A stretch of DNA of 64,000 nt from contig JAGLTS010000008.1 of assembly GCA_023135165.1 (NCBI GenBank), forward strand, positions 1 through 64,000, written 5' to 3'. Within the stretch, counting starts at the first letter, position 1; each line of letters opens with the position of its first letter. Of the stretch, positions 1 through 64,000 are shown piece after piece. The notes under the pieces were generated by a model, which saw nothing but the letters and a program-made list of their open reading frames with translations, was not told where the DNA came from and searched no databases. The translations under genes and the position numbers were made by a program. This stretch comes from Phycisphaerales bacterium. GTDB lineage: Bacteria > Planctomycetota > Phycisphaerae > Phycisphaerales > JAGLTS01.

Positions 1-219
1 ACTTTCATAGTTTCTCCGTGGTGAGGCTCTGATCGTGATTGACCACGGAGATCACGGGAGAGACAAGCTGCCAGGAACCCCCTGTTGACATCTTCAGACG
101 ATGGCACCGCTCCGCACGATTGGCGTTCAGTCGCCTGATGGCCCAGCCGATGGAGGAGGTGACGCCGCGCGCCGGGTACGGGCCTGGTGATGGTGCGCGG
201 ACTCCGCGGAGACGTTCAC

Positions 220-1389
220 ATGGAACCGCCCACCCCGGCTCAACCGATGCTCGGCACACACGTGCAGCCGACCCATCCACGCATTCAGCCCCAACCGGTG
301 TGGATCGGCTTGGTGCTGCTGTGCCTGAGCATGGCGGCGGCTGCGGTCCTCCAGATGAACCGGGATGCCTACGCGCTGGCGAAGGCCTCGACGGTGACAC
401 GCGGTGAGGCTGGGCATGAAGGAACACTGGTCAGCGCGACCGGGCCGATCACAGCATCGCCGGGGATCGGTGATGGAGCATTCGTGCAGCGCGGCCCGTA
501 TGTGGCCCTGCGCCGGATGGTCGAGACGTACGCCTGGACGGAGCGTTCCGACCCCACACCCGCCGACGCCGATGCCGTCGTCTATGTCAAGGCATGGATG
601 ACCGAACCACCCGACTCGCGGACGTTCCGTCGGCCGGATGGACACCTGAATCCTCCGGCACAGGTTCTGCCAGCGGCGTACACCGCGGCGAACGCATCGG
701 TCCGTGGGCTGCACTTCGCGCCTGCGGATGCGGAACTGCCCAGCTACGAAGCCCTGTCAACGTTCGACCTGACGACGGCGAGCGGAACAGGGCGGGCCGA
801 TGAGCTTCACCTCGCTGGCGGCTACGCCTACCTCGATCGGCTCTCCATCGTCGCGCCGCGCATCGGCGACGCTCGAATGCGATGGGAAGTCATCCCATGC
901 GCCGTCACCGTGACGATCTTCGGTTACCAGCGCGGCGATCGTCTGGCGCCTCACAAAGGCATCGACTCGACCGGCCGACTCACTGTGTTTCCGGGCACTC
1001 GGCGCGACGCGCTGCGCGCCCTGCACCAAGCGCGTGCGAAGACCATGTTCGCAGCCGAGCAGGTGCATCTCATCAGCGCCGGGTTGGGTGCTGCCATCCT
1101 TGTCATGGCGCTGCTTGGTGGCATTCGCTGGCCCGATCAGCAGCCGTGGGTCCGATGGGTCATCGCCGTGCCCGCCAGCGCGGGTGCGACGGCGGTCACC
1201 GTGTGGTGGGCGTTCGACAGCGCTATGGCGGCATGGCTGTCACCGGCTGCATGGATCGGCCTGGCGCTACTGCTGTGTTGGTGGATCGGGCACCGTCCCG
1301 AGTCGTCACAGACCGAATCGCCGGATCAGGCGTGGGCCGACCGGGCTGACAGTGGCGAGCCGCTCCTGGTCGTCGATCCGAAGAACTGA
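220..1389 (+). CDS. TMEM43-family (DUF1625-like) membrane protein
   Basis: Predicted 389-residue membrane protein. One N-terminal transmembrane segment (about residues 28-46) is followed by a roughly 240-residue extracytoplasmic domain and three C-terminal hydrophobic segments ending in a short acidic tail. Just after the first membrane helix the sequence reads EGTLVSATGPI and then VALRRMVETYAWTE, the pattern that I associate with TMEM43/LUMA proteins (a conserved RRxVExYxWxE strand). The ATG at 220 is preferred over an in-frame start at 187 because GGAGA lies 8-9 bases upstream. The bacterial members of this family have no settled function; eukaryotic TMEM43 is an inner-nuclear-membrane protein. 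It converges on uppP, 38 bases away. The family call rests on motif memory only. Confidence 0.72.
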   Translation: MEPPTPAQPMLGTHVQPTHPRIQPQPVWIGLVLLCLSMAAAAVLQMNRDAYALAKASTVTRGEAGHEGTLVSATGPITASPGIGDGAFVQRGPYVALRRMVETYAWTERSDPTPADADAVVYVKAWMTEPPDSRTFRRPDGHLNPPAQVLPAAYTAANASVRGLHFAPADAELPSYEALSTFDLTTASGTGRADELHLAGGYAYLDRLSIVAPRIGDARMRWEVIPCAVTVTIFGYQRGDRLAPHKGIDSTGRLTVFPGTRRDALRALHQARAKTMFAAEQVHLISAGLGAAILVMALLGGIRWPDQQPWVRWVIAVPASAGATAVTVWWAFDSAMAAWLSPAAWIGLALLLCWWIGHRPESSQTESPDQAWADRADSGEPLLVVDPKN

Positions 1390-1427
1390 GAAGCCTCCGA
1401 GATCGGCGAGACGAGGGGCAGCGGTCC

Positions 1428-2282
1428 TCAGACGGCGCCGAGTTGAATGACGCCGCACCACGCGAGCACGCCGAACACGATGCACAGTACGAGTCGGTAG
1501 TAGCCGAACACCGCCAGGCCGTGCCGTGTGAGATACGACACCAGCCACTTCACCGCCAGCGCCGCAGTGATTGTTGCGACAAGAAACCCCAGCGCCACGG
1601 GCAGATATCCGAGTTGCTCGAACATGTTCTCGCCATCACCGGCGAGGTTCTTGACCAGCCGATACGCGCACGCCCCGCCCAGCGTCGGCAAGCCGAGCAG
1701 GAAGCTGAACTCCGCCGCTTGTTTCGGCCGAAGCCCGCACATCATGCCGCCCGCGATCGTCATCATGGACCGGCTCGTGCCCGGCCACATCGCCACGCAC
1801 TGGAAAAGCCCGATCAGAAGCGCCCGCCGCCACGTCAGATCTTCCAAACCGTGCTGATCGTCGGTCTCACCTTCCAGCCTTCGCTTGCGCGCCCGCCGAT
1901 CAATCCAGATCATCCACACCCCGCCCAGCGCGAGTGCCGCCAGCACGGGGCGAACGGAGAAGAGCGCTGCTTCGATCACATCGTTGAGCAGCACGCCGAA
2001 CACCGCGGCAGGCAGAAACGCGATACACAGGTGAAGGAACAAGCGCAGCCCGGCATCATCCTTGCCGAACAGCCCTCGCATCATCTGCACGATCCGTTTC
2101 CGGTACAGCCCGAGCACCGCCGCGATCGCCCCGCCCTGGATGATGATGTTGAACGCATCGACCGCCTCGCCCTCGAGACGAAGCAGCGACGATGTGATGA
2201 TCAGGTGTCCTGTCGATGAGATCGGCAGGTACTCCGTGATGCCTTCCACCAATCCCAGGATGATTGCTTGCCACCAAGTCAC
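1428..2282 (-). CDS. uppP: Undecaprenyl-diphosphatase UppP (BacA family)
   Basis: Integral membrane phosphatase of 284 residues that recycles undecaprenyl diphosphate to the monophosphate lipid carrier for peptidoglycan and surface-polysaccharide synthesis, and classically confers bacitracin tolerance. Both family signatures are present: the ExxxE box with E13 and E17 leading into LPISSTGH (residues 19-26), and the PGTSRS loop at 167-172 containing the conserved arginine. About seven hydrophobic segments are visible. The reading frame runs far upstream without sense, so the start is placed at GTG 2282, which puts the first motif at the usual distance from the N-terminus; no clear Shine-Dalgarno sequence precedes it. 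It is divergent from mfd across a 284-base spacer that carries a hairpin repeat. Confidence 0.95.
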   Translation of the reverse strand: MTWWQAIILGLVEGITEYLPISSTGHLIITSSLLRLEGEAVDAFNIIIQGGAIAAVLGLYRKRIVQMMRGLFGKDDAGLRLFLHLCIAFLPAAVFGVLLNDVIEAALFSVRPVLAALALGGVWMIWIDRRARKRRLEGETDDQHGLEDLTWRRALLIGLFQCVAMWPGTSRSMMTIAGGMMCGLRPKQAAEFSFLLGLPTLGGACAYRLVKNLAGDGENMFEQLGYLPVALGFLVATITAALAVKWLVSYLTRHGLAVFGYYRLVLCIVFGVLAWCGVIQLGAV

Positions 2283-2431
2283 CGGGGCATGGTATCGGCC
2301 GCATCCGCTGTCGGCTGGCGGCGGCGCGTTAGCGAATCGTGTGATTCTGGCGGATATGCGTATCTGAAGCCACCGAACGCGGGGCCGTTGCCGCGGCGGC
2401 GATGTGAACGGCGGGTGCCGACCCCACAAAG

Positions 2432-2460
2432 CCGCGGGAACTCGTTCCTGCGGGAACCCA
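2432..2460 (+). repeat. 29-bp hairpin element, copy 1
   Basis: Imperfect palindrome CCGCGGGAA-CTCG-TTCCTGCGG followed by GAACCCA. Two other copies occur at 20614-20642 and, inverted, at 34018-34046. This copy sits in the divergent uppP-mfd spacer. The stem has one G-T (wobble) position. Confidence 0.8.
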
Positions 2461-2566
2461 GGCGTTTCCGCGATGGCGCCAACTCCAGCGGCACTGCTTC
2501 CCCCCGCTGGCGTCGGACGGTAAGGTGGCCGATAGGTGGTGATGAACGACCAGCCCGCATACCGGT

Positions 2567-5500
2567 TTGGAGCCGGAGCGGGCTGCCAGCGCGTGCGCGG
2601 AGTGCAGCAGCGTGGATTGGTTCCAGACGATTGCGGCGGATCGATGCACCGCGCGGATAGCGCGGGCGGCGCTGGCGGGCGAGCGCGTCTCAGCCCAGGG
2701 CGTTGTCGGCTCATCCACCGTTTACCTCGCAGGCGCGCTGGCCAAGCGCACCGGCAGACCTGTCCTGTACGTCACCGCACATCTTGACGATGTGGATGAA
2801 GCGGCGGATGAACTGGCAGCCGTGGGGCTGTCGCCTGCCCGGTTCCCCGCGTTGGAAGTCCTGCCCGGTGAGTCCGGTGTGAGCCTGGAACTGCTTGCGG
2901 AACGACTGCAAGTCGTGCGCCGGCTGTGCGATGGCAATCCGCCCGATGTGCTCATCGCGTCGATTCAGGCGCTCATGCAGGCGGTGCCCGGTCCGGATCA
3001 GCTCGATGCCGCGGTCCTGACGCTTACCACCGGTGATACGCGAGGCCCGGCCCGGATCATCGACTGGCTCGCGTCGGCGGGGTACGCGCGCACCGCATCC
3101 GTCGAGTCGCCGGGCGAGTTCGCGGTGAGGGGCGGGATACTCGACATCTACCCGCCGGGCGAAGGTCGGGTACCCCTTCGACTCGACTTCTTCGGCGACG
3201 ACCTCGAAGCCATCATGGAGGTTGATCCCGACACGATGGGATCCGACCGGCGCGTTGAGCGTGCTGAACTGATCGGCGCGACGCTCTCGCAGATGCACGG
3301 GATGGATGAGCCGTGCAGCGTCCTTTCAATGCTGCCCGACCCCGGCAGCCCGCACGGTGCGATCACGGTGCTGGCGGAGATCCTGGAACTCACCGAGCAA
3401 GGGCGCGGGTACTACGAGCGCGTCACCGATGCCCGCAGCATCTTCGGCCCGCCCAGCGTCTTCCAGCAGATCGACCGACAGTCCCTCGCCGTTGTCGAAG
3501 TGAATCGCTACGGCGGCGGGTCCGTGCCAAGCGGATGCGTGCTCTTGCCCGTGTCGCCGCTGCCCGATTTCACGGAAGAGGCAGGCCCCGCTGTCGAGGA
3601 GCTTGCCGAGCTGGCCCAGGATGTTGAAGTCGTCGTTGCCTGCCAGAACCCAGGTGAACTCGGGCGTCTCACGGAATTGCTCGATACGCACGCGCCAGGT
3701 CGCGCAGTCACGCGCGAGGTGCGCTACGTACACCGTGGCTTCGTCTGGGGCGAGGAACTGCACGGCGATGACGTGGACCACGGCGGCATCCGGCGTTTCG
3801 CGCTTGTGCCTTATCACGAACTGCTGCATCGCTACCAGACGCGCAGGCGATTTCGCCGGATGCGTGCTGAGCGGGCAATGGATGAGTTCCTCGATCTGGA
3901 GCCGGGCGATTTTGTCGTGCATCGCCATCACGGGATCGCGCGATTCATCGAGCTAACGACGATTTCGCCGAAACGTGGCGGTATCGAAAGGCAGCAGAGC
4001 GGCGCGGAGGAGTTCCTGACGCTTGAGTTCGCCGGCCGGGCTCGTCTGCATGTGCCCGCGACGAAGATCGACCTGGTGCAGAAGTACATCGGCGGGTTCC
4101 ACGGCAAGCCGTCGCTCTCGACGCTCGGCGGGAAGAAGTGGAAGCACCAGACACAGGCGGTCGCCGACTCGGTGCGAAATCTCGCAGCGGACATGCTGCG
4201 TATCCAGGCGGCGCGCGAACACATGCCCGGTATGAAATACCCCGAGGACACCACGTGGCAGAAGGAGTTCGAGGCGGAGTTTCCGTATGAGGAGACCGAC
4301 GACCAGCTCGCTGCCGCGGTCGAGGTCAAGAGGGACATGGTGACCGGTCGGCCGATGGACAGGCTCTTGTGCGGCGATGTCGGATACGGCAAGACCGAGG
4401 TCGCCATTCGTGCTGCGTTCAAGGCGGTCGAGCACGGCAAACAGGTGGCGATCCTCGTTCCCACAACCGTCCTCGCCGAACAGCATGAGCGGACGTTCAA
4501 GTCGCGCATGGCGGACTACCCGTTCCGCATCGAGTCGCTCAGCCGATTCAAGACCGCCAAGGAGCAGAAGCTGACGCTTGAGTCACTCGCAGCCGGTCAG
4601 ATCGACATCATCATCGGCACGCACCGCCTGTTCAGCGGCGATGTGCGCTTCGCCGACCTCGGCCTCATCGTCGTCGATGAAGAGCAACGGTTCGGTGTGG
4701 AACACAAGCAGCACCTGCTTTCGATGCGCCTGACCTGCGATGTGCTGACGATGAGCGCCACGCCGATCCCTCGCACGCTGCACATGTCGATGCTCGGCCT
4801 GCGGGATATCAGCTCGTTGACCACCGCGCCGCTCGATCGTCGGGCGGTCGTCACCGAGGTGATCCCATACAACGAGCGGCGCATCAAAGCTGCGATCGAG
4901 CGAGAACTGGCGCGCGAAGGGCAGGTCTTCTTCGTCCACAACCGCGTGTACAACATCAAATCCGTCGCGGACACCATCCGCCAACTCGTTCCGAATGCGC
5001 GCGTCGTCGTCGGGCACGGTCAGATGGGCTCGCGGGAGTTGGAGAGCGTGATGCTCCGCTTCATGCGTCGGGAGGTGGACATCCTGGTCTGCACAACGAT
5101 CATCGAATCAGGCATCGACATCCCGACGGCGAACACGATGCTGATCAACCGCGCGGACATGTTCGGCTTAGCTGACCTGCATCAGCTTCGCGGAAGAGTG
5201 GGACGGTACAAGCATCGCGCGTACTGCTACCTGCTGCTGCCGCAGGACGGACCGGTGACGGAGAAGTCGCTGCGCAGGCTCAAGGCGATCGAAGAGTTCT
5301 CGATGCTCGGCGCCGGGTTCAAGATCGCCATGCGCGACCTTGAGATCCGCGGCGCGGGCAATCTGCTCGGCCCGGAACAGTCCGGCCACATCGCGGCGGT
5401 CGGGTATGAGATGTATTGCAGACTGCTCGACGAGGCGGTGAAGGATCTGAAGAACCAGCGCACGAGCACGGTGGTCGATACAAACATTGAGATCGGCGTG

Positions 5501-5971
5501 GTCGGGAGCCTACCCAAGGCGTACATCCCGTCCGATCTGCGGCGCATGCAGGCGTACCGGCGAATCAGTCAGGCTGAGTCCCTGGCGCAGCTTCAGAAGG
5601 TCGAGCGCGATCTGACGGATGCGTACGGCGAGCCGCCGAAGCGCGGCGAAGCGCTACTGCGGCTTGCCGAACTACGCATCATCGCGACCGAGCTGGGCAT
5701 TCGCTCGATTCGTGTATACGAACGTGATGTGATCTTCAAGATGCCCCAGCCGGATGATGTCGTGGAGCGGATACAACGTGCGAAGGGTCGTGTGTCGGTT
5801 CTGCCTTCGGAGAAGAGCGAGGGTCTGTGGGATGTGTACTACCGTCCGCCGGAGAACTACCTCGAGCCTGCAACGCTGCTGACGGTATTGCGTCAACGGC
5901 TCGCTTCGACAGGTGAGGCGCCGGCGGCCGTCCCCCGGGATGGAGTCGAGCCTTGCCGCGCATCCTCCTGA
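2567..5971 (+). CDS. mfd: Transcription-repair coupling factor Mfd
   Basis: ATP-dependent DNA translocase of 1134 residues that removes RNA polymerase stalled at lesions and recruits UvrA for nucleotide-excision repair. The order of domains is normal: an N-terminal UvrB-homology module (EFAVRGGILDIYPPG near residues 184-200), the RNA-polymerase-interacting and linker region (DFVVHRHHGIARF near 447), helicase motif I GDVGYGKTE at about 602, the DEEQRFG motif II at about 703, SATPIPRT motif III, a helicase C lobe with the REL-type QLRGRVGR motif, and a C-terminal TRCF domain. Length matches the family. The chosen ATG is the first in the frame; the weak sequence upstream does not decide it. Transcribed divergently from uppP. 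Confidence 0.97.
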   Translation: MEPERAASACAECSSVDWFQTIAADRCTARIARAALAGERVSAQGVVGSSTVYLAGALAKRTGRPVLYVTAHLDDVDEAADELAAVGLSPARFPALEVLPGESGVSLELLAERLQVVRRLCDGNPPDVLIASIQALMQAVPGPDQLDAAVLTLTTGDTRGPARIIDWLASAGYARTASVESPGEFAVRGGILDIYPPGEGRVPLRLDFFGDDLEAIMEVDPDTMGSDRRVERAELIGATLSQMHGMDEPCSVLSMLPDPGSPHGAITVLAEILELTEQGRGYYERVTDARSIFGPPSVFQQIDRQSLAVVEVNRYGGGSVPSGCVLLPVSPLPDFTEEAGPAVEELAELAQDVEVVVACQNPGELGRLTELLDTHAPGRAVTREVRYVHRGFVWGEELHGDDVDHGGIRRFALVPYHELLHRYQTRRRFRRMRAERAMDEFLDLEPGDFVVHRHHGIARFIELTTISPKRGGIERQQSGAEEFLTLEFAGRARLHVPATKIDLVQKYIGGFHGKPSLSTLGGKKWKHQTQAVADSVRNLAADMLRIQAAREHMPGMKYPEDTTWQKEFEAEFPYEETDDQLAAAVEVKRDMVTGRPMDRLLCGDVGYGKTEVAIRAAFKAVEHGKQVAILVPTTVLAEQHERTFKSRMADYPFRIESLSRFKTAKEQKLTLESLAAGQIDIIIGTHRLFSGDVRFADLGLIVVDEEQRFGVEHKQHLLSMRLTCDVLTMSATPIPRTLHMSMLGLRDISSLTTAPLDRRAVVTEVIPYNERRIKAAIERELAREGQVFFVHNRVYNIKSVADTIRQLVPNARVVVGHGQMGSRELESVMLRFMRREVDILVCTTIIESGIDIPTANTMLINRADMFGLADLHQLRGRVGRYKHRAYCYLLLPQDGPVTEKSLRRLKAIEEFSMLGAGFKIAMRDLEIRGAGNLLGPEQSGHIAAVGYEMYCRLLDEAVKDLKNQRTSTVVDTNIEIGVVGSLPKAYIPSDLRRMQAYRRISQAESLAQLQKVERDLTDAYGEPPKRGEALLRLAELRIIATELGIRSIRVYERDVIFKMPQPDDVVERIQRAKGRVSVLPSEKSEGLWDVYYRPPENYLEPATLLTVLRQRLASTGEAPAAVPRDGVEPCRASS

Positions 5972-6023
5972 TCTTCTCCGAGCAGTCGTCAAGCGTCGCA
6001 CATGCCGATGTTGGCACGGGACG

Positions 6024-7229
6024 CTACTTGGGGCGCTCGTAGAAGAAGCGAAGCATCATCGGCAGACGGCGACGCCAAGCGGCTTCGTTGTGCATCGCGT
6101 CTTTGTCGATCACGAGCATGAACCGTTTCGCCTTGGGCTTAAGCAGGCGTGCTGCCTCCTTCACCTGACGTACATAATCCTCGGGAAAGACACTGCCCTC
6201 TGCTGTGCCGCAATCAAGCCAGACGACCGGCGAGATCGTCTCGGCGTTTCTGATCGGTGCGAAGTCGTCATCCTCGAACGGAAAGAGCGCCGGACTCATC
6301 ACGCCGACGCGGCTGAAGACATCCGGCCGAGTGATGCCCGCATGGAGCGAGATCAGTCCACCCATTGACGAACCGGCGATCGCGGTGTGCGCCCGGCCGG
6401 GCAACGTCCGGTACGTTTCGTCGATCATCGGCTTGACGGTGTCAATGAGAAAAGCGAGGTACGCATCGCCGCGCGGCGTGCCGGTTGTGCGCCACGATGC
6501 CGGGATGGCGTAGGGCGAGTACTCAAGTACGCGGTCCGCGCCGTGGTTCGCTATGCCGACGACAATGATCGGGTCGATGTGTCCCGCCTGAACAAGACGC
6601 GTGACGGTTTCATCGACTTCCCATTCACCTGCAAAGCTCACGGCGTTGTCGAAGAGGTTCTGCCCATCGTGCATGTACAGCACGGGGTAACGCTGCTTGG
6701 CGCGCTCGGCGTCATCGTATCCGGGTGGCAGGAAGACGAAGATGTCGCGCTTGTTGTCGAGTTGCGGCGAATGTACCGCTCGGTGTGTACGCAGGTCGCC
6801 GACGACTGTCGACGGACGCGGCGGAATGCTCGTGCGCTGATCGGCCCACAGCTCGATCGTCAGCGAGACAGCCTCCTCGCCGGGCGTCAGCACATGGTTG
6901 GGCACATCGCGCCCATTCGCTGCGACCTCGACCGTATCCCAACTCCCTCGCGTGATCTTGTACTCGATTGATTCTACCACGGTGATGTCGATGCGCCATG
7001 TGTGCTCATCGAGGCGATCAAGGATGCACTCGGCATCCGCTGGATTCCAGCCGTTCGTCTCGGATGCGAAGTACAAACGCTCAGCCGCATCGACCGGCGC
7101 AGCCGTGGTCACGGTCAGGCGCACGACATCGGTCGGCTCACTATGCGGGGCGGCGTCCTGCGCGGGCGCGGCGGTGGCTGTGGCAACAGCGACAAGGACG
7201 AACGGAGCGACGATGTGTTGCAGGCTCAT
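6024..7229 (-). CDS. Secreted alpha/beta-hydrolase, enterochelin-esterase-like (esterase D family)
   Basis: 401-residue exported esterase. A signal peptide spans about residues 1-23 (hydrophobic core VAPFVLVAVATATA, AxA-type cleavage region). Residues 35-130 form a small beta domain resembling the carbohydrate-binding-like N-terminal domains of Fes-type esterases (ASETNGWNPADAEC, TRGSWDTVEV). The catalytic domain follows from about residue 150, with nucleophile elbow GSSMG (S288), a likely catalytic His at 380 (DAMHNEAAW) and an HDGQNLFD motif near 187. Family members hydrolyse siderophore esters, acylated sugars or trehalose esters; the substrate cannot be told here. ATG 7229 is preferred to an in-frame GTG at 7256 because it begins the signal peptide cleanly. 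The pseudopilin genes on the same strand lie directly upstream, 57 bases away. Confidence 0.83.
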   Translation of the reverse strand: MSLQHIVAPFVLVAVATATAAPAQDAAPHSEPTDVVRLTVTTAAPVDAAERLYFASETNGWNPADAECILDRLDEHTWRIDITVVESIEYKITRGSWDTVEVAANGRDVPNHVLTPGEEAVSLTIELWADQRTSIPPRPSTVVGDLRTHRAVHSPQLDNKRDIFVFLPPGYDDAERAKQRYPVLYMHDGQNLFDNAVSFAGEWEVDETVTRLVQAGHIDPIIVVGIANHGADRVLEYSPYAIPASWRTTGTPRGDAYLAFLIDTVKPMIDETYRTLPGRAHTAIAGSSMGGLISLHAGITRPDVFSRVGVMSPALFPFEDDDFAPIRNAETISPVVWLDCGTAEGSVFPEDYVRQVKEAARLLKPKAKRFMLVIDKDAMHNEAAWRRRLPMMLRFFYERPK

Positions 7230-7286
7230 CAGCGCATCGTACACGACACGCCCCACCGCGCCGTTTGAGACGAACGCATCCGGCCG

Positions 7287-8171
7287 TCAGAAGTTGCGCC
7301 ACAGCACGCGGACGCGCTCCTCGAAGTCCGGCTCGACCCAGTAGACCTGCACGACGGATGCGATGTTCTCGACATGGGCGTCAAAGAACGCGACGTTGCA
7401 CGAGTCGGCCGGGTGGCGGTTCGAGAGCTTGTTCGACTCACCGGGCTGCGCCGGGTGCGGCGACCATGCGCTCGGCTCCATCACGAAGACGCTGTTGTCC
7501 AGGCGTGATTCCTCATCCTCTTCGATGATGTCGGCGCAGGCGGCCGGCGTGATGAGGCGATCGACGGCAAGGAAGCGAAGCCGATGCGATTCGGTCAGGC
7601 CGCCGACCGTCACGAAGACCTCCTTGTCGTGCTCGATGTAGTCATCGGGCTTCCACTCCGACTGACGGTTGAACCAGACTCGACTGAACGTCGCGCCAAC
7701 GGCTTGTTCATCCTCATCGGGCGTGAGGAAGTGGCCGAATCGGCCGTGTGGCGGATCATTTTGGCCGACCTCGGCGTAGCGAATCAGCGGGTCCGCGGGG
7801 CAGGTGAAGACTTTGGGATCGCCGACGTACTTGTTGAAGAAGCCGTTCATGAGCGCCATCTGCCCGCCGCCCACAGGCGCCATGTCGCTGTCGAACAGGC
7901 CGACCTCGGTGACCCAGCCGTTGTGCAGGCCGCCGGAGAACGCGCTCAGCCCCAGACCGGGCATCACGCCGTGGTCCGCGATATAGACCTGATGGGCGGT
8001 GGCGTACTGCCGGAGATGCCCTTTGCATTGGGCGTTCTCACCCTGGCCCTTGGCCTTGCCGAGCGCTGGAAGGATGATCCCGATGAGCAGTGCGATGACC
8101 GCGATGACAACGAGGAGCTCGATGAGCGTGAACGCGCGCCGATTCGGAGGGTTGCTATGCGTTGCCTGCAT
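7287..8171 (-). CDS. Pseudopilin-like protein, array copy A
   Basis: 294 residues. The N-terminus is a type IV prepilin/pseudopilin signal: a short basic leader (residues 1-13) then FTLIELLVVIAVIALL with Glu at +5, processed by a PilD-type prepilin peptidase before assembly at the inner membrane. Residue -1 is Ala here, whereas the other four copies have Gly. The C-terminal domain has two conserved cysteines (in AQCKGH and FTCPAD), a WFN motif, and a closing HPADSCNVAFFDAHV stretch that resembles the planctomycete H-X9-DG motif. ATG 8171 is supported by AAGGGAGA about 6 bases upstream. It is the most divergent of five tandem paralogues and lacks the duplicated spacer found before copies B-D; the esterase follows downstream. 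Role in a filament or in a type II secretion-like complex is inference. Confidence 0.85.
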   Translation of the reverse strand: MQATHSNPPNRRAFTLIELLVVIAVIALLIGIILPALGKAKGQGENAQCKGHLRQYATAHQVYIADHGVMPGLGLSAFSGGLHNGWVTEVGLFDSDMAPVGGGQMALMNGFFNKYVGDPKVFTCPADPLIRYAEVGQNDPPHGRFGHFLTPDEDEQAVGATFSRVWFNRQSEWKPDDYIEHDKEVFVTVGGLTESHRLRFLAVDRLITPAACADIIEEDEESRLDNSVFVMEPSAWSPHPAQPGESNKLSNRHPADSCNVAFFDAHVENIASVVQVYWVEPDFEERVRVLWRNF

Positions 8172-8214
8172 GTTCCATCTCCCTTGTATGTTGAAGCATG
8201 TAGATATGTTGATA

Positions 8215-8246
8215 AGCGGCACATCAAGTGATCTTGATATGCCGCT
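8215..8246. promoter_or_regulatory. 14-bp-stem hairpin upstream of pseudopilin copy A
   Basis: Inverted repeat with arms 8215-8228 and 8233-8246, a single mismatch and a TGAT loop, placed 44 bases upstream of the copy A start codon, next to an AT-rich stretch that could hold the promoter. It may be an operator or a leader-RNA hairpin; the spacers of copies B-E lack it. Confidence 0.5.
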
Positions 8247-8382
8247 CATGCCCGTGCGTGGGTTGTGTCGCATCATGTGCCCGCACCCGAACGACTGTTC
8301 GCGGGATGCGACGTGTCGGATGCCATGCTCTGTGATGATGGCGTGTTTTGGCGAGGAGCAGGCTGTGGCGCGCGCAAGAAAA

Positions 8383-8414
8383 ACGCGGGTCGTCGCGTTT
8401 GTGACGGCCCGCGT
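8383..8414 (-). terminator. Hairpin after pseudopilin copy B
   Basis: Arms 8383-8394 and 8403-8414 pair over 12 bases with one mismatch (ACGCGGG...CCCGCGT), 27 bases beyond the copy B stop codon on the minus strand. The same hairpin follows copies C, D and E. There is no clear U-tract, so an intrinsic terminator is likely but unproven. Confidence 0.6.
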
Positions 8415-8440
8415 GTGTGAACGGTGTGCGCTGCCGGTCG

Positions 8441-9355
8441 TTACGGGCCGGGGTCTTCCTCGTCATCAACGAGGTCGTTGAACTGCCACCAGAGGATCAG
8501 CACCCGCCTGGCGAACTCAGGCTCCGCCCAGTACTTCTGCGTGATGTTGGGGATATTCGTGACGTGGCCGTCGTGGTAGGCGAGGTTGCCCGAGTCGCCG
8601 GGATGGCGATTGGCGATGCGGTTGGACTGGCCCGGCTGAGCAGGGTGATTACCCCATGCGTGCTGCTCCGCGACGAAGACGCTGTTGTCGAGGTGGGACC
8701 ACTCATCTTCCTCAACAAGGTCGCAGCTCTCCGAGGGGGAGATGAGCCGATCAGGGTAGAGGAATGTGAGCGGCTGGCTTTCCGTCAGCCCGCCGATCGT
8801 CACGAAGACCTTGTGGTAACGATCGAAGTAGTCCGGCGGCCGCTGCGCGCCCCTGTTGAACCACAGACGTGTGTACGTCGCGCCAGCGGCCTGGGGATCT
8901 TCATCGGGCATGAGGAAGTGGCCGAACCTGCCACCGCTCACATCCTCCGCTCCGGTGTCTTCGTAGCGGATGTGCGGGTCGCCGGGGCAGGTGAAGACCT
9001 CGGGATCACCGAGGTACTTGTCGAAGAAACCGTTCATGAGTTTGATCTGCCAGGGCTCGGCGGGACCGGCATCGCTGTCGAAGAGACCCACCTCGGTCAC
9101 CCACCGGTTGTCGAAGCCTCCGCCATCGCCCTTACCCAAGCCGGGCAGGCAGCCGTAGTCGGTGACGTAGATCTGATGCGCGGTGGCGTACTGCTTGAGG
9201 TGGCCCTGACACTGTGCGCTCTGGCCCTGGCTCCTGGCCTTGCCCAGCGCAGGGAGCAGAATCCCGATCAAAAGCGCGATCACTGCGATCACGACGAGCA
9301 GTTCGATCAGGGTGAAGCCCCGCGATTGCTGTGGTCTGATGCGATTCTGTCTCAC
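8441..9355 (-). CDS. Pseudopilin-like protein, array copy B
   Basis: 304 residues. Basic leader of 14 residues ending in Gly, then FTLIELLVVIAVIALL with Glu +5, a standard prepilin-peptidase substrate. The body keeps the array signature: AQCQGHLKQYATAHQ, PGLGKG followed by a variable loop, LMNGFFDKYLG, TCPGDP, LWFN, and HPGDSGNLAYHDGHV at the end. The start is GTG 9355: AAGGAG lies at 9363-9368 with exactly 7 bases of spacing, and the in-frame codons upstream read through the duplicated spacer. Copies C and D use the same GTG, leader and ribosome-binding site. The C-terminal tail after the last strand is acidic (VDDEEDPGP). Likely an exported filament or pseudopilus subunit; no assembly ATPase or prepilin peptidase is in the window. 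Confidence 0.86.
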   Translation of the reverse strand: MRQNRIRPQQSRGFTLIELLVVIAVIALLIGILLPALGKARSQGQSAQCQGHLKQYATAHQIYVTDYGCLPGLGKGDGGGFDNRWVTEVGLFDSDAGPAEPWQIKLMNGFFDKYLGDPEVFTCPGDPHIRYEDTGAEDVSGGRFGHFLMPDEDPQAAGATYTRLWFNRGAQRPPDYFDRYHKVFVTIGGLTESQPLTFLYPDRLISPSESCDLVEEDEWSHLDNSVFVAEQHAWGNHPAQPGQSNRIANRHPGDSGNLAYHDGHVTNIPNITQKYWAEPEFARRVLILWWQFNDLVDDEEDPGP

Positions 9356-9709
9356 AGGCGGTCTCCTTGTACGGTGCGTCCGGCTGAACACGTCATGGTA
9401 TCGTTGAATCCCACCTCTCACCGGCGCGGATGATCAACCCGTCCCAAGTGATGGGAACCCATCGCGGCCTCACAGGCCGGTGACGCTCGTCAGCCTGCGG
9501 GCGGAAGCTCCATCATGTCATAGGATGCCACAGAATTGGGAGCAATGCCAGCGCTTTCTCGGACGCATTCGCCGATAGGCCCGTCAGCGAACCGTTCAGC
9601 ATGCGGTCGGGCAGGGGACGCGCAGCGAGGTGACGACGGAATTGCGAACGCGGGCCGCCACATGTTGTGACGGCCCGCGTATGAGTTTCGACGCCTGCTG
9701 GTGCGGCGC
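9356..9709 (-). repeat. Duplicated intergenic spacer, copy 1 (upstream of B)
   Basis: 354-base gap between copies B and C. It is clearly homologous along its length to 10631-10983 and 11896-12250, including the ribosome-binding site, a CACAGGCCGGTGACGCTC block and the terminator-like hairpin. Frame-shifting differences between copies argue against a conserved protein; it most likely carries a promoter/regulatory region for copy B plus the terminator of copy C. Confidence 0.85.
9648..9680 (-). terminator. Hairpin after pseudopilin copy C
   Basis: Perfect 10-bp inverted repeat, arms 9648-9657 and 9671-9680 (ACGCGGGCCG/CGGCCCGCGT) with a 13-base loop, 30 bases past the copy C stop codon. No strong T-run on the minus strand. 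Confidence 0.6.
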
Positions 9710-10630
9710 TTATGGATCATCCACGAGTTCGACGAAGTCCCACCACATGACCTGAACGCGCGTCTTGTAGTCTTCCTCCGTCCAGTACTTCTGCATGATG
9801 TTGGGGATGTTCGTCACATGCCCATCGTGGTACGCGATGTTGCCCGACCCGGCGGGATGGCGAATGGCGATGCGGTTGGACTCGCCGGGGTCGGCCGGGT
9901 GCGGGACATATGCGTGCACACCTGGAACGAAGACACTGTTGTCGATGCGAGAGACCTCATCCTCCTCGACAATATCCGCGGATTCAGATGGTGAGATGAG
10001 TCGGTCCGGATACAGGAAGGTCAGTGCTCTCGCCTCGGTCATGCCGCCGATCGTGACGAAGACCTTCTTGTCAAGGTCGTAGTAATCTGGAGGCCGCTGG
10101 TCGACCCCAGGTGGGTTGAACCACACCCGCGTGAACGTGGCGCCGGCTGACTGCTCATCCTCATCCGGCATGAGGAAGTTGCCGAATCGGCCACCATCTG
10201 GGTCCTCTCCGCCGGTATCGGTGTAGCGGATCAGCGGGTCGGCGGGACAGGTGAAGACATTCGCATCGCCGAGGTACTTGTCAAAGAAGCCGTTCATGAG
10301 CTTTGCTTGGCTCGCGGACACGCCTGCCGCTTCGCTGTCGAAGAGCCCCACCTCGGTGACCCATGCATTCCGAGCGTCGCCGCTGGCTGAGCTGGAGTCG
10401 CCACCCTTGCCCAGTCCGGGCATGCAGCTATGGTCGGTGATGTAGATCTGGTGCGCGGTGGCGTACTGCTTGAGGTGGCCCTGGCACTGCGCGCTCTGGC
10501 CTTGGCTTCTGGCCTTGCCCAGCGCCGGGAGCAGAATCCCGATCAAAAGCGCGATCACTGCGATCACGACGAGCAGTTCAATCAGGGTAAAGCCCCGCGA
10601 TCGCCGTGGCCTGATGTGGCTCAGTCTCAC
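9710..10630 (-). CDS. Pseudopilin-like protein, array copy C
   Basis: 306 residues, closely related to copies B, D and E over the whole length. The leader is basic (RLSHIRPRRSRG) followed by FTLIELLVVIAVIALL. The variable loop after PGLGKG is longest in this copy (a Ser/Ala/Asp-rich insertion of about 8 residues) and FDSEAAGVSASQ replaces the loop sequence of its neighbours. Conserved blocks TCPADPLIRYTDTGGE, ADIVEEDEVSRIDNSVFVPG and HPAGSGNIAYHDGHVTNI follow. GTG 10630 is the start, with AAGGAG at 10638-10643 and 7-base spacing. Probable inner-membrane-anchored pilin-like subunit after prepilin-peptidase cleavage. The near-identity to copy D suggests recent duplication. Confidence 0.86.
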   Translation of the reverse strand: MRLSHIRPRRSRGFTLIELLVVIAVIALLIGILLPALGKARSQGQSAQCQGHLKQYATAHQIYITDHSCMPGLGKGGDSSSASGDARNAWVTEVGLFDSEAAGVSASQAKLMNGFFDKYLGDANVFTCPADPLIRYTDTGGEDPDGGRFGNFLMPDEDEQSAGATFTRVWFNPPGVDQRPPDYYDLDKKVFVTIGGMTEARALTFLYPDRLISPSESADIVEEDEVSRIDNSVFVPGVHAYVPHPADPGESNRIAIRHPAGSGNIAYHDGHVTNIPNIMQKYWTEEDYKTRVQVMWWDFVELVDDP

Positions 10631-10983
10631 AGAGAGTCTCCTTGTACGATGCGTATCAGCCGAACGCGGCATGGTATCGTCAAATCCCACATCTCACCAG
10701 CGCGGATGGCCACGCGGTCGCGAGTGATGGAAACCCAACGCGGCCTCACAGGCCGGTGACGCTCTTCGGCCCGCAGGCGAAAGCTCCAGCATGTCGTCGG
10801 ATGCCTCAGGATTGGGGGCAATGCCAGCACTTTCTCGGACGTATTCGCAGACAGACCCGTCAGCGAGCCATTCAGCGTGCGGTCGGGCATGGGGATGCGC
10901 GGTGAGGTGACAGGGGAATTGCGAACGCGGGCCGCCACACATTGTGGCGACCCGCGTATGTGAGCGGTGCGTGCTGCCGGCTG
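10631..10983 (-). repeat. Duplicated intergenic spacer, copy 2 (upstream of C)
   Basis: 353-base gap between copies C and D, homologous to 9356-9709 and 11896-12250. It contains the copy D hairpin at one end and the copy C ribosome-binding site at the other. No independent gene is supported. Confidence 0.85.
10925..10957 (-). terminator. Hairpin after pseudopilin copy D
   Basis: Arms 10925-10939 and 10943-10957 pair over 15 bases with one mismatch and a 3-base loop, 27 bases past the copy D stop. It is the longest of the four related hairpins. Confidence 0.62.
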
Positions 10984-11895
10984 TTACGGGTTGGGATCGT
11001 CTTCCTCGACGAGTTCTCTGAACTGCCACCAGAAGATCAGAACTCGGCGAGCGTACTCCTCTTCCGTCCAGTACTTCTGCATGATGTTGGGGATGTTGGT
11101 CACATGCCCATCGTGATACGCGATGTTGCCCGACCCGGCGGGGTGGCGGATGGCGATCCGGTTGGATTCGCCGGGCTCGGCCGGGTGCGGGTCGAATGCG
11201 TGGTCAGCCGGGACGAAGACGCTGTTGTCGATGCGGGAGACCTCATCCTCCTCCACAATGTCTGCGGACTCGGATGGCGAGATGAGCCGATCCGGATACA
11301 GGAAGATCAGACTCTTCGCCTCGGTTATGCCGCCGATCGTGACAAACACCTTCTTGGCCAAGTCGTAGTAGTCCGGCGGCCGGTCGTCGCCCGGGTTGAA
11401 CCACACGCGTGTGAACGTGGCGCCGGATGACTGCTCATCCTCATCCGGCATGAGGAAGTTGCCGTATCGGCCGCCGAAATCATTCTCACCGCCGGTCTCG
11501 GTGTAGCGAATCAGCGGGTCCGCGGGACAGGAGAAGACATCCGCATCACCGAGGTACTTGTCGAAAAAACCGTTCATGAGTTTCATCTGCGAGGGTTCGA
11601 CCCCTGCAACATCGCTGTCGAAGAGACCCACCTCGGTGACCCACCTGTTGCTGAGTCCCCCGGTGTCGCCCTTGCCTAGGCCGGGCATGCAGCCGTGGTC
11701 GGTGATGTAGATCTGGTGTGCCGTGGCGTACTGCTTGAGGTGGCCCTGGCACTGCGCGCTCTGGCCCTGGCTCCTGGCCTTGCCCAGCGCTGGGAGCAGA
11801 ATCCCGATGAGCAGCGCGATCACTGCGATGACGACGAGCAGTTCGATGAGCGTGAACCCCTGCAGGTGTCGTGGTCTGATGCGGTTCCGTCTCAC
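10984..11895 (-). CDS. Pseudopilin-like protein, array copy D
   Basis: 303 residues. Leader RRNRIRPRHLQG then FTLIELLVVIAVIALL. It shares with copy C the long block from GNFLMPDEDEQS through the DIVEEDEVSRIDNSVF segment and the HPAGSGNIAYHDGHVTNI end, and shares the C-terminal FWWQFRELVEE tail type with copy E. Start GTG 11895 has AAGGAG at 11903-11908 with 7-base spacing, identical in layout to copies B and C. Two cysteines (residue about 50 in AQCQGH and about 120 in FSCPAD) are conserved in all five copies and could form a disulfide once exported. Function as a pseudopilin is inferred from the N-terminus only. Confidence 0.86.
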   Translation of the reverse strand: MRRNRIRPRHLQGFTLIELLVVIAVIALLIGILLPALGKARSQGQSAQCQGHLKQYATAHQIYITDHGCMPGLGKGDTGGLSNRWVTEVGLFDSDVAGVEPSQMKLMNGFFDKYLGDADVFSCPADPLIRYTETGGENDFGGRYGNFLMPDEDEQSSGATFTRVWFNPGDDRPPDYYDLAKKVFVTIGGITEAKSLIFLYPDRLISPSESADIVEEDEVSRIDNSVFVPADHAFDPHPAEPGESNRIAIRHPAGSGNIAYHDGHVTNIPNIMQKYWTEEEYARRVLIFWWQFRELVEEDDPNP

Positions 11896-12250
11896 AGGTG
11901 GTCTCCTTGTACGGTGCGTCCAGTTGAACACGTCATGGTATCGTCGAATCCCACCTCTCGCCGGTGCTGCGGATGATCAACCGGTCGTGGGTGATGGGAA
12001 CCCAGTGCAACCTTACAGGCCGGTGACGCTCTTCGGCCCGCAGGCGGAAGCTCCAGCATGTCGTAGGATGCCTCAGGATTGGGGACAATGCCAGCACTTT
12101 CTCGGACACATTTGCCGACACGCCCGTCAGCGATCCGCTCAGCGTGCGATCGGGCAGGGAACGCGAGGCGAGGTGACAAGGGAAAATGCGAACGCGGGCC
12201 GCCACGCATTGTGACGGCCCGCGTATGTGAACAGTGCGTATTGCCCGTCG
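11896..12250 (-). repeat. Duplicated intergenic spacer, copy 3 (upstream of D)
   Basis: 355-base gap between copies D and E, homologous to the two preceding spacers. Because the sequence upstream of copy E is unrelated, the spacer was duplicated together with the gene to its left. Confidence 0.85.
12192..12224 (-). terminator. Hairpin after pseudopilin copy E
   Basis: Perfect 10-bp arms 12192-12201 and 12215-12224 with a 13-base loop, 27 bases past the copy E stop; same arm sequence as the hairpin after copy C. Confidence 0.6.
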
Positions 12251-13171
12251 TTACGGGCCGGGGTCTTCTTCGTCCTCGACCAGTTCTCTGAACTGCCACC
12301 AGAGGATCTGGACTCGGCGAGCGTACTCCTCCTCCGTCCAGTACTTCTGCATCATGTTGGCGATGTTCGTCACATGCCCATCGTGATACGCGATGTTGCC
12401 CGACCCTGCGGGATGGCGAATGGCGATGCGGTTGGACGTGCCGGGGTCGGCTGGATGCGGGACGTATGCGTGCTCACCCGGGACGAAGAGGCTGTTGTCG
12501 ATGCGGGAGACTTCATCCTCCTCAACAATGTCCGCGCTTTCGGATGGTGAGATGAGCCGATCCGGATACATGAACAACAGGCTTCTCGCCTCGGTTATCC
12601 CGCCAATGGTGACGAACACTTTCTTTTTGAGGTCGTAGTAGTCCGGCGGCCGATCATCGCCCGAACCCCCGGACCCGGCCGGATTGAACCACACGCGTGT
12701 GAACGTGGCGCCGGCTGACCGCTCATCCTCATCCGGCATGAGGAAGTTGCCGTATCGGCCGCCCCAATCATCCTCACTACCGGTGTCGGTGTAGCGAATC
12801 TTCGGGTCGGCGGGGCAGGAGAAGACCTCCGCATCGCCGAGGTACTTGTCGAAGAAACCGTTCATGAGCTTGATCTGCCCGGGCTCGACTGGCGCAGCAT
12901 CGCTGTAGAAGAGACCCACCTCGGTGTTCCACCTGTTCCCATCGCCTCCCCCAGCGTCGCCCTTGCCCAAACCGGGCAGGCAACCGTGGTCGGTGATGTA
13001 GATCTGATGCGCGGTGGCGTACTGCTTCAGGTGGCCCTGGCACTGCGCGCTCTGGCCCTGGCTTCGGGCCTTGCCCAGCGCCGGGAGCAGAATCCCGATG
13101 AGCAGCGCAATCACTGCGATCACGACGAGCAGTTCGATCAGGGTGAAGCCCTGGCGTAATGATCTCTTCAT
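12251..13171 (-). CDS. Pseudopilin-like protein, array copy E (first gene of the array)
   Basis: 306 residues with a short leader (MKRSLRQG) then FTLIELLVVIAVIALL. It is the most upstream copy in the direction of transcription and the only one of B-E with an ATG start; AAGGAG lies at 13182-13187 with 10-base spacing. Its leader and upstream DNA differ from those of B-D, so it marks the edge of the amplified segment. The body carries the array signatures, with a Gly/Ser insertion (GSGGSGDDRPPDYYDL) in the WFN region and LFYSDAAPVEPGQ in the variable loop. The C-terminus ends in an acidic tail like that of copy B. Likely a prepilin-peptidase substrate anchored in the inner membrane. Confidence 0.86.
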   Translation of the reverse strand: MKRSLRQGFTLIELLVVIAVIALLIGILLPALGKARSQGQSAQCQGHLKQYATAHQIYITDHGCLPGLGKGDAGGGDGNRWNTEVGLFYSDAAPVEPGQIKLMNGFFDKYLGDAEVFSCPADPKIRYTDTGSEDDWGGRYGNFLMPDEDERSAGATFTRVWFNPAGSGGSGDDRPPDYYDLKKKVFVTIGGITEARSLLFMYPDRLISPSESADIVEEDEVSRIDNSLFVPGEHAYVPHPADPGTSNRIAIRHPAGSGNIAYHDGHVTNIANMMQKYWTEEEYARRVQILWWQFRELVEDEEDPGP

Positions 13172-13465
13172 GGTCCGGTATCTCCTTGCAATAGGAAGGG
13201 CGCACACCTCTCAACGGGGACAGCACAACCCTATGTCCTCTTCGCCCGTTTGCCGGATGCGGTTCCAGCAATCAGGCGATGCCTGCCGCGTTCCCGGCGG
13301 AACTCCGCCCGGTGTGCAGCAGCAGCATTGTAGTACGCAAGCATGCCTGACACGCCGCCTCGGGCCAGGCCTTTTTCGTGAATCAGTGGAGTTGTGCAGC
13401 GAGGGCTTGTTGTGATTGGGTTCTGTTTGGCATACACATTCACCTGCGTCGATCGATCCGCAGCG

Positions 13466-14503
13466 CTACCGCTCGCAGTCCAGCACGATCTTGATCCCCT
13501 CACCCGATTGCATCAGCGCGAAGCCCCGGGCGAACTCCTCGAACGGCAGCTCGTGCGTGATGATGGCGTCGAGTTCGAGTCGGCCGGAGAGAAGCAGTTC
13601 CTGCATCTGGTACCACGTTTGGAACATCCGCCGACCGTTGACGCCGATGATCGTCGCCGCCTTGAAGATGACCTCGTTGGCGAGGTCGAACTCGATGGGT
13701 CGGCCGGGCAGGCCGAGCAGCGCAGCCCGTCCGCCTGGTCGAAGCGATGCGAACCCCTGGTGGATGCCCGCAGCGATGCCTGACATTTCGAGCAGGACGT
13801 CGACGCCCTCGCCTCGCGTCGTCTCCTTCACCTGCTGTATCCACGCGTCATCCCTGGCGTCGAAAGCCTCGACGGCGCCGAGCTGCCTTGCCAGGTCCAG
13901 TCGGCGTGTGTTGACATCGGTGACAAAGATGCGCGTCGCCCCCGCCGCCTTGGCGACGGTGACAGCCATCAGCCCGATGATCCCCACGCCCGTGATCAGA
14001 ACCGTCTTGCCTGACACATCGCCCATCATCACCGTATGCACCGCGTTGCCGAGCGGGTCGAAGACCGCTGCGATCTTGTCGGGGATCGACGGATGGACCG
14101 GCCAGACGTTGCGGGCGGGCAGGCTCAGGTAGTCGGCAAAGCACCCGTCGCGGTCGATGCCGATGATGCTGACGTTCGTGCAGATGTGCATGTTGCCGGT
14201 TCGGCAGAGCGAGCACTGTCCGCATCCGATGTGTCCTTCACCACTGACGCGATCGCCGACCGCGATTCCCTGGACCTCATCGCCGACTTCTTCGACGATG
14301 CCGACGAACTCGTGGCCGATCACCGTACCGATCGGGACACGGCCCGACGCCCATTCATCCCACTCCCAGATGTGTCGGTCGGTGCCGCAGATTCCCGTCT
14401 TGTGGATCTTGATAAGCACATCGTTGTGGCCGATCGTCGGCACGGGACGATCGGTAAAAAGCTCCATTCCCTCAGCATCGTGGGACTTGACAAGGCATCG
14501 CAT
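13466..14503 (-). CDS. tdh: L-threonine 3-dehydrogenase
   Basis: Zinc-dependent medium-chain dehydrogenase of 345 residues that oxidises L-threonine with NAD+ to 2-amino-3-oxobutyrate, normally passed to 2-amino-3-ketobutyrate CoA ligase to give glycine and acetyl-CoA. Catalytic-zinc ligands are visible: C39, H64 and E65, with T41 and H44 of the proton relay (GICGTDRHIWEWDEW is characteristic of Tdh rather than sorbitol dehydrogenases). A structural zinc site is C94, C97, C100 and C108. The Rossmann motif GVGIIGLMA lies near residue 172. The length matches E. coli Tdh (341). No kbl gene is adjacent. It is divergent from the RND efflux pair across 280 bases in which no gene is seen. Confidence 0.94.
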   Translation of the reverse strand: MRCLVKSHDAEGMELFTDRPVPTIGHNDVLIKIHKTGICGTDRHIWEWDEWASGRVPIGTVIGHEFVGIVEEVGDEVQGIAVGDRVSGEGHIGCGQCSLCRTGNMHICTNVSIIGIDRDGCFADYLSLPARNVWPVHPSIPDKIAAVFDPLGNAVHTVMMGDVSGKTVLITGVGIIGLMAVTVAKAAGATRIFVTDVNTRRLDLARQLGAVEAFDARDDAWIQQVKETTRGEGVDVLLEMSGIAAGIHQGFASLRPGGRAALLGLPGRPIEFDLANEVIFKAATIIGVNGRRMFQTWYQMQELLLSGRLELDAIITHELPFEEFARGFALMQSGEGIKIVLDCER

Positions 14504-14783
14504 GGGCGGATCCCTGGAAAGGTGTGGGTGCGGAAAAGGCTGCCGACGACAGCGGAGCGTAGTTTAGCATTTCGCGCCATGGGCACTGCGATCTGTACGC
14601 GCCGTGGGAGGAGGACGAAGAGGCGCGCGAAGTTCCGCCTATCGGACGAGTGGGGCTTACCTAAGCGAACTGACCGGCCGATGGATGGTGTGCTGGGACC
14701 ACTGTCCCGGCTGGCGTCTGTGCGCCGTGCCCGGGCGGGCTTGGCCGGATGGATCGACGTGCGTTTCGAGAGGATGGACAAGC

Positions 14784-16133
14784 GTGAGCAGATCCGTGCT
14801 TCCCTGGCGGTGGATACTTCCCGCAGCGATCATCGTGGTCGGGGCGGCGGCGGCGGGGTTGCTGCTGCGAGGCGATCCGGCGCCGCAGGCAAGAGCTGCG
14901 GGCGATGCGGGACGCGTCGTGCGATACGTCGTTGCCGAGCGCCGGAACGTGCGCGCCGAGCTGCGCGGGTACGGCAACGTCAAGCCGGCGAGGACGTGGA
15001 CAGCCGTGGCGCAGGTCGTGGGCAAGGTCACGTACAAGCACACTGAGCTTGAGCCGGGTCAGCCGGTTCTCGCGGGCACGGTGCTGCTGCGCATTGACCG
15101 GCACGAGTATGAACTGACGCTCAAGCAGTACGAGGCGACGCACGCCCAGGCTGAACAAGCAGTCGCGCAGCTTCAGCAGGAGCAGCGGAACCTGGAGCGC
15201 AACCGGGCGATCATTGAGGAACAGCTCCAGATCGCGGAGGCTGAACTTCAACGCGCGCGCGAAGCGTTCGACAGACAGGCGGCAAATCGCAACGATGTTG
15301 ACGCCCGGGAGCAGCAGGTGCTTTCCCATCGTGCGGAACTCGCTACGACGCAGAACGCGCTGGATCTGCTCCCCGCGCGCAGCGCGGAGCAGCAGGCGGT
15401 GCTCGAAGCCGCCGTTGCCGCAATCGACAAGGCGAAACTCGACATCGACCGCTGCACCGTGACGGCTCCGTTCACCGGGCGAGTCCGCACCGTTGATGTC
15501 GAGGAAGGCCAAAACATCCGCCTCGGCGATGAAATGGTCGAGCTGTTCGGCGTGGATCAGGCGGAGCTGCACTGCCAGGTTTCGCTCGATGATTTGAAAT
15601 ACTGGTTGCCTGAAGAACTGCTCTCACCGCTCGAAACGGGCATGCTCGGTCAACCTTGGACGACGGCCGGCGGACCGATTCAAGGCGAGGTGGTTCTCGC
15701 GACGACCGATCGTGACATCCGTTGGGCGGGTGAGTTGGATCGGTTCCTCGGCGAGTTGGACCCCTTCACGCGCATGCTGACGGTCGTGATCCGCGTCGAT
15801 AATCCGTATGCGAACCTCGGTCGTGCGGATCGGCCTCCGCTCGTCGAGGGGATGTTCTGTGAAGGCGTCCTGCGAGGTCGGCTGCACGAACAGGTCTTCC
15901 CGATTCCCAATCGGGCGATGCACGACGGGCATGTGTATCTGATCAACGCCGTCGGCGAGCTTGAGATTCGGCCCGTCGGTGTGCGATTCACTCAGGGCAA
16001 CGTGGCCATCGTCGATGAAGGGCTTGTCGACGGCGACCGTGTGGTGACGACCGATCTCTTCCCCGCGATCGCAGGCATGAAACTGCGCGGCGAGCGCGAT
16101 GACAGCCCGGTGATCGCCGAGGTGCAGCCGTGA
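14784..16133 (+). CDS. RND efflux periplasmic adaptor (HlyD/MexA family)
   Basis: 449-residue membrane-fusion protein that would link the inner-membrane pump encoded next to an outer-membrane channel. One N-terminal membrane segment (about residues 8-29), a lipoyl/barrel-sandwich half (VGKVTYKHTELEPGQPV), a long alpha hairpin rich in Gln/Glu/Ala (about 120-230), the second lipoyl half (TVTAPFTGRVRTVDVEEGQ) and a C-terminal beta-barrel/membrane-proximal domain are all present in order. GTG 14784 is chosen because GAGAGGA lies 9 bases upstream and the membrane segment follows at once; the frame extends further upstream but without sense. The stop codon overlaps the GTG of the pump gene by 4 bases, so the two are translationally coupled. 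Confidence 0.9.
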   Translation: MSRSVLPWRWILPAAIIVVGAAAAGLLLRGDPAPQARAAGDAGRVVRYVVAERRNVRAELRGYGNVKPARTWTAVAQVVGKVTYKHTELEPGQPVLAGTVLLRIDRHEYELTLKQYEATHAQAEQAVAQLQQEQRNLERNRAIIEEQLQIAEAELQRAREAFDRQAANRNDVDAREQQVLSHRAELATTQNALDLLPARSAEQQAVLEAAVAAIDKAKLDIDRCTVTAPFTGRVRTVDVEEGQNIRLGDEMVELFGVDQAELHCQVSLDDLKYWLPEELLSPLETGMLGQPWTTAGGPIQGEVVLATTDRDIRWAGELDRFLGELDPFTRMLTVVIRVDNPYANLGRADRPPLVEGMFCEGVLRGRLHEQVFPIPNRAMHDGHVYLINAVGELEIRPVGVRFTQGNVAIVDEGLVDGDRVVTTDLFPAIAGMKLRGERDDSPVIAEVQP

Positions 16134-19100
16134 TCCGCTATCTCGCTGCCCATCGAACGGCTGCGACACTGCTGATGCTCGCCATTGTGCTGCTCGGCGT
16201 GCATGGCGTGCGCCAAATGCGCCGTGAGACCTTCCCGGACTTCTCATCGGACATCGTGGCGACGGACCTGTCCTACCCCGGCGCAGCGGCGGCCGAGATC
16301 GAGCAGAACATCGTCTTCAAGATCGAAGACGCGGTCGATGGGATCGACGGCATCGAAGAGATCACATCCGTCGCGCGCGATGGCTTCTGCACCGTCCGCG
16401 CCAAGGTGCTCGACGGCTACGACGCACGCTCCGTCCAGCTTGATATCCAGAACGAGATCGACCGGATCGATACGTTCCCGGCTGACGCGAATGATCCGAT
16501 CGTCTACGAACTCAAGCAGCCCGACCGTGTGCTGAGCTTGGCGATCCACGGTGACGTGCCGCCGCAGCAGCTTGAGATTATCGCTGAACGTGTAAAGGAC
16601 CGTCTCGTCGCGTCGCCTGTAATCTCGCTCGCGGAGGTGACGGGGTTCAGCGAGCATCAGGTCCGCGTAGAGTTGCGCCACGAAGCGCTGATGCAGTGGG
16701 GATTGTCGACACGGGACATCGCTGAGGCCATCGCAGCGGGCAGTGTGGACATGCCGGTCGGGTCAGTGCGGAGCATCGCCGGCAAGACGACGATTCGCGT
16801 GACCGATCAGAGCAGGTGCGCTGACGACTTCCGCAACATCGTCGTTGTGACATCGCCGCGCGGCGGGCTGATTCGCCTCGGCGATGTGGCGGCCGTGACG
16901 GATACATACGACGAGTCGGACCGCTACGTGCGCTTCGATAGGCAACGCGCCGCAGTGATCCACGTGAACGCAACGGAGACGGAGGACTCGCTGCGCATCG
17001 CTGCGGAAGTCGAGCGGATCATGGCCGATCTGCACGCTGAGGGTGTGATTCCACGCGGGATCGAGGCGGCGACGTGGGGCAACCTCGCCGAGGCGGTCGA
17101 GAGTCGGCTTGATCTGCTCATCGACAACGGCATGATCGGGTTTGTGCTTGTGCTGCTCACACTGGCGCTCTTCCTGAACATCCGTGTGGCGTTCTGGGTC
17201 GCGATGGGGATTCCCGTGTCGTTCCTCGGCACGATCTTCGCCATGCACCTGCTCGGCCACACGCTGAACATGATTACCATGTTCTCGCTCGTCCTTGCCC
17301 TGGGCATCATCGTTGACGACGCGATCGTCCTCAGCGAAAACATCTACGTGCGTTACCGCAACGGCGACAGCGCGCTCAAAGCGGTTGTGCTCGGCGTGCG
17401 CGATGTATGGGTCGGCGTGACGGCGTCGATGCTCACAACCGTCGCTGCGTTTCTACCACTGCTCTTTATGACCGGCGACATCGGCAAGACGTTGTGCGTG
17501 ATGCCGATCGGCGTGCTCATCGCGCTGACGATCTCGCTCTTTGAGGGGTTCTTCATCCTTCCGAACCATCTGCGACATTCGCTCAACGGTGTGGATGTGG
17601 ATCGGCCGACGCGCGTGCGAGCAGCGCTGGATGGGCTGCTGGATGGCGTCGTGCAACGGTATTACAAACCCACACTTCGCGCTGCCCTGCGTCATCGGTA
17701 TGCATCCATCGCGGGCGCTTTCACGCTCTTTCTCGTGAGCGCCGCATACGTCGCATCGGGCAGGCTCGAGTTCACACCTTTCCCCAAGCTCGATGGAAAC
17801 GTCATTCAGGCGGAGGTGATCCTCCCAGCCGGGACGCACATCTCCGTTGCCGAGAAGGTCGCGGATCGGCTGGAAGAGGGGCTGGTCGCCATCAGCCGGG
17901 ACCCGAGTTTTCGCCAAGATGACGGCAAGGGCGTGATCGAGCACGTCATGGTCCAGTTCGGAAGCATCCCCAGCGCGGGCGTCGGAGCCGTCGAAGCGGA
18001 TGAAACCGGGTCGCACGTCCTCACCGTCATCGCCGAACTGCGCAAGTCCGAAGACCGCAACCACACGGCTGACCAGATCATCAGCGCATGGCGTAGCTTC
18101 ACAATCGACATACCCGAAATCGTCAGTATTCGATACAAACAGCAGCAGATCAACCCCGGCGGCCAACCCGTCGAGATCGAACTGTCGGGAACGGATCTGG
18201 ATCAACTCAAGGAAGCCGCGTTCGCGCTGCGCAATCACCTCGCGAACATTCCGGGCTTGTCGGATGCCGATGACAACCTCCGCATCGGTGCGACCGAAGC
18301 AAAGGTGCGCCTGCGCGATGCAGCCCGACCGCTCGGCTTGACGAGCCTCGGCGTCGCGTCGCAGCTCCGCGCTGCGTTCCACGGCGAGACGGCGCAGGAA
18401 TTCCAGCGAGGGCGCGACACGGTCGAGGTGCGCGTTCTGTTCGACGACCGCGACCGCGCAAGTGATACGGATCTTCGCGGTTTTCGTGTCGTTCTGCCCA
18501 ACGGCAAGCTCATTCCGCTCAGCGAGGTCGCGGACATCGAGACGACGCGCGGCTACGCGCAGATCCACCGCAAGGACCGCCGCCGCACGGTGACGGTGAC
18601 GGCGCAACTTGACGAAGAGCTCAACAACGCGGCGAAGATCGCTGCCGACCTGCGCGCTGAGTTCCTTCCGCAACTCGAAGCGAACTTCCACATCAACGCG
18701 CGCGTGGCTGGTCAGACGGCTGAGGCTGAGCAAACGGCCAAGTCGATCGAACTTGGCTTCCTCGCTGGGATCGCGATCATCTACTTCCTGCTCGCATGGG
18801 TGTTCTCAAGCTACGCCATGCCGCTCATCGTGATGGCGGCGATTCCGCTCGGGTTCATCGGCGCGGTGTTCGGCCACGTCATCATGGGCTTCGACCTGAC
18901 CATGCCTTCGCTCGTCGGTTTCGTCAGCCTGTCGGGCATCGTCATCAACGACTCGGTGATTCTGCTGCAAACGCTGCGCAAACGCGAGCGGGAGGGGGCG
19001 TCGGTCTTCGACGCGGCGCACGGGGCGGGTGTGAGCCGATTCCGCGCGGTGACACTGACGAGCATCACAACCATCGCCGGGCTTCTTCCCATGCTGCTCG

Positions 19101-19324
19101 AAACCAGCCTGCAGGCGCAGTTCCTCATCCCCGTCGCGATCAGCGTGTCGTTCGGCCTGGTGCTGGTGACGGTCGTCGTCCTGCTGCTCATGCCTTGCAT
19201 GTACATGGCGCTGCTGGATGTGCAGCGTTTCCTGGGGATTGAACGAATCGCCGTTGAGTCGGAAGCCGTCATCGGTGAGGTCGGCGCCGCGGATGATCAG
19301 CGAGACACAACGGCGGCGGCATAG
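16130..19324 (+). CDS. RND-family efflux transporter permease (AcrB/HAE1-like)
   Basis: 1064-residue inner-membrane proton-driven exporter. The usual two-fold repeat is visible: TM1 at the N-terminus, a large periplasmic loop, TM2-6, TM7 near residue 530, a second periplasmic loop, and TM8-12. The proton-relay pair of TM4 is retained in VDDAIVLSE (about residues 394-402), and the second half has the matching LSGIVINDSVILLQ of TM10. The opening residues YLAAHRTAATLLML and the PGAAAAEIEQNI motif are typical of the HAE1/heavy-metal-type branch. GTG 16130 overlaps the adaptor stop by four bases. No TolC-type outer-membrane gene follows; the only one in the window is 40 kb away. Substrate unknown. 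Confidence 0.93.
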   Translation: MIRYLAAHRTAATLLMLAIVLLGVHGVRQMRRETFPDFSSDIVATDLSYPGAAAAEIEQNIVFKIEDAVDGIDGIEEITSVARDGFCTVRAKVLDGYDARSVQLDIQNEIDRIDTFPADANDPIVYELKQPDRVLSLAIHGDVPPQQLEIIAERVKDRLVASPVISLAEVTGFSEHQVRVELRHEALMQWGLSTRDIAEAIAAGSVDMPVGSVRSIAGKTTIRVTDQSRCADDFRNIVVVTSPRGGLIRLGDVAAVTDTYDESDRYVRFDRQRAAVIHVNATETEDSLRIAAEVERIMADLHAEGVIPRGIEAATWGNLAEAVESRLDLLIDNGMIGFVLVLLTLALFLNIRVAFWVAMGIPVSFLGTIFAMHLLGHTLNMITMFSLVLALGIIVDDAIVLSENIYVRYRNGDSALKAVVLGVRDVWVGVTASMLTTVAAFLPLLFMTGDIGKTLCVMPIGVLIALTISLFEGFFILPNHLRHSLNGVDVDRPTRVRAALDGLLDGVVQRYYKPTLRAALRHRYASIAGAFTLFLVSAAYVASGRLEFTPFPKLDGNVIQAEVILPAGTHISVAEKVADRLEEGLVAISRDPSFRQDDGKGVIEHVMVQFGSIPSAGVGAVEADETGSHVLTVIAELRKSEDRNHTADQIISAWRSFTIDIPEIVSIRYKQQQINPGGQPVEIELSGTDLDQLKEAAFALRNHLANIPGLSDADDNLRIGATEAKVRLRDAARPLGLTSLGVASQLRAAFHGETAQEFQRGRDTVEVRVLFDDRDRASDTDLRGFRVVLPNGKLIPLSEVADIETTRGYAQIHRKDRRRTVTVTAQLDEELNNAAKIAADLRAEFLPQLEANFHINARVAGQTAEAEQTAKSIELGFLAGIAIIYFLLAWVFSSYAMPLIVMAAIPLGFIGAVFGHVIMGFDLTMPSLVGFVSLSGIVINDSVILLQTLRKREREGASVFDAAHGAGVSRFRAVTLTSITTIAGLLPMLLETSLQAQFLIPVAISVSFGLVLVTVVVLLLMPCMYMALLDVQRFLGIERIAVESEAVIGEVGAADDQRDTTAAA

Positions 19325-19342
19325 CGCGAAGCGCCGACTCCC

Positions 19343-20518
19343 CTACTCACGCGAGATCGGCAACGGATCGTCAGCTCGGCCCTGCGACCAATCGCGCACG
19401 CGAGGCCAGACCACATCCGTCAGCAGAATCTTCCCGCACGCCGCGATGGGGATCGCAAGCAACATGCCGTACACGCCCATGATCGTTCCGCCCGCGAGGA
19501 CGGCGACGAGCAGCGTCACAGGGTCGAGGTTCGTCGCCTTGCCCTGGATCAATGGGATCAGCACGTACCCCTCGACGAACTGTACGATCGCGAACACAAC
19601 GACCGGCCAAATCAGCAGCCAGTAGTTCACGCCGTCCTCAGCGTCGCCCGCCAGCTTGAACCAGAGCATGCCCACCGCCAGAGGCACGCCCACGCTGCCC
19701 AGGTACGGCACCAAGCTGAACACGCCGGTCAAAAGCCCGAGCAGCAGCCAGTACGGCACGCCGCAGATCCACCAGCCGACGGCGAACATCAGCCCCATCA
19801 ACGCACAGATCACAAGCCTGCCGCGGACGAACCCGGAGACCGCCTGATCCATCTTCGCGATCAAAGGCAGAACCGTCTCGCACTTGGCTTCGGGGATCAG
19901 GCTTCGGCCGAACTTCGTGATGCTCTCGTACCACGCGGCGAAGAAGTAGTAGTAGAACGGGATCAGAAAGAGCATGAACAGGAAGTACACGGTGGAAGCG
20001 ACGACGCCGCCCACGAAGCGGATGGCATCGCCCGATGTTGCGAAGGCGGGCGCTGCGATCGAGCCGGCGTTGCCTTGCAGCCACTCTTGCGCGCGATCGA
20101 GGATTCGTTGCAGCGACGCCGTTTCCTCCCCGATGCCCGTCTCTTGAAGCGACGTGCTGACGCGCTCGATGTACTGCGGCGCGTGGTCGATGAGCCGAAT
20201 GGCCTGCCCGACGACGAGGGGGACGACGATGAGAATCGCTGCCCCTGCGATCAGCACCGTCACGCCCAGCAGGATCAGGATGCATCGTTGCCGCGACCAG
20301 TTCCACCGCCGCGTCGCCAACTCGATGATCGGCTCGGTGAGGTACGCAAGCGCGAGCGCGATCAAGAGCGGCACGGTGATCGGTGAGAGCCAGTAGCCGA
20401 GCAGGATGATGAAGACGACCACAGCGAGGACGAGCAGATCCCGCAAAGGCTGGATCTGCCAGAGATGCACCGTGCGCCAGTCAGCACCGGGTTGCTGCTT
20501 ATCCGAAGGCTCAGCCAT
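19343..20518 (-). CDS. AI-2E family (PerM/YdiK-type) membrane permease
   Basis: 391-residue protein with about seven to eight hydrophobic segments. The N-terminal pair (LLVLAVVVFIILLGYWLSPI, VPLLIALALAYLTEP), the soluble helical insert, and the C-terminal half with GVPYWLLLGLLTGVFSLVPYLGS and a GxxxxPLIQGKATNLDPVTLL segment follow the AI-2E exporter family pattern. Members include E. coli TqsA (autoinducer-2) and sodium/proton antiporters, so the substrate is open. ATG 20518 is preferred to a longer N-terminus starting at 20554. The gene converges with the RND pump (18 bases apart) and is divergent from the beta-helix gene. Confidence 0.88.
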   Translation of the reverse strand: MAEPSDKQQPGADWRTVHLWQIQPLRDLLVLAVVVFIILLGYWLSPITVPLLIALALAYLTEPIIELATRRWNWSRQRCILILLGVTVLIAGAAILIVVPLVVGQAIRLIDHAPQYIERVSTSLQETGIGEETASLQRILDRAQEWLQGNAGSIAAPAFATSGDAIRFVGGVVASTVYFLFMLFLIPFYYYFFAAWYESITKFGRSLIPEAKCETVLPLIAKMDQAVSGFVRGRLVICALMGLMFAVGWWICGVPYWLLLGLLTGVFSLVPYLGSVGVPLAVGMLWFKLAGDAEDGVNYWLLIWPVVVFAIVQFVEGYVLIPLIQGKATNLDPVTLLVAVLAGGTIMGVYGMLLAIPIAACGKILLTDVVWPRVRDWSQGRADDPLPISRE

Positions 20519-20843
20519 GGGCACACCGTACCGCAAAGCGCACCCAAGCTCCAACGGATCAGCAGCGAAGCGCTGACCGCTGACCTGTCAACACGCGCCC
20601 GCATCCCCAAAAGCTGCGGGAACTCGTTCCTGCAGGAACCCACCACCCCCATACCCGCACGACGCACATCCTCCGGATCCCGTCCACAGCTTCTGACAAT
20701 GCCGCACGAAGCCCGGCATATTTGCTTGACGCAGAGCCGGATGCGCGCGATCCTCTCACAAGTGACTGGGCGGACTCTGGGCACCTGCTCGCCGGCCTGG
20801 GGCGTGGCGAGCGCATGCCGACAACTGAGGAAGGGACACACAC
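20519..20843. other. Intergenic region between permease and beta-helix gene
   Basis: 325 bases with no supported gene. It must carry the divergent promoters and contains the second copy of the 29-bp hairpin element. AGGAAGGGA just before 20844 is the ribosome-binding site of the beta-helix gene. Confidence 0.6.
20614..20642 (+). repeat. 29-bp hairpin element, copy 2
   Basis: Arms 20614-20622 and 20627-20635 with loop CTCG and tail GAACCCA. Compared with copy 1, the second stem base pair changes from C-G to T-A on both sides, a compensatory change. Confidence 0.8.
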
Positions 20844-22349
20844 ATGACGCACCGACGGGGAACAACGGCCTGCGCAGCACTGGTGGTGCTGGTGGCTGCC
20901 TGCACCCATGCGGACATACGGCACGTGCCGGGCGACTACCCGACCATCCAAGAGGCGATTGATGCTGTCATCGAGGGCGATGAAGTCGTCGTCGCGCCGG
21001 GGACGTACTACGAGACAATCGAGCTTCCGGCCGTGCCATGCACAATCCGAAGTTCGGATGGACCGAGCGTGACCATCATCGATGCGCAGCAGGCGGGGAG
21101 AGTTGTCAACGGGCACTCAGAGACCGGTGGGCGCATCACACTGTGCGGCTTCACTATCACTAACGGTCTCGCCGACATCGGTGGCGGTCTCAGGTCCGAG
21201 GGGCGTCCGCTGACGATTGAGGAATGTATCTTCGAGCACAACAATGCTACATACCAAGGCGGCGGCGCATACATCAGGACCGTGATGGGGGACACGTATC
21301 TCACTCGCTGCCGCTTCGACAGCAATTGGGCAGAGATGGGTGGTGGCGGGCTGCGCACCCTGAGTAGTGCGAGTTTCAGTGTGGTACTGCGTGAGTGCAC
21401 ATTCACGGAGAACGTCACGTTGTCGAGCGGCGGTGCGATCCAGACACTAATACCCACGGTCCTGATCGACTGTGAATTCCTCGACAATGGTACCTTCTAC
21501 TTCGGTGGCGCGGTCGATTTCGATAGCAGCTCCACGCATTCGCTGACCGTTAGCAACTGCAAGTTTGTCGGGAACTTCGCCAGTTATGGAGGTGCCATTT
21601 CAGCGTATCGAAGTGGGAACGTGGAGTTGCTGAACTGCCTGCTGATCGCCAATCTGGCGCAGCCGGGTGGTGCGATATTCCAGGAGGAGGCGGCGCTGCA
21701 CGTGGCGAACACGACTTTTGTGGGCAATGAGGCGGCGGTGGGGAGCAGCGTGTATGGACTGGGTAGTACTGTCGCCATCATGAACAGTATCTTCTGGCCT
21801 GCCGACGGTCATGCCATCGTGTCAGCGCCAAGGGCCGACGTTCGATTCAGCAACATCCAGGGCGGCTATCCCGGTCCGGGCAACATCTCTGCCGACCCAA
21901 TGTTCGTTGACCCGCTCGGACCTGATGGCTTTGCGGGCACGGAAGATGACGACTTGCGATTGCTGCCCGGCTCACCGTGCATCGACGCTGGCTGCAACTA
22001 CGGCGTGCCGTTCGATGAGTTCGACCTGGATGGCGACGGCGACACGGCGGAGTTCCTGCCGCTGGACTTCGATGGCAACGCTCGTTTCCTGGATGACCCG
22101 GCAACGCCTGACACGGGTTGTGGTGCAACGGCTGTCGTGGATATGGGCGCATTCGAGTTCGGTGATGGCGATGTGGTCATGCCGTGCGTCGGCGACCTGG
22201 ATGGGGATCGCATCGTGGGCCAGTCCGACCTTGGGCTGCTGCTCTCCGCGTATGGGTGGACAGCCGTGGGCGACCTGACCTGCGACGGCATAACGGATCA
22301 AGCCGACCTGGGCATTCTCCTGGCTGAGTACGGCCAAACGTGCGAGTGA
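20844..22349 (+). CDS. Secreted right-handed parallel beta-helix protein with dockerin-like C-terminus
   Basis: 501 residues. A signal peptide (about residues 1-23, core CAALVVLVAACTHA) precedes VPGDYPTIQEAIDAV, the standard opening of pectate-lyase-fold beta-helix proteins. Repeating rungs such as LTIEECIFEHNNATYQGGGAY and LTVSNCKFVGNFASYGGA fill residues 40-330, with a GxxxG-N pattern typical of polymorphic outer-membrane-protein-like repeats. The C-terminus (about 447-501) is a pair of dockerin-like loops, DLDGDRIVGQSD and DLTCDGITDQAD; the second has lost one calcium ligand. ATG 20844 has AGGAAGGGA upstream. The FG-GAP gene follows with its open frame overlapping. Surface carbohydrate binding or cleavage is possible, but no catalytic residues are evident. 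Confidence 0.88.
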   Translation: MTHRRGTTACAALVVLVAACTHADIRHVPGDYPTIQEAIDAVIEGDEVVVAPGTYYETIELPAVPCTIRSSDGPSVTIIDAQQAGRVVNGHSETGGRITLCGFTITNGLADIGGGLRSEGRPLTIEECIFEHNNATYQGGGAYIRTVMGDTYLTRCRFDSNWAEMGGGGLRTLSSASFSVVLRECTFTENVTLSSGGAIQTLIPTVLIDCEFLDNGTFYFGGAVDFDSSSTHSLTVSNCKFVGNFASYGGAISAYRSGNVELLNCLLIANLAQPGGAIFQEEAALHVANTTFVGNEAAVGSSVYGLGSTVAIMNSIFWPADGHAIVSAPRADVRFSNIQGGYPGPGNISADPMFVDPLGPDGFAGTEDDDLRLLPGSPCIDAGCNYGVPFDEFDLDGDGDTAEFLPLDFDGNARFLDDPATPDTGCGATAVVDMGAFEFGDGDVVMPCVGDLDGDRIVGQSDLGLLLSAYGWTAVGDLTCDGITDQADLGILLAEYGQTCE

Positions 22350-22399
22350 GGGGCGACGGTCCCGGCGACTTTTTCGACGACTATTGCGAGGCGATGAAC

Positions 22400-23779
22400 A
22401 TGCGATACCTCACACTGCTACTTGCCGCGGCCGCATCGGTCCTGAGCGCCGCATCGGCCCACGCCGGCCTCGGCGACCAACTTGCCAAGCTGCTCGCCAG
22501 TGATGGCGCGGAGGGCGACTATTTCGGCTGCTCCGTTGCGATCAGCGGCACAACCGCCATCGTCGGGGCGGACGGGGACGACGACAACGGGCACTTCTCC
22601 GGTTCTGCCTACCTCCTCGACATCTCAGACCCTGCGAACCCCACGCAGATCGCCAAGCTGCTCGCCAGCGACGGCGCGGCGGTCGATGAGTTCGGCTTCT
22701 CCGTCGCAATCAGCGGCACGATCGCCATCGTCGGGGCGTACGGGGACGGCGACGATGGCGGCGGCGACGACTTCGGCTCGGCGTATCTCTTTGACCCGAC
22801 CACAGGCCAGCAGATTGCCAAGCTGCTCGCCAGCGACCGCGCGGCGGGAGACCAGTTCGGCCGTTCCGTGGCGATCAGCGGCACCACCGCCATCATCGGG
22901 GCATGGCTGGACGACGACAACGGCGACAACTGCGGCTCGGCGTATCTCTTTGACACGACCACAGGCCAGCAGATTGCCAAGCTCCTCCCCAGCGACGGCG
23001 CGGCGGGGGACCGATTCGGCTGCTCGGTCGCGATAGACGGCACCACCGCCATCGTCGGAGCCATCAGGGACGACGACAACGGACTTGAGTCCGGCTCGGC
23101 GTACCTCTTCGATATTTCAGATCCTGCGAACCCCACGCAGACCGCGAAGCTCCTGCCGAGCGACGGTGCGGCGGGAGACGAGTTCGGCTACTCCGTTGCG
23201 ATCAGCGGCACCACCGCCATCGTCGGGGCACTTCACGACATCAGCGACGATTCCGGCTCGGCACACCTCTTCGACACGACCACAGGCCAGCAGATCGCCA
23301 AGCTCCTCGCCAGCGACGGCGCGGAGGGTGACGACTTCGGCATCTCCGTCGCCATCAGCAGCACGACCGCCATCGTTGGGGCCTACAGCGACGAAGACAA
23401 CGGCGACCTCTCCGGCTCCGCCTACGTCTTCGACATCTCAGATCCCGCGAATCCCGCTCAGGCCACCAAGCTCCTGCCCGGCGATGGCGCGGAAGGAGAC
23501 CGATTCGGCATCTCCGTCGCGATCAGCGGCACGACCGCCATCGTCGGGGCAAACTTGGACGATGACAACGGCGACAACTCCGGCTCGGCGTACCTCTTCG
23601 ACACAACCTCGCCGTGCCCTGGCGACCTCGATGGCGACAGAATCATCGATCAGCGCGACCTTGGCATTCTGCTCGCCTATTACGGTTGGGGTGACGGCGG
23701 GGACTGTGATGGCGACGGGGATACGGACCAGGCTGACTTGGGCATCCTGCTCGCCGTCTACGACACGCCGTGCCCGTGA
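22400..23779 (+). CDS. Secreted FG-GAP seven-repeat (beta-propeller) protein with dockerin
   Basis: 459 residues. Signal peptide MRYLTLLLAAAASVLSAASAHA (AHA cleavage). Then come exactly seven tandem repeats of about 50-56 residues, each with the order AKLLxSDGAxGDxFGxSVAISGTTAIVGAxxDDDNGxxSGSAYLFD; this is the FG-GAP_2 type and seven units would close a seven-bladed propeller. The inter-repeat linker is either DISDPANPTQ or DTTTGQQ. The C-terminal 55 residues are a dockerin pair (DLDGDRIIDQRD and DCDGDGDTDQAD) separated by YYGWGDGG. ATG 22400 is chosen because GAGG lies 8 bases upstream and the paralogue at 29433-29993 begins at the same MRY. It lies 50 bases after the beta-helix gene and is probably co-transcribed. 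Confidence 0.9.
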   Translation: MRYLTLLLAAAASVLSAASAHAGLGDQLAKLLASDGAEGDYFGCSVAISGTTAIVGADGDDDNGHFSGSAYLLDISDPANPTQIAKLLASDGAAVDEFGFSVAISGTIAIVGAYGDGDDGGGDDFGSAYLFDPTTGQQIAKLLASDRAAGDQFGRSVAISGTTAIIGAWLDDDNGDNCGSAYLFDTTTGQQIAKLLPSDGAAGDRFGCSVAIDGTTAIVGAIRDDDNGLESGSAYLFDISDPANPTQTAKLLPSDGAAGDEFGYSVAISGTTAIVGALHDISDDSGSAHLFDTTTGQQIAKLLASDGAEGDDFGISVAISSTTAIVGAYSDEDNGDLSGSAYVFDISDPANPAQATKLLPGDGAEGDRFGISVAISGTTAIVGANLDDDNGDNSGSAYLFDTTSPCPGDLDGDRIIDQRDLGILLAYYGWGDGGDCDGDGDTDQADLGILLAVYDTPCP

Positions 23780-23968
23780 CGACGCGTCTGAATCATCGCG
23801 CCTTGGGCGGCGGCGATGAAGGGGACACAACTGTCAGGGATCTTCGTTCCGCCGAGCAGCCAGCCGACCCCCACGACTCCCACGACACGCACCATGCGCA
23901 CCATCGCCAGCATCGCGGTTCGCTGCCGCACATCCTCGCCGATGCGCGCGCGATGCCGAGCAAGCCTC

Positions 23969-24078
23969 AAAATGTCGCTCAAAACCGACCGAAAACGTGC
24001 CAAAACTGATCGAAAACGCGCCGAAACTCGCCGAAACCGGCTGAAACTCGCCCAAAACTCTAGTCCGATAACACAAAA
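23969..24078. promoter_or_regulatory. Phased A-tract block (predicted curved DNA)
   Basis: Runs of three or four A begin at 23969, 23981, 23992, 24002, 24013, 24024, 24034, 24044, 24054 and 24075. The steps are 12, 11, 10, 11, 11, 10, 10, 10 and 21 bases, i.e. about one helical turn (the last is two). A-tracts phased with the helix bend DNA. In a GC-rich genome, this 110-bp block upstream of an ECF sigma gene may be a curved regulatory site or a nucleoid-protein binding site. Confidence 0.7.
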
Positions 24079-24085
24079 CCGGGCG

Positions 24086-24101
24086 ATCCGTGCGCACGGA
24101 T
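24086..24101. promoter_or_regulatory. 16-bp perfect palindrome (candidate operator)
   Basis: ATCCGTGC followed directly by its inverse GCACGGAT. The 8-base core GTGCGCAC recurs at 24156-24163, 66 bases downstream. It lies between the curved-DNA block and the sigma-factor start, which suits a dimeric regulator binding site. Confidence 0.5.
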
Positions 24102-24209
24102 TTGACGTGAGCGGCCACAATCGGGACCGAAGAACGCGCGATCACGGCGGCGAACGTGCGCACATGCAGGCGGGAATGATGCTGGGCGAAATGTGTCATA
24201 CTGGGCGGC

Positions 24210-24782
24210 ATGCCGGTGCATATCTCGGAAATGGAACTTCAGGATTGGATGGATCGCCTCGGCCCGCAGCTCCTCCGCCTGAGCACAGCCATCTGCCACG
24301 ACTCGGTCGCGGCGGAGGATGTCGTTCAGGAGGCCTTCATCAAGCTGTGGCGCAAACCGCCCGACGGCGGGGCGCGAGCGATCCCCAGTTGGCTAAAGCG
24401 TGTGGTGACAAACGCCTCGATCAATGTGCTGCAACGAACAAGGCGGCCCGCCAAGCTGCCCGATGTCTCCTATGACCCCGCGCTACAGCATCAGGATCGA
24501 GTCGATCAACGGCTCGACCTGGCGGATGAGGTAGCCCGGATCACCCACGCGATGGACCGTATGCCCGAGGACAAACGGATCGTGATCGTCCTGCGCGTGC
24601 AGCATCAGATGAGCTACGCCCAGATCGCCGAGGCTATGGGCATTCCCGAGGGAACGGTGATGAGCAGGCTCAACCGGGCACGTAAACTACTGGCTGAACT
24701 GGTGGTTGAGCAGGATGCACAAAGCGGCCGGGCGGGGGATGAGAGTCTGCCCTTTCGGCCCACATTGGGACAGGAGCGATGA
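24210..24782 (+). CDS. ECF-type RNA polymerase sigma factor
   Basis: 190 residues. Region 2 is clear (LRLSTAICHDSVAAEDVVQEAFIKLWRKP, residues about 22-50), followed by region 4 with the helix-turn-helix MSYAQIAEAMGIPEGTVMSRLNRARKLL (about 136-164). There is no region 1 or 3, as in extracytoplasmic-function sigma factors. A 26-residue tail follows region 4. ATG 24210 is the first start; ATG 24231 is an alternative. The anti-sigma gene begins 3 bases after the stop, so the pair is co-translated; two glycosyltransferase genes follow in the same direction. The upstream curved DNA and palindrome suggest a special promoter, perhaps autoregulated. Confidence 0.93.
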   Translation: MPVHISEMELQDWMDRLGPQLLRLSTAICHDSVAAEDVVQEAFIKLWRKPPDGGARAIPSWLKRVVTNASINVLQRTRRPAKLPDVSYDPALQHQDRVDQRLDLADEVARITHAMDRMPEDKRIVIVLRVQHQMSYAQIAEAMGIPEGTVMSRLNRARKLLAELVVEQDAQSGRAGDESLPFRPTLGQER

Positions 24783-24785
24783 GTC

Positions 24786-25520
24786 GTGAGCAGTGACACG
24801 GACAAGTCAACCAAGCTCAGTTGCCCGGACGTCGAGGCGATGCTCAGCGGGATCATCGACGGTGAGTTGGAGCGCGACCTGCGCCATGCTGCGGAACTGC
24901 ATCTGCTCGAGTGCGAGGCGTGTCGAGACATGGTGAACCGAGCGGAGCAGCTTGACGAACTGGTGACGGCAGCGGGCGAACGGCAGGGACCCGATGCGCT
25001 GCCCGATCGCGTGCGCTTCGGCGTGCTCAGTACGATCGAGCGAGAGAAGGCGCGGCGGATGCGGATTCCCGCAGTTGCGTGGTCGGGCTGGGCGGCAGCG
25101 GCGGCGCTGGCGCTGCTGGTGACCATCGGCTCGCTGACGGGCTGGTTCGGAGGACCGGAACCGAGCGAGCCTGGCGCACGACTCGTGCTCGCGGGATCGC
25201 AGCGCGATGCGTTCGCCGGGGTCCGCATGATCGCCCGAGTGCTCGGCGGCGAACTCACCGAAGCGGATTTCGATGCCCTCGTTCGTCAGCTCGCCGCGAC
25301 CGCCACGGACGGGCAACCGAACATCGTCAGCCGACTACTGGGCGACGAAGGCCGGGCCGGGCTCCACAATCTGCTCCAAAACGAGAATCTGACGGACCTT
25401 CAACGGCAAGTTCTCCAGCAAGCGGAGCGTTTGGTTAACGAACTGGAACGCGGCGAGACGCCCGGCCAGCGGGACTGGGTGCAACTCAACGAGGGCCTCT
25501 CGCGGTTCCAACTGGGCTGA
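24786..25520 (+). CDS. Anti-sigma factor, zinc-finger (ZAS/zf-HC2) membrane type
   Basis: 244 residues. The N-terminal cytoplasmic domain has the zinc anti-sigma motif H39-x3-C43-x2-C46 with an extra cysteine at 13, a sequence expected to hold the sigma factor of the preceding gene inactive. One transmembrane segment spans about residues 99-121 (WSGWAAAAALALLVTIGSL). The remaining 120 residues would be extracytoplasmic and show no motif I recognise. GTG 24786 has GGAG 8 bases upstream. Release of the sigma factor would need proteolysis or a conformational signal; no site-1 protease is nearby. Confidence 0.88.
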   Translation: MSSDTDKSTKLSCPDVEAMLSGIIDGELERDLRHAAELHLLECEACRDMVNRAEQLDELVTAAGERQGPDALPDRVRFGVLSTIEREKARRMRIPAVAWSGWAAAAALALLVTIGSLTGWFGGPEPSEPGARLVLAGSQRDAFAGVRMIARVLGGELTEADFDALVRQLAATATDGQPNIVSRLLGDEGRAGLHNLLQNENLTDLQRQVLQQAERLVNELERGETPGQRDWVQLNEGLSRFQLG

Positions 25521-25537
25521 GAGATCGGCTACACCAC

Positions 25538-26854
25538 ATGGCCGACCGGCCCGGAGAGAGAGACGCACTTGCATCGGCGACGGTACATTTGACGGCTGGC
25601 AGCCGCGGCACGCCGGCCGGAGAAACGGGTGGAATGGTTCACACCAGCGATCTGACATGCGCAGCGACCGTGGATATGACCGACGCCGCATCGGTCGCCA
25701 TCGGTCTGCCCCCGAGGCCCGCCGACCCGCTCGACCCTCTGCCCGATGAGCCGCTCGTCTCAATCGTGATCCCATGCCGAAACCCCGGCCGACGCCTCGA
25801 TACCGCCCTGCGGTCCATCGCTGCTCAGACGTACGCACACATCGAGCACATCGTCGTGGATGCAGCTTCGACGGATGGCACGGTTGATCGGCTGCGAACC
25901 ATGCGCCGCCCCGGCTACCACTGGATCAGCGAGCCGGATGACGGTCAAACGGATGCGATCCGCAAGGGTTTCGCACAGGCTCGCGGCCACATCCTCACCT
26001 GGCTCAATGCGGACGATGTGCTGCTCCCCCATGCGGCGCGGACGTGGGTTGAGCTTCTGCATCACGAATCACGCCCGGCACTGGCGTACGGTGGCTGCTT
26101 CGAGTGGTTCGAGCAAGTCGGCTGGATGGTCCCCGCTCCGTGGGTGCGCCCGCCGGACTACCACATCCTTCGCGACCGGACCGACTTCATCATGCAGCCG
26201 GCCGCTGCGTTTCGCGCTGATGCGCTTCACACGATCGGCGGGCTGGATCGGGAACTGCACTACGCGATGGATTGGGACCTCTGGCTGTCGCTCAGCGAGC
26301 GCTGGCCGGTCGCGTACGATCACAACGTCCTCGCAGCCAACCGCGTCCATGCTGACACCAAGACGGCCACGGGTGGCGCGGCGCGCATCCTGGAGATTCG
26401 CCGAATCGGTCGTCGGCACGGGCGCTCGCACCTCGCCCCAGCGAATCACCGCTACGGACTTGTTGCGCTCTCCGAACGGTCCGCAGCCGTCGCCTGGCTT
26501 CGAGGCGCGTACAAGCGAGCCCGCACGCGCCTCTCGCCAACCGCGGAATCAAGCGCCCTGGCGCGTGCATGCGTATCACAGATCACCGCCCTACCGCTCA
26601 CCCAACCACGCACATTGTGGGTCATCAACCCGAGCGATGCGGACCGCCTCATCGTGCATCTGCAAGGCGACGTGCAGAACGGGTACACTGTCAGCGTGGA
26701 TGGTGAACCGGCGGCGTTGATCGGAGTCGCCGGCCGACACATCGCCCAAGTGCCGAGGACAGCCTCGATCTGTCGGCGAGTGGATCTCCCGGCCAGCCCC
26801 GGCGTCGCCCTCCTGGGAATGACGCTTTCCACGGATGCGGAGCGACCATCGTGA
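25538..26854 (+). CDS. Family 2 glycosyltransferase
   Basis: 438 residues. The GT-A fold begins at about residue 72 with VSIVIPCRNPGRRLDTALRSI, then VVDAASTDGTVD, the DDGQTDAIRKGF segment, and LNADDV as the metal-binding DxD equivalent; AMDWDLWL near residue 245 is the acceptor-side motif of this GT2 subgroup. The first 70 residues are unrelated and may be a mis-called extension; an internal start at about residue 33 or 47 is possible. The C-terminal 120 residues form a separate beta-rich region. It starts 17 bases after the anti-sigma gene and overlaps the next glycosyltransferase by 4 bases, so these look like one operon. Sugar donor and acceptor unknown. Confidence 0.86.
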   Translation: MADRPGERDALASATVHLTAGSRGTPAGETGGMVHTSDLTCAATVDMTDAASVAIGLPPRPADPLDPLPDEPLVSIVIPCRNPGRRLDTALRSIAAQTYAHIEHIVVDAASTDGTVDRLRTMRRPGYHWISEPDDGQTDAIRKGFAQARGHILTWLNADDVLLPHAARTWVELLHHESRPALAYGGCFEWFEQVGWMVPAPWVRPPDYHILRDRTDFIMQPAAAFRADALHTIGGLDRELHYAMDWDLWLSLSERWPVAYDHNVLAANRVHADTKTATGGAARILEIRRIGRRHGRSHLAPANHRYGLVALSERSAAVAWLRGAYKRARTRLSPTAESSALARACVSQITALPLTQPRTLWVINPSDADRLIVHLQGDVQNGYTVSVDGEPAALIGVAGRHIAQVPRTASICRRVDLPASPGVALLGMTLSTDAERPS

Positions 26855-27858
26855 CGGCAATGAAGCCACATCCGATCTTCTCCATCATCATGCCGAGCCT
26901 GAATCAACGGCGCTTCATCGAGCGTGCGATCGACAGCGTGCTCGTTCATGACGATGTGGACCTCGAACTGATCGTCATGGACGGCGGATCGACTGATGGC
27001 ACGCTTGAGGTGCTCAAGAAGGTGGGTGATCCGCGTCTGCGCTTCACCTCCTCTCCTGATCGAGGCCAGGCCGACGCCATCAACCGGGGCTTCGCACAGG
27101 CCCGAGGCGAGGTTCTCGCGTGGCTCAACAGCGACGATGAGTACATCCCCGGCGCGCTCAGCCATGTTGCGGACATCTTCCAGCATGATCCGGACTGCTT
27201 CTCGCTGTATGGTCAGGTCGACATGGTTGACGAGTTCGGCCGAGTGCTGAAGCGTTACCCGACAAAGCCGTGGAATGACAAGAAGATGGCTCGCAAGTGC
27301 TACGTCTCGCAGCCCAGCGTCTTCCTGCGGCGCGAGGTCGTCGAGACGTGCGGCCCGCTTTTGACCAACCTCATGCTCTGCCTCGACTACGAGTATTGGC
27401 ACCGCGTCGCCGATGTGTACAGGTGGCGCACGATCGACCGCCCGCTCGCACTCACGCGCGTCTACTCGCAGACCAAGACCGCATCACGCAGGTTGCGAGG
27501 GATCGTCGAAGGCTGCTGCGTGAGCCGGCACTACTTCGGACAGCTCCCGCTGCGCTGGTCGATCAAGTACATGTGTCGCCGCGCCAGGCTGCAACCGAAG
27601 CGATATTTCACTTCGCCGAAGAAGCTCACAGCGTGGCTGGCAATCCCGCTCGTGATGCCTCGCCGTGTCAGTCCACAGGCAGCGCCGCGCGGCTGGACGA
27701 AGCGCTTTCTCGAAACACTCGCGCAGGGCGCGCCGCAGCACCCGCCGCTCCATGCGCAGCCGCGGATGTCGGCTGCGATCCTGCCCCCGGCGCCAACCGA
27801 TCACGAGGACAGCCCGGAAGTCGTCGTCGTCGCGTCCGAGCCGGCACGCTTTGTGTAG
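26851..27858 (+). CDS. Family 2 glycosyltransferase
   Basis: 335 residues, same subgroup as its neighbour: FSIIMPSLNQRRFIERAIDSV, VMDGGSTDGTLEVL, DRGQADAINRGFAQARGE and LNSDDEYIPGAL, then CLDYEYWHRVADVY for the acceptor side. Its C-terminal third has basic segments (KYMCRRARLQPKRYF) and a Pro/Ala-rich tail. GTG 26851 overlaps the previous stop by four bases; an ATG 9 bases further on is an alternative. Two such enzymes under an ECF sigma factor suggest stress-controlled synthesis of a surface glycan. The gene converges on the FabZ-like gene, 22 bases away. Confidence 0.88.
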   Translation: MTAMKPHPIFSIIMPSLNQRRFIERAIDSVLVHDDVDLELIVMDGGSTDGTLEVLKKVGDPRLRFTSSPDRGQADAINRGFAQARGEVLAWLNSDDEYIPGALSHVADIFQHDPDCFSLYGQVDMVDEFGRVLKRYPTKPWNDKKMARKCYVSQPSVFLRREVVETCGPLLTNLMLCLDYEYWHRVADVYRWRTIDRPLALTRVYSQTKTASRRLRGIVEGCCVSRHYFGQLPLRWSIKYMCRRARLQPKRYFTSPKKLTAWLAIPLVMPRRVSPQAAPRGWTKRFLETLAQGAPQHPPLHAQPRMSAAILPPAPTDHEDSPEVVVVASEPARFV

Positions 27859-27880
27859 CGCATGATCGTGCCGACGGCGA

Positions 27881-28396
27881 TCAAGAAGCGGATGCGCCCT
27901 GCGACACCGGTATCGAGTCTCTCAACGGCATACCCGTTATCTTCGACTCGAAGATGACTTGACCGTCCCTGACGGCTTGGGCGTCAACGATCATGCGCTT
28001 GCGCGACCACGTCACACCCCGGGCAATGAAATAAAGCGTGTCCCCAGGCTCCGCCATGCCTCGGTAGACCGTGTCGCCCACACGAACAAGCCCAACGAAC
28101 CGGCCGTCACCCCCCATGTGACCCGTCCAGATCCAACACCCGAGTTGGGCCGCCGCCTCGATCATCAGCACGCCCGGGAACACAGGCCGACCGGGAATGT
28201 GCCCCTCGATCCAGAACTCGTCATCACGGATGCGCCGCTCGGCCACACCGCGCATCGTGCTCTCATCCGCCCAGATGATCCGGTCCAGTTGCGCCATGTG
28301 TCCACGGTGAGGAAGTCGTAAACCGATTTCCTCACGGGTCGCTTGCGTCGCACTCAGGTCGATTTCGCTCAGATCGATAAGAAGTGGTATTGCCAT
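27881..28396 (-). CDS. FabZ/FabA-like hydroxyacyl-ACP dehydratase
   Basis: 171 residues, a single hot-dog domain. LPHR places the catalytic His at residue 30, and GHIPGRPVFPGVLMIEAAAQLG places the catalytic Glu at residue 80; both match FabZ. It would dehydrate beta-hydroxyacyl-ACP in fatty-acid elongation. The protein is slightly longer than E. coli FabZ (151), with a 27-residue N-terminal extension, and there are no fatty-acid genes next to it, so it may be a paralogue serving a specialised lipid or a housekeeping fabZ at an isolated locus. The histone-like gene lies upstream on the same strand, 96 bases away. Confidence 0.85.
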   Translation of the reverse strand: MAIPLLIDLSEIDLSATQATREEIGLRLPHRGHMAQLDRIIWADESTMRGVAERRIRDDEFWIEGHIPGRPVFPGVLMIEAAAQLGCWIWTGHMGGDGRFVGLVRVGDTVYRGMAEPGDTLYFIARGVTWSRKRMIVDAQAVRDGQVIFESKITGMPLRDSIPVSQGASAS

Positions 28397-28492
28397 GGCT
28401 CAACCGCATCCAAGTCCACAACCGCAGCCGCGCGGGCTGATCGTCTCGAGGTCGTCAGGTGGTATCGCCCGCTCCCAGACGGGCCGTCGCCG

Positions 28493-28669
28493 TCAGCCGC
28501 CAGCCTTGCCGGCCTCAAGGACTTTGACGCGCAGATTCTGGGCGGTCTGCTTGACCTCCTGCATGGCCTTGCGAACGCGCGTGCCTGCCGCCTTGTTGCC
28601 GCCCTCGGCCTTCTGAACATCCTCTTCAATCTCCGCGATGATCTGCTTGAGCCTGTCGTATGATTCCAT
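28493..28669 (-). CDS. Small histone-H1-like (Hc1-type) nucleoid protein
   Basis: 58 residues. It reads MESYDRLKQIIAEIEEDVQKAEGG, NKAAGTRVRKAMQEVK, then TAQNLRVKVLEAGK. The GNKAAGTRVRK segment is the signature of the bacterial histone-H1/Hc1-like family, in which a helical repeat is followed by a basic tail; here the long Lys-rich tail of chlamydial Hc1 is missing. Start ATG 28669 has GGAGAG a few bases upstream; an extension to TTG 28705 is less likely. It would bind DNA or structure the nucleoid, inferred from the family. Confidence 0.75.
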   Translation of the reverse strand: MESYDRLKQIIAEIEEDVQKAEGGNKAAGTRVRKAMQEVKQTAQNLRVKVLEAGKAGG

Positions 28670-28754
28670 CACACTCTCCAGGGTTGATAGTTCGTGGTGG
28701 TCCAATCCCGCTATCTTGCCGATCGCTGGCCGGTCTGCAAGTCGGTCAAGGTGG

Positions 28755-29336
28755 TCAGAGTCCCTTTTTCGGGTCCGCGAGCACCCATTTTACCCATTCC
28801 AGCACCGATCGGAACGCTGAGTGCTTGGCATCCTCCATAAGTTCGTAGGCTGCGGACACGACGCCTGTCGGAATCACGCCGCACCGTTCCATCCGCCGAA
28901 TCGCACCCGCCGCCTCGCTCGCCTCGCCGCATCCGGTCGCATCCGTGAGCAGGAAGACCTGCCTCCCTGCCTCCTGGGCGTCCAGCGCCGTCTGAAGCAC
29001 GCAGATGTGCGTCTCGATACCGCATATCAGCACGTTCGGCCGACCGAATGCCCCGAAATGATGCTGTAAGTCCTTGATGTAGGCGGAGAAACGATGCTTC
29101 TCAACCACCGGCGAACCGGCTGGCAAGGCGTCCCGGACCGCATCGAGCGACCGGCCGAACTTGTCGATGCAGTGCTCCGTGAGGATCGTCGGCACGCTAA
29201 GAGCCTCGGCGATCCGCATCATCCCGATGCACTTGTGCGTGATCTGGTCCGCCTCAGCGATCGTCCGGAGCACGCGATCTTGCAGGTCGATCACGACCAG
29301 CACCGTGTTGTCAGCACGCAGATGAGCGATCGGCAT
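28755..29336 (-). CDS. Isochorismatase-family cysteine hydrolase
   Basis: 193 residues. The catalytic triad of the cysteine-hydrolase isochorismatase superfamily is in place: D17 (VVIDLQD), K80 (VEKHRFSAY) and C112 (ETHICVLQTA). The length and the GIETHICVLQTALDAQEAGRQV segment fit the YcaC-like branch, whose members hydrolyse amides or thiocarbamates; true isochorismatases carry an extra ArCP domain that is missing. Substrate unknown. It is followed downstream by the histone-like and FabZ-like genes on the same strand; the 85- and 96-base gaps leave co-transcription open. Confidence 0.88.
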   Translation of the reverse strand: MPIAHLRADNTVLVVIDLQDRVLRTIAEADQITHKCIGMMRIAEALSVPTILTEHCIDKFGRSLDAVRDALPAGSPVVEKHRFSAYIKDLQHHFGAFGRPNVLICGIETHICVLQTALDAQEAGRQVFLLTDATGCGEASEAAGAIRRMERCGVIPTGVVSAAYELMEDAKHSAFRSVLEWVKWVLADPKKGL

Positions 29337-29432
29337 CCGGCCAGAATAACGTCGCCGCCCTCACTGCGAAACATCAGCGACGCCAGCACGCACTCGTCCA
29401 AGCCGTGCCGCGACCGGCTGACGCGTGCTGGT

Positions 29433-29993
29433 CTATTCGCAGACAGTGCCGTAGTGCGCGAGCAAGATGCCGAGGTCGGACTGGTCGGTGTCGCCGTCGT
29501 CATCACAGTCGCCGCCGTCGTTGATCTCATAGCAGGTGAGGAGGATGCCGAGATCGTCCTGGTCGACGTCGTTATCGCCGTCCAGATCGCCGGGGCATGG
29601 TGCGCCGCCGACGTCGAACAGGTACGCCGAGCCGGATAAGTCGCCGTTGTCGTCGTCACCCGGGGCCGCGACGATGACGGTGGCGCCGCTGATTGCGACG
29701 GAGTTGCCGAACGCGTCGTCCGCCTCTCCGTCATTCGGTAGGAGCTTGGCAAGCTGCTGGCCCGTGGCGGTGCCGAAGAGATAGGCCGAGCCGGAATAGG
29801 AGCCGTTGTCGTCGTCCCCGTCCGCCCCGACGATGGTGGTGGCGCCGCTGATCGCGACGGTGCGGCCGAAGTAGTCAAGCTTCACGCCGTCGCCGGCCAG
29901 GAGCATGAAGAGTTCATCGCCGAGGTCGGCGTGGGCCGGTGCGGTGCTCAAGACTGATAATGCCGCGGCAAGAAGCAACATGACGTATCGCAT
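29433..29993 (-). CDS. Short FG-GAP/dockerin secreted protein
   Basis: 186 residues, a paralogue of the gene at 22400. A similar signal peptide (MRYVMLLLAAALSVLSTAPAHA) is followed by two FG-GAP-type repeats (VAISGATTIVGADGDDDNGSYS and NSVAISGATVIVAAPGDDDN) and a dockerin pair (DLDGDNDVDQDD, DCDDDGDTDQSD). Two repeats cannot close a propeller alone, so it is either a degenerate copy or an oligomer. GGAGG 8 bases upstream supports ATG 29993. Confidence 0.85.
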   Translation of the reverse strand: MRYVMLLLAAALSVLSTAPAHADLGDELFMLLAGDGVKLDYFGRTVAISGATTIVGADGDDDNGSYSGSAYLFGTATGQQLAKLLPNDGEADDAFGNSVAISGATVIVAAPGDDDNGDLSGSAYLFDVGGAPCPGDLDGDNDVDQDDLGILLTCYEINDGGDCDDDGDTDQSDLGILLAHYGTVCE

Positions 29994-30363
29994 GTTCGTC
30001 GCCTCCGTTCGAACCGACATTTACCGGAAGGCTTCGCCCGACCCCACGGCCCGGTCGCTCACATACGAGTGTAACCCCATACCCACGATATCCAAGCCGG
30101 AATTCGACGTTCCGCGCCTGGAGTGGATGCATGAGACCGGCCTCCTCGGCGAGAGCGACGCTTGCAGACCCTGGTCATCTACGCAGCGGCTCCTGGCAAG
30201 CCCATCCGCACGACAGGTGACTTCGTCGAGTACTGCAGGCGGATTCCGCCTGACCCTCACCAAATCGACGCGCAACTGCGCCGATTCAAGAACCGCCCCA
30301 CCTCGTATGACACGAGGCGGGGCGGGTTCGGTCAGTAACATTCCCCCAGCAGTCAGCGCATCG
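29994..30363. other. Intergenic region between two dockerin genes
   Basis: 370 bases, both flanking genes on the minus strand. It carries the hairpin at 30290-30329 that terminates the 30364-32565 gene and presumably the promoter of the short FG-GAP gene. No other gene is seen. Confidence 0.6.
30290..30329 (-). terminator. Strong hairpin after the 733-residue dockerin gene
   Basis: Arms 30290-30306 and 30312-30329 pair over 17 bases with one bulge and one mismatch, 35 bases beyond the stop. On the minus strand the stem is followed by TTCTTGAAT, a weak U-rich tail. Confidence 0.7.
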
Positions 30364-32565
30364 TCACGGGCACGGCAACCCATACATAGCCAGCAGCATG
30401 CCGAGGTCCGACTGATCAGTGTCGCCATCGCCGTCAATGTCGCCACCGTCGTTGATCTCATAGGAAGCGAGCAGGGTGCCAAGATCCGATTGGCCGACGT
30501 TTCCATCGCCATCCAAATCCTCCGGGCAACTCTCGATCGTGACGGTCATCGTGAAACCGGCGCAGGTTGGGGGCGGCCAAGTGTCCACCATGATGTAGTA
30601 CACACCCGCATCCAGGTACAGATCCTCGATGACATCCGAAGTCGAGCCCGATGCGGCGTAGGCCACGCAGTTCGTCGTTCCGGGAGGCGCCGAAGAAAAG
30701 ACGCCGACGCCCGCCCAATACGTGTCCGCTGTAACGCTGATCGTGACGGTCGAGGCGGATGTCACGGTCATCTGGTAGATGATGTCCTCGCCCTCGTCGT
30801 AGCTGTCCATGCTGGTGTCGTCGTAGTCATCGACGCGGTCGCACGTCGATTCGACGCTGGTGTAGGGAACATCACCGGGCACATTGAACTCGATCGGATT
30901 GTCAGTGTTGTCGCCGGGTGAGGAGACGTACCCATCCAGCCGGTCGAACCAGACGTTGTCAATCATGGTGGTGTAGAGAATGCCGTAGGCATAGGGCGTC
31001 GCCCCCTGTGAGGTGGGCGGCAACCAGTTGATCGTCGTCCACGTGTCCTGCTTCGTGTACCAGTCGTTGACGTGGACCGGATCCTTCCAATCGCCGGGTC
31101 CGTAGCCGTGGCGCATGCGAACGTAGAGTTCATCGTGCGTTGAGACATCCTGCTGGTAGACGACCGCCGTCCCAGCGCCGCCGCGCGCCGTCACATCCGC
31201 CATAGCGTAGAAGCTCTCGCCCGTCTCGGGGTCGGCGAGGGTTCCCCATCTCCAACTGTCGCCGGAGTCATACGTAATCACATAACGAATGCCGTACTCG
31301 TCGGTGATGTACTCCTCGAAAGCGCAGATGATGTTCGTCTCCCAGGCGCTGATGGAGGTGCGCTTGTTATAGCCGCTGAAGTCGCGTACGTTCTGGTCCT
31401 CCCAGACGTTGACATCGCTTCGGCGAAGGATATGGAGATCATTGACGTAATCGACGTAGGAGACGTAAAGGAAGTATCCTACATTGAAGGTTGCGAACGC
31501 GCCGTCGAGACCGCCTGAAGCGTTCGTCACCGGCGTGCCGCCGCTGTAGAAGATGGCGCCGTCCGCTGAGGCGTACTTGTAGTGGATCACGCCGGTCGAA
31601 TCGAGCAGAAAAATGTAAACGCGATCATCCTGTTCGTCGGCGTTGGTGCAGATGGAGACTTCCCACATCGAGTTGCCGGAGCCGGAATCGCCGATCACGC
31701 GCGTGCCATAATCCCAATCCTGCGCGCCGGTGGCGACGTCGCAGCGCCGCAGCCTGCTCATCTGGTCGCCATAGCTGCCCTCACCCGTGTCGATGTAGGA
31801 GACGTAGAGGTACTCATCGACGACCGCAGCGTCGAGATCGGTGATCGTGCCCGTGGTAATGAACCGCGAGGTCTCGAACCATGTGGCGCTGAGGTCCGGC
31901 GATCGCTCAACCGTCCACATGTCACCCCAGGCGACGGCGGCGTAGGCGTTGTCGGTCTCGATGTCGAAGTCGAGAGCGGTCCGCGTCGCCCCGGTGATGC
32001 CCTCGCCGATGGGTACATCCGTTCCGCGCCCATCGCCAAGCAGCGATTCCATGGGCGTGCGCCAGTTGATTGCGACACCCGCCAGCGTGCCCGCCGTCTC
32101 AAGCCGGTCAATAGCGGCGATGGCGCCCTTGATGTCGCCCACGCTCCAGAGCACTTCCGCCTGCTCAGCGTCCGCTCGATGGACGGACATGGCGAGGTCG
32201 GAGAGCTGCACATCAATCTCCGCATCGGTCTGGCCTCGCATCATGAGAGCCGTCAGGTGTTCCGCAACCGTGGTCTCCACATGCCTCGACATCTCAGACG
32301 CCTCTGCCCGACGGGCGAACGCCTCTTTCGTCGGCTGGTCAACAACATCCGCAGGCGAGATGGGTCGCTCCCCGTCCGCGAAGCTCACCACCGGCGACTT
32401 CTGACTCGGCCGGTCAACCCACGTTTGGCCCACGCTGCTCTGCTCCGGTGTGGCCGCAGTCGCAGTCGTCTGACCCCAGGCGACGTTCCCCGCGCCGCCG
32501 ATGCCCAGCCCCACTGCCATGGCGCCTAAGAGAAGTGCGCCGCTCCTGTAACAGGTCTTGGTCAT
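30364..32565 (-). CDS. Large secreted protein with PPC-like domain and dockerin
   Basis: 733 residues. Signal peptide of about 31 residues (core GALLLGAMAVGLGIGGAG). The main region (about 35-560) has no name I can give: it repeats WxVERSPDLSATWFETSRF-type strands, VSYID and VSYVD strands, and SWRWGTLADPET, a pattern seen in sialidase-like or other propeller proteins that read exposed beta strands. From about 570 to 665 is a bacterial pre-peptidase C-terminal (PPC)-like beta domain (VTSASTVTISVTADTYW ... YYIMVDTWPP). The last 55 residues are a dockerin pair (DLDGDGNVGQSD, DIDGDGDTDQSD). AAGGA 7 bases before ATG 32565 fixes the start. No catalytic residues recognised. Confidence 0.84.
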   Translation of the reverse strand: MTKTCYRSGALLLGAMAVGLGIGGAGNVAWGQTTATAATPEQSSVGQTWVDRPSQKSPVVSFADGERPISPADVVDQPTKEAFARRAEASEMSRHVETTVAEHLTALMMRGQTDAEIDVQLSDLAMSVHRADAEQAEVLWSVGDIKGAIAAIDRLETAGTLAGVAINWRTPMESLLGDGRGTDVPIGEGITGATRTALDFDIETDNAYAAVAWGDMWTVERSPDLSATWFETSRFITTGTITDLDAAVVDEYLYVSYIDTGEGSYGDQMSRLRRCDVATGAQDWDYGTRVIGDSGSGNSMWEVSICTNADEQDDRVYIFLLDSTGVIHYKYASADGAIFYSGGTPVTNASGGLDGAFATFNVGYFLYVSYVDYVNDLHILRRSDVNVWEDQNVRDFSGYNKRTSISAWETNIICAFEEYITDEYGIRYVITYDSGDSWRWGTLADPETGESFYAMADVTARGGAGTAVVYQQDVSTHDELYVRMRHGYGPGDWKDPVHVNDWYTKQDTWTTINWLPPTSQGATPYAYGILYTTMIDNVWFDRLDGYVSSPGDNTDNPIEFNVPGDVPYTSVESTCDRVDDYDDTSMDSYDEGEDIIYQMTVTSASTVTISVTADTYWAGVGVFSSAPPGTTNCVAYAASGSTSDVIEDLYLDAGVYYIMVDTWPPPTCAGFTMTVTIESCPEDLDGDGNVGQSDLGTLLASYEINDGGDIDGDGDTDQSDLGMLLAMYGLPCP

Positions 32566-33054
32566 GACTCAATCCTTCTGCAAGGTGTGCTGCTCCTATT
32601 CGCAGCGATGCCTGGTTCTCTCAGTCCCGCCTGCGCTGCGGCACCCCCAGCCCAAAGCGAGGTGCGCAGCAGGCGACATCGTCCCCCTGTCACGACTTGG
32701 TTGGATGTGGGGTGGATCTGTCAGGAAACTGGGAGAAATATGCGAGAACTTTCGCCCCCTCGGCAACCGCTCCCGCGTGCCCGAGCGCCCGCAGCGCGGT
32801 TGAGCGCAGCGAAATCCGCCCATGGCGGACCCCCGGCGGACCAACAACCCCCACGGTGTCCGCCCACGTGAGGCAAGGTTTTTTCGGGCTTTCGTCGAGC
32901 GTGTCAGTCGGGGCGGGGATACCCGGAGCTTCGGCCGCTCCAGCGACCTGCGCACCAGCGTGGAAGGTGAATCGCGGGGTTCGTCGGCGGTTGGGGTTGC
33001 CTGGGGGCGGGGCGCTGGTAGGCTTGAGCAGATGGCTCTTGAGAAGGAGCGTGG
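32566..33054. other. 489-base intergenic region with a dispersed repeat
   Basis: Divergent gap between the large dockerin gene and the phosphotransferase gene. It contains the repeat at 32915-32964, shared with 36889-36940, and GAAGGAGCGTGG as the ribosome-binding site of the gene at 33055. The remaining sequence has several short frames but none is supported. Confidence 0.6.
32915..32964 (+). repeat. Dispersed ~50-bp repeat, copy 1
   Basis: Shares with 36889-36940 the blocks GGGGATxCCCGxAGCTT and GCGACCTGCGCACC plus GCGTGG in the same order and spacing, with one indel. Both copies are intergenic. Confidence 0.6.
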
Positions 33055-34017
33055 ATGAACGAGGAATCAAGCCTGCTTGGGCGGGGACACGCGCTGGGGC
33101 CGGCACTCGTGCCCGTGCTGTATGAGGTGACGGGTGGGAGACTGCGTGACATCCGGTGGTTCCAGACCGATTGGCAACGGGGCGGAGCGGCGACGGGGTA
33201 CGGCACGTTCACGGATGACGAGGGAGCCGACCGGGCGGTCGTGGTCAAGGTGCCGGTTCGGCCGGGCGAGATCCGCTGGCTGCTGCGGATGAACGGCGCA
33301 GCAGGCGAAGCGGGCGTCGGGCCGATGGTGTATGCGCACGGCTTGGAGCTCGGCAGCTACGACCTGGCATGGATTGTAATGGAGCGTTTCGAAGGGAAGC
33401 CGCTCGCGCTCAATCTCACGAGCGAAGCGTGGGATGCGTTCGCGGATGTGGCGGCACGGTTCTACGCGCGCGCATCGGCGCACGAGGTGGATGAAGGGCC
33501 GAGGATCGAGGATTGGCACGAGCTTCTGGCGCGAGCGCGTGAGCAGGTGAAGCTGAACGTCGTCGAGCATACGCAGCGGTGGAATAAGGCGATCAAGGGA
33601 TTGCAGAAGTCGTTGGATGACGTGGTCGCGCGCTGGCGTGCTCGGCCTTGCGATGCGTGGTGCCACGGCGATCTGCATCCGGCGAACGCGATGCGTCGCG
33701 CGGGTGAGTCGGGCGTTGCGCATCTGATCGACATGGCGGAGGTTCATGCCGGCCATTGGGTCGAGGATGCGGTGTACGTGGAACGGTTGTTCTGGGGTCG
33801 CCGTGAGAAGCTGCTGCGTGAGAGTCCGGTGAAGCGGATTGCCCGTGCGCGCAAGCGGGTGGGGCTTGAGAACGGCGAGTCGTATGGCGAGCTTGCGACG
33901 ATTCGACGAGCGTTGATGGCAGCATCGGCGCCGGCGTTTCTGAGCAGCGAAGGTGGGCCGAGCCATCTACGCGGCGCTCTGGATGTACTCGAGAAAGCGA
34001 TGAAGTCGCTTGCGTGA
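33055..34017 (+). CDS. Phosphotransferase (aminoglycoside phosphotransferase/choline kinase-like fold)
   Basis: 320 residues. The kinase-like fold is recognised by WCHGDLHPANAM (catalytic Asp about residue 205) and HLIDMAEVHAG for the metal-binding Asp, with a short N-terminal ATP-binding lobe (VVVKVPVRPGE). The metal motif is DMAE rather than DFE/DWE. Substrate could be an aminoglycoside, a sugar or another small molecule; the family is broad. GGAG 8 bases upstream fixes ATG 33055. It is followed at once by the third 29-bp hairpin element and then converges on the amidase. Confidence 0.82.
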   Translation: MNEESSLLGRGHALGPALVPVLYEVTGGRLRDIRWFQTDWQRGGAATGYGTFTDDEGADRAVVVKVPVRPGEIRWLLRMNGAAGEAGVGPMVYAHGLELGSYDLAWIVMERFEGKPLALNLTSEAWDAFADVAARFYARASAHEVDEGPRIEDWHELLARAREQVKLNVVEHTQRWNKAIKGLQKSLDDVVARWRARPCDAWCHGDLHPANAMRRAGESGVAHLIDMAEVHAGHWVEDAVYVERLFWGRREKLLRESPVKRIARARKRVGLENGESYGELATIRRALMAASAPAFLSSEGGPSHLRGALDVLEKAMKSLA

Positions 34018-34046
34018 TGGGTTCCCGCAGGAATAAGTTCCTGCGG
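34018..34046 (-). repeat. 29-bp hairpin element, copy 3 (inverted)
   Basis: Begins at the base after the phosphotransferase stop codon: TGGGTTC then arms 34025-34033 and 34038-34046, a perfect 9-bp stem with a TAAG loop. Here it may serve as a terminator for both converging genes. Confidence 0.8.
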
Positions 34047-34067
34047 GTTATCTATGGATGTGGGGGT

Positions 34068-34772
34068 TCAGGCCAGCGTGCCGTCACGTCGAATCTCGAC
34101 CATGTGGCGCTGCAGCGACCTGCCAGGGCAGGCGGTCGGACCAAGCTCCTGATGTGTAAAGACATCATCGATCGCCACATCGTAGTGCGTGCGGGCGGTG
34201 CGCAGGAACATCTCGAGCGACGTCATCTGTGCATCACTGGGCGACTGCACGTCGAAGTTTCCCATAACCATCACACCCAGGTTGCGGCGGTTGTGGTACT
34301 TCACATGCGCGCCCTGGTATTCGATCGGCCGACCCTCCCAGATCCGGCCTGCGCGGTCGATGACGAAGTGGTACCCGATGTCGCCCGCCGCCATCCGCTG
34401 CAAGTGCGAGCGACGAACCAAATCAAGCCGATCGGCGACCTGCGAGATGCCGGTGAATTCGACGCGCGTCATGCCTTCATGATGGACGGTGATGCGTTGC
34501 ACCGAGCCGAGCTTGTTCATGCGCGACGCGATGGGGTCGGCCTGCGCCCAACGTGAGCGTGGAATGGCGCCGACAGCCCCGGCCAGCGTCCCGCCACGCG
34601 GCGTCCAGTCCCTGACCTCCGGCGGCAACTCGAAGCCATCCGTCGGCTCGGGCGGGATCATCACAGGTCGGCCGGTCGTCCGAGGCTGATGACTGGTCGC
34701 GCATGCGGCCAAAAGCGGCGTCAGGCCGGCGCCAACGGCCAGTCTCAGGAATGTCCGTCGATTCTGCTCCAT
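34068..34772 (-). CDS. N-acetylmuramoyl-L-alanine amidase (AmpD/PGRP-type), exported
   Basis: 234 residues. The N-terminus carries RRTFLRLAVGAGLTPLLAAC: a twin-arginine-like signal with a lipobox ending in Cys near residue 24, so a periplasmic or outer-membrane lipoprotein is likely. The zinc amidase_2 domain follows: ITVHHEG (first His ligand), GDIGYHFVIDRAGRIWEGRP, and the closing THQELGPTACPG with the second His and Cys-type ligand. It would cleave the amide between MurNAc and L-Ala in cell-wall turnover. ATG 34772 is chosen over 34787 because GGAG lies 9 bases upstream. It converges on the phosphotransferase gene and lies downstream of the ABC-F gene on the same strand. Confidence 0.9.
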   Translation of the reverse strand: MEQNRRTFLRLAVGAGLTPLLAACATSHQPRTTGRPVMIPPEPTDGFELPPEVRDWTPRGGTLAGAVGAIPRSRWAQADPIASRMNKLGSVQRITVHHEGMTRVEFTGISQVADRLDLVRRSHLQRMAAGDIGYHFVIDRAGRIWEGRPIEYQGAHVKYHNRRNLGVMVMGNFDVQSPSDAQMTSLEMFLRTARTHYDVAIDDVFTHQELGPTACPGRSLQRHMVEIRRDGTLA

Positions 34773-34821
34773 ACTCCACTGCTCCATTCGGCCCGGCCCG
34801 GCCCGGTGCTTGAGTTTAGGC

Positions 34822-36783
34822 CTACGAACCGCCTTCCGCTCGACGAAACCACTCCGACTCCAACGGCTCCAACTCCGCCGCCAATACCGCCCGCTCGCCG
34901 GTCAGTTCCCGAGTGCGATCCGGGTTCTTGTAGTTGTCCGGTTCACTCAGCAAGCTGTCGATCTCCGCCGTGCGGTGCTGGATCTCCTCAATCCGCGATT
35001 CCAACGCTCCGAGACCCAGTTTCATCGCAGGGTCTTTGACAGAGACACGCTGAGTCGGCCCGGACTTCCGCATCTTGGCCGGCTTCGCAGCACGGGAAGG
35101 CCCGGCCCGTCCTGCCCTGGCTGCGTCCTTGCGTTGCTGCTCAGCCCGCTGCCAGTCGGAGTACGTCCCGAAGAACACCTTCACGCCGCCTCGGCCGTCC
35201 AGCGCGATCAGGTGGTCGCACGTCGCGTCAAGCAGCGCCCGGTCGTGCGTCACCAGGAGTAACGTCCCGGAGTAGCCCGCCTCGCGCGAGAGGACTTCCT
35301 CAAGACGCTCGGAAGACGGGATATCGAGGTGGTTCGACGGCTCATCCAGAACGAGCAGGTTGTGCGAGCCTGCGATCAGGCCTGCGAGGACAGCCCGGCT
35401 GCGTTCGCCTCCGCTGAGCACATCAAGTGTCTTGTCCTGGTCGCTACCGGAGAAGAGAAACGCACCGGCCAGATCGCGCGCGGTCTGCTCGGTCCCATCC
35501 ACCGTGACGCCCGCCTCCTCTGCGTTCTTCACGATCGTCCGCTGAAGGTACTGCGACACCGTCAGGCTCAAGTCGAGGTGCTCGTGTGTCTGCGCGTAAT
35601 ACCCAACGCGCACACCCGCGCCGATGCGGACTGAACCGGCGTCGGATGCAAGCTGGCCGAGCAGGCAGCGAATCAACGTCGTCTTGCCCGCACCGTTCGG
35701 GCCGATGATCCCCCACCGCTCGCCCCGCTCAATCTTCACATCCACACTGTCGAACAGCCTTGTCTGATCGTACGCCTTGCTGACCCCTTCAGCGGAGATG
35801 ACGATGTCGCCGCTGCGCGGTGCTTTGGGCAGGCGCAGCCGCATCGTCGCCGACTCGATCGGCCGTTCGACCATCTCCTCCTGCTTGAAACGCTCCAGGC
35901 GCGACTCGCGCCCACGAGCCTGCTTCGCCCGCTGACCGGTCTTGTACCGCGCGATGAACTGTTTCTGCTGACGGACGAACGCTTGCTGCTTGTCGAACGT
36001 CCTGGCGTCAGCCAGCTTGCGCTCCGCGCGGAGCTTGCGGAGCTTGGAGTAGTTGCCCGGATAGTCGATCACGCGCCCCTGCTCGACCTCCAGTATCCGA
36101 TGCACCACGCGGTCGAGCATGTACCGGTCGTGCGTCACCATCAGCACCGCGCCACGAAACTCATCCGCGAGGAACTCCTCGAGCCAGATTCGGCCGGCGA
36201 TGTCCAAGTGATTGGTCGGCTCATCGAGCAGCAGGAGGTCCGGCTCTTCCAGCAACAGCCGGGTCAATGCGAGGCGCGACTTCTGCCCACCACTGAGGTC
36301 CTCAACCTTCAGGTCGAACTGCGCATCGGAGAACCCCAGACCGTGCAGCATCGCGTCGATCTTGTGGTCGATCACATAGCCGCCCGCAAGCTCCATCCGC
36401 TGCTGAAGCGTCTCCTGACGGCGAAGCAAGACATCCAGAGTTGCGTCATCCGCCTGCGACATCTCGGCAAACACCGCGTCGAGTTGCCGGTGGAGGTCGT
36501 GCAGGTCGGCGAAAGCCCCCTCCGCAGCCCCGCGCAGCGTCTCATCCGGGTCAAGGTCGGGGTCCTGGGCGAGGTAGCCGACCCTTGTGGAACGGCCGAT
36601 CTGCAGGTGCCCTTCGTCCGGCGTGATGTGCCCCGCGATGACTCGCATCAGCGTCGTCTTGCCGCACCCGTTGCGTCCGACCAGGCCGATGCGCTGGCCG
36701 GCTTCGATTGAGAAGCCCAGGCCGTCGAGGACGATCTGCCTGCCGAAGGCGTGGCGTAAGTTGGCGACGGTGAGCAGCGACAT
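34822..36783 (-). CDS. ABC-F family ATPase (Uup/EttA-type)
   Basis: 653-residue cytoplasmic protein with two ABC ATPase domains and no membrane segment. First Walker A GLVGRNGCGKTT near residue 36, signature LSGGQKSR and Walker B LLLLDEPTNHLD; the second domain repeats GPNGAGKTT, LSGGERSR and LLVLDEPSNHLD. The basic linker of about 90 residues between them (FIARYKTGQRAKQARGRESRLE) is the ribosome-interacting arm. A C-terminal coiled-coil of about 80 residues (LGALESRIEEIQHRT) follows, a Uup-like trait. The protein probably acts on stalled ribosomes. ATG 36783 begins MSLLTVANLRHAFG, the family opening. The amidase gene follows 49 bases downstream. Confidence 0.92.
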   Translation of the reverse strand: MSLLTVANLRHAFGRQIVLDGLGFSIEAGQRIGLVGRNGCGKTTLMRVIAGHITPDEGHLQIGRSTRVGYLAQDPDLDPDETLRGAAEGAFADLHDLHRQLDAVFAEMSQADDATLDVLLRRQETLQQRMELAGGYVIDHKIDAMLHGLGFSDAQFDLKVEDLSGGQKSRLALTRLLLEEPDLLLLDEPTNHLDIAGRIWLEEFLADEFRGAVLMVTHDRYMLDRVVHRILEVEQGRVIDYPGNYSKLRKLRAERKLADARTFDKQQAFVRQQKQFIARYKTGQRAKQARGRESRLERFKQEEMVERPIESATMRLRLPKAPRSGDIVISAEGVSKAYDQTRLFDSVDVKIERGERWGIIGPNGAGKTTLIRCLLGQLASDAGSVRIGAGVRVGYYAQTHEHLDLSLTVSQYLQRTIVKNAEEAGVTVDGTEQTARDLAGAFLFSGSDQDKTLDVLSGGERSRAVLAGLIAGSHNLLVLDEPSNHLDIPSSERLEEVLSREAGYSGTLLLVTHDRALLDATCDHLIALDGRGGVKVFFGTYSDWQRAEQQRKDAARAGRAGPSRAAKPAKMRKSGPTQRVSVKDPAMKLGLGALESRIEEIQHRTAEIDSLLSEPDNYKNPDRTRELTGERAVLAAELEPLESEWFRRAEGGS

Positions 36784-36888
36784 GGCGGGATGATAGCGAA
36801 GACCTCGCCGGGTGCCGGGCGGGGCGTTCGGATGGGCAGCTTGCCGAGTCATGGGACTCGGGGAGGTGCGCTGCGCACCAATGTCGAT

Positions 36889-36940
36889 GGGGGATGCCCG
36901 AAGCTTTGGTCGACGTTGGCGACCTGCGCACCGGCGTGGT
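36889..36940 (+). repeat. Dispersed ~50-bp repeat, copy 2
   Basis: Partner of 32915-32964. Located in the 242-base gap between the ABC-F start and the end of the next dockerin gene. Confidence 0.6.
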
Positions 36941-37025
36941 GGGTGTCTGGAGCTCTATCAACCGGGCAAGGGAGATCGAGATGAAGGCGAAGAAGTGGCC
37001 TGACCTTATTTCCGCTTCTCGGGCA

Positions 37026-38420
37026 TCACGGGCATAGGCCGAAGCTTGCACAAACGATCTGTTGGTCGGCGGCATCCACATCGCCGTCGCCGTCAACATC
37101 GCCGTGCGCCCGTGTGATCCAGCCTCGGTTGCTCCACGGTTTGTCACCGGCTGAGTCGCTCAGCCCCATGCCGGCGTTCACAATCGTCAGATCCGTGATG
37201 TCCACGGCACCATCGCTGTTGAGGTCACACATGCAGTCCACGCACACATCCGGGAACCACCGCGGGCCATACGTCTGCTGGACCCAGTTCAGGTAGTCGT
37301 CCGATTCCGTGCCGTATGACACCCAGAGCACGCAGCCGTGTCGTGCGTATTGCATGGTCTCCGCGAAGGTCGGCGTGTTGTGGACAAGCCAAAGACCAAT
37401 CTCAGTTGTTTGCTCATCCCAGTTCTGCCCGCCGGCCCCCCATCCAACCTGCTCGAAGAACTGGTGCGTGGCCATCCAGGGCGCCCGCAGGATCGCTTCT
37501 TCGTTGGGAATTCTCCCCGTGTCGATGCAGTCATACGGGATGCACTCGCCGCCGATGTGGCGGTCAACGTAGTCGGGGTTTGCCGTGATGCGGAGGAATG
37601 CGCCACGTTTGTTCTGGTAATTGGATGAACAGGCGTCGAACCAGTACTCACTGACTTGCACATCATCGAACCAGGGGTCCAAGTTCCGCCAGACGAACGT
37701 CATGTCGTCCATGTCATTCGGGTAGGGCGTCACGGCGCCTGTCATGTCCATCGAGCAGATGTCGCTGCGCTGGTAGCCGCCGTACACGCCGAACGTGACA
37801 TGGATATCGTCGTCGGGACCGGCCTGTTCGTTCTTCTGCAGGACCCATTCCTTGACGTAGTCGGCGAAACCTCGGCGCTTCCATGCGGGCATCGTCCAGT
37901 ACTGCGATGACGGAGCATAGGGCACACTCTGGAGGCACCCATTCGGCAAGTGCATGACGAACCGCTGCCAGCCGGCATCAAAGGCGTCATCCAACCGCAC
38001 CAACAGATGATCGAAGACGTCGGGGATTCCGTTCGACCCTTTCACCCATTGATGATCGACAAAGCCGCCGCAATCCTTACCGTCTGAGCTATCATCGAAC
38101 CACCACCATTTCAGGCCGTAGTCGTTCCCGCCCTCGCCGACGCTCTTACCCCAGTAGAAGCTATCCCACGGCACGATGAGCTTGACCGGGCGGTGATCTG
38201 GCATCCACGGGTTCGCAGCCAGATCTCGGATCGGGCAGTCCTGCCAGTTCTGCTCGTCGTACCACCAGTAGGGCTGTGGAACGGGAACCGCGCGGTACCC
38301 GCTGTCGATTGGGATGCAACTCTGCTCACAGCACATCGCCGACCACATCAAGACCATGCCCGACGCGAGTGCTGTCTGGCGCGTTCGGCTGGATCGAGCT
38401 GGTGAGACGGCGGTGCTCAT
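37026..38420 (-). CDS. Secreted aromatic-rich protein with two dockerin-like loops
   Basis: 464 residues. The leader MSTAVSPARSSRTRQTALAS is followed by a hydrophobic stretch (GMVLMWSAMCC) that could be a signal or lipoprotein anchor with cysteines near residues 29-34. The body, about 60-390, is rich in Trp, Tyr and Asp (YWWYDEQNWQDC, LKWWWFDDSSDG, FDDVQVSEYWFDACSS). The run of beta/alpha-looking motifs with an acidic residue after each strand resembles a TIM-barrel glycosidase, but no family is recognised. Two dockerin-like loops close the protein (DLNSDGAVDITD and DVDGDGDVDAAD). GGAGG 7 bases upstream supports ATG 38420; upstream in-frame codons are not plausible protein. Confidence 0.8.
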   Translation of the reverse strand: MSTAVSPARSSRTRQTALASGMVLMWSAMCCEQSCIPIDSGYRAVPVPQPYWWYDEQNWQDCPIRDLAANPWMPDHRPVKLIVPWDSFYWGKSVGEGGNDYGLKWWWFDDSSDGKDCGGFVDHQWVKGSNGIPDVFDHLLVRLDDAFDAGWQRFVMHLPNGCLQSVPYAPSSQYWTMPAWKRRGFADYVKEWVLQKNEQAGPDDDIHVTFGVYGGYQRSDICSMDMTGAVTPYPNDMDDMTFVWRNLDPWFDDVQVSEYWFDACSSNYQNKRGAFLRITANPDYVDRHIGGECIPYDCIDTGRIPNEEAILRAPWMATHQFFEQVGWGAGGQNWDEQTTEIGLWLVHNTPTFAETMQYARHGCVLWVSYGTESDDYLNWVQQTYGPRWFPDVCVDCMCDLNSDGAVDITDLTIVNAGMGLSDSAGDKPWSNRGWITRAHGDVDGDGDVDAADQQIVCASFGLCP

Positions 38421-38800
38421 TGTCTTCCCTCCAAAGAGACGTCGTCGCGCGCAACCGGTGGGCGACAAGGGTCCCAATAGACACGACCGGCACCGTCCGG
38501 ATTGACGCCGAGTGGCACAGGCTGGACGGCAGGACGGCCGTTGACGCGCATGGTATCGCCCATCGGCTGCGGCGGCGCGAGGCGGGGTTCCGGACCTTCG
38601 TCGGAGCGCCCGGACCTGGATTCCGCAGGCGGTCATCGCGCTGAACCTGACGGTTCCTCCCATTTCCTGGATGAATCGGGCGAAGGCTGTGCTACATTGT
38701 GATGAGGGAATGGACTAGGCCCGCTCATCGCCCAGCCATCTCGGGGGATTGCTTGCCGGTGCCCCACGATGTGAGCCGATGCGGCGGAATGGAGAAAGGC
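38421..38800. other. Divergent intergenic region between two dockerin genes
   Basis: 380 bases, probably holding both promoters. No gene, repeat or clear operator is seen. GGAGAAAGG lies just before the start at 38801. Confidence 0.6.
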
Positions 38801-40090
38801 ATGATTGAGTCCACGCTGATGATGTCAGTCGTCGCCGCATCGCTGTGCCAGGCGGCGCCGCTCAGCCACAATCTTGAGGTCGTTCAGCCGTGGCGCGATG
38901 CGCTTGCCGACGCCCAGGCGACCGAGAGCGTCGTGAACACAATCGTTATCGGCGACAGCATCACGATCAACCGTGACACGTGGGTGTATTGGACCCGCGA
39001 CGACCTTGCCGACCGGTTCGGCTACGGGGGTGAGGGATCACTGGATGTCCACGGCGTAAGCAGCGGCGATGAGACCAGCGGTTGGGTGCCCCTGCCCTTC
39101 TTCGTCCAACCCTGGGGCAGGAATTCGGCGTGGAGCAGGCACTTCAATGATACGAGCGATGAGCACCGCCTCGTTCCGACCGGGACATGGGTCACCGCCG
39201 ATCACAAAGAGGGCGGGTGGTGGATGACGTTCGAGGGCAACCAGGCCACGCTGCGCTATATCGAGGAAGCCGGTGCAGGCACGTTCACAATCAAGCTCGA
39301 TGACCAGATCGTCGCCACGATTGACGCGGACAACGGCGGCGATCCGCAGTCCGTGACGTACGAACTACCCGTTCCCGAGTTCGGCACGTACCTCATGGAC
39401 ATCGAGTCCGTCGAACTCGTTACGGACCCACATCCGGCGCGAATCGACCTGCTTGACGTGCGCACCGGTGAGCCGGGCAGCGTCATCCACCGGCTCGGCC
39501 AAGGCGGCAAGCCATGTTCGTATTTCCTCGAGAAAAACGAGCAGATGTACCAGGATGTCTTCGCAACGATCGACCCGGACTTGATCGTTATTCAGTGCGA
39601 TCCGGCGTATGAGTCGATCGAGCAATACGAACTGGACCTGCGCGAACTCGTCGGCCGATTCCAGGGCTACTCGCCCGGAACACCCGTCGTTCTCATCAGC
39701 CATCATCACTTCGGTGGACACATCTTCGATCCGACGGAGGTGATGTATCAGGTATCGCTCGACACGGCAGGCGTCGGGTTTGTGAACCTGTACGACCTGC
39801 ATGCGGAACGAGCGGATATCGAGCAACTCGGATACTTGCTCGACGACGTCCACCTCACAGCCGAGGGCGGGCACTTCTATTCGGATTGGATCGTTCGGGA
39901 ACTCCTCGGCTACTCGCATGCTGATCTCGATGCGAACGGCGTCGTCGATCAAGCGGACCTGGGTATATTGCTCGCTGCGTATGGCATGAGCATCGGCGAT
40001 GTGTGCTTCAACGACATGGCGGACATCGACCGCGACGGATCGGTGGGGCAGAGCGACCTGGGCCAGTTGCTCGCTGTGTACGGGCTGTAA
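38801..40090 (+). CDS. Secreted SGNH/GDSL hydrolase with dockerin
   Basis: 429 residues. A short signal region (MIESTLMMSVVAASLCQAAP) precedes an SGNH hydrolase: GDSIT at 51-55 gives the nucleophile S53, and DDVHLTAEGG near 348 gives the catalytic Asp/His pair (D348, H351). A beta insertion between them (about 125-240) may be a carbohydrate-binding-like domain (TFTIKLDDQIVATID). The C-terminus is a dockerin-like pair, DLDANGVVDQAD and DIDRDGSVGQSD. Family members are esterases or lipases acting on acetylated polysaccharides; the substrate is open. GGAGAAAGG 6 bases before ATG 38801 fixes the start. It converges on the 40129-40932 gene. Confidence 0.87.
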   Translation: MIESTLMMSVVAASLCQAAPLSHNLEVVQPWRDALADAQATESVVNTIVIGDSITINRDTWVYWTRDDLADRFGYGGEGSLDVHGVSSGDETSGWVPLPFFVQPWGRNSAWSRHFNDTSDEHRLVPTGTWVTADHKEGGWWMTFEGNQATLRYIEEAGAGTFTIKLDDQIVATIDADNGGDPQSVTYELPVPEFGTYLMDIESVELVTDPHPARIDLLDVRTGEPGSVIHRLGQGGKPCSYFLEKNEQMYQDVFATIDPDLIVIQCDPAYESIEQYELDLRELVGRFQGYSPGTPVVLISHHHFGGHIFDPTEVMYQVSLDTAGVGFVNLYDLHAERADIEQLGYLLDDVHLTAEGGHFYSDWIVRELLGYSHADLDANGVVDQADLGILLAAYGMSIGDVCFNDMADIDRDGSVGQSDLGQLLAVYGL

Positions 40091-40128
40091 ATCAACCGAG
40101 TCATCACACACGTTGGCTGGATGGGCGA

Positions 40129-40932
40129 TCACGACGAATTGTGTGTTGCGGCCTGCACCGCGCCGAGCAACTCGGCATGGCGGTACAGGTCGGTGGCCGT
40201 ATCGGTCAGGCCGCGCCTCGTCGCTGCCATGCTGAAATGCACAAGCACGGCCGAACCGTCGCCCGGCGACATCATTCGCACGAGCGCCACCTTCGCATCG
40301 AGATTCGAGAGCAACCGGGCATCCTGTCCGCACGCTGATTCGTATGCCGTCTGGACCGCGAGCAGGTGCAGCGTCTCAGACAGGTGAAGACGATGCGCAT
40401 GCGCCTCACACAGCGCGCGATGTGTTCCAGCGAGATCGCCGAGCTGGAGCCGGCACTCCGCCTCGACGAGCCAGATGCGCCCGCGCATCGGCAACCGGCG
40501 GCGCAGCGTTGCGAGCAGCGCCCAACACAACCCGGACGCCTCGGCGAACCGGCCTTGCCGATACCGCACGACCGAGAGCTGCTGGTATGCGAGCAGCTTG
40601 CTTGCACGCCGGATTGTGAACGTGCGCAGCGCCAGGGAGAGCGCTGAGAGCGTAGCTTGCGGATCATCGACTGAGAGCGCGCCAGCGGCCTCGCGAAGGT
40701 ATGCATCCGCGCGAATCGTGCTGAAGTTCGCCCACAACCAGAAGACGAGCGCGAGGCCGAGGATGACCATCCCCGCCGCGCCGCTGGAGAGCATCAGGCC
40801 GACGACGAGTGCCGTGAACAGCGTGAGCCACATCAGGGAGAGCGAGCCAAGTTCGCGGCGCAATCGCTGACCGTCATAGCGGCCAAGCGGATCAGCTTCC
40901 AACGCACCGGCGCTTGGCAGCCGTTCAGTCAT
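40129..40932 (-). CDS. Membrane-anchored helical-repeat protein
   Basis: 267 residues. Two membrane segments form an N-terminal hairpin (about residues 33-55, LMWLTLFTALVVGLMLSSGA, and 56-72). The remainder is alpha-helical and follows a TPR/Sel1-like rhythm (ATLSALSLALRTF, QGRFAEASGLCWALLATLRR, GDLAGTHRALCEAHAH, RGLTDTATDLYRHAELLG) and would sit in the cytoplasm. Its ATG overlaps the stop of the upstream gene by 8 bases, so they are coupled. The opening of the soluble part and the N-terminus (LPSAGALEADPLGR) resembles that of the upstream gene, so they may be paralogues. Function unknown. Confidence 0.7.
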   Translation of the reverse strand: MTERLPSAGALEADPLGRYDGQRLRRELGSLSLMWLTLFTALVVGLMLSSGAAGMVILGLALVFWLWANFSTIRADAYLREAAGALSVDDPQATLSALSLALRTFTIRRASKLLAYQQLSVVRYRQGRFAEASGLCWALLATLRRRLPMRGRIWLVEAECRLQLGDLAGTHRALCEAHAHRLHLSETLHLLAVQTAYESACGQDARLLSNLDAKVALVRMMSPGDGSAVLVHFSMAATRRGLTDTATDLYRHAELLGAVQAATHNSS

Positions 40933-41743
40933 GGTGCTGCTCCAACGCATCGAGACCCGGATCGAGGATGGATCGGCACGCGCCCTCGCCGAGCAGCAGC
41001 GTCGCATCGCGCCACGCTCGCTGCGCTCGGTCGCGTTGCGCCGTGTGCGCCATGGCCCACGCGGCAAGCAGATGTCCAAGGCCCGCATCTCGGCCGATCG
41101 GCGCGAGCTGACGGTCAAGATCCACAGCATGCTCGCACGCGCGCTGCGGCTGATTCGATGCGTAGCACTGGGCCAGTTCCGCCACGAGCAGTCCCGCCCT
41201 CGCGCCGGGAGGTCCGTTCCGCTGCACCATGCCTCGGATGGGAACCAGCTCATCCTCCGCCACGCCTGGCCGACCGTCCAGTGACGCCGCGATCGACCGT
41301 TGCAGTCGGCAGTACGCGCCGAGCGGGTGCTCAGGGCGCAGGTGCTCCAGCACCGCGTCGGTGAGCACCTCGACGAGTTCATACTGACCAGCCCAGAGCG
41401 CACACCTCACCATCGCCAGGCACAACCGAGTCCAGGACTCGCGCCCGACCGGAGAGCTGCGGCAGATCGGCAGGCCGTCCCATGCCGCATCCCACGCCTC
41501 ACCGTGCCGGCTCAGGAGGGTGAGTTCTTCGGTCCGCACGACCGCCCCGCTGAGCGTCGTTCGCTGCCACCGATCCCAGACCGCCGTCGCAGCGACCGCA
41601 GCAAGCACGCCGACCATCGCCAGCAGATTAAAGCCCGGCACAGGCAGGTCGATGACGATGACGACCAGCAGGCAGCCGATCAGCGAGAGTCGGCCGAGTG
41701 CTCGCCGTCGAAGCGCACCGGCGGATGGCGTCGCGGCTTGCAC
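40925..41743 (-). CDS. Membrane-anchored helical-repeat protein
   Basis: 272 residues. The N-terminus reads MQAATPSAGALRRRALGRLSL, then two hydrophobic segments (LIGCLLVVIVIDLPVPG, LLAMVGVLAAVAATAVW) separated by a Pro turn. The rest is helical with TPR-like helix pairs (ALWAGQYELVEVLTDAVLEHL, CYASNQPQRACEHAVDLDRQ). It starts at GTG 41743, the only plausible start of the frame; no Shine-Dalgarno is clear. It is 90 bases downstream of the PDZ gene. Function unknown; an adaptor or scaffold role is inferred only from the domain type. Confidence 0.68.
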   Translation of the reverse strand: MQAATPSAGALRRRALGRLSLIGCLLVVIVIDLPVPGFNLLAMVGVLAAVAATAVWDRWQRTTLSGAVVRTEELTLLSRHGEAWDAAWDGLPICRSSPVGRESWTRLCLAMVRCALWAGQYELVEVLTDAVLEHLRPEHPLGAYCRLQRSIAASLDGRPGVAEDELVPIRGMVQRNGPPGARAGLLVAELAQCYASNQPQRACEHAVDLDRQLAPIGRDAGLGHLLAAWAMAHTAQRDRAQRAWRDATLLLGEGACRSILDPGLDALEQHHD

Positions 41744-41833
41744 ATGCGACGCTGTGCGCCCGCTGTCGAACGGCTGTCTCGGACCGCCCGTGCGAACCGC
41801 CTCGCTCAGGATTGATGTTGCATCCGCGATCGT

Positions 41834-42733
41834 CTAACTCTCCGCAACCCCCACCACCCCCACTGTCTCGTTGCTGTTCAGCCTATCCGGCAGCCGCGCG
41901 CCGTCGCGCGGCTGCCGCGAGTCAATACCCTGCGGAGGCTCGACACCAAGCGACCCTGACGGATCGAAGCTCGAACCCTCAAGCAGCCGATCGTGTCGCC
42001 TCACCGAAGTCTGCTCGGATGCCCGCAGCGCTTCAGGCCGCAGCACAGGCTGCGCGATGCGCTTCTCAAAGCCAAGCCGCTGCCATCGCACCGGCCAGGA
42101 CTCTTCGATCAGTTCCGTCTCCTCGAGCAGATCGTACGTCGGCTGCGCCTCGGCGGGATATGCGGACAGCGTGATGTCCACAGCAACTCGCAGCCCGTCG
42201 CGCTCCACCGTCACAGCCACGACATCGCCGGGGTCTCTGGACATGATCTGCGCCCGCAGCGACGTTTCGCGCATGTCAACGCCCTGGATCGAAATCAACA
42301 CATCACCCGCCTGGAGCAGGCCGGCCGCCAGGAAGTCTTCCTGCACATCCGATATGCGTGGGTACCCATCCGGGGATCGTGCCGGCTCATAACGGATTCC
42401 GAGCATGGCGCGCGGTTCGGCGACGAATCTCGCCTGCATCGCCGCCGCCAGCCGAACACGCGCCTCAGGCGACAGTGATGCACGAAGGCGCGTCGCCTCA
42501 CGTTCCAGATCGACCAGACGCCACGCATCCGACGTCGTCAGGACCTCGCTCGCGCGCTCTCGCTCAGCCCAGTCGGCGCTCCCCAGCGCTTCGACCGCAT
42601 CGGCAGGCTCCGGATCGCTGATATCCTGCATCGCCCCCGGCATCACCGCAGCGGCAAGCACCACGACGGACGCTGGGATTGCTCGCACAGCACGCCATCG
42701 AACACGTCTCTCTTGCGCGCGCATTCTTGTCAT
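41834..42733 (-). CDS. PDZ-domain protein, membrane or exported
   Basis: 299 residues. One N-terminal hydrophobic segment (about 15-35, AIPASVVVLAAAVMPGAM) is either an anchor or a signal peptide. Residues 45-110 are helical. The PDZ domain lies at about 105-195 (LGIRYEPARS ... DFLAAGLLQAGDVLISIQGVDMRE) with the GLLQAGDVLxxI core of the HtrA/CtpA type, but no protease domain follows. The Gly-Leu-Gly-Phe loop is degenerate. ATG 42733 overlaps the upstream stop by four bases (ATGA). The last third is Arg/Pro/Asp-rich and contains a perfect 12-bp-stem hairpin at 41889-41916. Function unknown; it would bind C-terminal peptides. Confidence 0.78.
   Translation of the reverse strand: MTRMRAQERRVRWRAVRAIPASVVVLAAAVMPGAMQDISDPEPADAVEALGSADWAERERASEVLTTSDAWRLVDLEREATRLRASLSPEARVRLAAAMQARFVAEPRAMLGIRYEPARSPDGYPRISDVQEDFLAAGLLQAGDVLISIQGVDMRETSLRAQIMSRDPGDVVAVTVERDGLRVAVDITLSAYPAEAQPTYDLLEETELIEESWPVRWQRLGFEKRIAQPVLRPEALRASEQTSVRRHDRLLEGSSFDPSGSLGVEPPQGIDSRQPRDGARLPDRLNSNETVGVVGVAES
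41889..41916. promoter_or_regulatory. Perfect 28-bp hairpin near the 3' end of the PDZ gene
   Basis: GGCAGCCGCGCG, loop CCGT and the exact inverse, with no mismatch. It sits 56 bases inside the coding sequence and 150 bases before the next start. A regulatory or attenuating role is possible, and so is a chance Arg-rich coding repeat. Confidence 0.4.
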
Positions 42734-43836
42734 CCCGCCACCAACTCCACAAGCCTGCCCGCCTGCCTGCGAATCCACGACACTTTCCGATGCACCATCG
42801 TGAGGAAGTCGCCGCCCTCCATGTGCGCGAAGCTGCCCGTCGCCGCGATCGGCACGACCGCCTCCACGATCAACGCCTCGGTCATCAGCGACGGGAGGGC
42901 TTGCAACTCGGCGACCGCGAGCCTGCATCCCTCGACGGACGAGTAGCCACGACAAAACCGCCTGAACCGCGTCTCGTCGATGTAGTCCGGCCAAGTTTCC
43001 ACCTCACCGCCGTTCATCGTGATGGAGAACTGAAGCGCGCCGTTGGCGACGTCGATCATCCTCGGCTCCCAACGCGCCGAATCGAAGTCCAGAACGGATG
43101 TGACCTTGCCCTCGCGGAAGAGCATGTTGCCCGGATGCCAATCACAGTGGACGACCTGCCGGGCCCACGTGTCGATCCCCGCCGCCCGGACGGTTCGCAT
43201 CGCCTCGTGGTATGTCTCGCGCAACGACCGCGCGATCGCCGCCAGATCAGCCGGTCGAATGGGCATGTCGGCGGAGGTCACCCGATCGATCGCACCGGGG
43301 ATGCGCTGCAGCAATGCGCTGATCCCGGACACGCCGTGGTAGCTGCCGTGCGGCGGGGGCGACTTGGGTTGATACGACGCAGCCGTCCGATGGAATACGC
43401 CAAGGATCCTGCCCGCATCCTGCGTCGCATCCAGCCCGCCGTGGTAGCTTGAACCGTGTACGAACTCGAACAGTTCGTAAAGCATGCCTTGGTGCCGAAC
43501 CACTGTTTGGCCGTGCGCCCCGGTACGGACAAGGGCGGGCATCGGGAACGAGCGTGCGGCAAGGTGGGCCTGCAGGTCGTGAACGAAGGCGAGGCGGTAC
43601 GGGTTGTCGCGTCCGGGACCTCGCCTCTTGAGCAGAAACTCACCGGCGTCCGTCACAATCACAGCCTTGGGAGAACGATGCGAGCCGCGAGGCAACTCCA
43701 CAATCCGGTCGATCGGCCCGAGGCGATAGTGCTCACAGACGGCATCCACTTCACCGGCTGTGAAACGCGCACGCAGCGCGCGGCGCTGCCCCGACGATGA
43801 CAGTGAACCTGCGGATGATCCGTCGTGCTCGGTCAT
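42730..43836 (-). CDS. Phosphotransferase (APH/CotS-like kinase fold)
   Basis: 368 residues. The lobe GPGRDNPYRLAFVHDLQAHLA contacts the nucleotide side, and the catalytic loop VVHCDWHPGNMLF (Asp about residue 230) and DFDSARWEPRM provide the phosphate-transfer and metal sites. It is more like the CotS/YerI homoserine-kinase-type group than the true aminoglycoside enzymes. It overlaps the PDZ gene by 4 bases, and lies 79 bases downstream of yicC. The substrate is unknown. Confidence 0.82.
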   Translation of the reverse strand: MTEHDGSSAGSLSSSGQRRALRARFTAGEVDAVCEHYRLGPIDRIVELPRGSHRSPKAVIVTDAGEFLLKRRGPGRDNPYRLAFVHDLQAHLAARSFPMPALVRTGAHGQTVVRHQGMLYELFEFVHGSSYHGGLDATQDAGRILGVFHRTAASYQPKSPPPHGSYHGVSGISALLQRIPGAIDRVTSADMPIRPADLAAIARSLRETYHEAMRTVRAAGIDTWARQVVHCDWHPGNMLFREGKVTSVLDFDSARWEPRMIDVANGALQFSITMNGGEVETWPDYIDETRFRRFCRGYSSVEGCRLAVAELQALPSLMTEALIVEAVVPIAATGSFAHMEGGDFLTMVHRKVSWIRRQAGRLVELVAG

Positions 43837-43861
43837 GAACCTGTCGCTTCGCGCGCTGACG

Positions 43862-43895
43862 GGATCGGCGGACGACGCCCTTGCGCCGCTGATCC
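43862..43895 (-). terminator. Inverted repeat in the yicC-phosphotransferase spacer
   Basis: Arms 43862-43871 and 43886-43895 pair over 10 bases with one G-T, loop 14. It may attenuate or process the transcript between the two genes. Confidence 0.4.
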
Positions 43896-43915
43896 GACCG
43901 CCCGCCGCGTCTACT

Positions 43916-44806
43916 CTACTCTACGTTCTGAACCTGTTCCTTGATCCGGTCGATCGCACCCTTGATCTCAACGATGAGCCGACTGATCCGCGCATCGCCC
44001 GATTTGCTGGCGATCGTGTTCGCCTCGCGCAGCATCTCCTGGGCCAGGAAGTCAAGCGTTCGGCCCATGGGCTTGTCCGACGAATCAGCGAGCAGATCAC
44101 GGAACTGGTCCATGTGGCCTGAGAGCCGTGTGACCTCTTCGGCGATGTCGCTTTTCTCCGCGAAGACCGCCACTTCACGGATGAGGTCAGCCGGGTCGAA
44201 CTGCGCCGCCCGATCCGCGAGCAGCGTTCGTATCCGCTCTTCCAGCCGAGTCTGATACTCCGCGACCACATCCGGCGCCCGCTGCGCGATCTCCGCGAGC
44301 CTGCTCTGGACCGTTGCGTGGTGGGACATCAGATCCTCGTGCAGCGTCAGCCCCTCACGCTCGCGCATCGAGACAAGCTGATCGCACGCCTGGTCGAGCA
44401 GCTTCAACAGCGCCTCGCACGCCCGCTCGATCCGAGCCTGGTCATCCGCCGGTTGTTGCAGAATCCCGGGCAGACCCAGCAGCGACGCCACATCCACGCG
44501 CAGCGCACCTTCCGCGATCTGCGGAACATTCATGATCTGGTCGAGGTAATGCTCCAGCGCCTGCGTGTTGATCTCGTGGGCAGCGGCTTCGGACGTATCC
44601 ACGACGTGCCCCGTGATCGTCACGGAACCCCGCGTGATGCGCCGGCGGACGTGTGCTTCGAGCGCTGCTTCCAGCGGCTGGAGATCCTCAGGAAGCCGAA
44701 CCATCACTTTGAGATATTTGTTGTTGAGCGAGCGCACTTCGAGCGTGTAGTGCACATCGTCCAAAGTGATCGAGGCATCGCCGAAACCCGTCATCGAACG
44801 AATCAC
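43916..44806 (-). CDS. yicC: YicC-family endoribonuclease
   Basis: 296 residues. It opens IRSMTGFGDASI and contains VEVRSLNNKYLKV-type strand (LEVRSLNNKYL) and the C-terminal DFLAQEMLREANTIASKSGDARISRLIVEIKGAIDRIKEQVQNVE, all hallmarks of YicC/YloC. Members are endoribonucleases acting on small RNAs in enterobacteria, with the C-terminal DUF1732 domain conserved. The start is GTG 44806, with the usual IRSMT opening and GGAG 10 bases upstream. It sits 55 bases after secG and 79 before the phosphotransferase gene; the spacer palindromes may process the mRNA. Confidence 0.94.
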   Translation of the reverse strand: MIRSMTGFGDASITLDDVHYTLEVRSLNNKYLKVMVRLPEDLQPLEAALEAHVRRRITRGSVTITGHVVDTSEAAAHEINTQALEHYLDQIMNVPQIAEGALRVDVASLLGLPGILQQPADDQARIERACEALLKLLDQACDQLVSMREREGLTLHEDLMSHHATVQSRLAEIAQRAPDVVAEYQTRLEERIRTLLADRAAQFDPADLIREVAVFAEKSDIAEEVTRLSGHMDQFRDLLADSSDKPMGRTLDFLAQEMLREANTIASKSGDARISRLIVEIKGAIDRIKEQVQNVE

Positions 44807-44825
44807 TGGTTCAGCACTCCTCTAT

Positions 44826-44845
44826 CGCCCCGGCCGGCCGGGGCG
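44826..44845 (-). terminator. 20-bp perfect palindrome between secG and yicC
   Basis: CGCCCCGGCC followed by its exact inverse, 16 bases past the secG stop and 20 before the yicC start. Could be an internal terminator, mRNA processing or stabilising hairpin. Confidence 0.5.
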
Positions 44846-44861
44846 CCGCGTGCGGCAACCG

Positions 44862-45347
44862 TCAGCCGTCGGCCGACTCGTCACCGGACGGTTCATCGGC
44901 TGTTTCCGGACTGTCGTGGGGCACATCCTCATCCAATGCACCGGAGTCGGCAGGTTCGTCAGCATCCGGGACATCCTCGGCGGGTTGATCCGCGGCAGGC
45001 TCCGGTGCTGACTCAGACGTCGTCTCGTCCGCCGGCGTTTCGGTTTCACCGGCTGACTCTTCGGTCGTGGAGGATGATGTTGCCTCTGCCTCGCCGCCAG
45101 CCTGCTGCGGCTGGATCGCGAAGTTCAGGCCGATCGCCACGAGGAGGTAGATGACGAAGATGGCGATGGTGGCGTAGGTCAGGACGTCGCCGACCTTGGC
45201 GCCGAAGGCGGTCTGGCCGCTGCCCGTCCCGCCGCCGAACGCACCGCTCAGCCCGCCGCCTTGAGGTCGCTGCACGAGGATCACGAGGATCAGCGCCGTG
45301 CAAACGACGAGGAAGAATACAACCAACAGTGCGACAAGATACTGCAT
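44862..45347 (-). CDS. secG: Preprotein translocase subunit SecG with long acidic tail
   Basis: 161 residues. The first membrane segment (VALLVVFFLVVCTALILVILVQ) leads to the SecG signature QRPQGGGLSGAFGGGTG and then the second segment (TYATIAIFVIYLLVAIGLNF). SecG joins SecYE to stimulate preprotein movement. The usual protein is about 75-120 residues; here a 75-residue tail from about 85 on is nearly all Glu/Asp/Ser/Thr/Pro/Ala (for example ETPADETTSES and QPAEDVPDADEPADSG) and would face the cell exterior or the cytoplasm depending on topology. It lies 54 bases downstream of tpiA. Confidence 0.95.
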   Translation of the reverse strand: MQYLVALLVVFFLVVCTALILVILVQRPQGGGLSGAFGGGTGSGQTAFGAKVGDVLTYATIAIFVIYLLVAIGLNFAIQPQQAGGEAEATSSSTTEESAGETETPADETTSESAPEPAADQPAEDVPDADEPADSGALDEDVPHDSPETADEPSGDESADG

Positions 45348-45367
45348 CAGTGCCTGCCCTTACTTGC

Positions 45368-45381
45368 GGCGCCGCGGCGCC
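45368..45381 (-). terminator. 14-bp GC palindrome between tpiA and secG
   Basis: GGCGCCGCGGCGCC is self-complementary. It fills the centre of the 54-base tpiA-secG spacer. Short enough to be chance in GC-rich DNA. Confidence 0.35.
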
Positions 45382-45401
45382 TCACGCTGCGCCACGAGGC
45401 T

Positions 45402-46175
45402 CTACTTCACGCCAGCCTCAACAATGGTCAAGAAATCGCCCGCCTTGAGCGCCGCCCCACCGATCAACCCGCCGTCGATGTCCGGTTGGCCGAACAGCAA
45501 CCGCACATTGTCCGGCTTGACGCTCCCGCCGTACTGGATGCGAATCTGGTCCGCCTGCGCCTGACTATACAGCGACGCCAGCCGGGCGCGGATGAACGCA
45601 TGGGCGTCCTGGGCATCCTCAGGCGTGGCCGTCTTGCCTGTGCCGATCGCCCAGACCGGCTCATACGCGATCGTCAGCAGGTCAAGCTGCGAGGCGGGCA
45701 CATCCGCCAAGCCCGCGGTGAGCTGCCGGTCGTTCACATCGTTCGTCTTGCTCGCTTCCCGCTCATCCAGCGTCTCGCCGATACATAGGGTCACGTTCAG
45801 CCCCGCATCCAGGGCTGCCCGCGTCTTGCGGTTGAGCAGGTCATTGGTCTCCCCGATCACGTGCCTGCGCTCGCTGTGCCCAACGAGTACATCAGTCACG
45901 CCGAGATCCTGGAGCATGGCCGTGCTGATCTCACCGGTGAACGCGCCGCCCGGCTGATCGTACACATCCTGCGCCCCGAGGCGGATGCCGGAATCCTCAG
46001 CCTTGAGCACATCCGCCACCGCTTCGATGTAAACAAAGGGCACGAAGAGCGCGACATCGACCTTTTCGGTCAAGGCACCGGCCCGGCCCGCCACGTCACG
46101 GGCGAGCGCCACCGACCCTGCTCGGTCGAGGTTCATCTTCCAGTTGCCGCCTACAAACGTCTTTCGCGTTGTCAC
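45402..46175 (-). CDS. tpiA: Triosephosphate isomerase
   Basis: 257-residue glycolytic enzyme that interconverts dihydroxyacetone phosphate and glyceraldehyde 3-phosphate. Catalytic residues are all present: N11 and K13 (GGNWKMN), H100 (VGHSERR) and E172 (AYEPVWAIGTG, the flexible loop), plus IQYGGSVKPDN and GLIGGAAL for phosphate binding. GTG 46175 with GGAG 8 bases upstream is the start. It is the first gene of the tpiA-secG-yicC series, an order also found in other bacteria (tpiA followed by secG). Confidence 0.97.
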   Translation of the reverse strand: MTTRKTFVGGNWKMNLDRAGSVALARDVAGRAGALTEKVDVALFVPFVYIEAVADVLKAEDSGIRLGAQDVYDQPGGAFTGEISTAMLQDLGVTDVLVGHSERRHVIGETNDLLNRKTRAALDAGLNVTLCIGETLDEREASKTNDVNDRQLTAGLADVPASQLDLLTIAYEPVWAIGTGKTATPEDAQDAHAFIRARLASLYSQAQADQIRIQYGGSVKPDNVRLLFGQPDIDGGLIGGAALKAGDFLTIVEAGVK

Positions 46176-46414
46176 GACTTACGCTCCATTCCAGCTCAAT
46201 CGGATGCCGTGGGCAAGCACGACCGGATCGCATCCCGGCTCGGCCTCCCATCGGCCCATCTACAACGTGGAATGTCGCAGGATACCTGATCCGCCTCGCC
46301 TCCGCCAAGACCCCCACGCTGCCCCATGCTGGCGGCGGTGTCGAGGTTTGCCCGCCCTGTCTTCCGGCGAGTCGCTACGCTACTGCGCTGCTCAACCCCC
46401 TGGAACCACCGCCG

Positions 46415-47287
46415 ATGACCGCTACCCAATCCACCCCACAGACAACGCCCGAGCAGCAGCCGGATGAGACCGGCCCGCTCAGGCGCAGAACAGACATCCT
46501 CCTCGCCAGCTTCCCTCGCTCGGGCAACACATGGGTGATGGACATGCTGCTGCGGGGCGGCATCCTCACGCTCTCACGCGAAGCCTACCGCGAGAGCGTC
46601 TGCCATCCGGAGGATCTGATCCCCTTCTCAGGACTCAACCGGTCCGCAGTCGAAGCTCTGGCCAAGCGATGGGACGGTTCCCACCTTCGAGTCATCAAGA
46701 CGCACGCCTTTCCAAGACTCCGGTGGAAACGAGCGATTTGCCTCCACCGGGACGGCCGGGATGTCGTCACGTCCTATTTCTTCTACCTCAAGAGCAAGAA
46801 CCAGCTTCCCGAGGCGATCACGTTTTCGGAGTTCCTCTGGAAAGACCCCGATCTGAAGAGGTGCTGGCTCCCGCCCGTGGATAGCGCAAGCGATTACGCC
46901 GGCCGAGGGCCTGCCGGGCTCTGGGCTCAGCACGTCACGTTCTGGCGGGCGGCTGCATCGTTCAAGCGCATCCACACCACGCGTTATGAGGATCTGCTTG
47001 CCGACCCGGTCGGCGCGATGCGAGCCGTCTTCGCCTACATGTCCGTCGAGCGCGATGACGCGGACATCAAGCGCCTCGTAAGAGAAACGAGCTTCAAGAA
47101 GCTCCGGCGCACCGAGAGCGCCAGTGCGGAGAAGGCAAAGGATCCGAACCGGCGGTTCTACCGCTCCGGCACGCGGGGCAACTGGCGCGAGCACTTCTCG
47201 CTGGAAGACGTTGAACCATTCAAGGAGCAGGCCGGCCAAACGCTGATTGAACTCGGCTACGAAGACAACCTCCGCTGGACGCTGTAG
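46415..47287 (+). CDS. Sulfotransferase-family protein
   Basis: 290 residues, cytosolic sulfotransferase type (Sulfotransfer_1). The 5'-phosphosulfate loop is ASFPRSGNTW at 31-40; the 3'-phosphate loop is HRDGRDVVTSYFFY near 115; the closing segment SGTRGNWREHFS has the KxGxxGxW-like motif with RGNW. It would transfer sulfate from PAPS to a sugar or other alcohol. ATG 46415 is chosen because the upstream codons of the frame are not protein-like. It is divergent from tpiA and converges on mqnE, 8 bases away. Planctomycetes encode many sulfatases and few sulfotransferases, so the substrate may be a surface glycan. Confidence 0.87.
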   Translation: MTATQSTPQTTPEQQPDETGPLRRRTDILLASFPRSGNTWVMDMLLRGGILTLSREAYRESVCHPEDLIPFSGLNRSAVEALAKRWDGSHLRVIKTHAFPRLRWKRAICLHRDGRDVVTSYFFYLKSKNQLPEAITFSEFLWKDPDLKRCWLPPVDSASDYAGRGPAGLWAQHVTFWRAAASFKRIHTTRYEDLLADPVGAMRAVFAYMSVERDDADIKRLVRETSFKKLRRTESASAEKAKDPNRRFYRSGTRGNWREHFSLEDVEPFKEQAGQTLIELGYEDNLRWTL

Positions 47288-47295
47288 CGCCTCGC

Positions 47296-48480
47296 TTACA
47301 CCGCCACGTGCCACGCCGCGCCGTCGCGCATGACACGGCGATAGAGCGTGTCTCGCTCGATCGGCTCAAACTCCGCTTCGACGATCGCCCTTCGCAAATC
47401 CCAGACGCTCATCTCCTGATGCGTCGCGCCGGCATTGCACTTCGTGATGTCGTACCACACGACCGTGCCGTCGATGTCATCCGCGCCGCACCGGAGCATG
47501 AGTTGGCTCATCGGCAACGTCTGCATGATCCAAAACGCTTTGATGTGCGGGATGTTATCGAGCATCAGGCGCGATACCGCGAGGGTCCGCAAGTTCTCCA
47601 GCCCGTCCGGACCGGCCAAATGCGTCAGATCGCTCCCATCTGGCAAAAAGGGTAGTGGAACAAACGCCTGAAAACATCCCTGCGCGCGATCCGAGACACC
47701 GCTGCTGCTCTCCCGGCGGGTGAGCGCTTCATCCTGCGCCCGGCGAAGGATGTCAAAATGCGTCAAGCGATCTTCGATGGACTCGACGTGCCCGTAGAGC
47801 ATCGTCGCGTTGCTGTTCATGCCGAGTTCGTGCGCGATCCGGTGCACGTCGATCCACGCATCCGCGCGGAGCTTGCCCCGGAATGCCTGCTTCTGAATCC
47901 GATCGTCGAACACCTCCGCGCCGCCTCCCGGAAGCGATCCCAGCCCCGCCTGCTGCAGATCGAGCAGCACGCCCCGCAGATCCCTCGGCCGTTTGCTGAT
48001 CCGAGCGAAATGTACGATTTCCACAGCGGTGAACGCCTTGATGTGGATTCGAGGCGCTTCATCACGGATCGCCCGGCACATGTCGGTGTAGTACGTAAAC
48101 GGCAGGTATGGGTGCAAGCCGCCGACGATGTGGATCTCCGTCGCCCCGGCGTCGCGCGCCTCCGCCGTCCGAGCGCGGATCTCATCGACGCTCATCTCGT
48201 ACGCACCGTGGTCGCCCCGTTTGCGGGAGAATTCGCAGAAGCTGCACGAGAGCGCACAGATGTTCGTGTAGTTCACGTGCTGGTTGATGTTGTAGTAGGC
48301 CCTGCTGCCATGCAAGCGTCTTCGGACTTGGTCCGCCAGATCGCACACCGACCAGATATCGGACGTCTCAAACAGTACTCGACCTTCATCGAGCGTCAGA
48401 CGTTGACCCGCCTGGGTCTTCGCGGTGATGGCGTCGAGCGCCGGATCGGCTTTGACCGGACTTGGCGGGATCGTGGGCAT
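47296..48480 (-). CDS. mqnE: Aminofutalosine synthase (radical SAM, futalosine menaquinone pathway)
   Basis: 394 residues. The radical-SAM cluster is C75-x3-C79-x2-C82 inside NYTNICALSCSFCEFSRKRG, and this family shape (cofactor motif preceded by NxNYTN) is seen in MqnE and MqnC. HIVGGLHPYLPFTYYTDM and AHELGMNSNATMLYGHVE are further MqnE hallmarks. MqnE joins 3-[(1-carboxyvinyl)oxy]benzoate to SAM to give aminofutalosine in the alternative menaquinone route. MqnC is the alternative; the FCEF (rather than FCAFY) and length favour MqnE. The frame extends far upstream on the antisense of the next gene, and ATG 48480 is the first sensible start. No other mqn gene is adjacent. Confidence 0.88.
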   Translation of the reverse strand: MPTIPPSPVKADPALDAITAKTQAGQRLTLDEGRVLFETSDIWSVCDLADQVRRRLHGSRAYYNINQHVNYTNICALSCSFCEFSRKRGDHGAYEMSVDEIRARTAEARDAGATEIHIVGGLHPYLPFTYYTDMCRAIRDEAPRIHIKAFTAVEIVHFARISKRPRDLRGVLLDLQQAGLGSLPGGGAEVFDDRIQKQAFRGKLRADAWIDVHRIAHELGMNSNATMLYGHVESIEDRLTHFDILRRAQDEALTRRESSSGVSDRAQGCFQAFVPLPFLPDGSDLTHLAGPDGLENLRTLAVSRLMLDNIPHIKAFWIMQTLPMSQLMLRCGADDIDGTVVWYDITKCNAGATHQEMSVWDLRRAIVEAEFEPIERDTLYRRVMRDGAAWHVAV

Positions 48481-48681
48481 GACAGACCTGTGGAAGCCTC
48501 CTGATGGGCGGTGGAGTATATGCCAAGGCGGGAGTCCAGAACGCGGAACCCAAGGCCGTATCCGGACGGTTCGCCGTGAAGCCGGCCCGCCGACCGGTCG
48601 ATGGAAGAGGGAGGCGGCGACACCGCTGCGTCTGTGTACGCGCCATTTCCGCAGTCGCCCGAAAACCACTGGGAACTCGCC

Positions 48682-51285
48682 ATGGCTGACCCATCGCATC
48701 GAACCCCCACGAATACCCCGACGAATGCCCCAACTGACCCGCCTGCCGACGCAACGGTGAACCCATCCGATGTGGGCGAGACCGGCTCGGGGGCAGCGGA
48801 TGAAGTCCTGGACATGATCGCCGACATGGAGGGCAAGCTCGGCCGTCTCAAGGAGGCCAAGGCTGCGGAAGTGAACCGGCTTGAGTCGATCACGGAACAC
48901 GAGCAGCAACTCCAGCGCCGCGATGACGAGCTGCAAGCACAGCGAGCCAAGCTCGATGAGCAAGCGGATGAACTGGCGAAGCGAGAGCAGACCTTCACTC
49001 AGAAGCGTGAAGCGGCGGCGCAACAACAAGATCAGATCGATCAGGCGCAGGCGGCCCTGACCGAGGAGCGAGAGCAACTCAGTCGAGAGAAGCGCGATGC
49101 GGCGGGCTTGGAGGAGAGACTGGCTGAGCAGGAAGCCGAAATGCAGGGCATCCGCGATGAACTGGCTCAAGCGCACAGCGCCGCAGTGGATCAGGAGGCC
49201 GATCTCGAGACCGCTGCGACGGAGATCACCAAGGCCAACGATCTCATGAAGGAGCTCGAGCAGACGGTCGCGGCCTCGCAGCAGGAACGCGAGACACTGG
49301 CAGAGAAGCTCCACGATCTCAGCGAGACACACTCACAGAGGCAGGGTGAGATCACCAACCTGCAAAAGCAACTTGCCGAGGCCCAACGGGATGTCGAGCA
49401 GGCCGGCGAGGCGCGCCAGACCGCACTCGACGAAGTTCAGACCGTGCGAGAGGAGTTGGCTTCCGTCGAGGCGCAACTTGAGCAGACCGACGAGGCCGTC
49501 GAGGCAGCCAAGTCGCAGCAGGAAGATGCGGAGGGCGAGTTGATCGCGTGCCAGGCTGAGTTGGAGGAGACACAGCACAAGGCGCAGGCGGAGCGGCAGG
49601 CGGCGCAAAATGAGATTGAGACCGCTCGCGCGCAGCTTAGCGACCTGCAAGAGAAGCACGAACACGAGGCCTCGCGCCAGCGGGAGAAGGCGAACCAGCA
49701 CCGCAGCGAACTCGAGGCAGCCACAGCGCGAACCACGGAATTGGACGCACAGCTTGCTGAAGCTCACGAAGCAAGAGAACTGGCCGACCGGTCGGCAGAG
49801 GAACGCGAGAGCGAACTCGCTGAGTTGAGGCGCGTCTTCGAGAGCACCGCTGCCGAGGCGAAGCGGCATCAGCAAGAGGCACAGTCCGCCCATGAGATGC
49901 TCGATCAGCAGAAGACCCAATTCGGTGCCGCTAAGGAGAAGCTGCTGAGCTTCGCGAAACTCATCGACGAACAGGCCGACGCCACCGAGCAGGTTGTGGA
50001 ACTCAGCGACCAACTTGCGCAGCAGCAGCATGTCATCTCCGAGCTTCGGCAACAGCTCGACTCCGCGGGTTCCAGCACGGATGAGGTTGTCGAAACCCTC
50101 CGCAAGCAGATCGCTGAGCGCGATTCACTCATCACAAAGCTCAAGGCCAAGGCTGTGTCGAGGAGAGGCGGTCCCAGCGAGGAGTTGTTCGAGCGCCAAC
50201 TCGAAGACCGTGATGCGAGGATCGAGGAACTTGAACGAGAAGCTCGCCAGACGCACGCACAACTCACGGAGCGCGCGGACATCGACGCGGATGCGGTCGA
50301 CGCACTGCGCACCAAAATACGTGAACTGGAAGCCAAGGCTGAGCAAGTGATCGACGTTGATGTCGAGTCACTTCCCGACGAGTTGGCCAAGCAGGCATCG
50401 CGGGTGAAGGAAGCGACGCTCCGCGTCGAGCGCCGGCGATCCCGGCTCAAGCAGCACAAGACGCTCCTGGCTGATCAGTCCGAGAAGCTCCTGTCCATCC
50501 AGGAGATCCTCCAGACACGGCATCAGCAGTACCAGGACTTGCTCGCCCAACGGGGTTCGCTGGAGAACACACGCCGGACGATGGCTCAGGCCGAAGGCAA
50601 ACTCATCGCCAAGTGGGCTCGCACGAAGGGCCTGATCGTCGGTATGGTCGCAATGCTCATCCTCTGCGCGCTCGCCGCGATCAGCTACACCGCAGCGATG
50701 CGATTCGCGCCGGCGATGTTCAGCGCCAGCGCGGTGCTCAGGCCCGAGACGAAGGCTGGCCTGACGATCACGAGCGACGATCGAGAGGCTTGGGCTGCGT
50801 CGCTCCAATCGCTGTCAGTCTCCGACCAAGTTCTCAGAGCCGCTGCAGACCGCATGGGGCAGCGCGGGTACATCGAGCTGGACGAGATCCCCGAGCTGAA
50901 GGCCCACTTCAAGAACAACCTGCACATCTCCGCGCAGACGGATGGAATGGTGCGTGTCGAGATGCGTGCCGACCGAACGCATCCCGTCGACCGTGTGCTC
51001 GACACATACGTCGTCTCGTTGATTCAGGTCGCCAACGCCACACGCGAGCAGCGATCGGGCGATCTCACAACGAAACTGTCCAGCGCCCCCGCCAAGGGTG
51101 AGACGCCCGTGAGCGAGGAACAGTTGATCTACGCAGGGGCCATCTTCGGCGGACTCGTCTTCATGACCGGACTGGTCTGCCTCGGCGTGCGGCGCAGCTA
51201 CGCCAAGGCCAAGCCGATGTTCGACGCTGACAGCGAGGTCTTCGAAGGCCTCGACGAATCGCACTGGCCGACGGACGTGACGTAA
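48682..51285 (+). CDS. Giant coiled-coil protein with a C-terminal Wzz-like membrane domain
   Basis: 867 residues. After a Pro/Thr-rich N-terminus (residues 1-30), about 600 residues of heptad-type coiled coil (Glu, Gln, Ala, Leu, Arg; for example EREQLSREKRDAAGLEERLAE) reach to about 640. Transmembrane segment 1 (about 650-672, LIVGMVAMLILCALAAISY) is followed by a domain of about 140 residues (ASAVLRPETKAGLTIT ... THPVDRVLDTYV), then a second segment (about 815-836, IYAGAIFGGLVFMTGLVCLGV) and a short tail. Two membrane segments flanking a periplasmic domain with an ASAVLRPE opening recall Wzz/polysaccharide co-polymerases, but the coiled coil is on the N-terminal, cytoplasmic side. ATG 48682 is preferred; 48601 is possible. 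Divergent from mqnE. Confidence 0.75.
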   Translation: MADPSHRTPTNTPTNAPTDPPADATVNPSDVGETGSGAADEVLDMIADMEGKLGRLKEAKAAEVNRLESITEHEQQLQRRDDELQAQRAKLDEQADELAKREQTFTQKREAAAQQQDQIDQAQAALTEEREQLSREKRDAAGLEERLAEQEAEMQGIRDELAQAHSAAVDQEADLETAATEITKANDLMKELEQTVAASQQERETLAEKLHDLSETHSQRQGEITNLQKQLAEAQRDVEQAGEARQTALDEVQTVREELASVEAQLEQTDEAVEAAKSQQEDAEGELIACQAELEETQHKAQAERQAAQNEIETARAQLSDLQEKHEHEASRQREKANQHRSELEAATARTTELDAQLAEAHEARELADRSAEERESELAELRRVFESTAAEAKRHQQEAQSAHEMLDQQKTQFGAAKEKLLSFAKLIDEQADATEQVVELSDQLAQQQHVISELRQQLDSAGSSTDEVVETLRKQIAERDSLITKLKAKAVSRRGGPSEELFERQLEDRDARIEELEREARQTHAQLTERADIDADAVDALRTKIRELEAKAEQVIDVDVESLPDELAKQASRVKEATLRVERRRSRLKQHKTLLADQSEKLLSIQEILQTRHQQYQDLLAQRGSLENTRRTMAQAEGKLIAKWARTKGLIVGMVAMLILCALAAISYTAAMRFAPAMFSASAVLRPETKAGLTITSDDREAWAASLQSLSVSDQVLRAAADRMGQRGYIELDEIPELKAHFKNNLHISAQTDGMVRVEMRADRTHPVDRVLDTYVVSLIQVANATREQRSGDLTTKLSSAPAKGETPVSEEQLIYAGAIFGGLVFMTGLVCLGVRRSYAKAKPMFDADSEVFEGLDESHWPTDVT

Positions 51286-51465
51286 CGAAACGCCTGGAGG
51301 GGGCATCGTTTGAGTCGGTCAGAACTGCGTGGCCTGGCTGCCGCGCGACGCCTGCCCGGGACCACACAGCAGCAGGCAACCGAGGAGCGGGGCGGACCAC
51401 AGGAACTGAGGTAGAATGGGAGTTGCACACGCCGCCGATGGAAGGCGCGCTGAGGCGATGCTGTT

Positions 51466-53139
51466 GTGGAACTGTGGACGTCACTGCTCGACATACTGAT
51501 TCTCCTTCTGGCGGCGCTCTTGCTCGGCGCTCTGTGCGAACGGCTGAAGCAGAGCGCCATCCTTGGCTACCTGCTCGCAGGCACTCTGCTCGGCCCGAAC
51601 GCGCTTGACTTGATGCCCAATCACAGAGCGGTGGCCACCATCGCCGAGTTGGGCATCGCGCTGCTGCTGTTTACGATTGGGCTGGAGTTCTCGTGGCGCA
51701 GATTGCGCAGCATCGGGCCGATTGCCATCGGTGGAGGAACGGTGCAGGTGCTGCTGACAGGGGCACTCGCCACCGGCGCTTCTCTGATGTTCGGCGTCGG
51801 GACACGCCCGGCACTGGTGATCGGTAGCGTGATTGCCCTGAGCAGTACCGCCTGCGTACTTCGGCTGCTCGTGAGCCGGGCGGAGATCGACGGAGTCCAC
51901 GGTCGTCATGCGCTGGGCATCTTGCTCTTGCAAGACATCGCGGTCGTGCCGCTTGTCCTCATGGTGACCGCGCTGGGCGGCGAGGATTCGACATCCGTTG
52001 TTCAGATCGGCTGGGCGCTCGCACAGGCGATCGGCGTGGCGGTGCTGCTGGTCGCAGGGCTTTTTCTTGTGCTCAACTATGTCGTGCCTTTCCTGCTGGG
52101 CACCGAACAGGCGGCACGGAATCGCGACCTGCCGATCCTGCTGGCCGTCGTCACAGCCGTCGGAGCGGCGTGGGTCGCACACAAGCTGGGTCTCTCGCCC
52201 GTTCTTGGAGCATTCATCGCCGGTTTGCTGCTGGCTGAATCCCCCTTCGCCACGCAAATCCGCGCCGACATCGCGCCGTTGCGAACGCTGTTCGTGACGC
52301 TCTTTTTCGCTTCGATCGGCATGCTCGCCAATCCGGCATGGGTACTGGAGCACTGGCCGACCGTTGCTGCCGTGGTGGCAGCCGTCGTCGTTGGAAAGGC
52401 GATCGTGATCACCGGTGTGGCGAGGCTCTTCCGCTCGTCACCGGGCCATGCCATCGCAACAGGTGTCTGCCTCGCGCAGGTTGGCGAGTTCTCATTCGTG
52501 ATTGCCGAAGTGGCGCGAAACGGGCGGCTGCTTGACGACAGCCTGTTCGAGTTGATCATCGCAGTGACGGTCGGAACGCTGTTTCTCACGCCGTATCTCG
52601 TGGCGGTCGCGCCACATCTTGCGAGGGCGACGGGCGGGATTCTGTCCAAGGGCCGTCAAACGCCACACACAACGGATGAGGCGCCACAGCGACTCGACGA
52701 AGCGTTGAGCGACCACATTGTGATCGTCGGCTTCGGCCCTGCAGGCCAGGGCATCGCCGACGCGCTGGTGCGTCGTCACAAGCCCCGTCTGGTCATCATC
52801 GAACTGCACGCCAAGGGTGCGGCCGCGGCGCGGTCCTACGGTCTGCGAACGTACATCGGCGACGCCGGCCGCACCGAGGTGCTCGAGCACGTGCGCATCG
52901 CCGCAGCCAAGGTCGTTGTGGTGACGGTACCCGACCCCGCCGCCTCGCGTCAGATCGTGGCACAGGTCCGTTCGCTCGCGCCGCAGGCCGCAATCATCGC
53001 CCGCGCGCGATATCACATATATGGTCCTGGCCTGACGCTTGCCGGAGCAATGGTCGTCGTTGACGAGGAGCAGGAAGTAGGCCGTCGTATGGCCTCGGCG
53101 GCGCGACGAGTCCTGCGCGCCACGGATCCAGCGCCGTGA
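51466..53139 (+). CDS. Kef-type cation:proton antiporter with TrkA-N domain
   Basis: 557 residues. About 12-13 membrane segments of the CPA2 family occupy residues 1-385 (GYLLAGTLLGPNAL, ELGIALLLFTIGLEFSW, ALSSTACVLRLL, GRHALGILLLQDIAVVPL). A short basic linker is followed by the TrkA-N/RCK NAD-binding domain with VIVGFGPAGQGIADAL (about 417-432). This is the KefB/KefC layout of potassium efflux; the KefC regulator KefF is not adjacent, and the final TrkA-C domain is lacking. Start GTG 51466, with no other sensible start; the upstream 180 bases hold no gene. Confidence 0.9.
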   Translation: MELWTSLLDILILLLAALLLGALCERLKQSAILGYLLAGTLLGPNALDLMPNHRAVATIAELGIALLLFTIGLEFSWRRLRSIGPIAIGGGTVQVLLTGALATGASLMFGVGTRPALVIGSVIALSSTACVLRLLVSRAEIDGVHGRHALGILLLQDIAVVPLVLMVTALGGEDSTSVVQIGWALAQAIGVAVLLVAGLFLVLNYVVPFLLGTEQAARNRDLPILLAVVTAVGAAWVAHKLGLSPVLGAFIAGLLLAESPFATQIRADIAPLRTLFVTLFFASIGMLANPAWVLEHWPTVAAVVAAVVVGKAIVITGVARLFRSSPGHAIATGVCLAQVGEFSFVIAEVARNGRLLDDSLFELIIAVTVGTLFLTPYLVAVAPHLARATGGILSKGRQTPHTTDEAPQRLDEALSDHIVIVGFGPAGQGIADALVRRHKPRLVIIELHAKGAAAARSYGLRTYIGDAGRTEVLEHVRIAAAKVVVVTVPDPAASRQIVAQVRSLAPQAAIIARARYHIYGPGLTLAGAMVVVDEEQEVGRRMASAARRVLRATDPAP

Positions 53140-53169
53140 GCCGAGATGAAGCTGGATTCGCGATGCGCG

Positions 53170-55950
53170 CTACGGCATGGTTTCACGGTACGTCAACGTG
53201 CAGCCGCGCGGGTCGGCGCCGTGCTCGTCAAAGATCACGAGTTCATTCAACTCACCGACGCGCAGCCACGGCTCGGGCAGGTAGTACGCGTGCTGCGGTC
53301 CAACCGGCGCGCCATTCGGCCCGTGCGCGAAGTACCGCCCCACGTTTCGGCCGTTCACATACAACTGCCCCTTGCTCAGATCTCCGACATCCAGCCACAA
53401 TGGGCGGTTCGTGTGCCTGACTCGGAACTCACAGCGGTACCACGCTGGTCGGCCAGCCGGTTCTCTCGCCGACGCATCGCCGATCGAGCGGTACGCATCT
53501 CGCTCGGGCGGACCCCATTTCGCGAATGACCACGCGGCGCCGGCGCTCAGATCACGCGCGAGACAATCGACCCGAAACGCGCCGGCCAGATCGTCCGCGA
53601 CATGCGTCAGCTCATCGAACGGCGCCAGTTCGATGCGGTTCACACCACGCCGCAGCACGGTCCGATCCGCGACGAAACGGAGCGGGCTGTCAGCACATGA
53701 TGCGATGTGTGCGCCGACCGCGTGACCGTCGACCAGAAGGACGACGGAGTGATCGCAGCCGTCCAGCGAAAGAAGCAGCGGCGCCTTCTTGCGATAATCA
53801 AGCGTCCAGCACAGTCGATGGTGATCGGTCAGTTCGCCCTCTCGGTGGAAAAACAGAGGCGACACGACCTTGGATGGATCGATGCCCGATGCTTCGACCA
53901 TCTCAGGTTCGGATAGCTCGACAGGCGCTGTCTCGTACAGTGGATCGACAAGCCCCTTGGCGTCGCCGAGGCGTTCCATCGCGTCGTATCGGCCGAGGTT
54001 GTCAGCGAGGAAGACCAGTGTGCTCGGCCTGTCCGTTCCATCCAAGCTGAGACGTGCGCCGACCGTGCCGGGACCGAACCCGATGATGCCGACGAACGAT
54101 CCATCGGCGTAGACCGCCAAGCGATCGCCGCTGTGAGGAAGGCACAGGTTTTCGGCCGGTCGTCCGGAGGATTTGAGTTGGATGCGGTAGTACCCGTATC
54201 CCGTCGGCGCGCCGCACGCCTGCAACGAGGCGGGTCCGTCAATCGGCGCATAGCGCGCATACTCGCCCGTGACGAGCTGGTCCTGCGTGACTGCTCGCCA
54301 ATCCTTCAGACCGATCCGTGCTGCGCGCGGAGGCTTCGCCGAGATCGAATGCGTCGCAACCACCCCATCAGTGGACACCGTCTGGTAGGACGAGAACCTC
54401 GGATGAGCGATGGGCGAGCTGTCCGAGTTCAGCCCCGCCACGCCAATATGGATCACATCCTCGTGAACGTACATCGCGTCGACCAGTGCAGGGTTGCAGA
54501 TGACCAGCGTGACATCCTCGTGCTGCTCAACAAGTGCGGTGTTCCCGCTGGGGACGACGAAGGTCGTCTCGCTGTCGTTGATGCTCACGATCCCTTCCGA
54601 ACCCGGCGCTCCGAAAAGGACCAGCGACCTGCCCGCCTGCGTCAGCGCACAGAGATTCGTGTGGTTGAGGGTCGCCCGTCCGCCGAGGCGAACATCACAC
54701 AGGCACCACGCGACGGCTTGATCGGGCATCGTCACGGGGATCGCTACTCCGCTGCTCAGCAGAACCGTCGTGGATGCTCGCATCGCCTTGGGGCCACCTG
54801 ACGCCGGGCTGAAAAGGAAGACGATCGACCCCTGCCCACCCCGAACGTGAAGGACGCTCGGTTCGCCCGATACGGATCGGCCGGCTACCGCGTCGCCACC
54901 CAGCCGAGCCGGGTCCGCCGTTGCGGGATGGTCATCTGGGTCCAGTGCTGCGAAGATCCGTCCAAACGAGTCGGCGAACATCGCGATCCGCCTGATCGCG
55001 TGGTAGTTGGCTGTGCGTGCTCCCGCCTCGCCGAGCGGCGCTCCGCAGTCGTTGCTTGTGGTGACAAACGACGGGTGGGTGCCCCCATCCGCACGCCGAC
55101 CACCGTTGAATCCGAGATTCGTCCCACCGTGGAACGGGGAGAGATTGAACTGCCCGCCGCCTGCGAGTACCTGCGCCGCACGATGCAGCAACTCATTCGG
55201 TTCGATCAGGCCGGATGACGGCTCATCCCACGCATCCGCCTCGCCCGTGGGCAGATCGGCAACCAATCGCGGCGCTTCGGGTCGGACCGCATGGAGTTGC
55301 CTCATCATGCCCAACAGATCGTCCGACCCGACCCAGGCGTCGATCTGGCCTTCGACAGAGTTCCACAGGTTGCTTGCGTTGATGATCGGGACGTCAATGC
55401 CGCATTCCCGCACGACTCGGCCGAGCCTGCCGAGATACCGCTCCACAAGCCCCGCATCATCCAGGAAGTAATGGTCCTCGCCTTGCACGAGGATCAAGGG
55501 TCGGCCTTCACCTCGCGTCGCTTGCATGTCGGCCAATGGTCGAAGCAAGGCGCGCAGGTACCGGCTCATCGGCTCAAGGAACGCCGGATCATCGGTGCGA
55601 AGCCGCAGCCCATCCTCGGCTGCGAGCCACGGTGGGATCCCGCCGAGGTCGTAGCCGCTGCCGACGCAAGGCCCAACGCGCAGAATGCCAAACATTCCCA
55701 GCTCGGCGATCAGCCCCAGGAACGCCGCCACATCCAGATCGTCGGTGAATTCGAACCGCCCAGGCCGGGGTTCATGCAGCCCCCAGACACAGGTCGTCGC
55801 CACGCAATTCAGGCCTGCCTGCCGCGCCGCGAGCAGACGATCACACCACAGGCCGCGTGGTGTGCGAGCGTAGTCGATCGTGCCGCTGACCAGCCAGATT
55901 CGCCGACCGCCCAGCATGAGGCTCTGTCCATCGTATGTCAGCGTTCGCAT
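53170..55950 (-). CDS. GH35 beta-galactosidase-like protein with substituted catalytic residues
   Basis: 926 residues, no signal peptide. The first 330 residues follow the GH35 order: GRRIWLVSGTIDYART, CVWGLHEPRPGRFEF, RVGPCVGSGYDLGG, then VQGEDHYF where GH35 enzymes have VQxENEYG, and NLSPFHGGTNLGFNGG for the HGGTN motif. The general acid/base Glu is replaced by His160 (E158-D159-H160) and the nucleophile Glu appears as Asp232 (LVADLPTG against LVNSEFYTG). The rest is a set of beta domains, including two jelly-roll-like ones near the C-terminus (WYRCEFRVRHTNRPLWLDV, YVNGRNVGRYFAHGPNGAPVGPQHAYYLPE). GH35 fold is secure; galactosidase activity is doubtful. Confidence 0.84.
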   Translation of the reverse strand: MRTLTYDGQSLMLGGRRIWLVSGTIDYARTPRGLWCDRLLAARQAGLNCVATTCVWGLHEPRPGRFEFTDDLDVAAFLGLIAELGMFGILRVGPCVGSGYDLGGIPPWLAAEDGLRLRTDDPAFLEPMSRYLRALLRPLADMQATRGEGRPLILVQGEDHYFLDDAGLVERYLGRLGRVVRECGIDVPIINASNLWNSVEGQIDAWVGSDDLLGMMRQLHAVRPEAPRLVADLPTGEADAWDEPSSGLIEPNELLHRAAQVLAGGGQFNLSPFHGGTNLGFNGGRRADGGTHPSFVTTSNDCGAPLGEAGARTANYHAIRRIAMFADSFGRIFAALDPDDHPATADPARLGGDAVAGRSVSGEPSVLHVRGGQGSIVFLFSPASGGPKAMRASTTVLLSSGVAIPVTMPDQAVAWCLCDVRLGGRATLNHTNLCALTQAGRSLVLFGAPGSEGIVSINDSETTFVVPSGNTALVEQHEDVTLVICNPALVDAMYVHEDVIHIGVAGLNSDSSPIAHPRFSSYQTVSTDGVVATHSISAKPPRAARIGLKDWRAVTQDQLVTGEYARYAPIDGPASLQACGAPTGYGYYRIQLKSSGRPAENLCLPHSGDRLAVYADGSFVGIIGFGPGTVGARLSLDGTDRPSTLVFLADNLGRYDAMERLGDAKGLVDPLYETAPVELSEPEMVEASGIDPSKVVSPLFFHREGELTDHHRLCWTLDYRKKAPLLLSLDGCDHSVVLLVDGHAVGAHIASCADSPLRFVADRTVLRRGVNRIELAPFDELTHVADDLAGAFRVDCLARDLSAGAAWSFAKWGPPERDAYRSIGDASAREPAGRPAWYRCEFRVRHTNRPLWLDVGDLSKGQLYVNGRNVGRYFAHGPNGAPVGPQHAYYLPEPWLRVGELNELVIFDEHGADPRGCTLTYRETMP

Positions 55951-56203
55951 TGCGCTGTGCCGCCTTCCCGACCCGCCTCCAGCCGCAGCCGGTCACACAC
56001 CGCCCGCCGCCGGGGTATCCACCATAGGTTGGCCCGCGCAGCGCGGCAAAGCCCGCACGAGATACGCAACCATCCCACGTAGCGGCGGTATTCCCACGCG
56101 ATCCGACGTAGTCAGCCACTCAACCGAACATCGGCCCCGCTCCTCGCCATCAGCATGCACGGATCAGCCCGACCGAGGAGCATTCCTGGTATACCGCAGC
56201 GCT

Positions 56204-57991
56204 ATGCCACGCATCTCACTCCGCCTCATCGCTCCCGCCGGTCTGGTCGCCATCGTCAGCGTCACGGCCGGCTGTGCGCCGAACCTCACCGACATTGATC
56301 GCAAGGTGGATGCGCTGCTCGCCGAGCGCCAGCATGCGCTTCAGTCACAGGCCGACCCTCGCCGGTCCTTCGAGGCAACCGTCACCAGCCCGACCGGCGG
56401 TTCGTCGTACGACGAGACGCCCGGCACACAGAACCCGGCTGCCGAGGCATTGCACACGGACGTCGCCGAGGAGATGACCGAGGACCAACTCACGGCACGG
56501 CTCGAGCGGTACCACGAGCCGCCGGGCATGGCGCTGAGCCTCGACCTACAGGACTGCTTCCGCATCGCCATGACGAGCGGGCGCGAGTACCTCAGCGCGC
56601 AGGAGGAGTACCTGATCGCGGCGCTCCGACTGCTCATGGAACGCCACCGCTGGGGCCCGCGGTTCTTTGATGACGTCGCAGCCTCAGCATCGGGCAGTCC
56701 CAGCACGGCCGGCTACGAGACCGCCCTGAGCATCATCAACACGCTCCGCGCCAGCCAACGATTGCCCCACGGCGGCGAGCTTGAGGCTCGGGCGCTCTAC
56801 CAGTCGACCGAAACCCTGCGCGAGGCGGCGAGCAACGAATACCGGCAATCCGCGGAGCTTGTCCTGTCCGCTCAGATACCGTTGCTCCGGGGCGCGGGCC
56901 GAATTGCGCGAGAGGACTTGATCCAGGCTGAGCGCGACCTCGTCTATGCCGCCCGGTCGTTTGAGCGCTTCCGCCGAACGTACTTCGTCAGCATCGCGAA
57001 CGACTACTTCTCGCTCATCGCCGCGCAGAACGCGATCGAGAACCAGAGCGGCCAGCTCGTGAGTCTCGAACGGCAACTCACCGGCACGAGAATGAAGTTC
57101 GACATGGGCAGGCTCGCCAAGCCTGATGTGGACAACGTCGAACGAAGCGTCCTGTCCGGCAGAGACCGGCTCATCTCGCTGAAGGAGTCGTACGCGCTGG
57201 CCCTGGACCGGTTCAAGCTTCGGCTCAACATCCCGATCTCCCAGGCGATCGCGCTTCAGCCCGTCCGGTTCGAGATGCCCTCGCCGAGCGTCTCACTTGA
57301 GGATGCGACCCGCGCTGCGCTGCGGTATCGCCTCGATCTCCAGACGGAGACGGATTGGCTTGACGATCACAGGCGGGCGGTCGCCAACGCGGTCAATCAG
57401 CTCCTCCCCGATCTGGATGTCACAGCCTCGGTCACAGCGCCAACCGACTCGGATTCCAACGCGCTGGACTCGTTCGCGCTCGATCAGATGCTGTATCAGG
57501 CGGGCGTGTCGTTCTCCCTGCCCCTGGACCGTGAGATCGAGCGGGCGGCGCTTCGGCAACAGACGATCCGGTTCGCGCAGGCGGAGCGGAACCTGGCGCA
57601 GCGCCGTGATGAGATCGTGCTCGAAGCCCGCCGGGCCGTCCGAGACATCGACCGCGCCCGGCTGAGCACCAAGCTCCAGGAGCGCAACATCTTCATCACA
57701 CAGCGCCGCCTCGACCTGCTCCACCGGCGAGAGGACACCAACCCCCAATCGCTCCTCGACGCGGAACTGGATCTTGTTATCGCCAAAGATGCGCTGGCGA
57801 ACGCTGTCCGCGATCTGCGAAGCAACATCCTCGGGTACCTGCTGGCGACCGGACAAATGCGCATCTCCGCGGAGGGCCGGTTCCAGCCGTTGGGCGGGAT
57901 GGTGATCGAACCCGTGGAACCGGTGGACGAGGTTGGCGGATATGAACCGGAGGCGTCAACGGACGGGCTCACCCAGCCGGATGACGAGTAG
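56204..57991 (+). CDS. Outer-membrane efflux lipoprotein (TolC family)
   Basis: 595 residues. A lipoprotein signal (APAGLVAIVSVTAGC, Cys near residue 25) is followed by the TolC-type fold: two repeats of long alpha helices (FRRTYFVSIANDYFSLIAAQNAIENQ, ALDRFKLRLNIPISQAI, AERNLAQRRDEIVLEARRAV) alternating with beta strands (FDDVAASASGSPS, LLPDLDVTASVTAP). ATG 56204 is chosen because it starts the signal peptide; upstream codons are not. It is followed 136 bases later by the adaptor gene on the same strand. It may serve the energiser-less adaptor next to it, or the RND pump at 16 kb. Confidence 0.88.
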   Translation: MPRISLRLIAPAGLVAIVSVTAGCAPNLTDIDRKVDALLAERQHALQSQADPRRSFEATVTSPTGGSSYDETPGTQNPAAEALHTDVAEEMTEDQLTARLERYHEPPGMALSLDLQDCFRIAMTSGREYLSAQEEYLIAALRLLMERHRWGPRFFDDVAASASGSPSTAGYETALSIINTLRASQRLPHGGELEARALYQSTETLREAASNEYRQSAELVLSAQIPLLRGAGRIAREDLIQAERDLVYAARSFERFRRTYFVSIANDYFSLIAAQNAIENQSGQLVSLERQLTGTRMKFDMGRLAKPDVDNVERSVLSGRDRLISLKESYALALDRFKLRLNIPISQAIALQPVRFEMPSPSVSLEDATRAALRYRLDLQTETDWLDDHRRAVANAVNQLLPDLDVTASVTAPTDSDSNALDSFALDQMLYQAGVSFSLPLDREIERAALRQQTIRFAQAERNLAQRRDEIVLEARRAVRDIDRARLSTKLQERNIFITQRRLDLLHRREDTNPQSLLDAELDLVIAKDALANAVRDLRSNILGYLLATGQMRISAEGRFQPLGGMVIEPVEPVDEVGGYEPEASTDGLTQPDDE

Positions 57992-58127
57992 CGCCCGCCC
58001 CGCCTTGGCCGCACCCGCCGCATTGTCGTGTGGAACACCGCATCGTGGACGCTTGGAGAGGGTACTGTTGAGTGGCACGGAATCTGCGTCCTGGCCGACG
58101 CGCCCAGCGGCGAACTGGAGATGTGAC

Positions 58128-59840
58128 ATGACGAACGCACCCCGCACTGACTCGACGACTCAGCACGGCCTCGCCCGACGAAAGGCAGGGCGGGCTGTAC
58201 TTATCGTCATCGTCGTTCTGGTCGTCGTTGTCGCCGTGACCGCCGCCGTCTTCGCCGTCCGTGCAACGAGTCGATCCCTCGATGATGTGCTGACGCGCGA
58301 CCGCTTCCCCGTTGACATCGCCAGCTTCGACATCGTCGTGACATCCAACGGCGAACTTAAAGCCGCGAATCAGATCGAGCTGCGGAACGAAACCGAGCGT
58401 GACGCCGCGATCACCTTCATCATCCCGGAAGGGACCACCGTCGAGCCGGGTACCGTGCTGGTCGAACTCAACACCGAGCAGCTCACCCGGGAGCTCGATA
58501 CTGAAGAAATGCAGCGTGATTCCGCCACGAGCGATCTTGTCGCCGCCGAAGAAGCTCTCGCTATCCAGATCAACGAGAACGAGTCGGCCATACGCCGGTC
58601 GGAACTGTCGCTCACGCTCGCCAAGCTTGAGCTTGAGCAGTGGCGCAAGGGAACGCACGTCGCCAGGCTGAAGGAGCTGAACCTCAGGGTTGAGACGACC
58701 GAACGCGACTACGAACGGCTGGAGCGCAAGTACAAGCAGGCTGAGGATCTCTACAAGCAGGATTTCATCAGCCGTGATGAGAAAGAGCAGGATGAGATCC
58801 GCTATCTCGAAGCGGAGAACGCCCGCGATACGGCCTTGCTCAACCTGGAGATCTACGAGGAGTACGAACACCCCAAGGAGGAAAAGAGCAAGACATCCGC
58901 CGTTACGGAGGCGCAGGCTGAACTCGATCGCGTCCTGGCGCGGAACAGGTCCGAACTCGCCCAGAGAGAGGCCAACCTCAAGACTCGCCAGCGACAACTC
59001 AAGACCCGCGAGGAGCGCGTCGCCAAGCTTGAGACGCAGCTTGAGGCATGCACGATCAAAGCGCCCGATTCCGGGCTTGTCGTCTACGGCACGAGCGTCG
59101 ACCAGAACCGTTGGCGGGGCGGCGGCGAAGGGCCGTTCCAGGTTGGTTCACGCATCTACCCGCAGCAGACATTGATCGTTCTCCCGGACACGCGCTCGAT
59201 GATCGCCGAAGTGAAGGTCCACGAGAGCATTACCTCGCGCATTCATCCGGGCCAGCACGCGACGATCGTCGTCGAAGCGGTCGGCGGCGGCATGTTTGAC
59301 GCAACCGTTGAATCGATCGGCGTCCTTGCGGAGGGCGGCGGATGGCGCGATCCCAACTTGCGCGAGTACACCGTCAAGCTCAAGCTCAATGAGGTGAACG
59401 GCAGCAACCTGAAGCCGTCCATGCGATGCGAGGCGAGGATCTTGCTCGATACGGTGCAGGACGCTCGCGCCGTCCCGATCCAGGCGGTCTTCAACGACGC
59501 CGGAGCACCCTACTGCTACGTCGCCGATGGGTCGCACTACGTGCGCCGCAATGTTCGGACGGGCCGATTCAGCGAGACGTGGATTGAGATCATGGATGGG
59601 CTGGATCAGGGTGACATCGTTCTGCTGCGCGAGCCTGACCCCGGCAACATCAAGAGGACTCGGGCCGACGATGAGGCCGAGGCGCCCGCAGTCGAGCCGG
59701 CCGGGCGCAAGGGCCAACGTCGCAATCCGTCCCCGCAGGAGTCAGGTGTGGAGGCCGAGGGTCAGCACGAAGCCGACACCGCCAATGCCAGCACCGTCGA
59801 TGCTGTCATCACCGACACGCCGAGCGATCCTTCAGGCTGA
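58128..59840 (+). CDS. Periplasmic adaptor (HlyD/MacA-type) with long coiled-coil hairpin
   Basis: 570 residues. One N-terminal membrane segment (about 24-44, AVLIVIVVLVVVVAVTAAVFAV), a barrel-sandwich part (IELRNETERDAAITFIIPEGTTVEPGTVL), a coiled-coil hairpin of about 230 residues (LTRELDTEEMQRDSATSDL to TREERVAKLETQLE), the second half (CTIKAPDSGLVVYGT), and beta-barrel domains. The Pro/Glu/Gly-rich C-terminal tail of about 60 residues is unusual. GGAG 7 bases before ATG 58128 fixes the start. It follows the TolC gene and its last bases overlap by 9 with the end of the methyltransferase gene on the other strand. No ABC or RND partner is adjacent. Confidence 0.87.
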   Translation: MTNAPRTDSTTQHGLARRKAGRAVLIVIVVLVVVVAVTAAVFAVRATSRSLDDVLTRDRFPVDIASFDIVVTSNGELKAANQIELRNETERDAAITFIIPEGTTVEPGTVLVELNTEQLTRELDTEEMQRDSATSDLVAAEEALAIQINENESAIRRSELSLTLAKLELEQWRKGTHVARLKELNLRVETTERDYERLERKYKQAEDLYKQDFISRDEKEQDEIRYLEAENARDTALLNLEIYEEYEHPKEEKSKTSAVTEAQAELDRVLARNRSELAQREANLKTRQRQLKTREERVAKLETQLEACTIKAPDSGLVVYGTSVDQNRWRGGGEGPFQVGSRIYPQQTLIVLPDTRSMIAEVKVHESITSRIHPGQHATIVVEAVGGGMFDATVESIGVLAEGGGWRDPNLREYTVKLKLNEVNGSNLKPSMRCEARILLDTVQDARAVPIQAVFNDAGAPYCYVADGSHYVRRNVRTGRFSETWIEIMDGLDQGDIVLLREPDPGNIKRTRADDEAEAPAVEPAGRKGQRRNPSPQESGVEAEGQHEADTANASTVDAVITDTPSDPSG

Positions 59841-60923
59841 CCCGTCTTCGGGGAACAGCGCGTCCTCCGCCGCTCCACCGACATCCGCGAACGACGCTTT
59901 TGTCTTCGCAGACGCCTTGCGCGGCTGAAAGATGGCTGACGATGTGCCCTTCGCAAGCCCGACGCGAATCGGCCCCTCTTTGATCCGCTCGAACGCGGAC
60001 TTGGCATTGCCCGCTGAGTACTCCACGCCGATCGACCTCCTGCCAATCGCTCGCGCCACCGTACACGTCGTGCCACTTCCGAGGAACGGATCGAGCACCA
60101 GATCACCTTCATTGGAGCATGCACGGATCACACGCTCTAAGTAGACCTCGGGGATCTGGTTGTGATGCAGCGCGCGACGCTCCTTGTTATTCCCCTGGAT
60201 TCGTCCCCAGTACTGCCCGTACCACACATCCATCGGCACGCGCAGCCCGACGTGCTCATCCTTGGCCAGCGTGCGCGGATCGAAGTACACCGTCGCGCGA
60301 TCGCTCGGCTCCATCACCGCTTCCGCGTTCCAGATTCGCTCAAGCGGCTCCATGACGAAGTACAAGGCGTGCACCTTGCTCATGATGAAGCTGCTCTTGC
60401 GGTTCTGCCCGAATCGGAAGTGCCAGATGCACCAGTTCATCATCGTGAGCCCGCGGCGCTTCAGGTGCAGCACGACCTCCGCTGCCGTGTCATCGGGGAT
60501 GTTCACCCACAACGACCCGCACGGTGAGAGCACGTTGACGCACGCATCCAGCCAGTCGTAGGTGAACCGCTCGTACTCGGTGCGCGGCATGCCGTCCTTC
60601 CACTCGTCGTACGGCACATCCCAGTTGAACGGCGGATCGGCGAAGATCAGATCGACCTTCTTTGAATCGGGCAGGCTCGGCAGGACATCCCGGCAATCGC
60701 CGACGTACACGCGCGTGTCCGGTTCTTTGAGCTGATGACGGGGCTTGATCGACGTTTTCTTCTTCGGCGTGTGCGGCGGGAGCTGGTCACCGTGCAGCCG
60801 AACGGCTGTATCGTCGTCAGCCTGGACGAGCGTCAGGGCGAGGTCCCGCCCCACCGTGATCGCACCTTTCGGCATCGCGTAGCCCCCCGGTCGATCGAAC
60901 TCCATGTTCTTCCGTTCCGCCAT
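59832..60923 (-). CDS. Beta-class DNA methyltransferase (N6-adenine or N4-cytosine), orphan
   Basis: 363 residues. The motif order is beta-class: DPPF (96-99, motif IV, the NPPY/DPPY equivalent) precedes DPFLGSGTT (278-286, motif I, the SAM-binding FxGxG). The first ~70 residues are a basic extension. It lacks a restriction enzyme or specificity gene beside it. GGAG 8 bases before ATG 60923 supports the start; this overlaps by 107 bases the end of the upstream membrane-protein gene in another frame. DPPF is most common in adenine methyltransferases, but the target cannot be read from the sequence. It ends convergently with the adaptor gene. Confidence 0.88.
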   Translation of the reverse strand: MAERKNMEFDRPGGYAMPKGAITVGRDLALTLVQADDDTAVRLHGDQLPPHTPKKKTSIKPRHQLKEPDTRVYVGDCRDVLPSLPDSKKVDLIFADPPFNWDVPYDEWKDGMPRTEYERFTYDWLDACVNVLSPCGSLWVNIPDDTAAEVVLHLKRRGLTMMNWCIWHFRFGQNRKSSFIMSKVHALYFVMEPLERIWNAEAVMEPSDRATVYFDPRTLAKDEHVGLRVPMDVWYGQYWGRIQGNNKERRALHHNQIPEVYLERVIRACSNEGDLVLDPFLGSGTTCTVARAIGRRSIGVEYSAGNAKSAFERIKEGPIRVGLAKGTSSAIFQPRKASAKTKASFADVGGAAEDALFPEDGSA

Positions 60924-61695
60924 CGGCTGTTCTCCTCTCGGCGACATCATACGCATCGACCGGCGGATCGTCGCCCGGCGCCTCCTCCTCGTCGCCCGGC
61001 CGGGTCTGCAGAATCCCATCCATCCCTCGCGATTGAAGGTACCGCACCTGTATCGCGTGCCACGCCTCCCACGCATCGACCTGCTTGCGCCGGTGCCGCA
61101 CCTCGTCCATGAGTTGATACCGCGTCATCTTGGCTGGATCTTTGCGCTCCGTGCTACGGTGCACGCCGAACCGTGAGAGCAGCTTGTCCGTCGCCTTGAG
61201 CCCCAGGATCAACGCAAGCACATACCGCGCAACCTTCATCCCCACGCCGCGCAGCCGAAAGACCCGGCTCGTGCGTGCAAGACGCGCCACACGAAGCGGT
61301 CGCAGGAGTGGCAGCACGATAATCACGATGTCGATCCAGTTGCGCCGGGCATACTCGAAGCGAGACTCGGCGATCATCTCCTTGATGACGAACTCGACGA
61401 GAAACGCCAGCCAGATAGCGGCCTCGGAAATCCGCACCGCCCACCACGTCACGACCGGCGTCGTGTCGGCGTGCTCGTGCAAGTACGTGAAGTCAACGAC
61501 CAGCAACGGCAGAATCAAGATCGCTAGAACGATCATCGGCCAGTGGAAGTACCGGTCCACGCGGGCGCGAAGCCGATCATTCGCGATGACAATGCCCAAC
61601 CCCGGCACGGTCACATAGCGCACGCCGGGTGGCGGCGGCGGAAGCACCGTTCCGCGCGGCACGATCACGGATTGCATCGACTGACGCTCCATCAT
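60817..61695 (-). CDS. Voltage-sensor-domain-only membrane protein
   Basis: 292 residues. Four membrane segments: S1 about 51-72, S2 about 85-107 (EAAIWLAFLVEFVIKEM), S3 about 118-130 (NWIDIVIIVLPLL) and S4 about 131-150, where arginines stand at 132, 135, 138, 141, 144 and 147, plus 149. This is the textbook S4 pattern, with acidic partners D122 (S3), E91/E101 (S2) and D68 (S1). No pore helix or selectivity filter follows; a cytoplasmic helix (about 190-225, MDEVRHRRKQVDAWEAW) and an acidic tail end the protein. Such a sensor could be a proton channel or a voltage-responsive signalling module. ATG 61677 with GGAG is an alternative start. It lies 30 bases downstream of the acetoacetyl-CoA synthetase gene; the last 107 bases overlap the methyltransferase. 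Confidence 0.8.
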   Translation of the reverse strand: MMERQSMQSVIVPRGTVLPPPPPGVRYVTVPGLGIVIANDRLRARVDRYFHWPMIVLAILILPLLVVDFTYLHEHADTTPVVTWWAVRISEAAIWLAFLVEFVIKEMIAESRFEYARRNWIDIVIIVLPLLRPLRVARLARTSRVFRLRGVGMKVARYVLALILGLKATDKLLSRFGVHRSTERKDPAKMTRYQLMDEVRHRRKQVDAWEAWHAIQVRYLQSRGMDGILQTRPGDEEEAPGDDPPVDAYDVAERRTADGGTEEHGVRSTGGLRDAERCDHGGAGPRPDARPG

Positions 61696-61725
61696 CTTCT
61701 ATCACGACGGCCGCACCGACCGGTC

Positions 61726-63684
61726 CTACTCCCGCAAATCGGGCAGATCCTTGTAAAGGTCCAGCGACTCGGGGTTCTTGAGCGCATCGCGGTTCTTCAC
61801 GGGTCGTCCGTGGATCACGTTGCGGACAGCGAGTTCCACCTTCTTCATGCTGATCGTGTACGGGATGTCATCCACCGCGATGATCTTCGCCGGGACGTGG
61901 CGAGGACTGCAATTGCGGCGGATGTTTGTGCGGATCATCTTCACAAGATCGTCAGTGAGCGATTGACCTGCTCGCAGCTTGACGAAGAGGATGACGCGCA
62001 CATCATCATCCCACTCCTGCCCGATGACGAGGCTGTCTTCGATTTCGTCGAGCGGTTCGACTTGGCGGTAGATCTCAGCCGTGCCGATGCGGACGCCGCC
62101 GGGATTGAGCGTCGTGTCGGATCGGCCGAAGATGCGCACGCCGCCGCGGTCGTTGATCGAGATGAAGTCCCCGTGATGCCACACGCCGGGGTATCGGTCG
62201 AAGTACGCCGACCTGTACGCGGCGCCGTCCGGGTCCGCCCAGAAGTAAATCGGCATCGGTGGGAATGCCGCGGCGCAGATGAGTTCACCCGTCTCGTTCA
62301 GAACAGGCGTGCCTGCTTCGCCGTATGCGTGAACATCCATGCCCAGGCATCGGCATTGAATCTCGCCCCGATAGACCGGCCCCATCGGATTGCCCGCAAC
62401 GAAACACCCGTTCAGGTCCGACCCGCCCGAGATCGAACTGAGGCACAGGTCGGCCTTGATGTCGCGGTACACATAGTCGAAGCTCTCATCCGCAAGCGGT
62501 GATCCCGTTGAAAGAATCGCCTTGAGCGTGGCAAGGTCGAACCGCTCCCTCGGCTTCACACCCGCCTTCTCCAGCGCCGCGATGTAGCGAGCGCTCGTGC
62601 CGAAGATCGTGATCTTCTCCTCTTCCGCCAGGCGCATCAGCGCATCAGGATCGGGATGGAAGGGCGACCCGTCGAAGAGCGTCACCGTCGCGCCCAGGCC
62701 GAGCGAACAGACGAGCCAGTTCCACATCATCCAGCCGCACGTCGTGAAGTAGAAGATGTTGTCTTCACGCTTCACATCGCTGTGCAGGCGGAGTTCTTTG
62801 AGTTGGTTGATGAGTACGCCGCCGACCGACTGAACGATGCACTTGGGAAGTCCGGTCGTCCCCGATGAATACATGATGTATAGCGGATGATCGAACGGCA
62901 CCTGCTCGAACTCGATGTCAAGACCGTCCTCATCCGCGATAAAATCCTGATAGTGCACAGCCGCGGGCAGCGATGATGTGTCGGCTCGCTCCTGCATGTA
63001 GGGCACGACGATGATCTTCGGCTTGAATTGAAGCTGCTCGTAGATCCCCGCGACCTTCTCCAGTGATGAGAACTGCTTCCCGCCGTAGGTGTAGCCGTCC
63101 GCGGTGAAGAGGATCTTGGGCTCGATGCGCTGAAAGCGGTCGAGCACGCCCTTGACGCCGAAATCCGGCGAGCAGGACGACCAGATCGCCCCGATGCTTG
63201 TCGCCGCGAGCATGGCGATGACCGTTTCGGGCATGTTCGGCATGAAGCCGACGATCCGGTCGCCCTTGACCACACCCTCCGCGCGTAGCGATGCAGCCAG
63301 TTTTGCGACTTGATTGAAAAGCTCCGCATACGTGAGCGTGCGCGATTGCGTCATCGCCTCACCGCGAAACACAATCGCGGTGCGATCATCGCGGTAGCGC
63401 AGCAGGTTCTCCGCGAAGTTCAGTTCCGCGCCTTGGAACCACATCGCGCCCGGCATCTTCGCCGGATCGTTAATCACCTGATGGTGTGCTTTCGACGCGA
63501 TGATCCCGACATCGTCCCACACCGCCTGCCAGAAGTCTGCGAGATGGTCAATCGACCACTCGTGCAGTTGTTCATACGTTGTGAAGTGCGCAGCGAACCG
63601 GTCGTTGACGCGCTGCATGAACGTAAACATGTTCGTCCGCTTCGCGCGATCGTCAGTCGGGGTCCACATCGGCTGAGGCGTCAT
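61726..63684 (-). CDS. Acetoacetyl-CoA synthetase
   Basis: 652 residues, the typical length for AACS. It activates acetoacetate to acetoacetyl-CoA with ATP and CoA. The adenylate-forming signatures are YIMYSSGTTGLPKCIVQ (the P-loop-like motif), GSPLADESFDY, and GRSDTTLNPGGVRIGTAEIYRQVE for the hinge; the C-terminal lysine lies in the KKVE segment (SMKKVELAVRN). AcsA-like acetyl-CoA synthetases share the fold, but the opening (TPTDDRAKRTNMFTFMQRVN) and the WFQGAELNFAENLL segment are AACS-like. The start is ATG 63684. It is the first gene of a minus-strand series with the voltage-sensor protein and the methyltransferase. Confidence 0.93.
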   Translation of the reverse strand: MTPQPMWTPTDDRAKRTNMFTFMQRVNDRFAAHFTTYEQLHEWSIDHLADFWQAVWDDVGIIASKAHHQVINDPAKMPGAMWFQGAELNFAENLLRYRDDRTAIVFRGEAMTQSRTLTYAELFNQVAKLAASLRAEGVVKGDRIVGFMPNMPETVIAMLAATSIGAIWSSCSPDFGVKGVLDRFQRIEPKILFTADGYTYGGKQFSSLEKVAGIYEQLQFKPKIIVVPYMQERADTSSLPAAVHYQDFIADEDGLDIEFEQVPFDHPLYIMYSSGTTGLPKCIVQSVGGVLINQLKELRLHSDVKREDNIFYFTTCGWMMWNWLVCSLGLGATVTLFDGSPFHPDPDALMRLAEEEKITIFGTSARYIAALEKAGVKPRERFDLATLKAILSTGSPLADESFDYVYRDIKADLCLSSISGGSDLNGCFVAGNPMGPVYRGEIQCRCLGMDVHAYGEAGTPVLNETGELICAAAFPPMPIYFWADPDGAAYRSAYFDRYPGVWHHGDFISINDRGGVRIFGRSDTTLNPGGVRIGTAEIYRQVEPLDEIEDSLVIGQEWDDDVRVILFVKLRAGQSLTDDLVKMIRTNIRRNCSPRHVPAKIIAVDDIPYTISMKKVELAVRNVIHGRPVKNRDALKNPESLDLYKDLPDLRE

Positions 63685-63826
63685 AACATTCGTGCTCCGG
63701 AACGGGTTGCGGCGAAGGGAGGATGATCTCTCGATCTCGCGGCAATCGTACCGGACCGCAGCACCACATGCAGTCGGCGGACAGGTCGCGTGCCGTCCAC
63801 GCTCAGGATCGCAGACCGGACCGACG

Positions 63827-64000
63827 CTACTGCTTCTCCTGCAGCGACAGGACGAGCTGCGCGATGAAATCCACCGCCCGCTCCGGCGACACCACGGCCA
63901 TGTTCAGGACGACGTGGTACATGTCCGGGTCGCCGATGTCCCGCTTGAAGTGATGCTTGATGAACTTGACCCGTACCGCATCCGAGTGTCTCAGCGCGCG
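63827..64000 (-). CDS. Cytidylate-kinase-like protein, C-terminal fragment (cut by window edge)
   Basis: Only the last 57 residues are in the window, ending in a TAG at 63827-63829. They read FKRDIGDPDMYHVVLN followed by VVSPERAVDFIAQLVLSLQ, which matches the end of cytidylate-kinase-like (Cytidylate_kin2) proteins, in which the DPxxYHLVIN segment is typical. The rest lies beyond position 64000. The substrate is not known; these proteins are common in planctomycetes and delta-proteobacteria. Confidence 0.65.
   Translation of the reverse strand, partial: RALRHSDAVRVKFIKHHFKRDIGDPDMYHVVLNMAVVSPERAVDFIAQLVLSLQEKQ

Follow-up and report, generated by a model that had tools for sequence, protein, structure and literature searches.

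The locus and its genes

The voltage-sensor gene lies on the minus strand of the window (the whole stretch of DNA analysed, 64,000 nucleotides), where one open reading frame with an ATG start, present as a single copy in the source genome, encodes a protein of 292 amino acids. It is flanked on the same strand by genes for an acetoacetyl-CoA synthetase and a DNA methyltransferase. The longest open reading frame of the methyltransferase spans 59832-61076, its start lying probably at or after 60923, and the end of the voltage-sensor gene overlaps the start of this gene in another frame (60817-60923). The features of the locus are:

61726-63684 (-), upstream neighbour, acetoacetyl-CoA synthetase, separated by a gap of 30 nt (NCBIfam TIGR01217, 924.7 bits)
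60817-61695 (-), pore-less voltage-sensor-domain protein, 292 aa, stop codon included (open reading frame and homologues)
61576-61647 (-), residues 17-40, LPPPxPGVR(H/Y)V...DDxLR motif, predicted beta-hairpin (conservation, AlphaFold, hhalign)
61480-61545 (-), S1, residues about 51-72 (AlphaFold), with P63 at 61507-61509 and the acidic D/E68 at 61492-61494
61372-61443 (-), S2, residues about 85-108, with F98 and E101 of the charge-transfer centre (invariant, 57/57)
61303-61341 (-), S3, residues about 119-131, (N/H)WxD motif with D122, and P129 at the end (D122 and P129 in 57/57)
61249-61302 (-), S3-S4 turn and S4, residues 132-149, with R132, R135, R138, R141, R144, R147 and R149 (ladder and register; AlphaFold block means of 60-74, which is low)
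61171-61248 (-), amphipathic post-S4 helix, residues 150-175, S4-S5-linker-like and not of transmembrane grade (AlphaFold helix 145-175, hydropathy)
61027-61125 (-), conserved C-terminal helix, residues 191-223, MTRxxLMxEVxxLR...WExWH (clade A conservation; AlphaFold helix 192-223 with high block pLDDT)
60817-60993 (-), tail, variable and disordered, which overlaps the beginning of the methyltransferase gene downstream (low pLDDT, overlap of the open reading frames)
59832-60923 (-), downstream neighbour, N6/N4 DNA methyltransferase (PF01555, E 4.5e-39; start inferred)

The window protein contains a voltage-sensor domain

In agreement with the original prediction of a voltage-sensor domain (VSD), a script check found all of the residues it had named, namely arginines 132, 135, 138, 141, 144 and 147, D122 in S3, E91 and E101 in S2, and D68 at the end of S1. 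R147 is followed by a further S4 arginine, R149, while R132 sits in the very short S3-S4 turn, ahead of P133. Shuffling the window protein gave a run of six arginines at i+3 spacing in 9 of 20,000 cases; such a run is improbable by chance in one protein, but not unique genome-wide. The arginine pattern alone is thus suggestive, and it is homology that makes the identity of the domain secure.

The Pfam Ion_trans model matches residues 49-148 and stops at S4, with 18.3 bits, which is below the cut-off of 25. A profile of the VSD matched Streptomyces six-transmembrane K+ channels with the filter TVGYGD at 59-61 bits, and hhalign against one of these channels gave a probability of 98.3% (E 1.3e-14). 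Judged by this homology, the window protein is a VSD (S1-S4) of the VGIC superfamily. The Streptomyces channels (e.g. L039-L042) have a very short S3-S4 connection as well, and the spacing from the Asp to the first Arg in (N/H)WxD...P...LR is 13 residues in both; however, the channels continue with S5, pore and S6, where the window protein has a helix and a tail. Neither the single protein nor profiles retrieved a significant match from the PDB by sequence, the weak ones including Nav and Kv channels, and NCBIfam holds no model for the family.

AlphaFold models of clade A and clade B proteins (defined below) showed good confidence for S1-S2, while S4 was the least confident transmembrane part; in the model of the window protein, S3 and the first three arginines are drawn as a single helix (120-139). 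The placement of S4 therefore rests on homology rather than on the model. When the window-protein model was submitted to Foldseek, nearly all of the 50 matches listed were VSD proteins (Kv, Nav, Cav, KCNQ, SLC9C1), each of them weak with an E of about 0.5 and above. The top matches of a clade B model were mostly VSD channels too, and with neither model did a Foldseek match reach E 0.001.

A family of voltage-sensor domains without a pore

A search of the genome contigs with the single protein returned nothing, while an alignment-based search found relatives. The resulting family alignment comprises 57 distinct proteins, including that of the window, from Planctomycetota and Bacteroidota. The relatives were drawn from the same order, from a named genome collection, from 392 planctomycete genomes, which gave 29 strong matches, and from the order of genome G314, where 42 of 170 genomes have one; the viral contigs searched contained none. 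Weak matches in other planctomycetes (L072, L123-L127) were considered as family members, but those inspected are ordinary pored channels, several of them with a long tail that resembles TrkA-N by eye. A 3370-aa open frame in G548, a candidate fusion, was rejected as a masked stretch (a run of N).

In a tree calculated from the columns outside S4, 11 proteins of Phycisphaerales-type planctomycetes, among them that of the window, form clade A with a support of 100/100. The proteins that we call clade B are grouped by shared architecture and come from Pirellulaceae and related planctomycetes, two Phycisphaeraceae, and a single Bacteroidota branch, mostly Cyclobacteriaceae; in this tree without a fixed root, clade B may not be one clade.

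S5-S6, a filter motif or a segment of transmembrane grade after S4 was found in none of the 57 proteins, supporting the predicted absence of a pore, and there is accordingly no orthologue (0/57) in which S5-S6 follow in the same gene. The best 19-residue Kyte-Doolittle mean after S4 is 1.31 in the window protein and ranges from 0.64 to 1.55 over the family. Nor was a pore gene present in the flanks, for which 660 open reading frames around 50 loci were inspected. The sole filter-like string among these lies in an adjoining NAD synthase gene and was dismissed as a chance match.

The charge-transfer centre and the S4 ladder are conserved

Residues F98, E101, D122, P63 and P129 are invariant (57/57), and position 68 is Asp or Glu in 55 of the 57 proteins. 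Over the whole family, Arg or Lys occupies 299 of 408 in-register S4 positions (73%), but only 26 of 708 positions off register (3.7%), so that the ladder is conserved across the family. In L047, six in-register Arg stand in succession. The fold family and the conserved gating parts, like the missing pore, are hence established at the level of sequence.

Within clade A, the basic positions are R132 (10/11), R135 (11/11), R141 (10/11), R144 (10/11, otherwise Lys) and R149 (11/11), whereas R138 and R147 vary and are often replaced by Ala, Ser or Thr. The six gating arginines of the original prediction are thus present in the window protein, but its close relatives do not conserve R138 and R147, so that the set of six is a peculiarity of this protein and not a family trait; most orthologues would have a modest gating charge.

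The length of S4, measured between the first conserved Arg and the Arg of LRG (residues 135-149 in the window protein), varies between 11 and 30, and equals 2 modulo 3 in 51 of the 57 proteins. The tree requires 13 or more changes of S4 length, of which as few as 4 need alter the phase. At least 9 of 13 length changes in phase has a probability of about 0.009 if indel sizes took no account of phase, with one third of them multiples of three, a rough value for which the minimum number of changes was counted. It looks as if S4 had mostly gained and lost whole i+3 steps, suggesting selection on the ladder itself.

An amphipathic helix follows S4

S4 is followed by an amphipathic helix, which is conserved in clade A. 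Behind it, clade B shows clear heptads: in the sample shown, the hydrophobic fraction is 0.75-0.88 at a/d positions and 0-0.15 at the others. Proteins of clade A share a conserved MTRxxLMxEVxxLR...WExWH helix, in which M190, T191, R192, R203, W209 and W212 are present in 11 of 11 proteins and the heptads are weaker (z 1.0, p 0.17 for the window protein). The charged helix that had been likened to the one in Hv1 is real; clade B has it as a heptad coiled coil, the clade of the window protein as a weaker amphipathic helix.

Two architectures

Clade A proteins consist of a short N-terminal LPPPxPGVRHV segment, one VSD and the C-terminal helix. Clade B proteins contain an extra N-terminal transmembrane unit. 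As this unit aligns with S1-S2 of the following VSD (hhalign 88%, E 2.9e-6), clade B probably arose by tandem duplication, with a first copy that is without a charged S4. A degenerate VSD-like copy of this kind (S1-S3, no charged S4) precedes the working VSD in most relatives (L019, L020, L026, L036, L038, L047-L071, L017-L037). The linker between the two copies carries a PPLRxGxRD...WLPxLGW motif, modelled by AlphaFold as a beta-hairpin. This linker is matched by the N-terminus of clade A (hhalign 45%, E 2e-4), which is a hairpin in the AlphaFold model as well; P20 is found in 11/11 proteins of clade A and 42/46 of clade B, and R26 in 11/11 and 39/46, respectively. Based on this match, clade A may represent a trimmed form of the tandem protein. 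Our searches of the open-access literature for bacterial pore-less VSDs brought up no description of the tandem architecture.

Proposed function

The original prediction had left the choice between a bacterial proton channel and a voltage-driven switch. Of the two, the switch fits better, and we lean towards a stand-alone voltage sensor working as a switch driven by the membrane potential, rather than as a channel of the pore type. The canonical charge-transfer centre of F98, E101 and D122 would be formed by S1-S3, and the arginine ladder of S4 would move through it with the membrane potential. This motion would be passed on by the amphipathic, S4-S5-linker-like helix to the conserved cytosolic helix (the coiled coil in the sister clade), which in turn may oligomerise and/or bind a partner. 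Voltage sensing, the oligomeric state and an output through a partner protein are what we infer for the family.

An animal protein of comparable layout is TMEM266, a pore-less VSD with a cytosolic tail. Ci-VSP and TPTE likewise use a VSD without a pore of its own, but in 26 family members searched with Pfam, the C-terminal region contained neither a phosphatase nor any other enzyme domain. SLC9C1, which was among the Foldseek matches, couples its VSD to a non-pore output; the family proteins, however, have no transporter domain.

An Hv1-like voltage-gated channel for protons or other ions, in which the VSD itself would be the permeation path and the C-terminal helix would dimerise, appears possible but unlikely. 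It shares the overall plan with Hv1/VSOP, a stand-alone VSD followed by a C-terminal helix or coiled coil, and F98, E101 and D122 align with F150, E153 and D174 of the Hv1 charge-transfer centre. Proton conduction by a Shaker VSD without its pore (Zhao & Blunck 2016, as cited in PMC13095418) makes such a function possible in principle. However, the column of Asp112, the acidic selectivity residue in the middle of Hv1 S1, is occupied by Pro (P63 in the window protein) in 57/57 family proteins; non-acidic residues at this position render hHv1 permeable to anions (PMC10377628). Furthermore, the Trp of the Hv1 S4 motif RxWRxxR is absent from S4 of all 57 proteins, and the S3 Asp and the first S4 Arg are 13 residues apart in the window protein compared to 31 in Hv1, a connection shorter by 18 residues. 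The family is bacterial and has no detectable specific homology to Hv1, with an hhalign probability of just 9%; its homology is to K+ channels.

Alternatively, the protein could be a structural or scaffolding membrane protein that has kept the VSD fold while S4 is no longer moved by voltage. The number of S4 charges does differ among orthologues and the AlphaFold models resolve S4 poorly, but the i+3 register of Arg/Lys together with the invariant countercharges corresponds to the needs of voltage sensing and not to those of a scaffold, which makes this explanation improbable.

Similarly improbable is a split channel, in which the voltage-sensing subunit would join in trans with a pore from another gene. 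The VSD descends from those of six-transmembrane K+ channels, and the VSD and pore of Eag1, when split, still make a voltage-gated channel (PMC13095418). The genome also encodes one two-transmembrane K+ channel (L128; G000 contig 80, about 54049-54207), its only PF07885 match, with a TIGYGD filter behind long pentapeptide-like repeats (ATFTQDA...). This gene, however, lies on another contig, and the flanks of the 50 loci are without a pore gene.

That the gene is a decayed channel gene which has lost its pore and is on its way out would be in line with the homology to pored channels, but is extremely improbable given the intact open reading frames in two phyla, the 57 distinct pore-less proteins and the lineage-specific conserved C-terminal helix, and it is largely refuted by the dN/dS of close pairs (0.06-0.2, NG86), which indicates functional genes and not fragments and, at the sequence level, demonstrates purifying selection on the family.

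Pore-less voltage-sensor domains in bacteria

Stand-alone VSDs are known in eukaryotes, and VSDs have evidently become free-standing in bacteria as well. According to a 2023 review, all prokaryotic VSDs come with a pore domain, as verified by database searches, and Hv1-type channels are not known in bacteria or archaea (PMC10377628). The first of these statements is at odds with the conserved pore-less family of Planctomycetota and Bacteroidota, and searches of the open-access literature brought up no account of a VSD without a pore in bacteria. The family may well be the first one of stand-alone voltage sensors in prokaryotes, made up of receptors for the membrane potential which would pass a signal to a partner in the cytosol; in its second lineage, a degenerate VSD-like copy is fused in front of the working one. 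As small bacterial proteins they would lend themselves to studying sensor movement without a pore, and if they do sense voltage, they would point to a direct route of membrane-potential signalling in bacteria.

Gene neighbourhoods of the relatives

The neighbours in the window itself give no clue to function, as originally stated, but several clade A relatives lie in a nadE-mutL operon. In the clade A loci L008, L009, L011, L012, L013, L014 and L089, the VSD gene either directly precedes nadE, the gene for glutamine-dependent NAD+ synthase, or overlaps it, and mutL usually comes next; an HTH/response-regulator gene is found upstream in L009, L011 and L013. Neighbourhoods differ between lineages, and none points to a partner. 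In five Bacteroidota loci (L018, L022, L023, L033 and L037) a BCCT (betaine/choline) transporter gene is found near the VSD gene, in divergent orientation in L033, the one inspected; its proximity may hint at osmotic or ionic stress.
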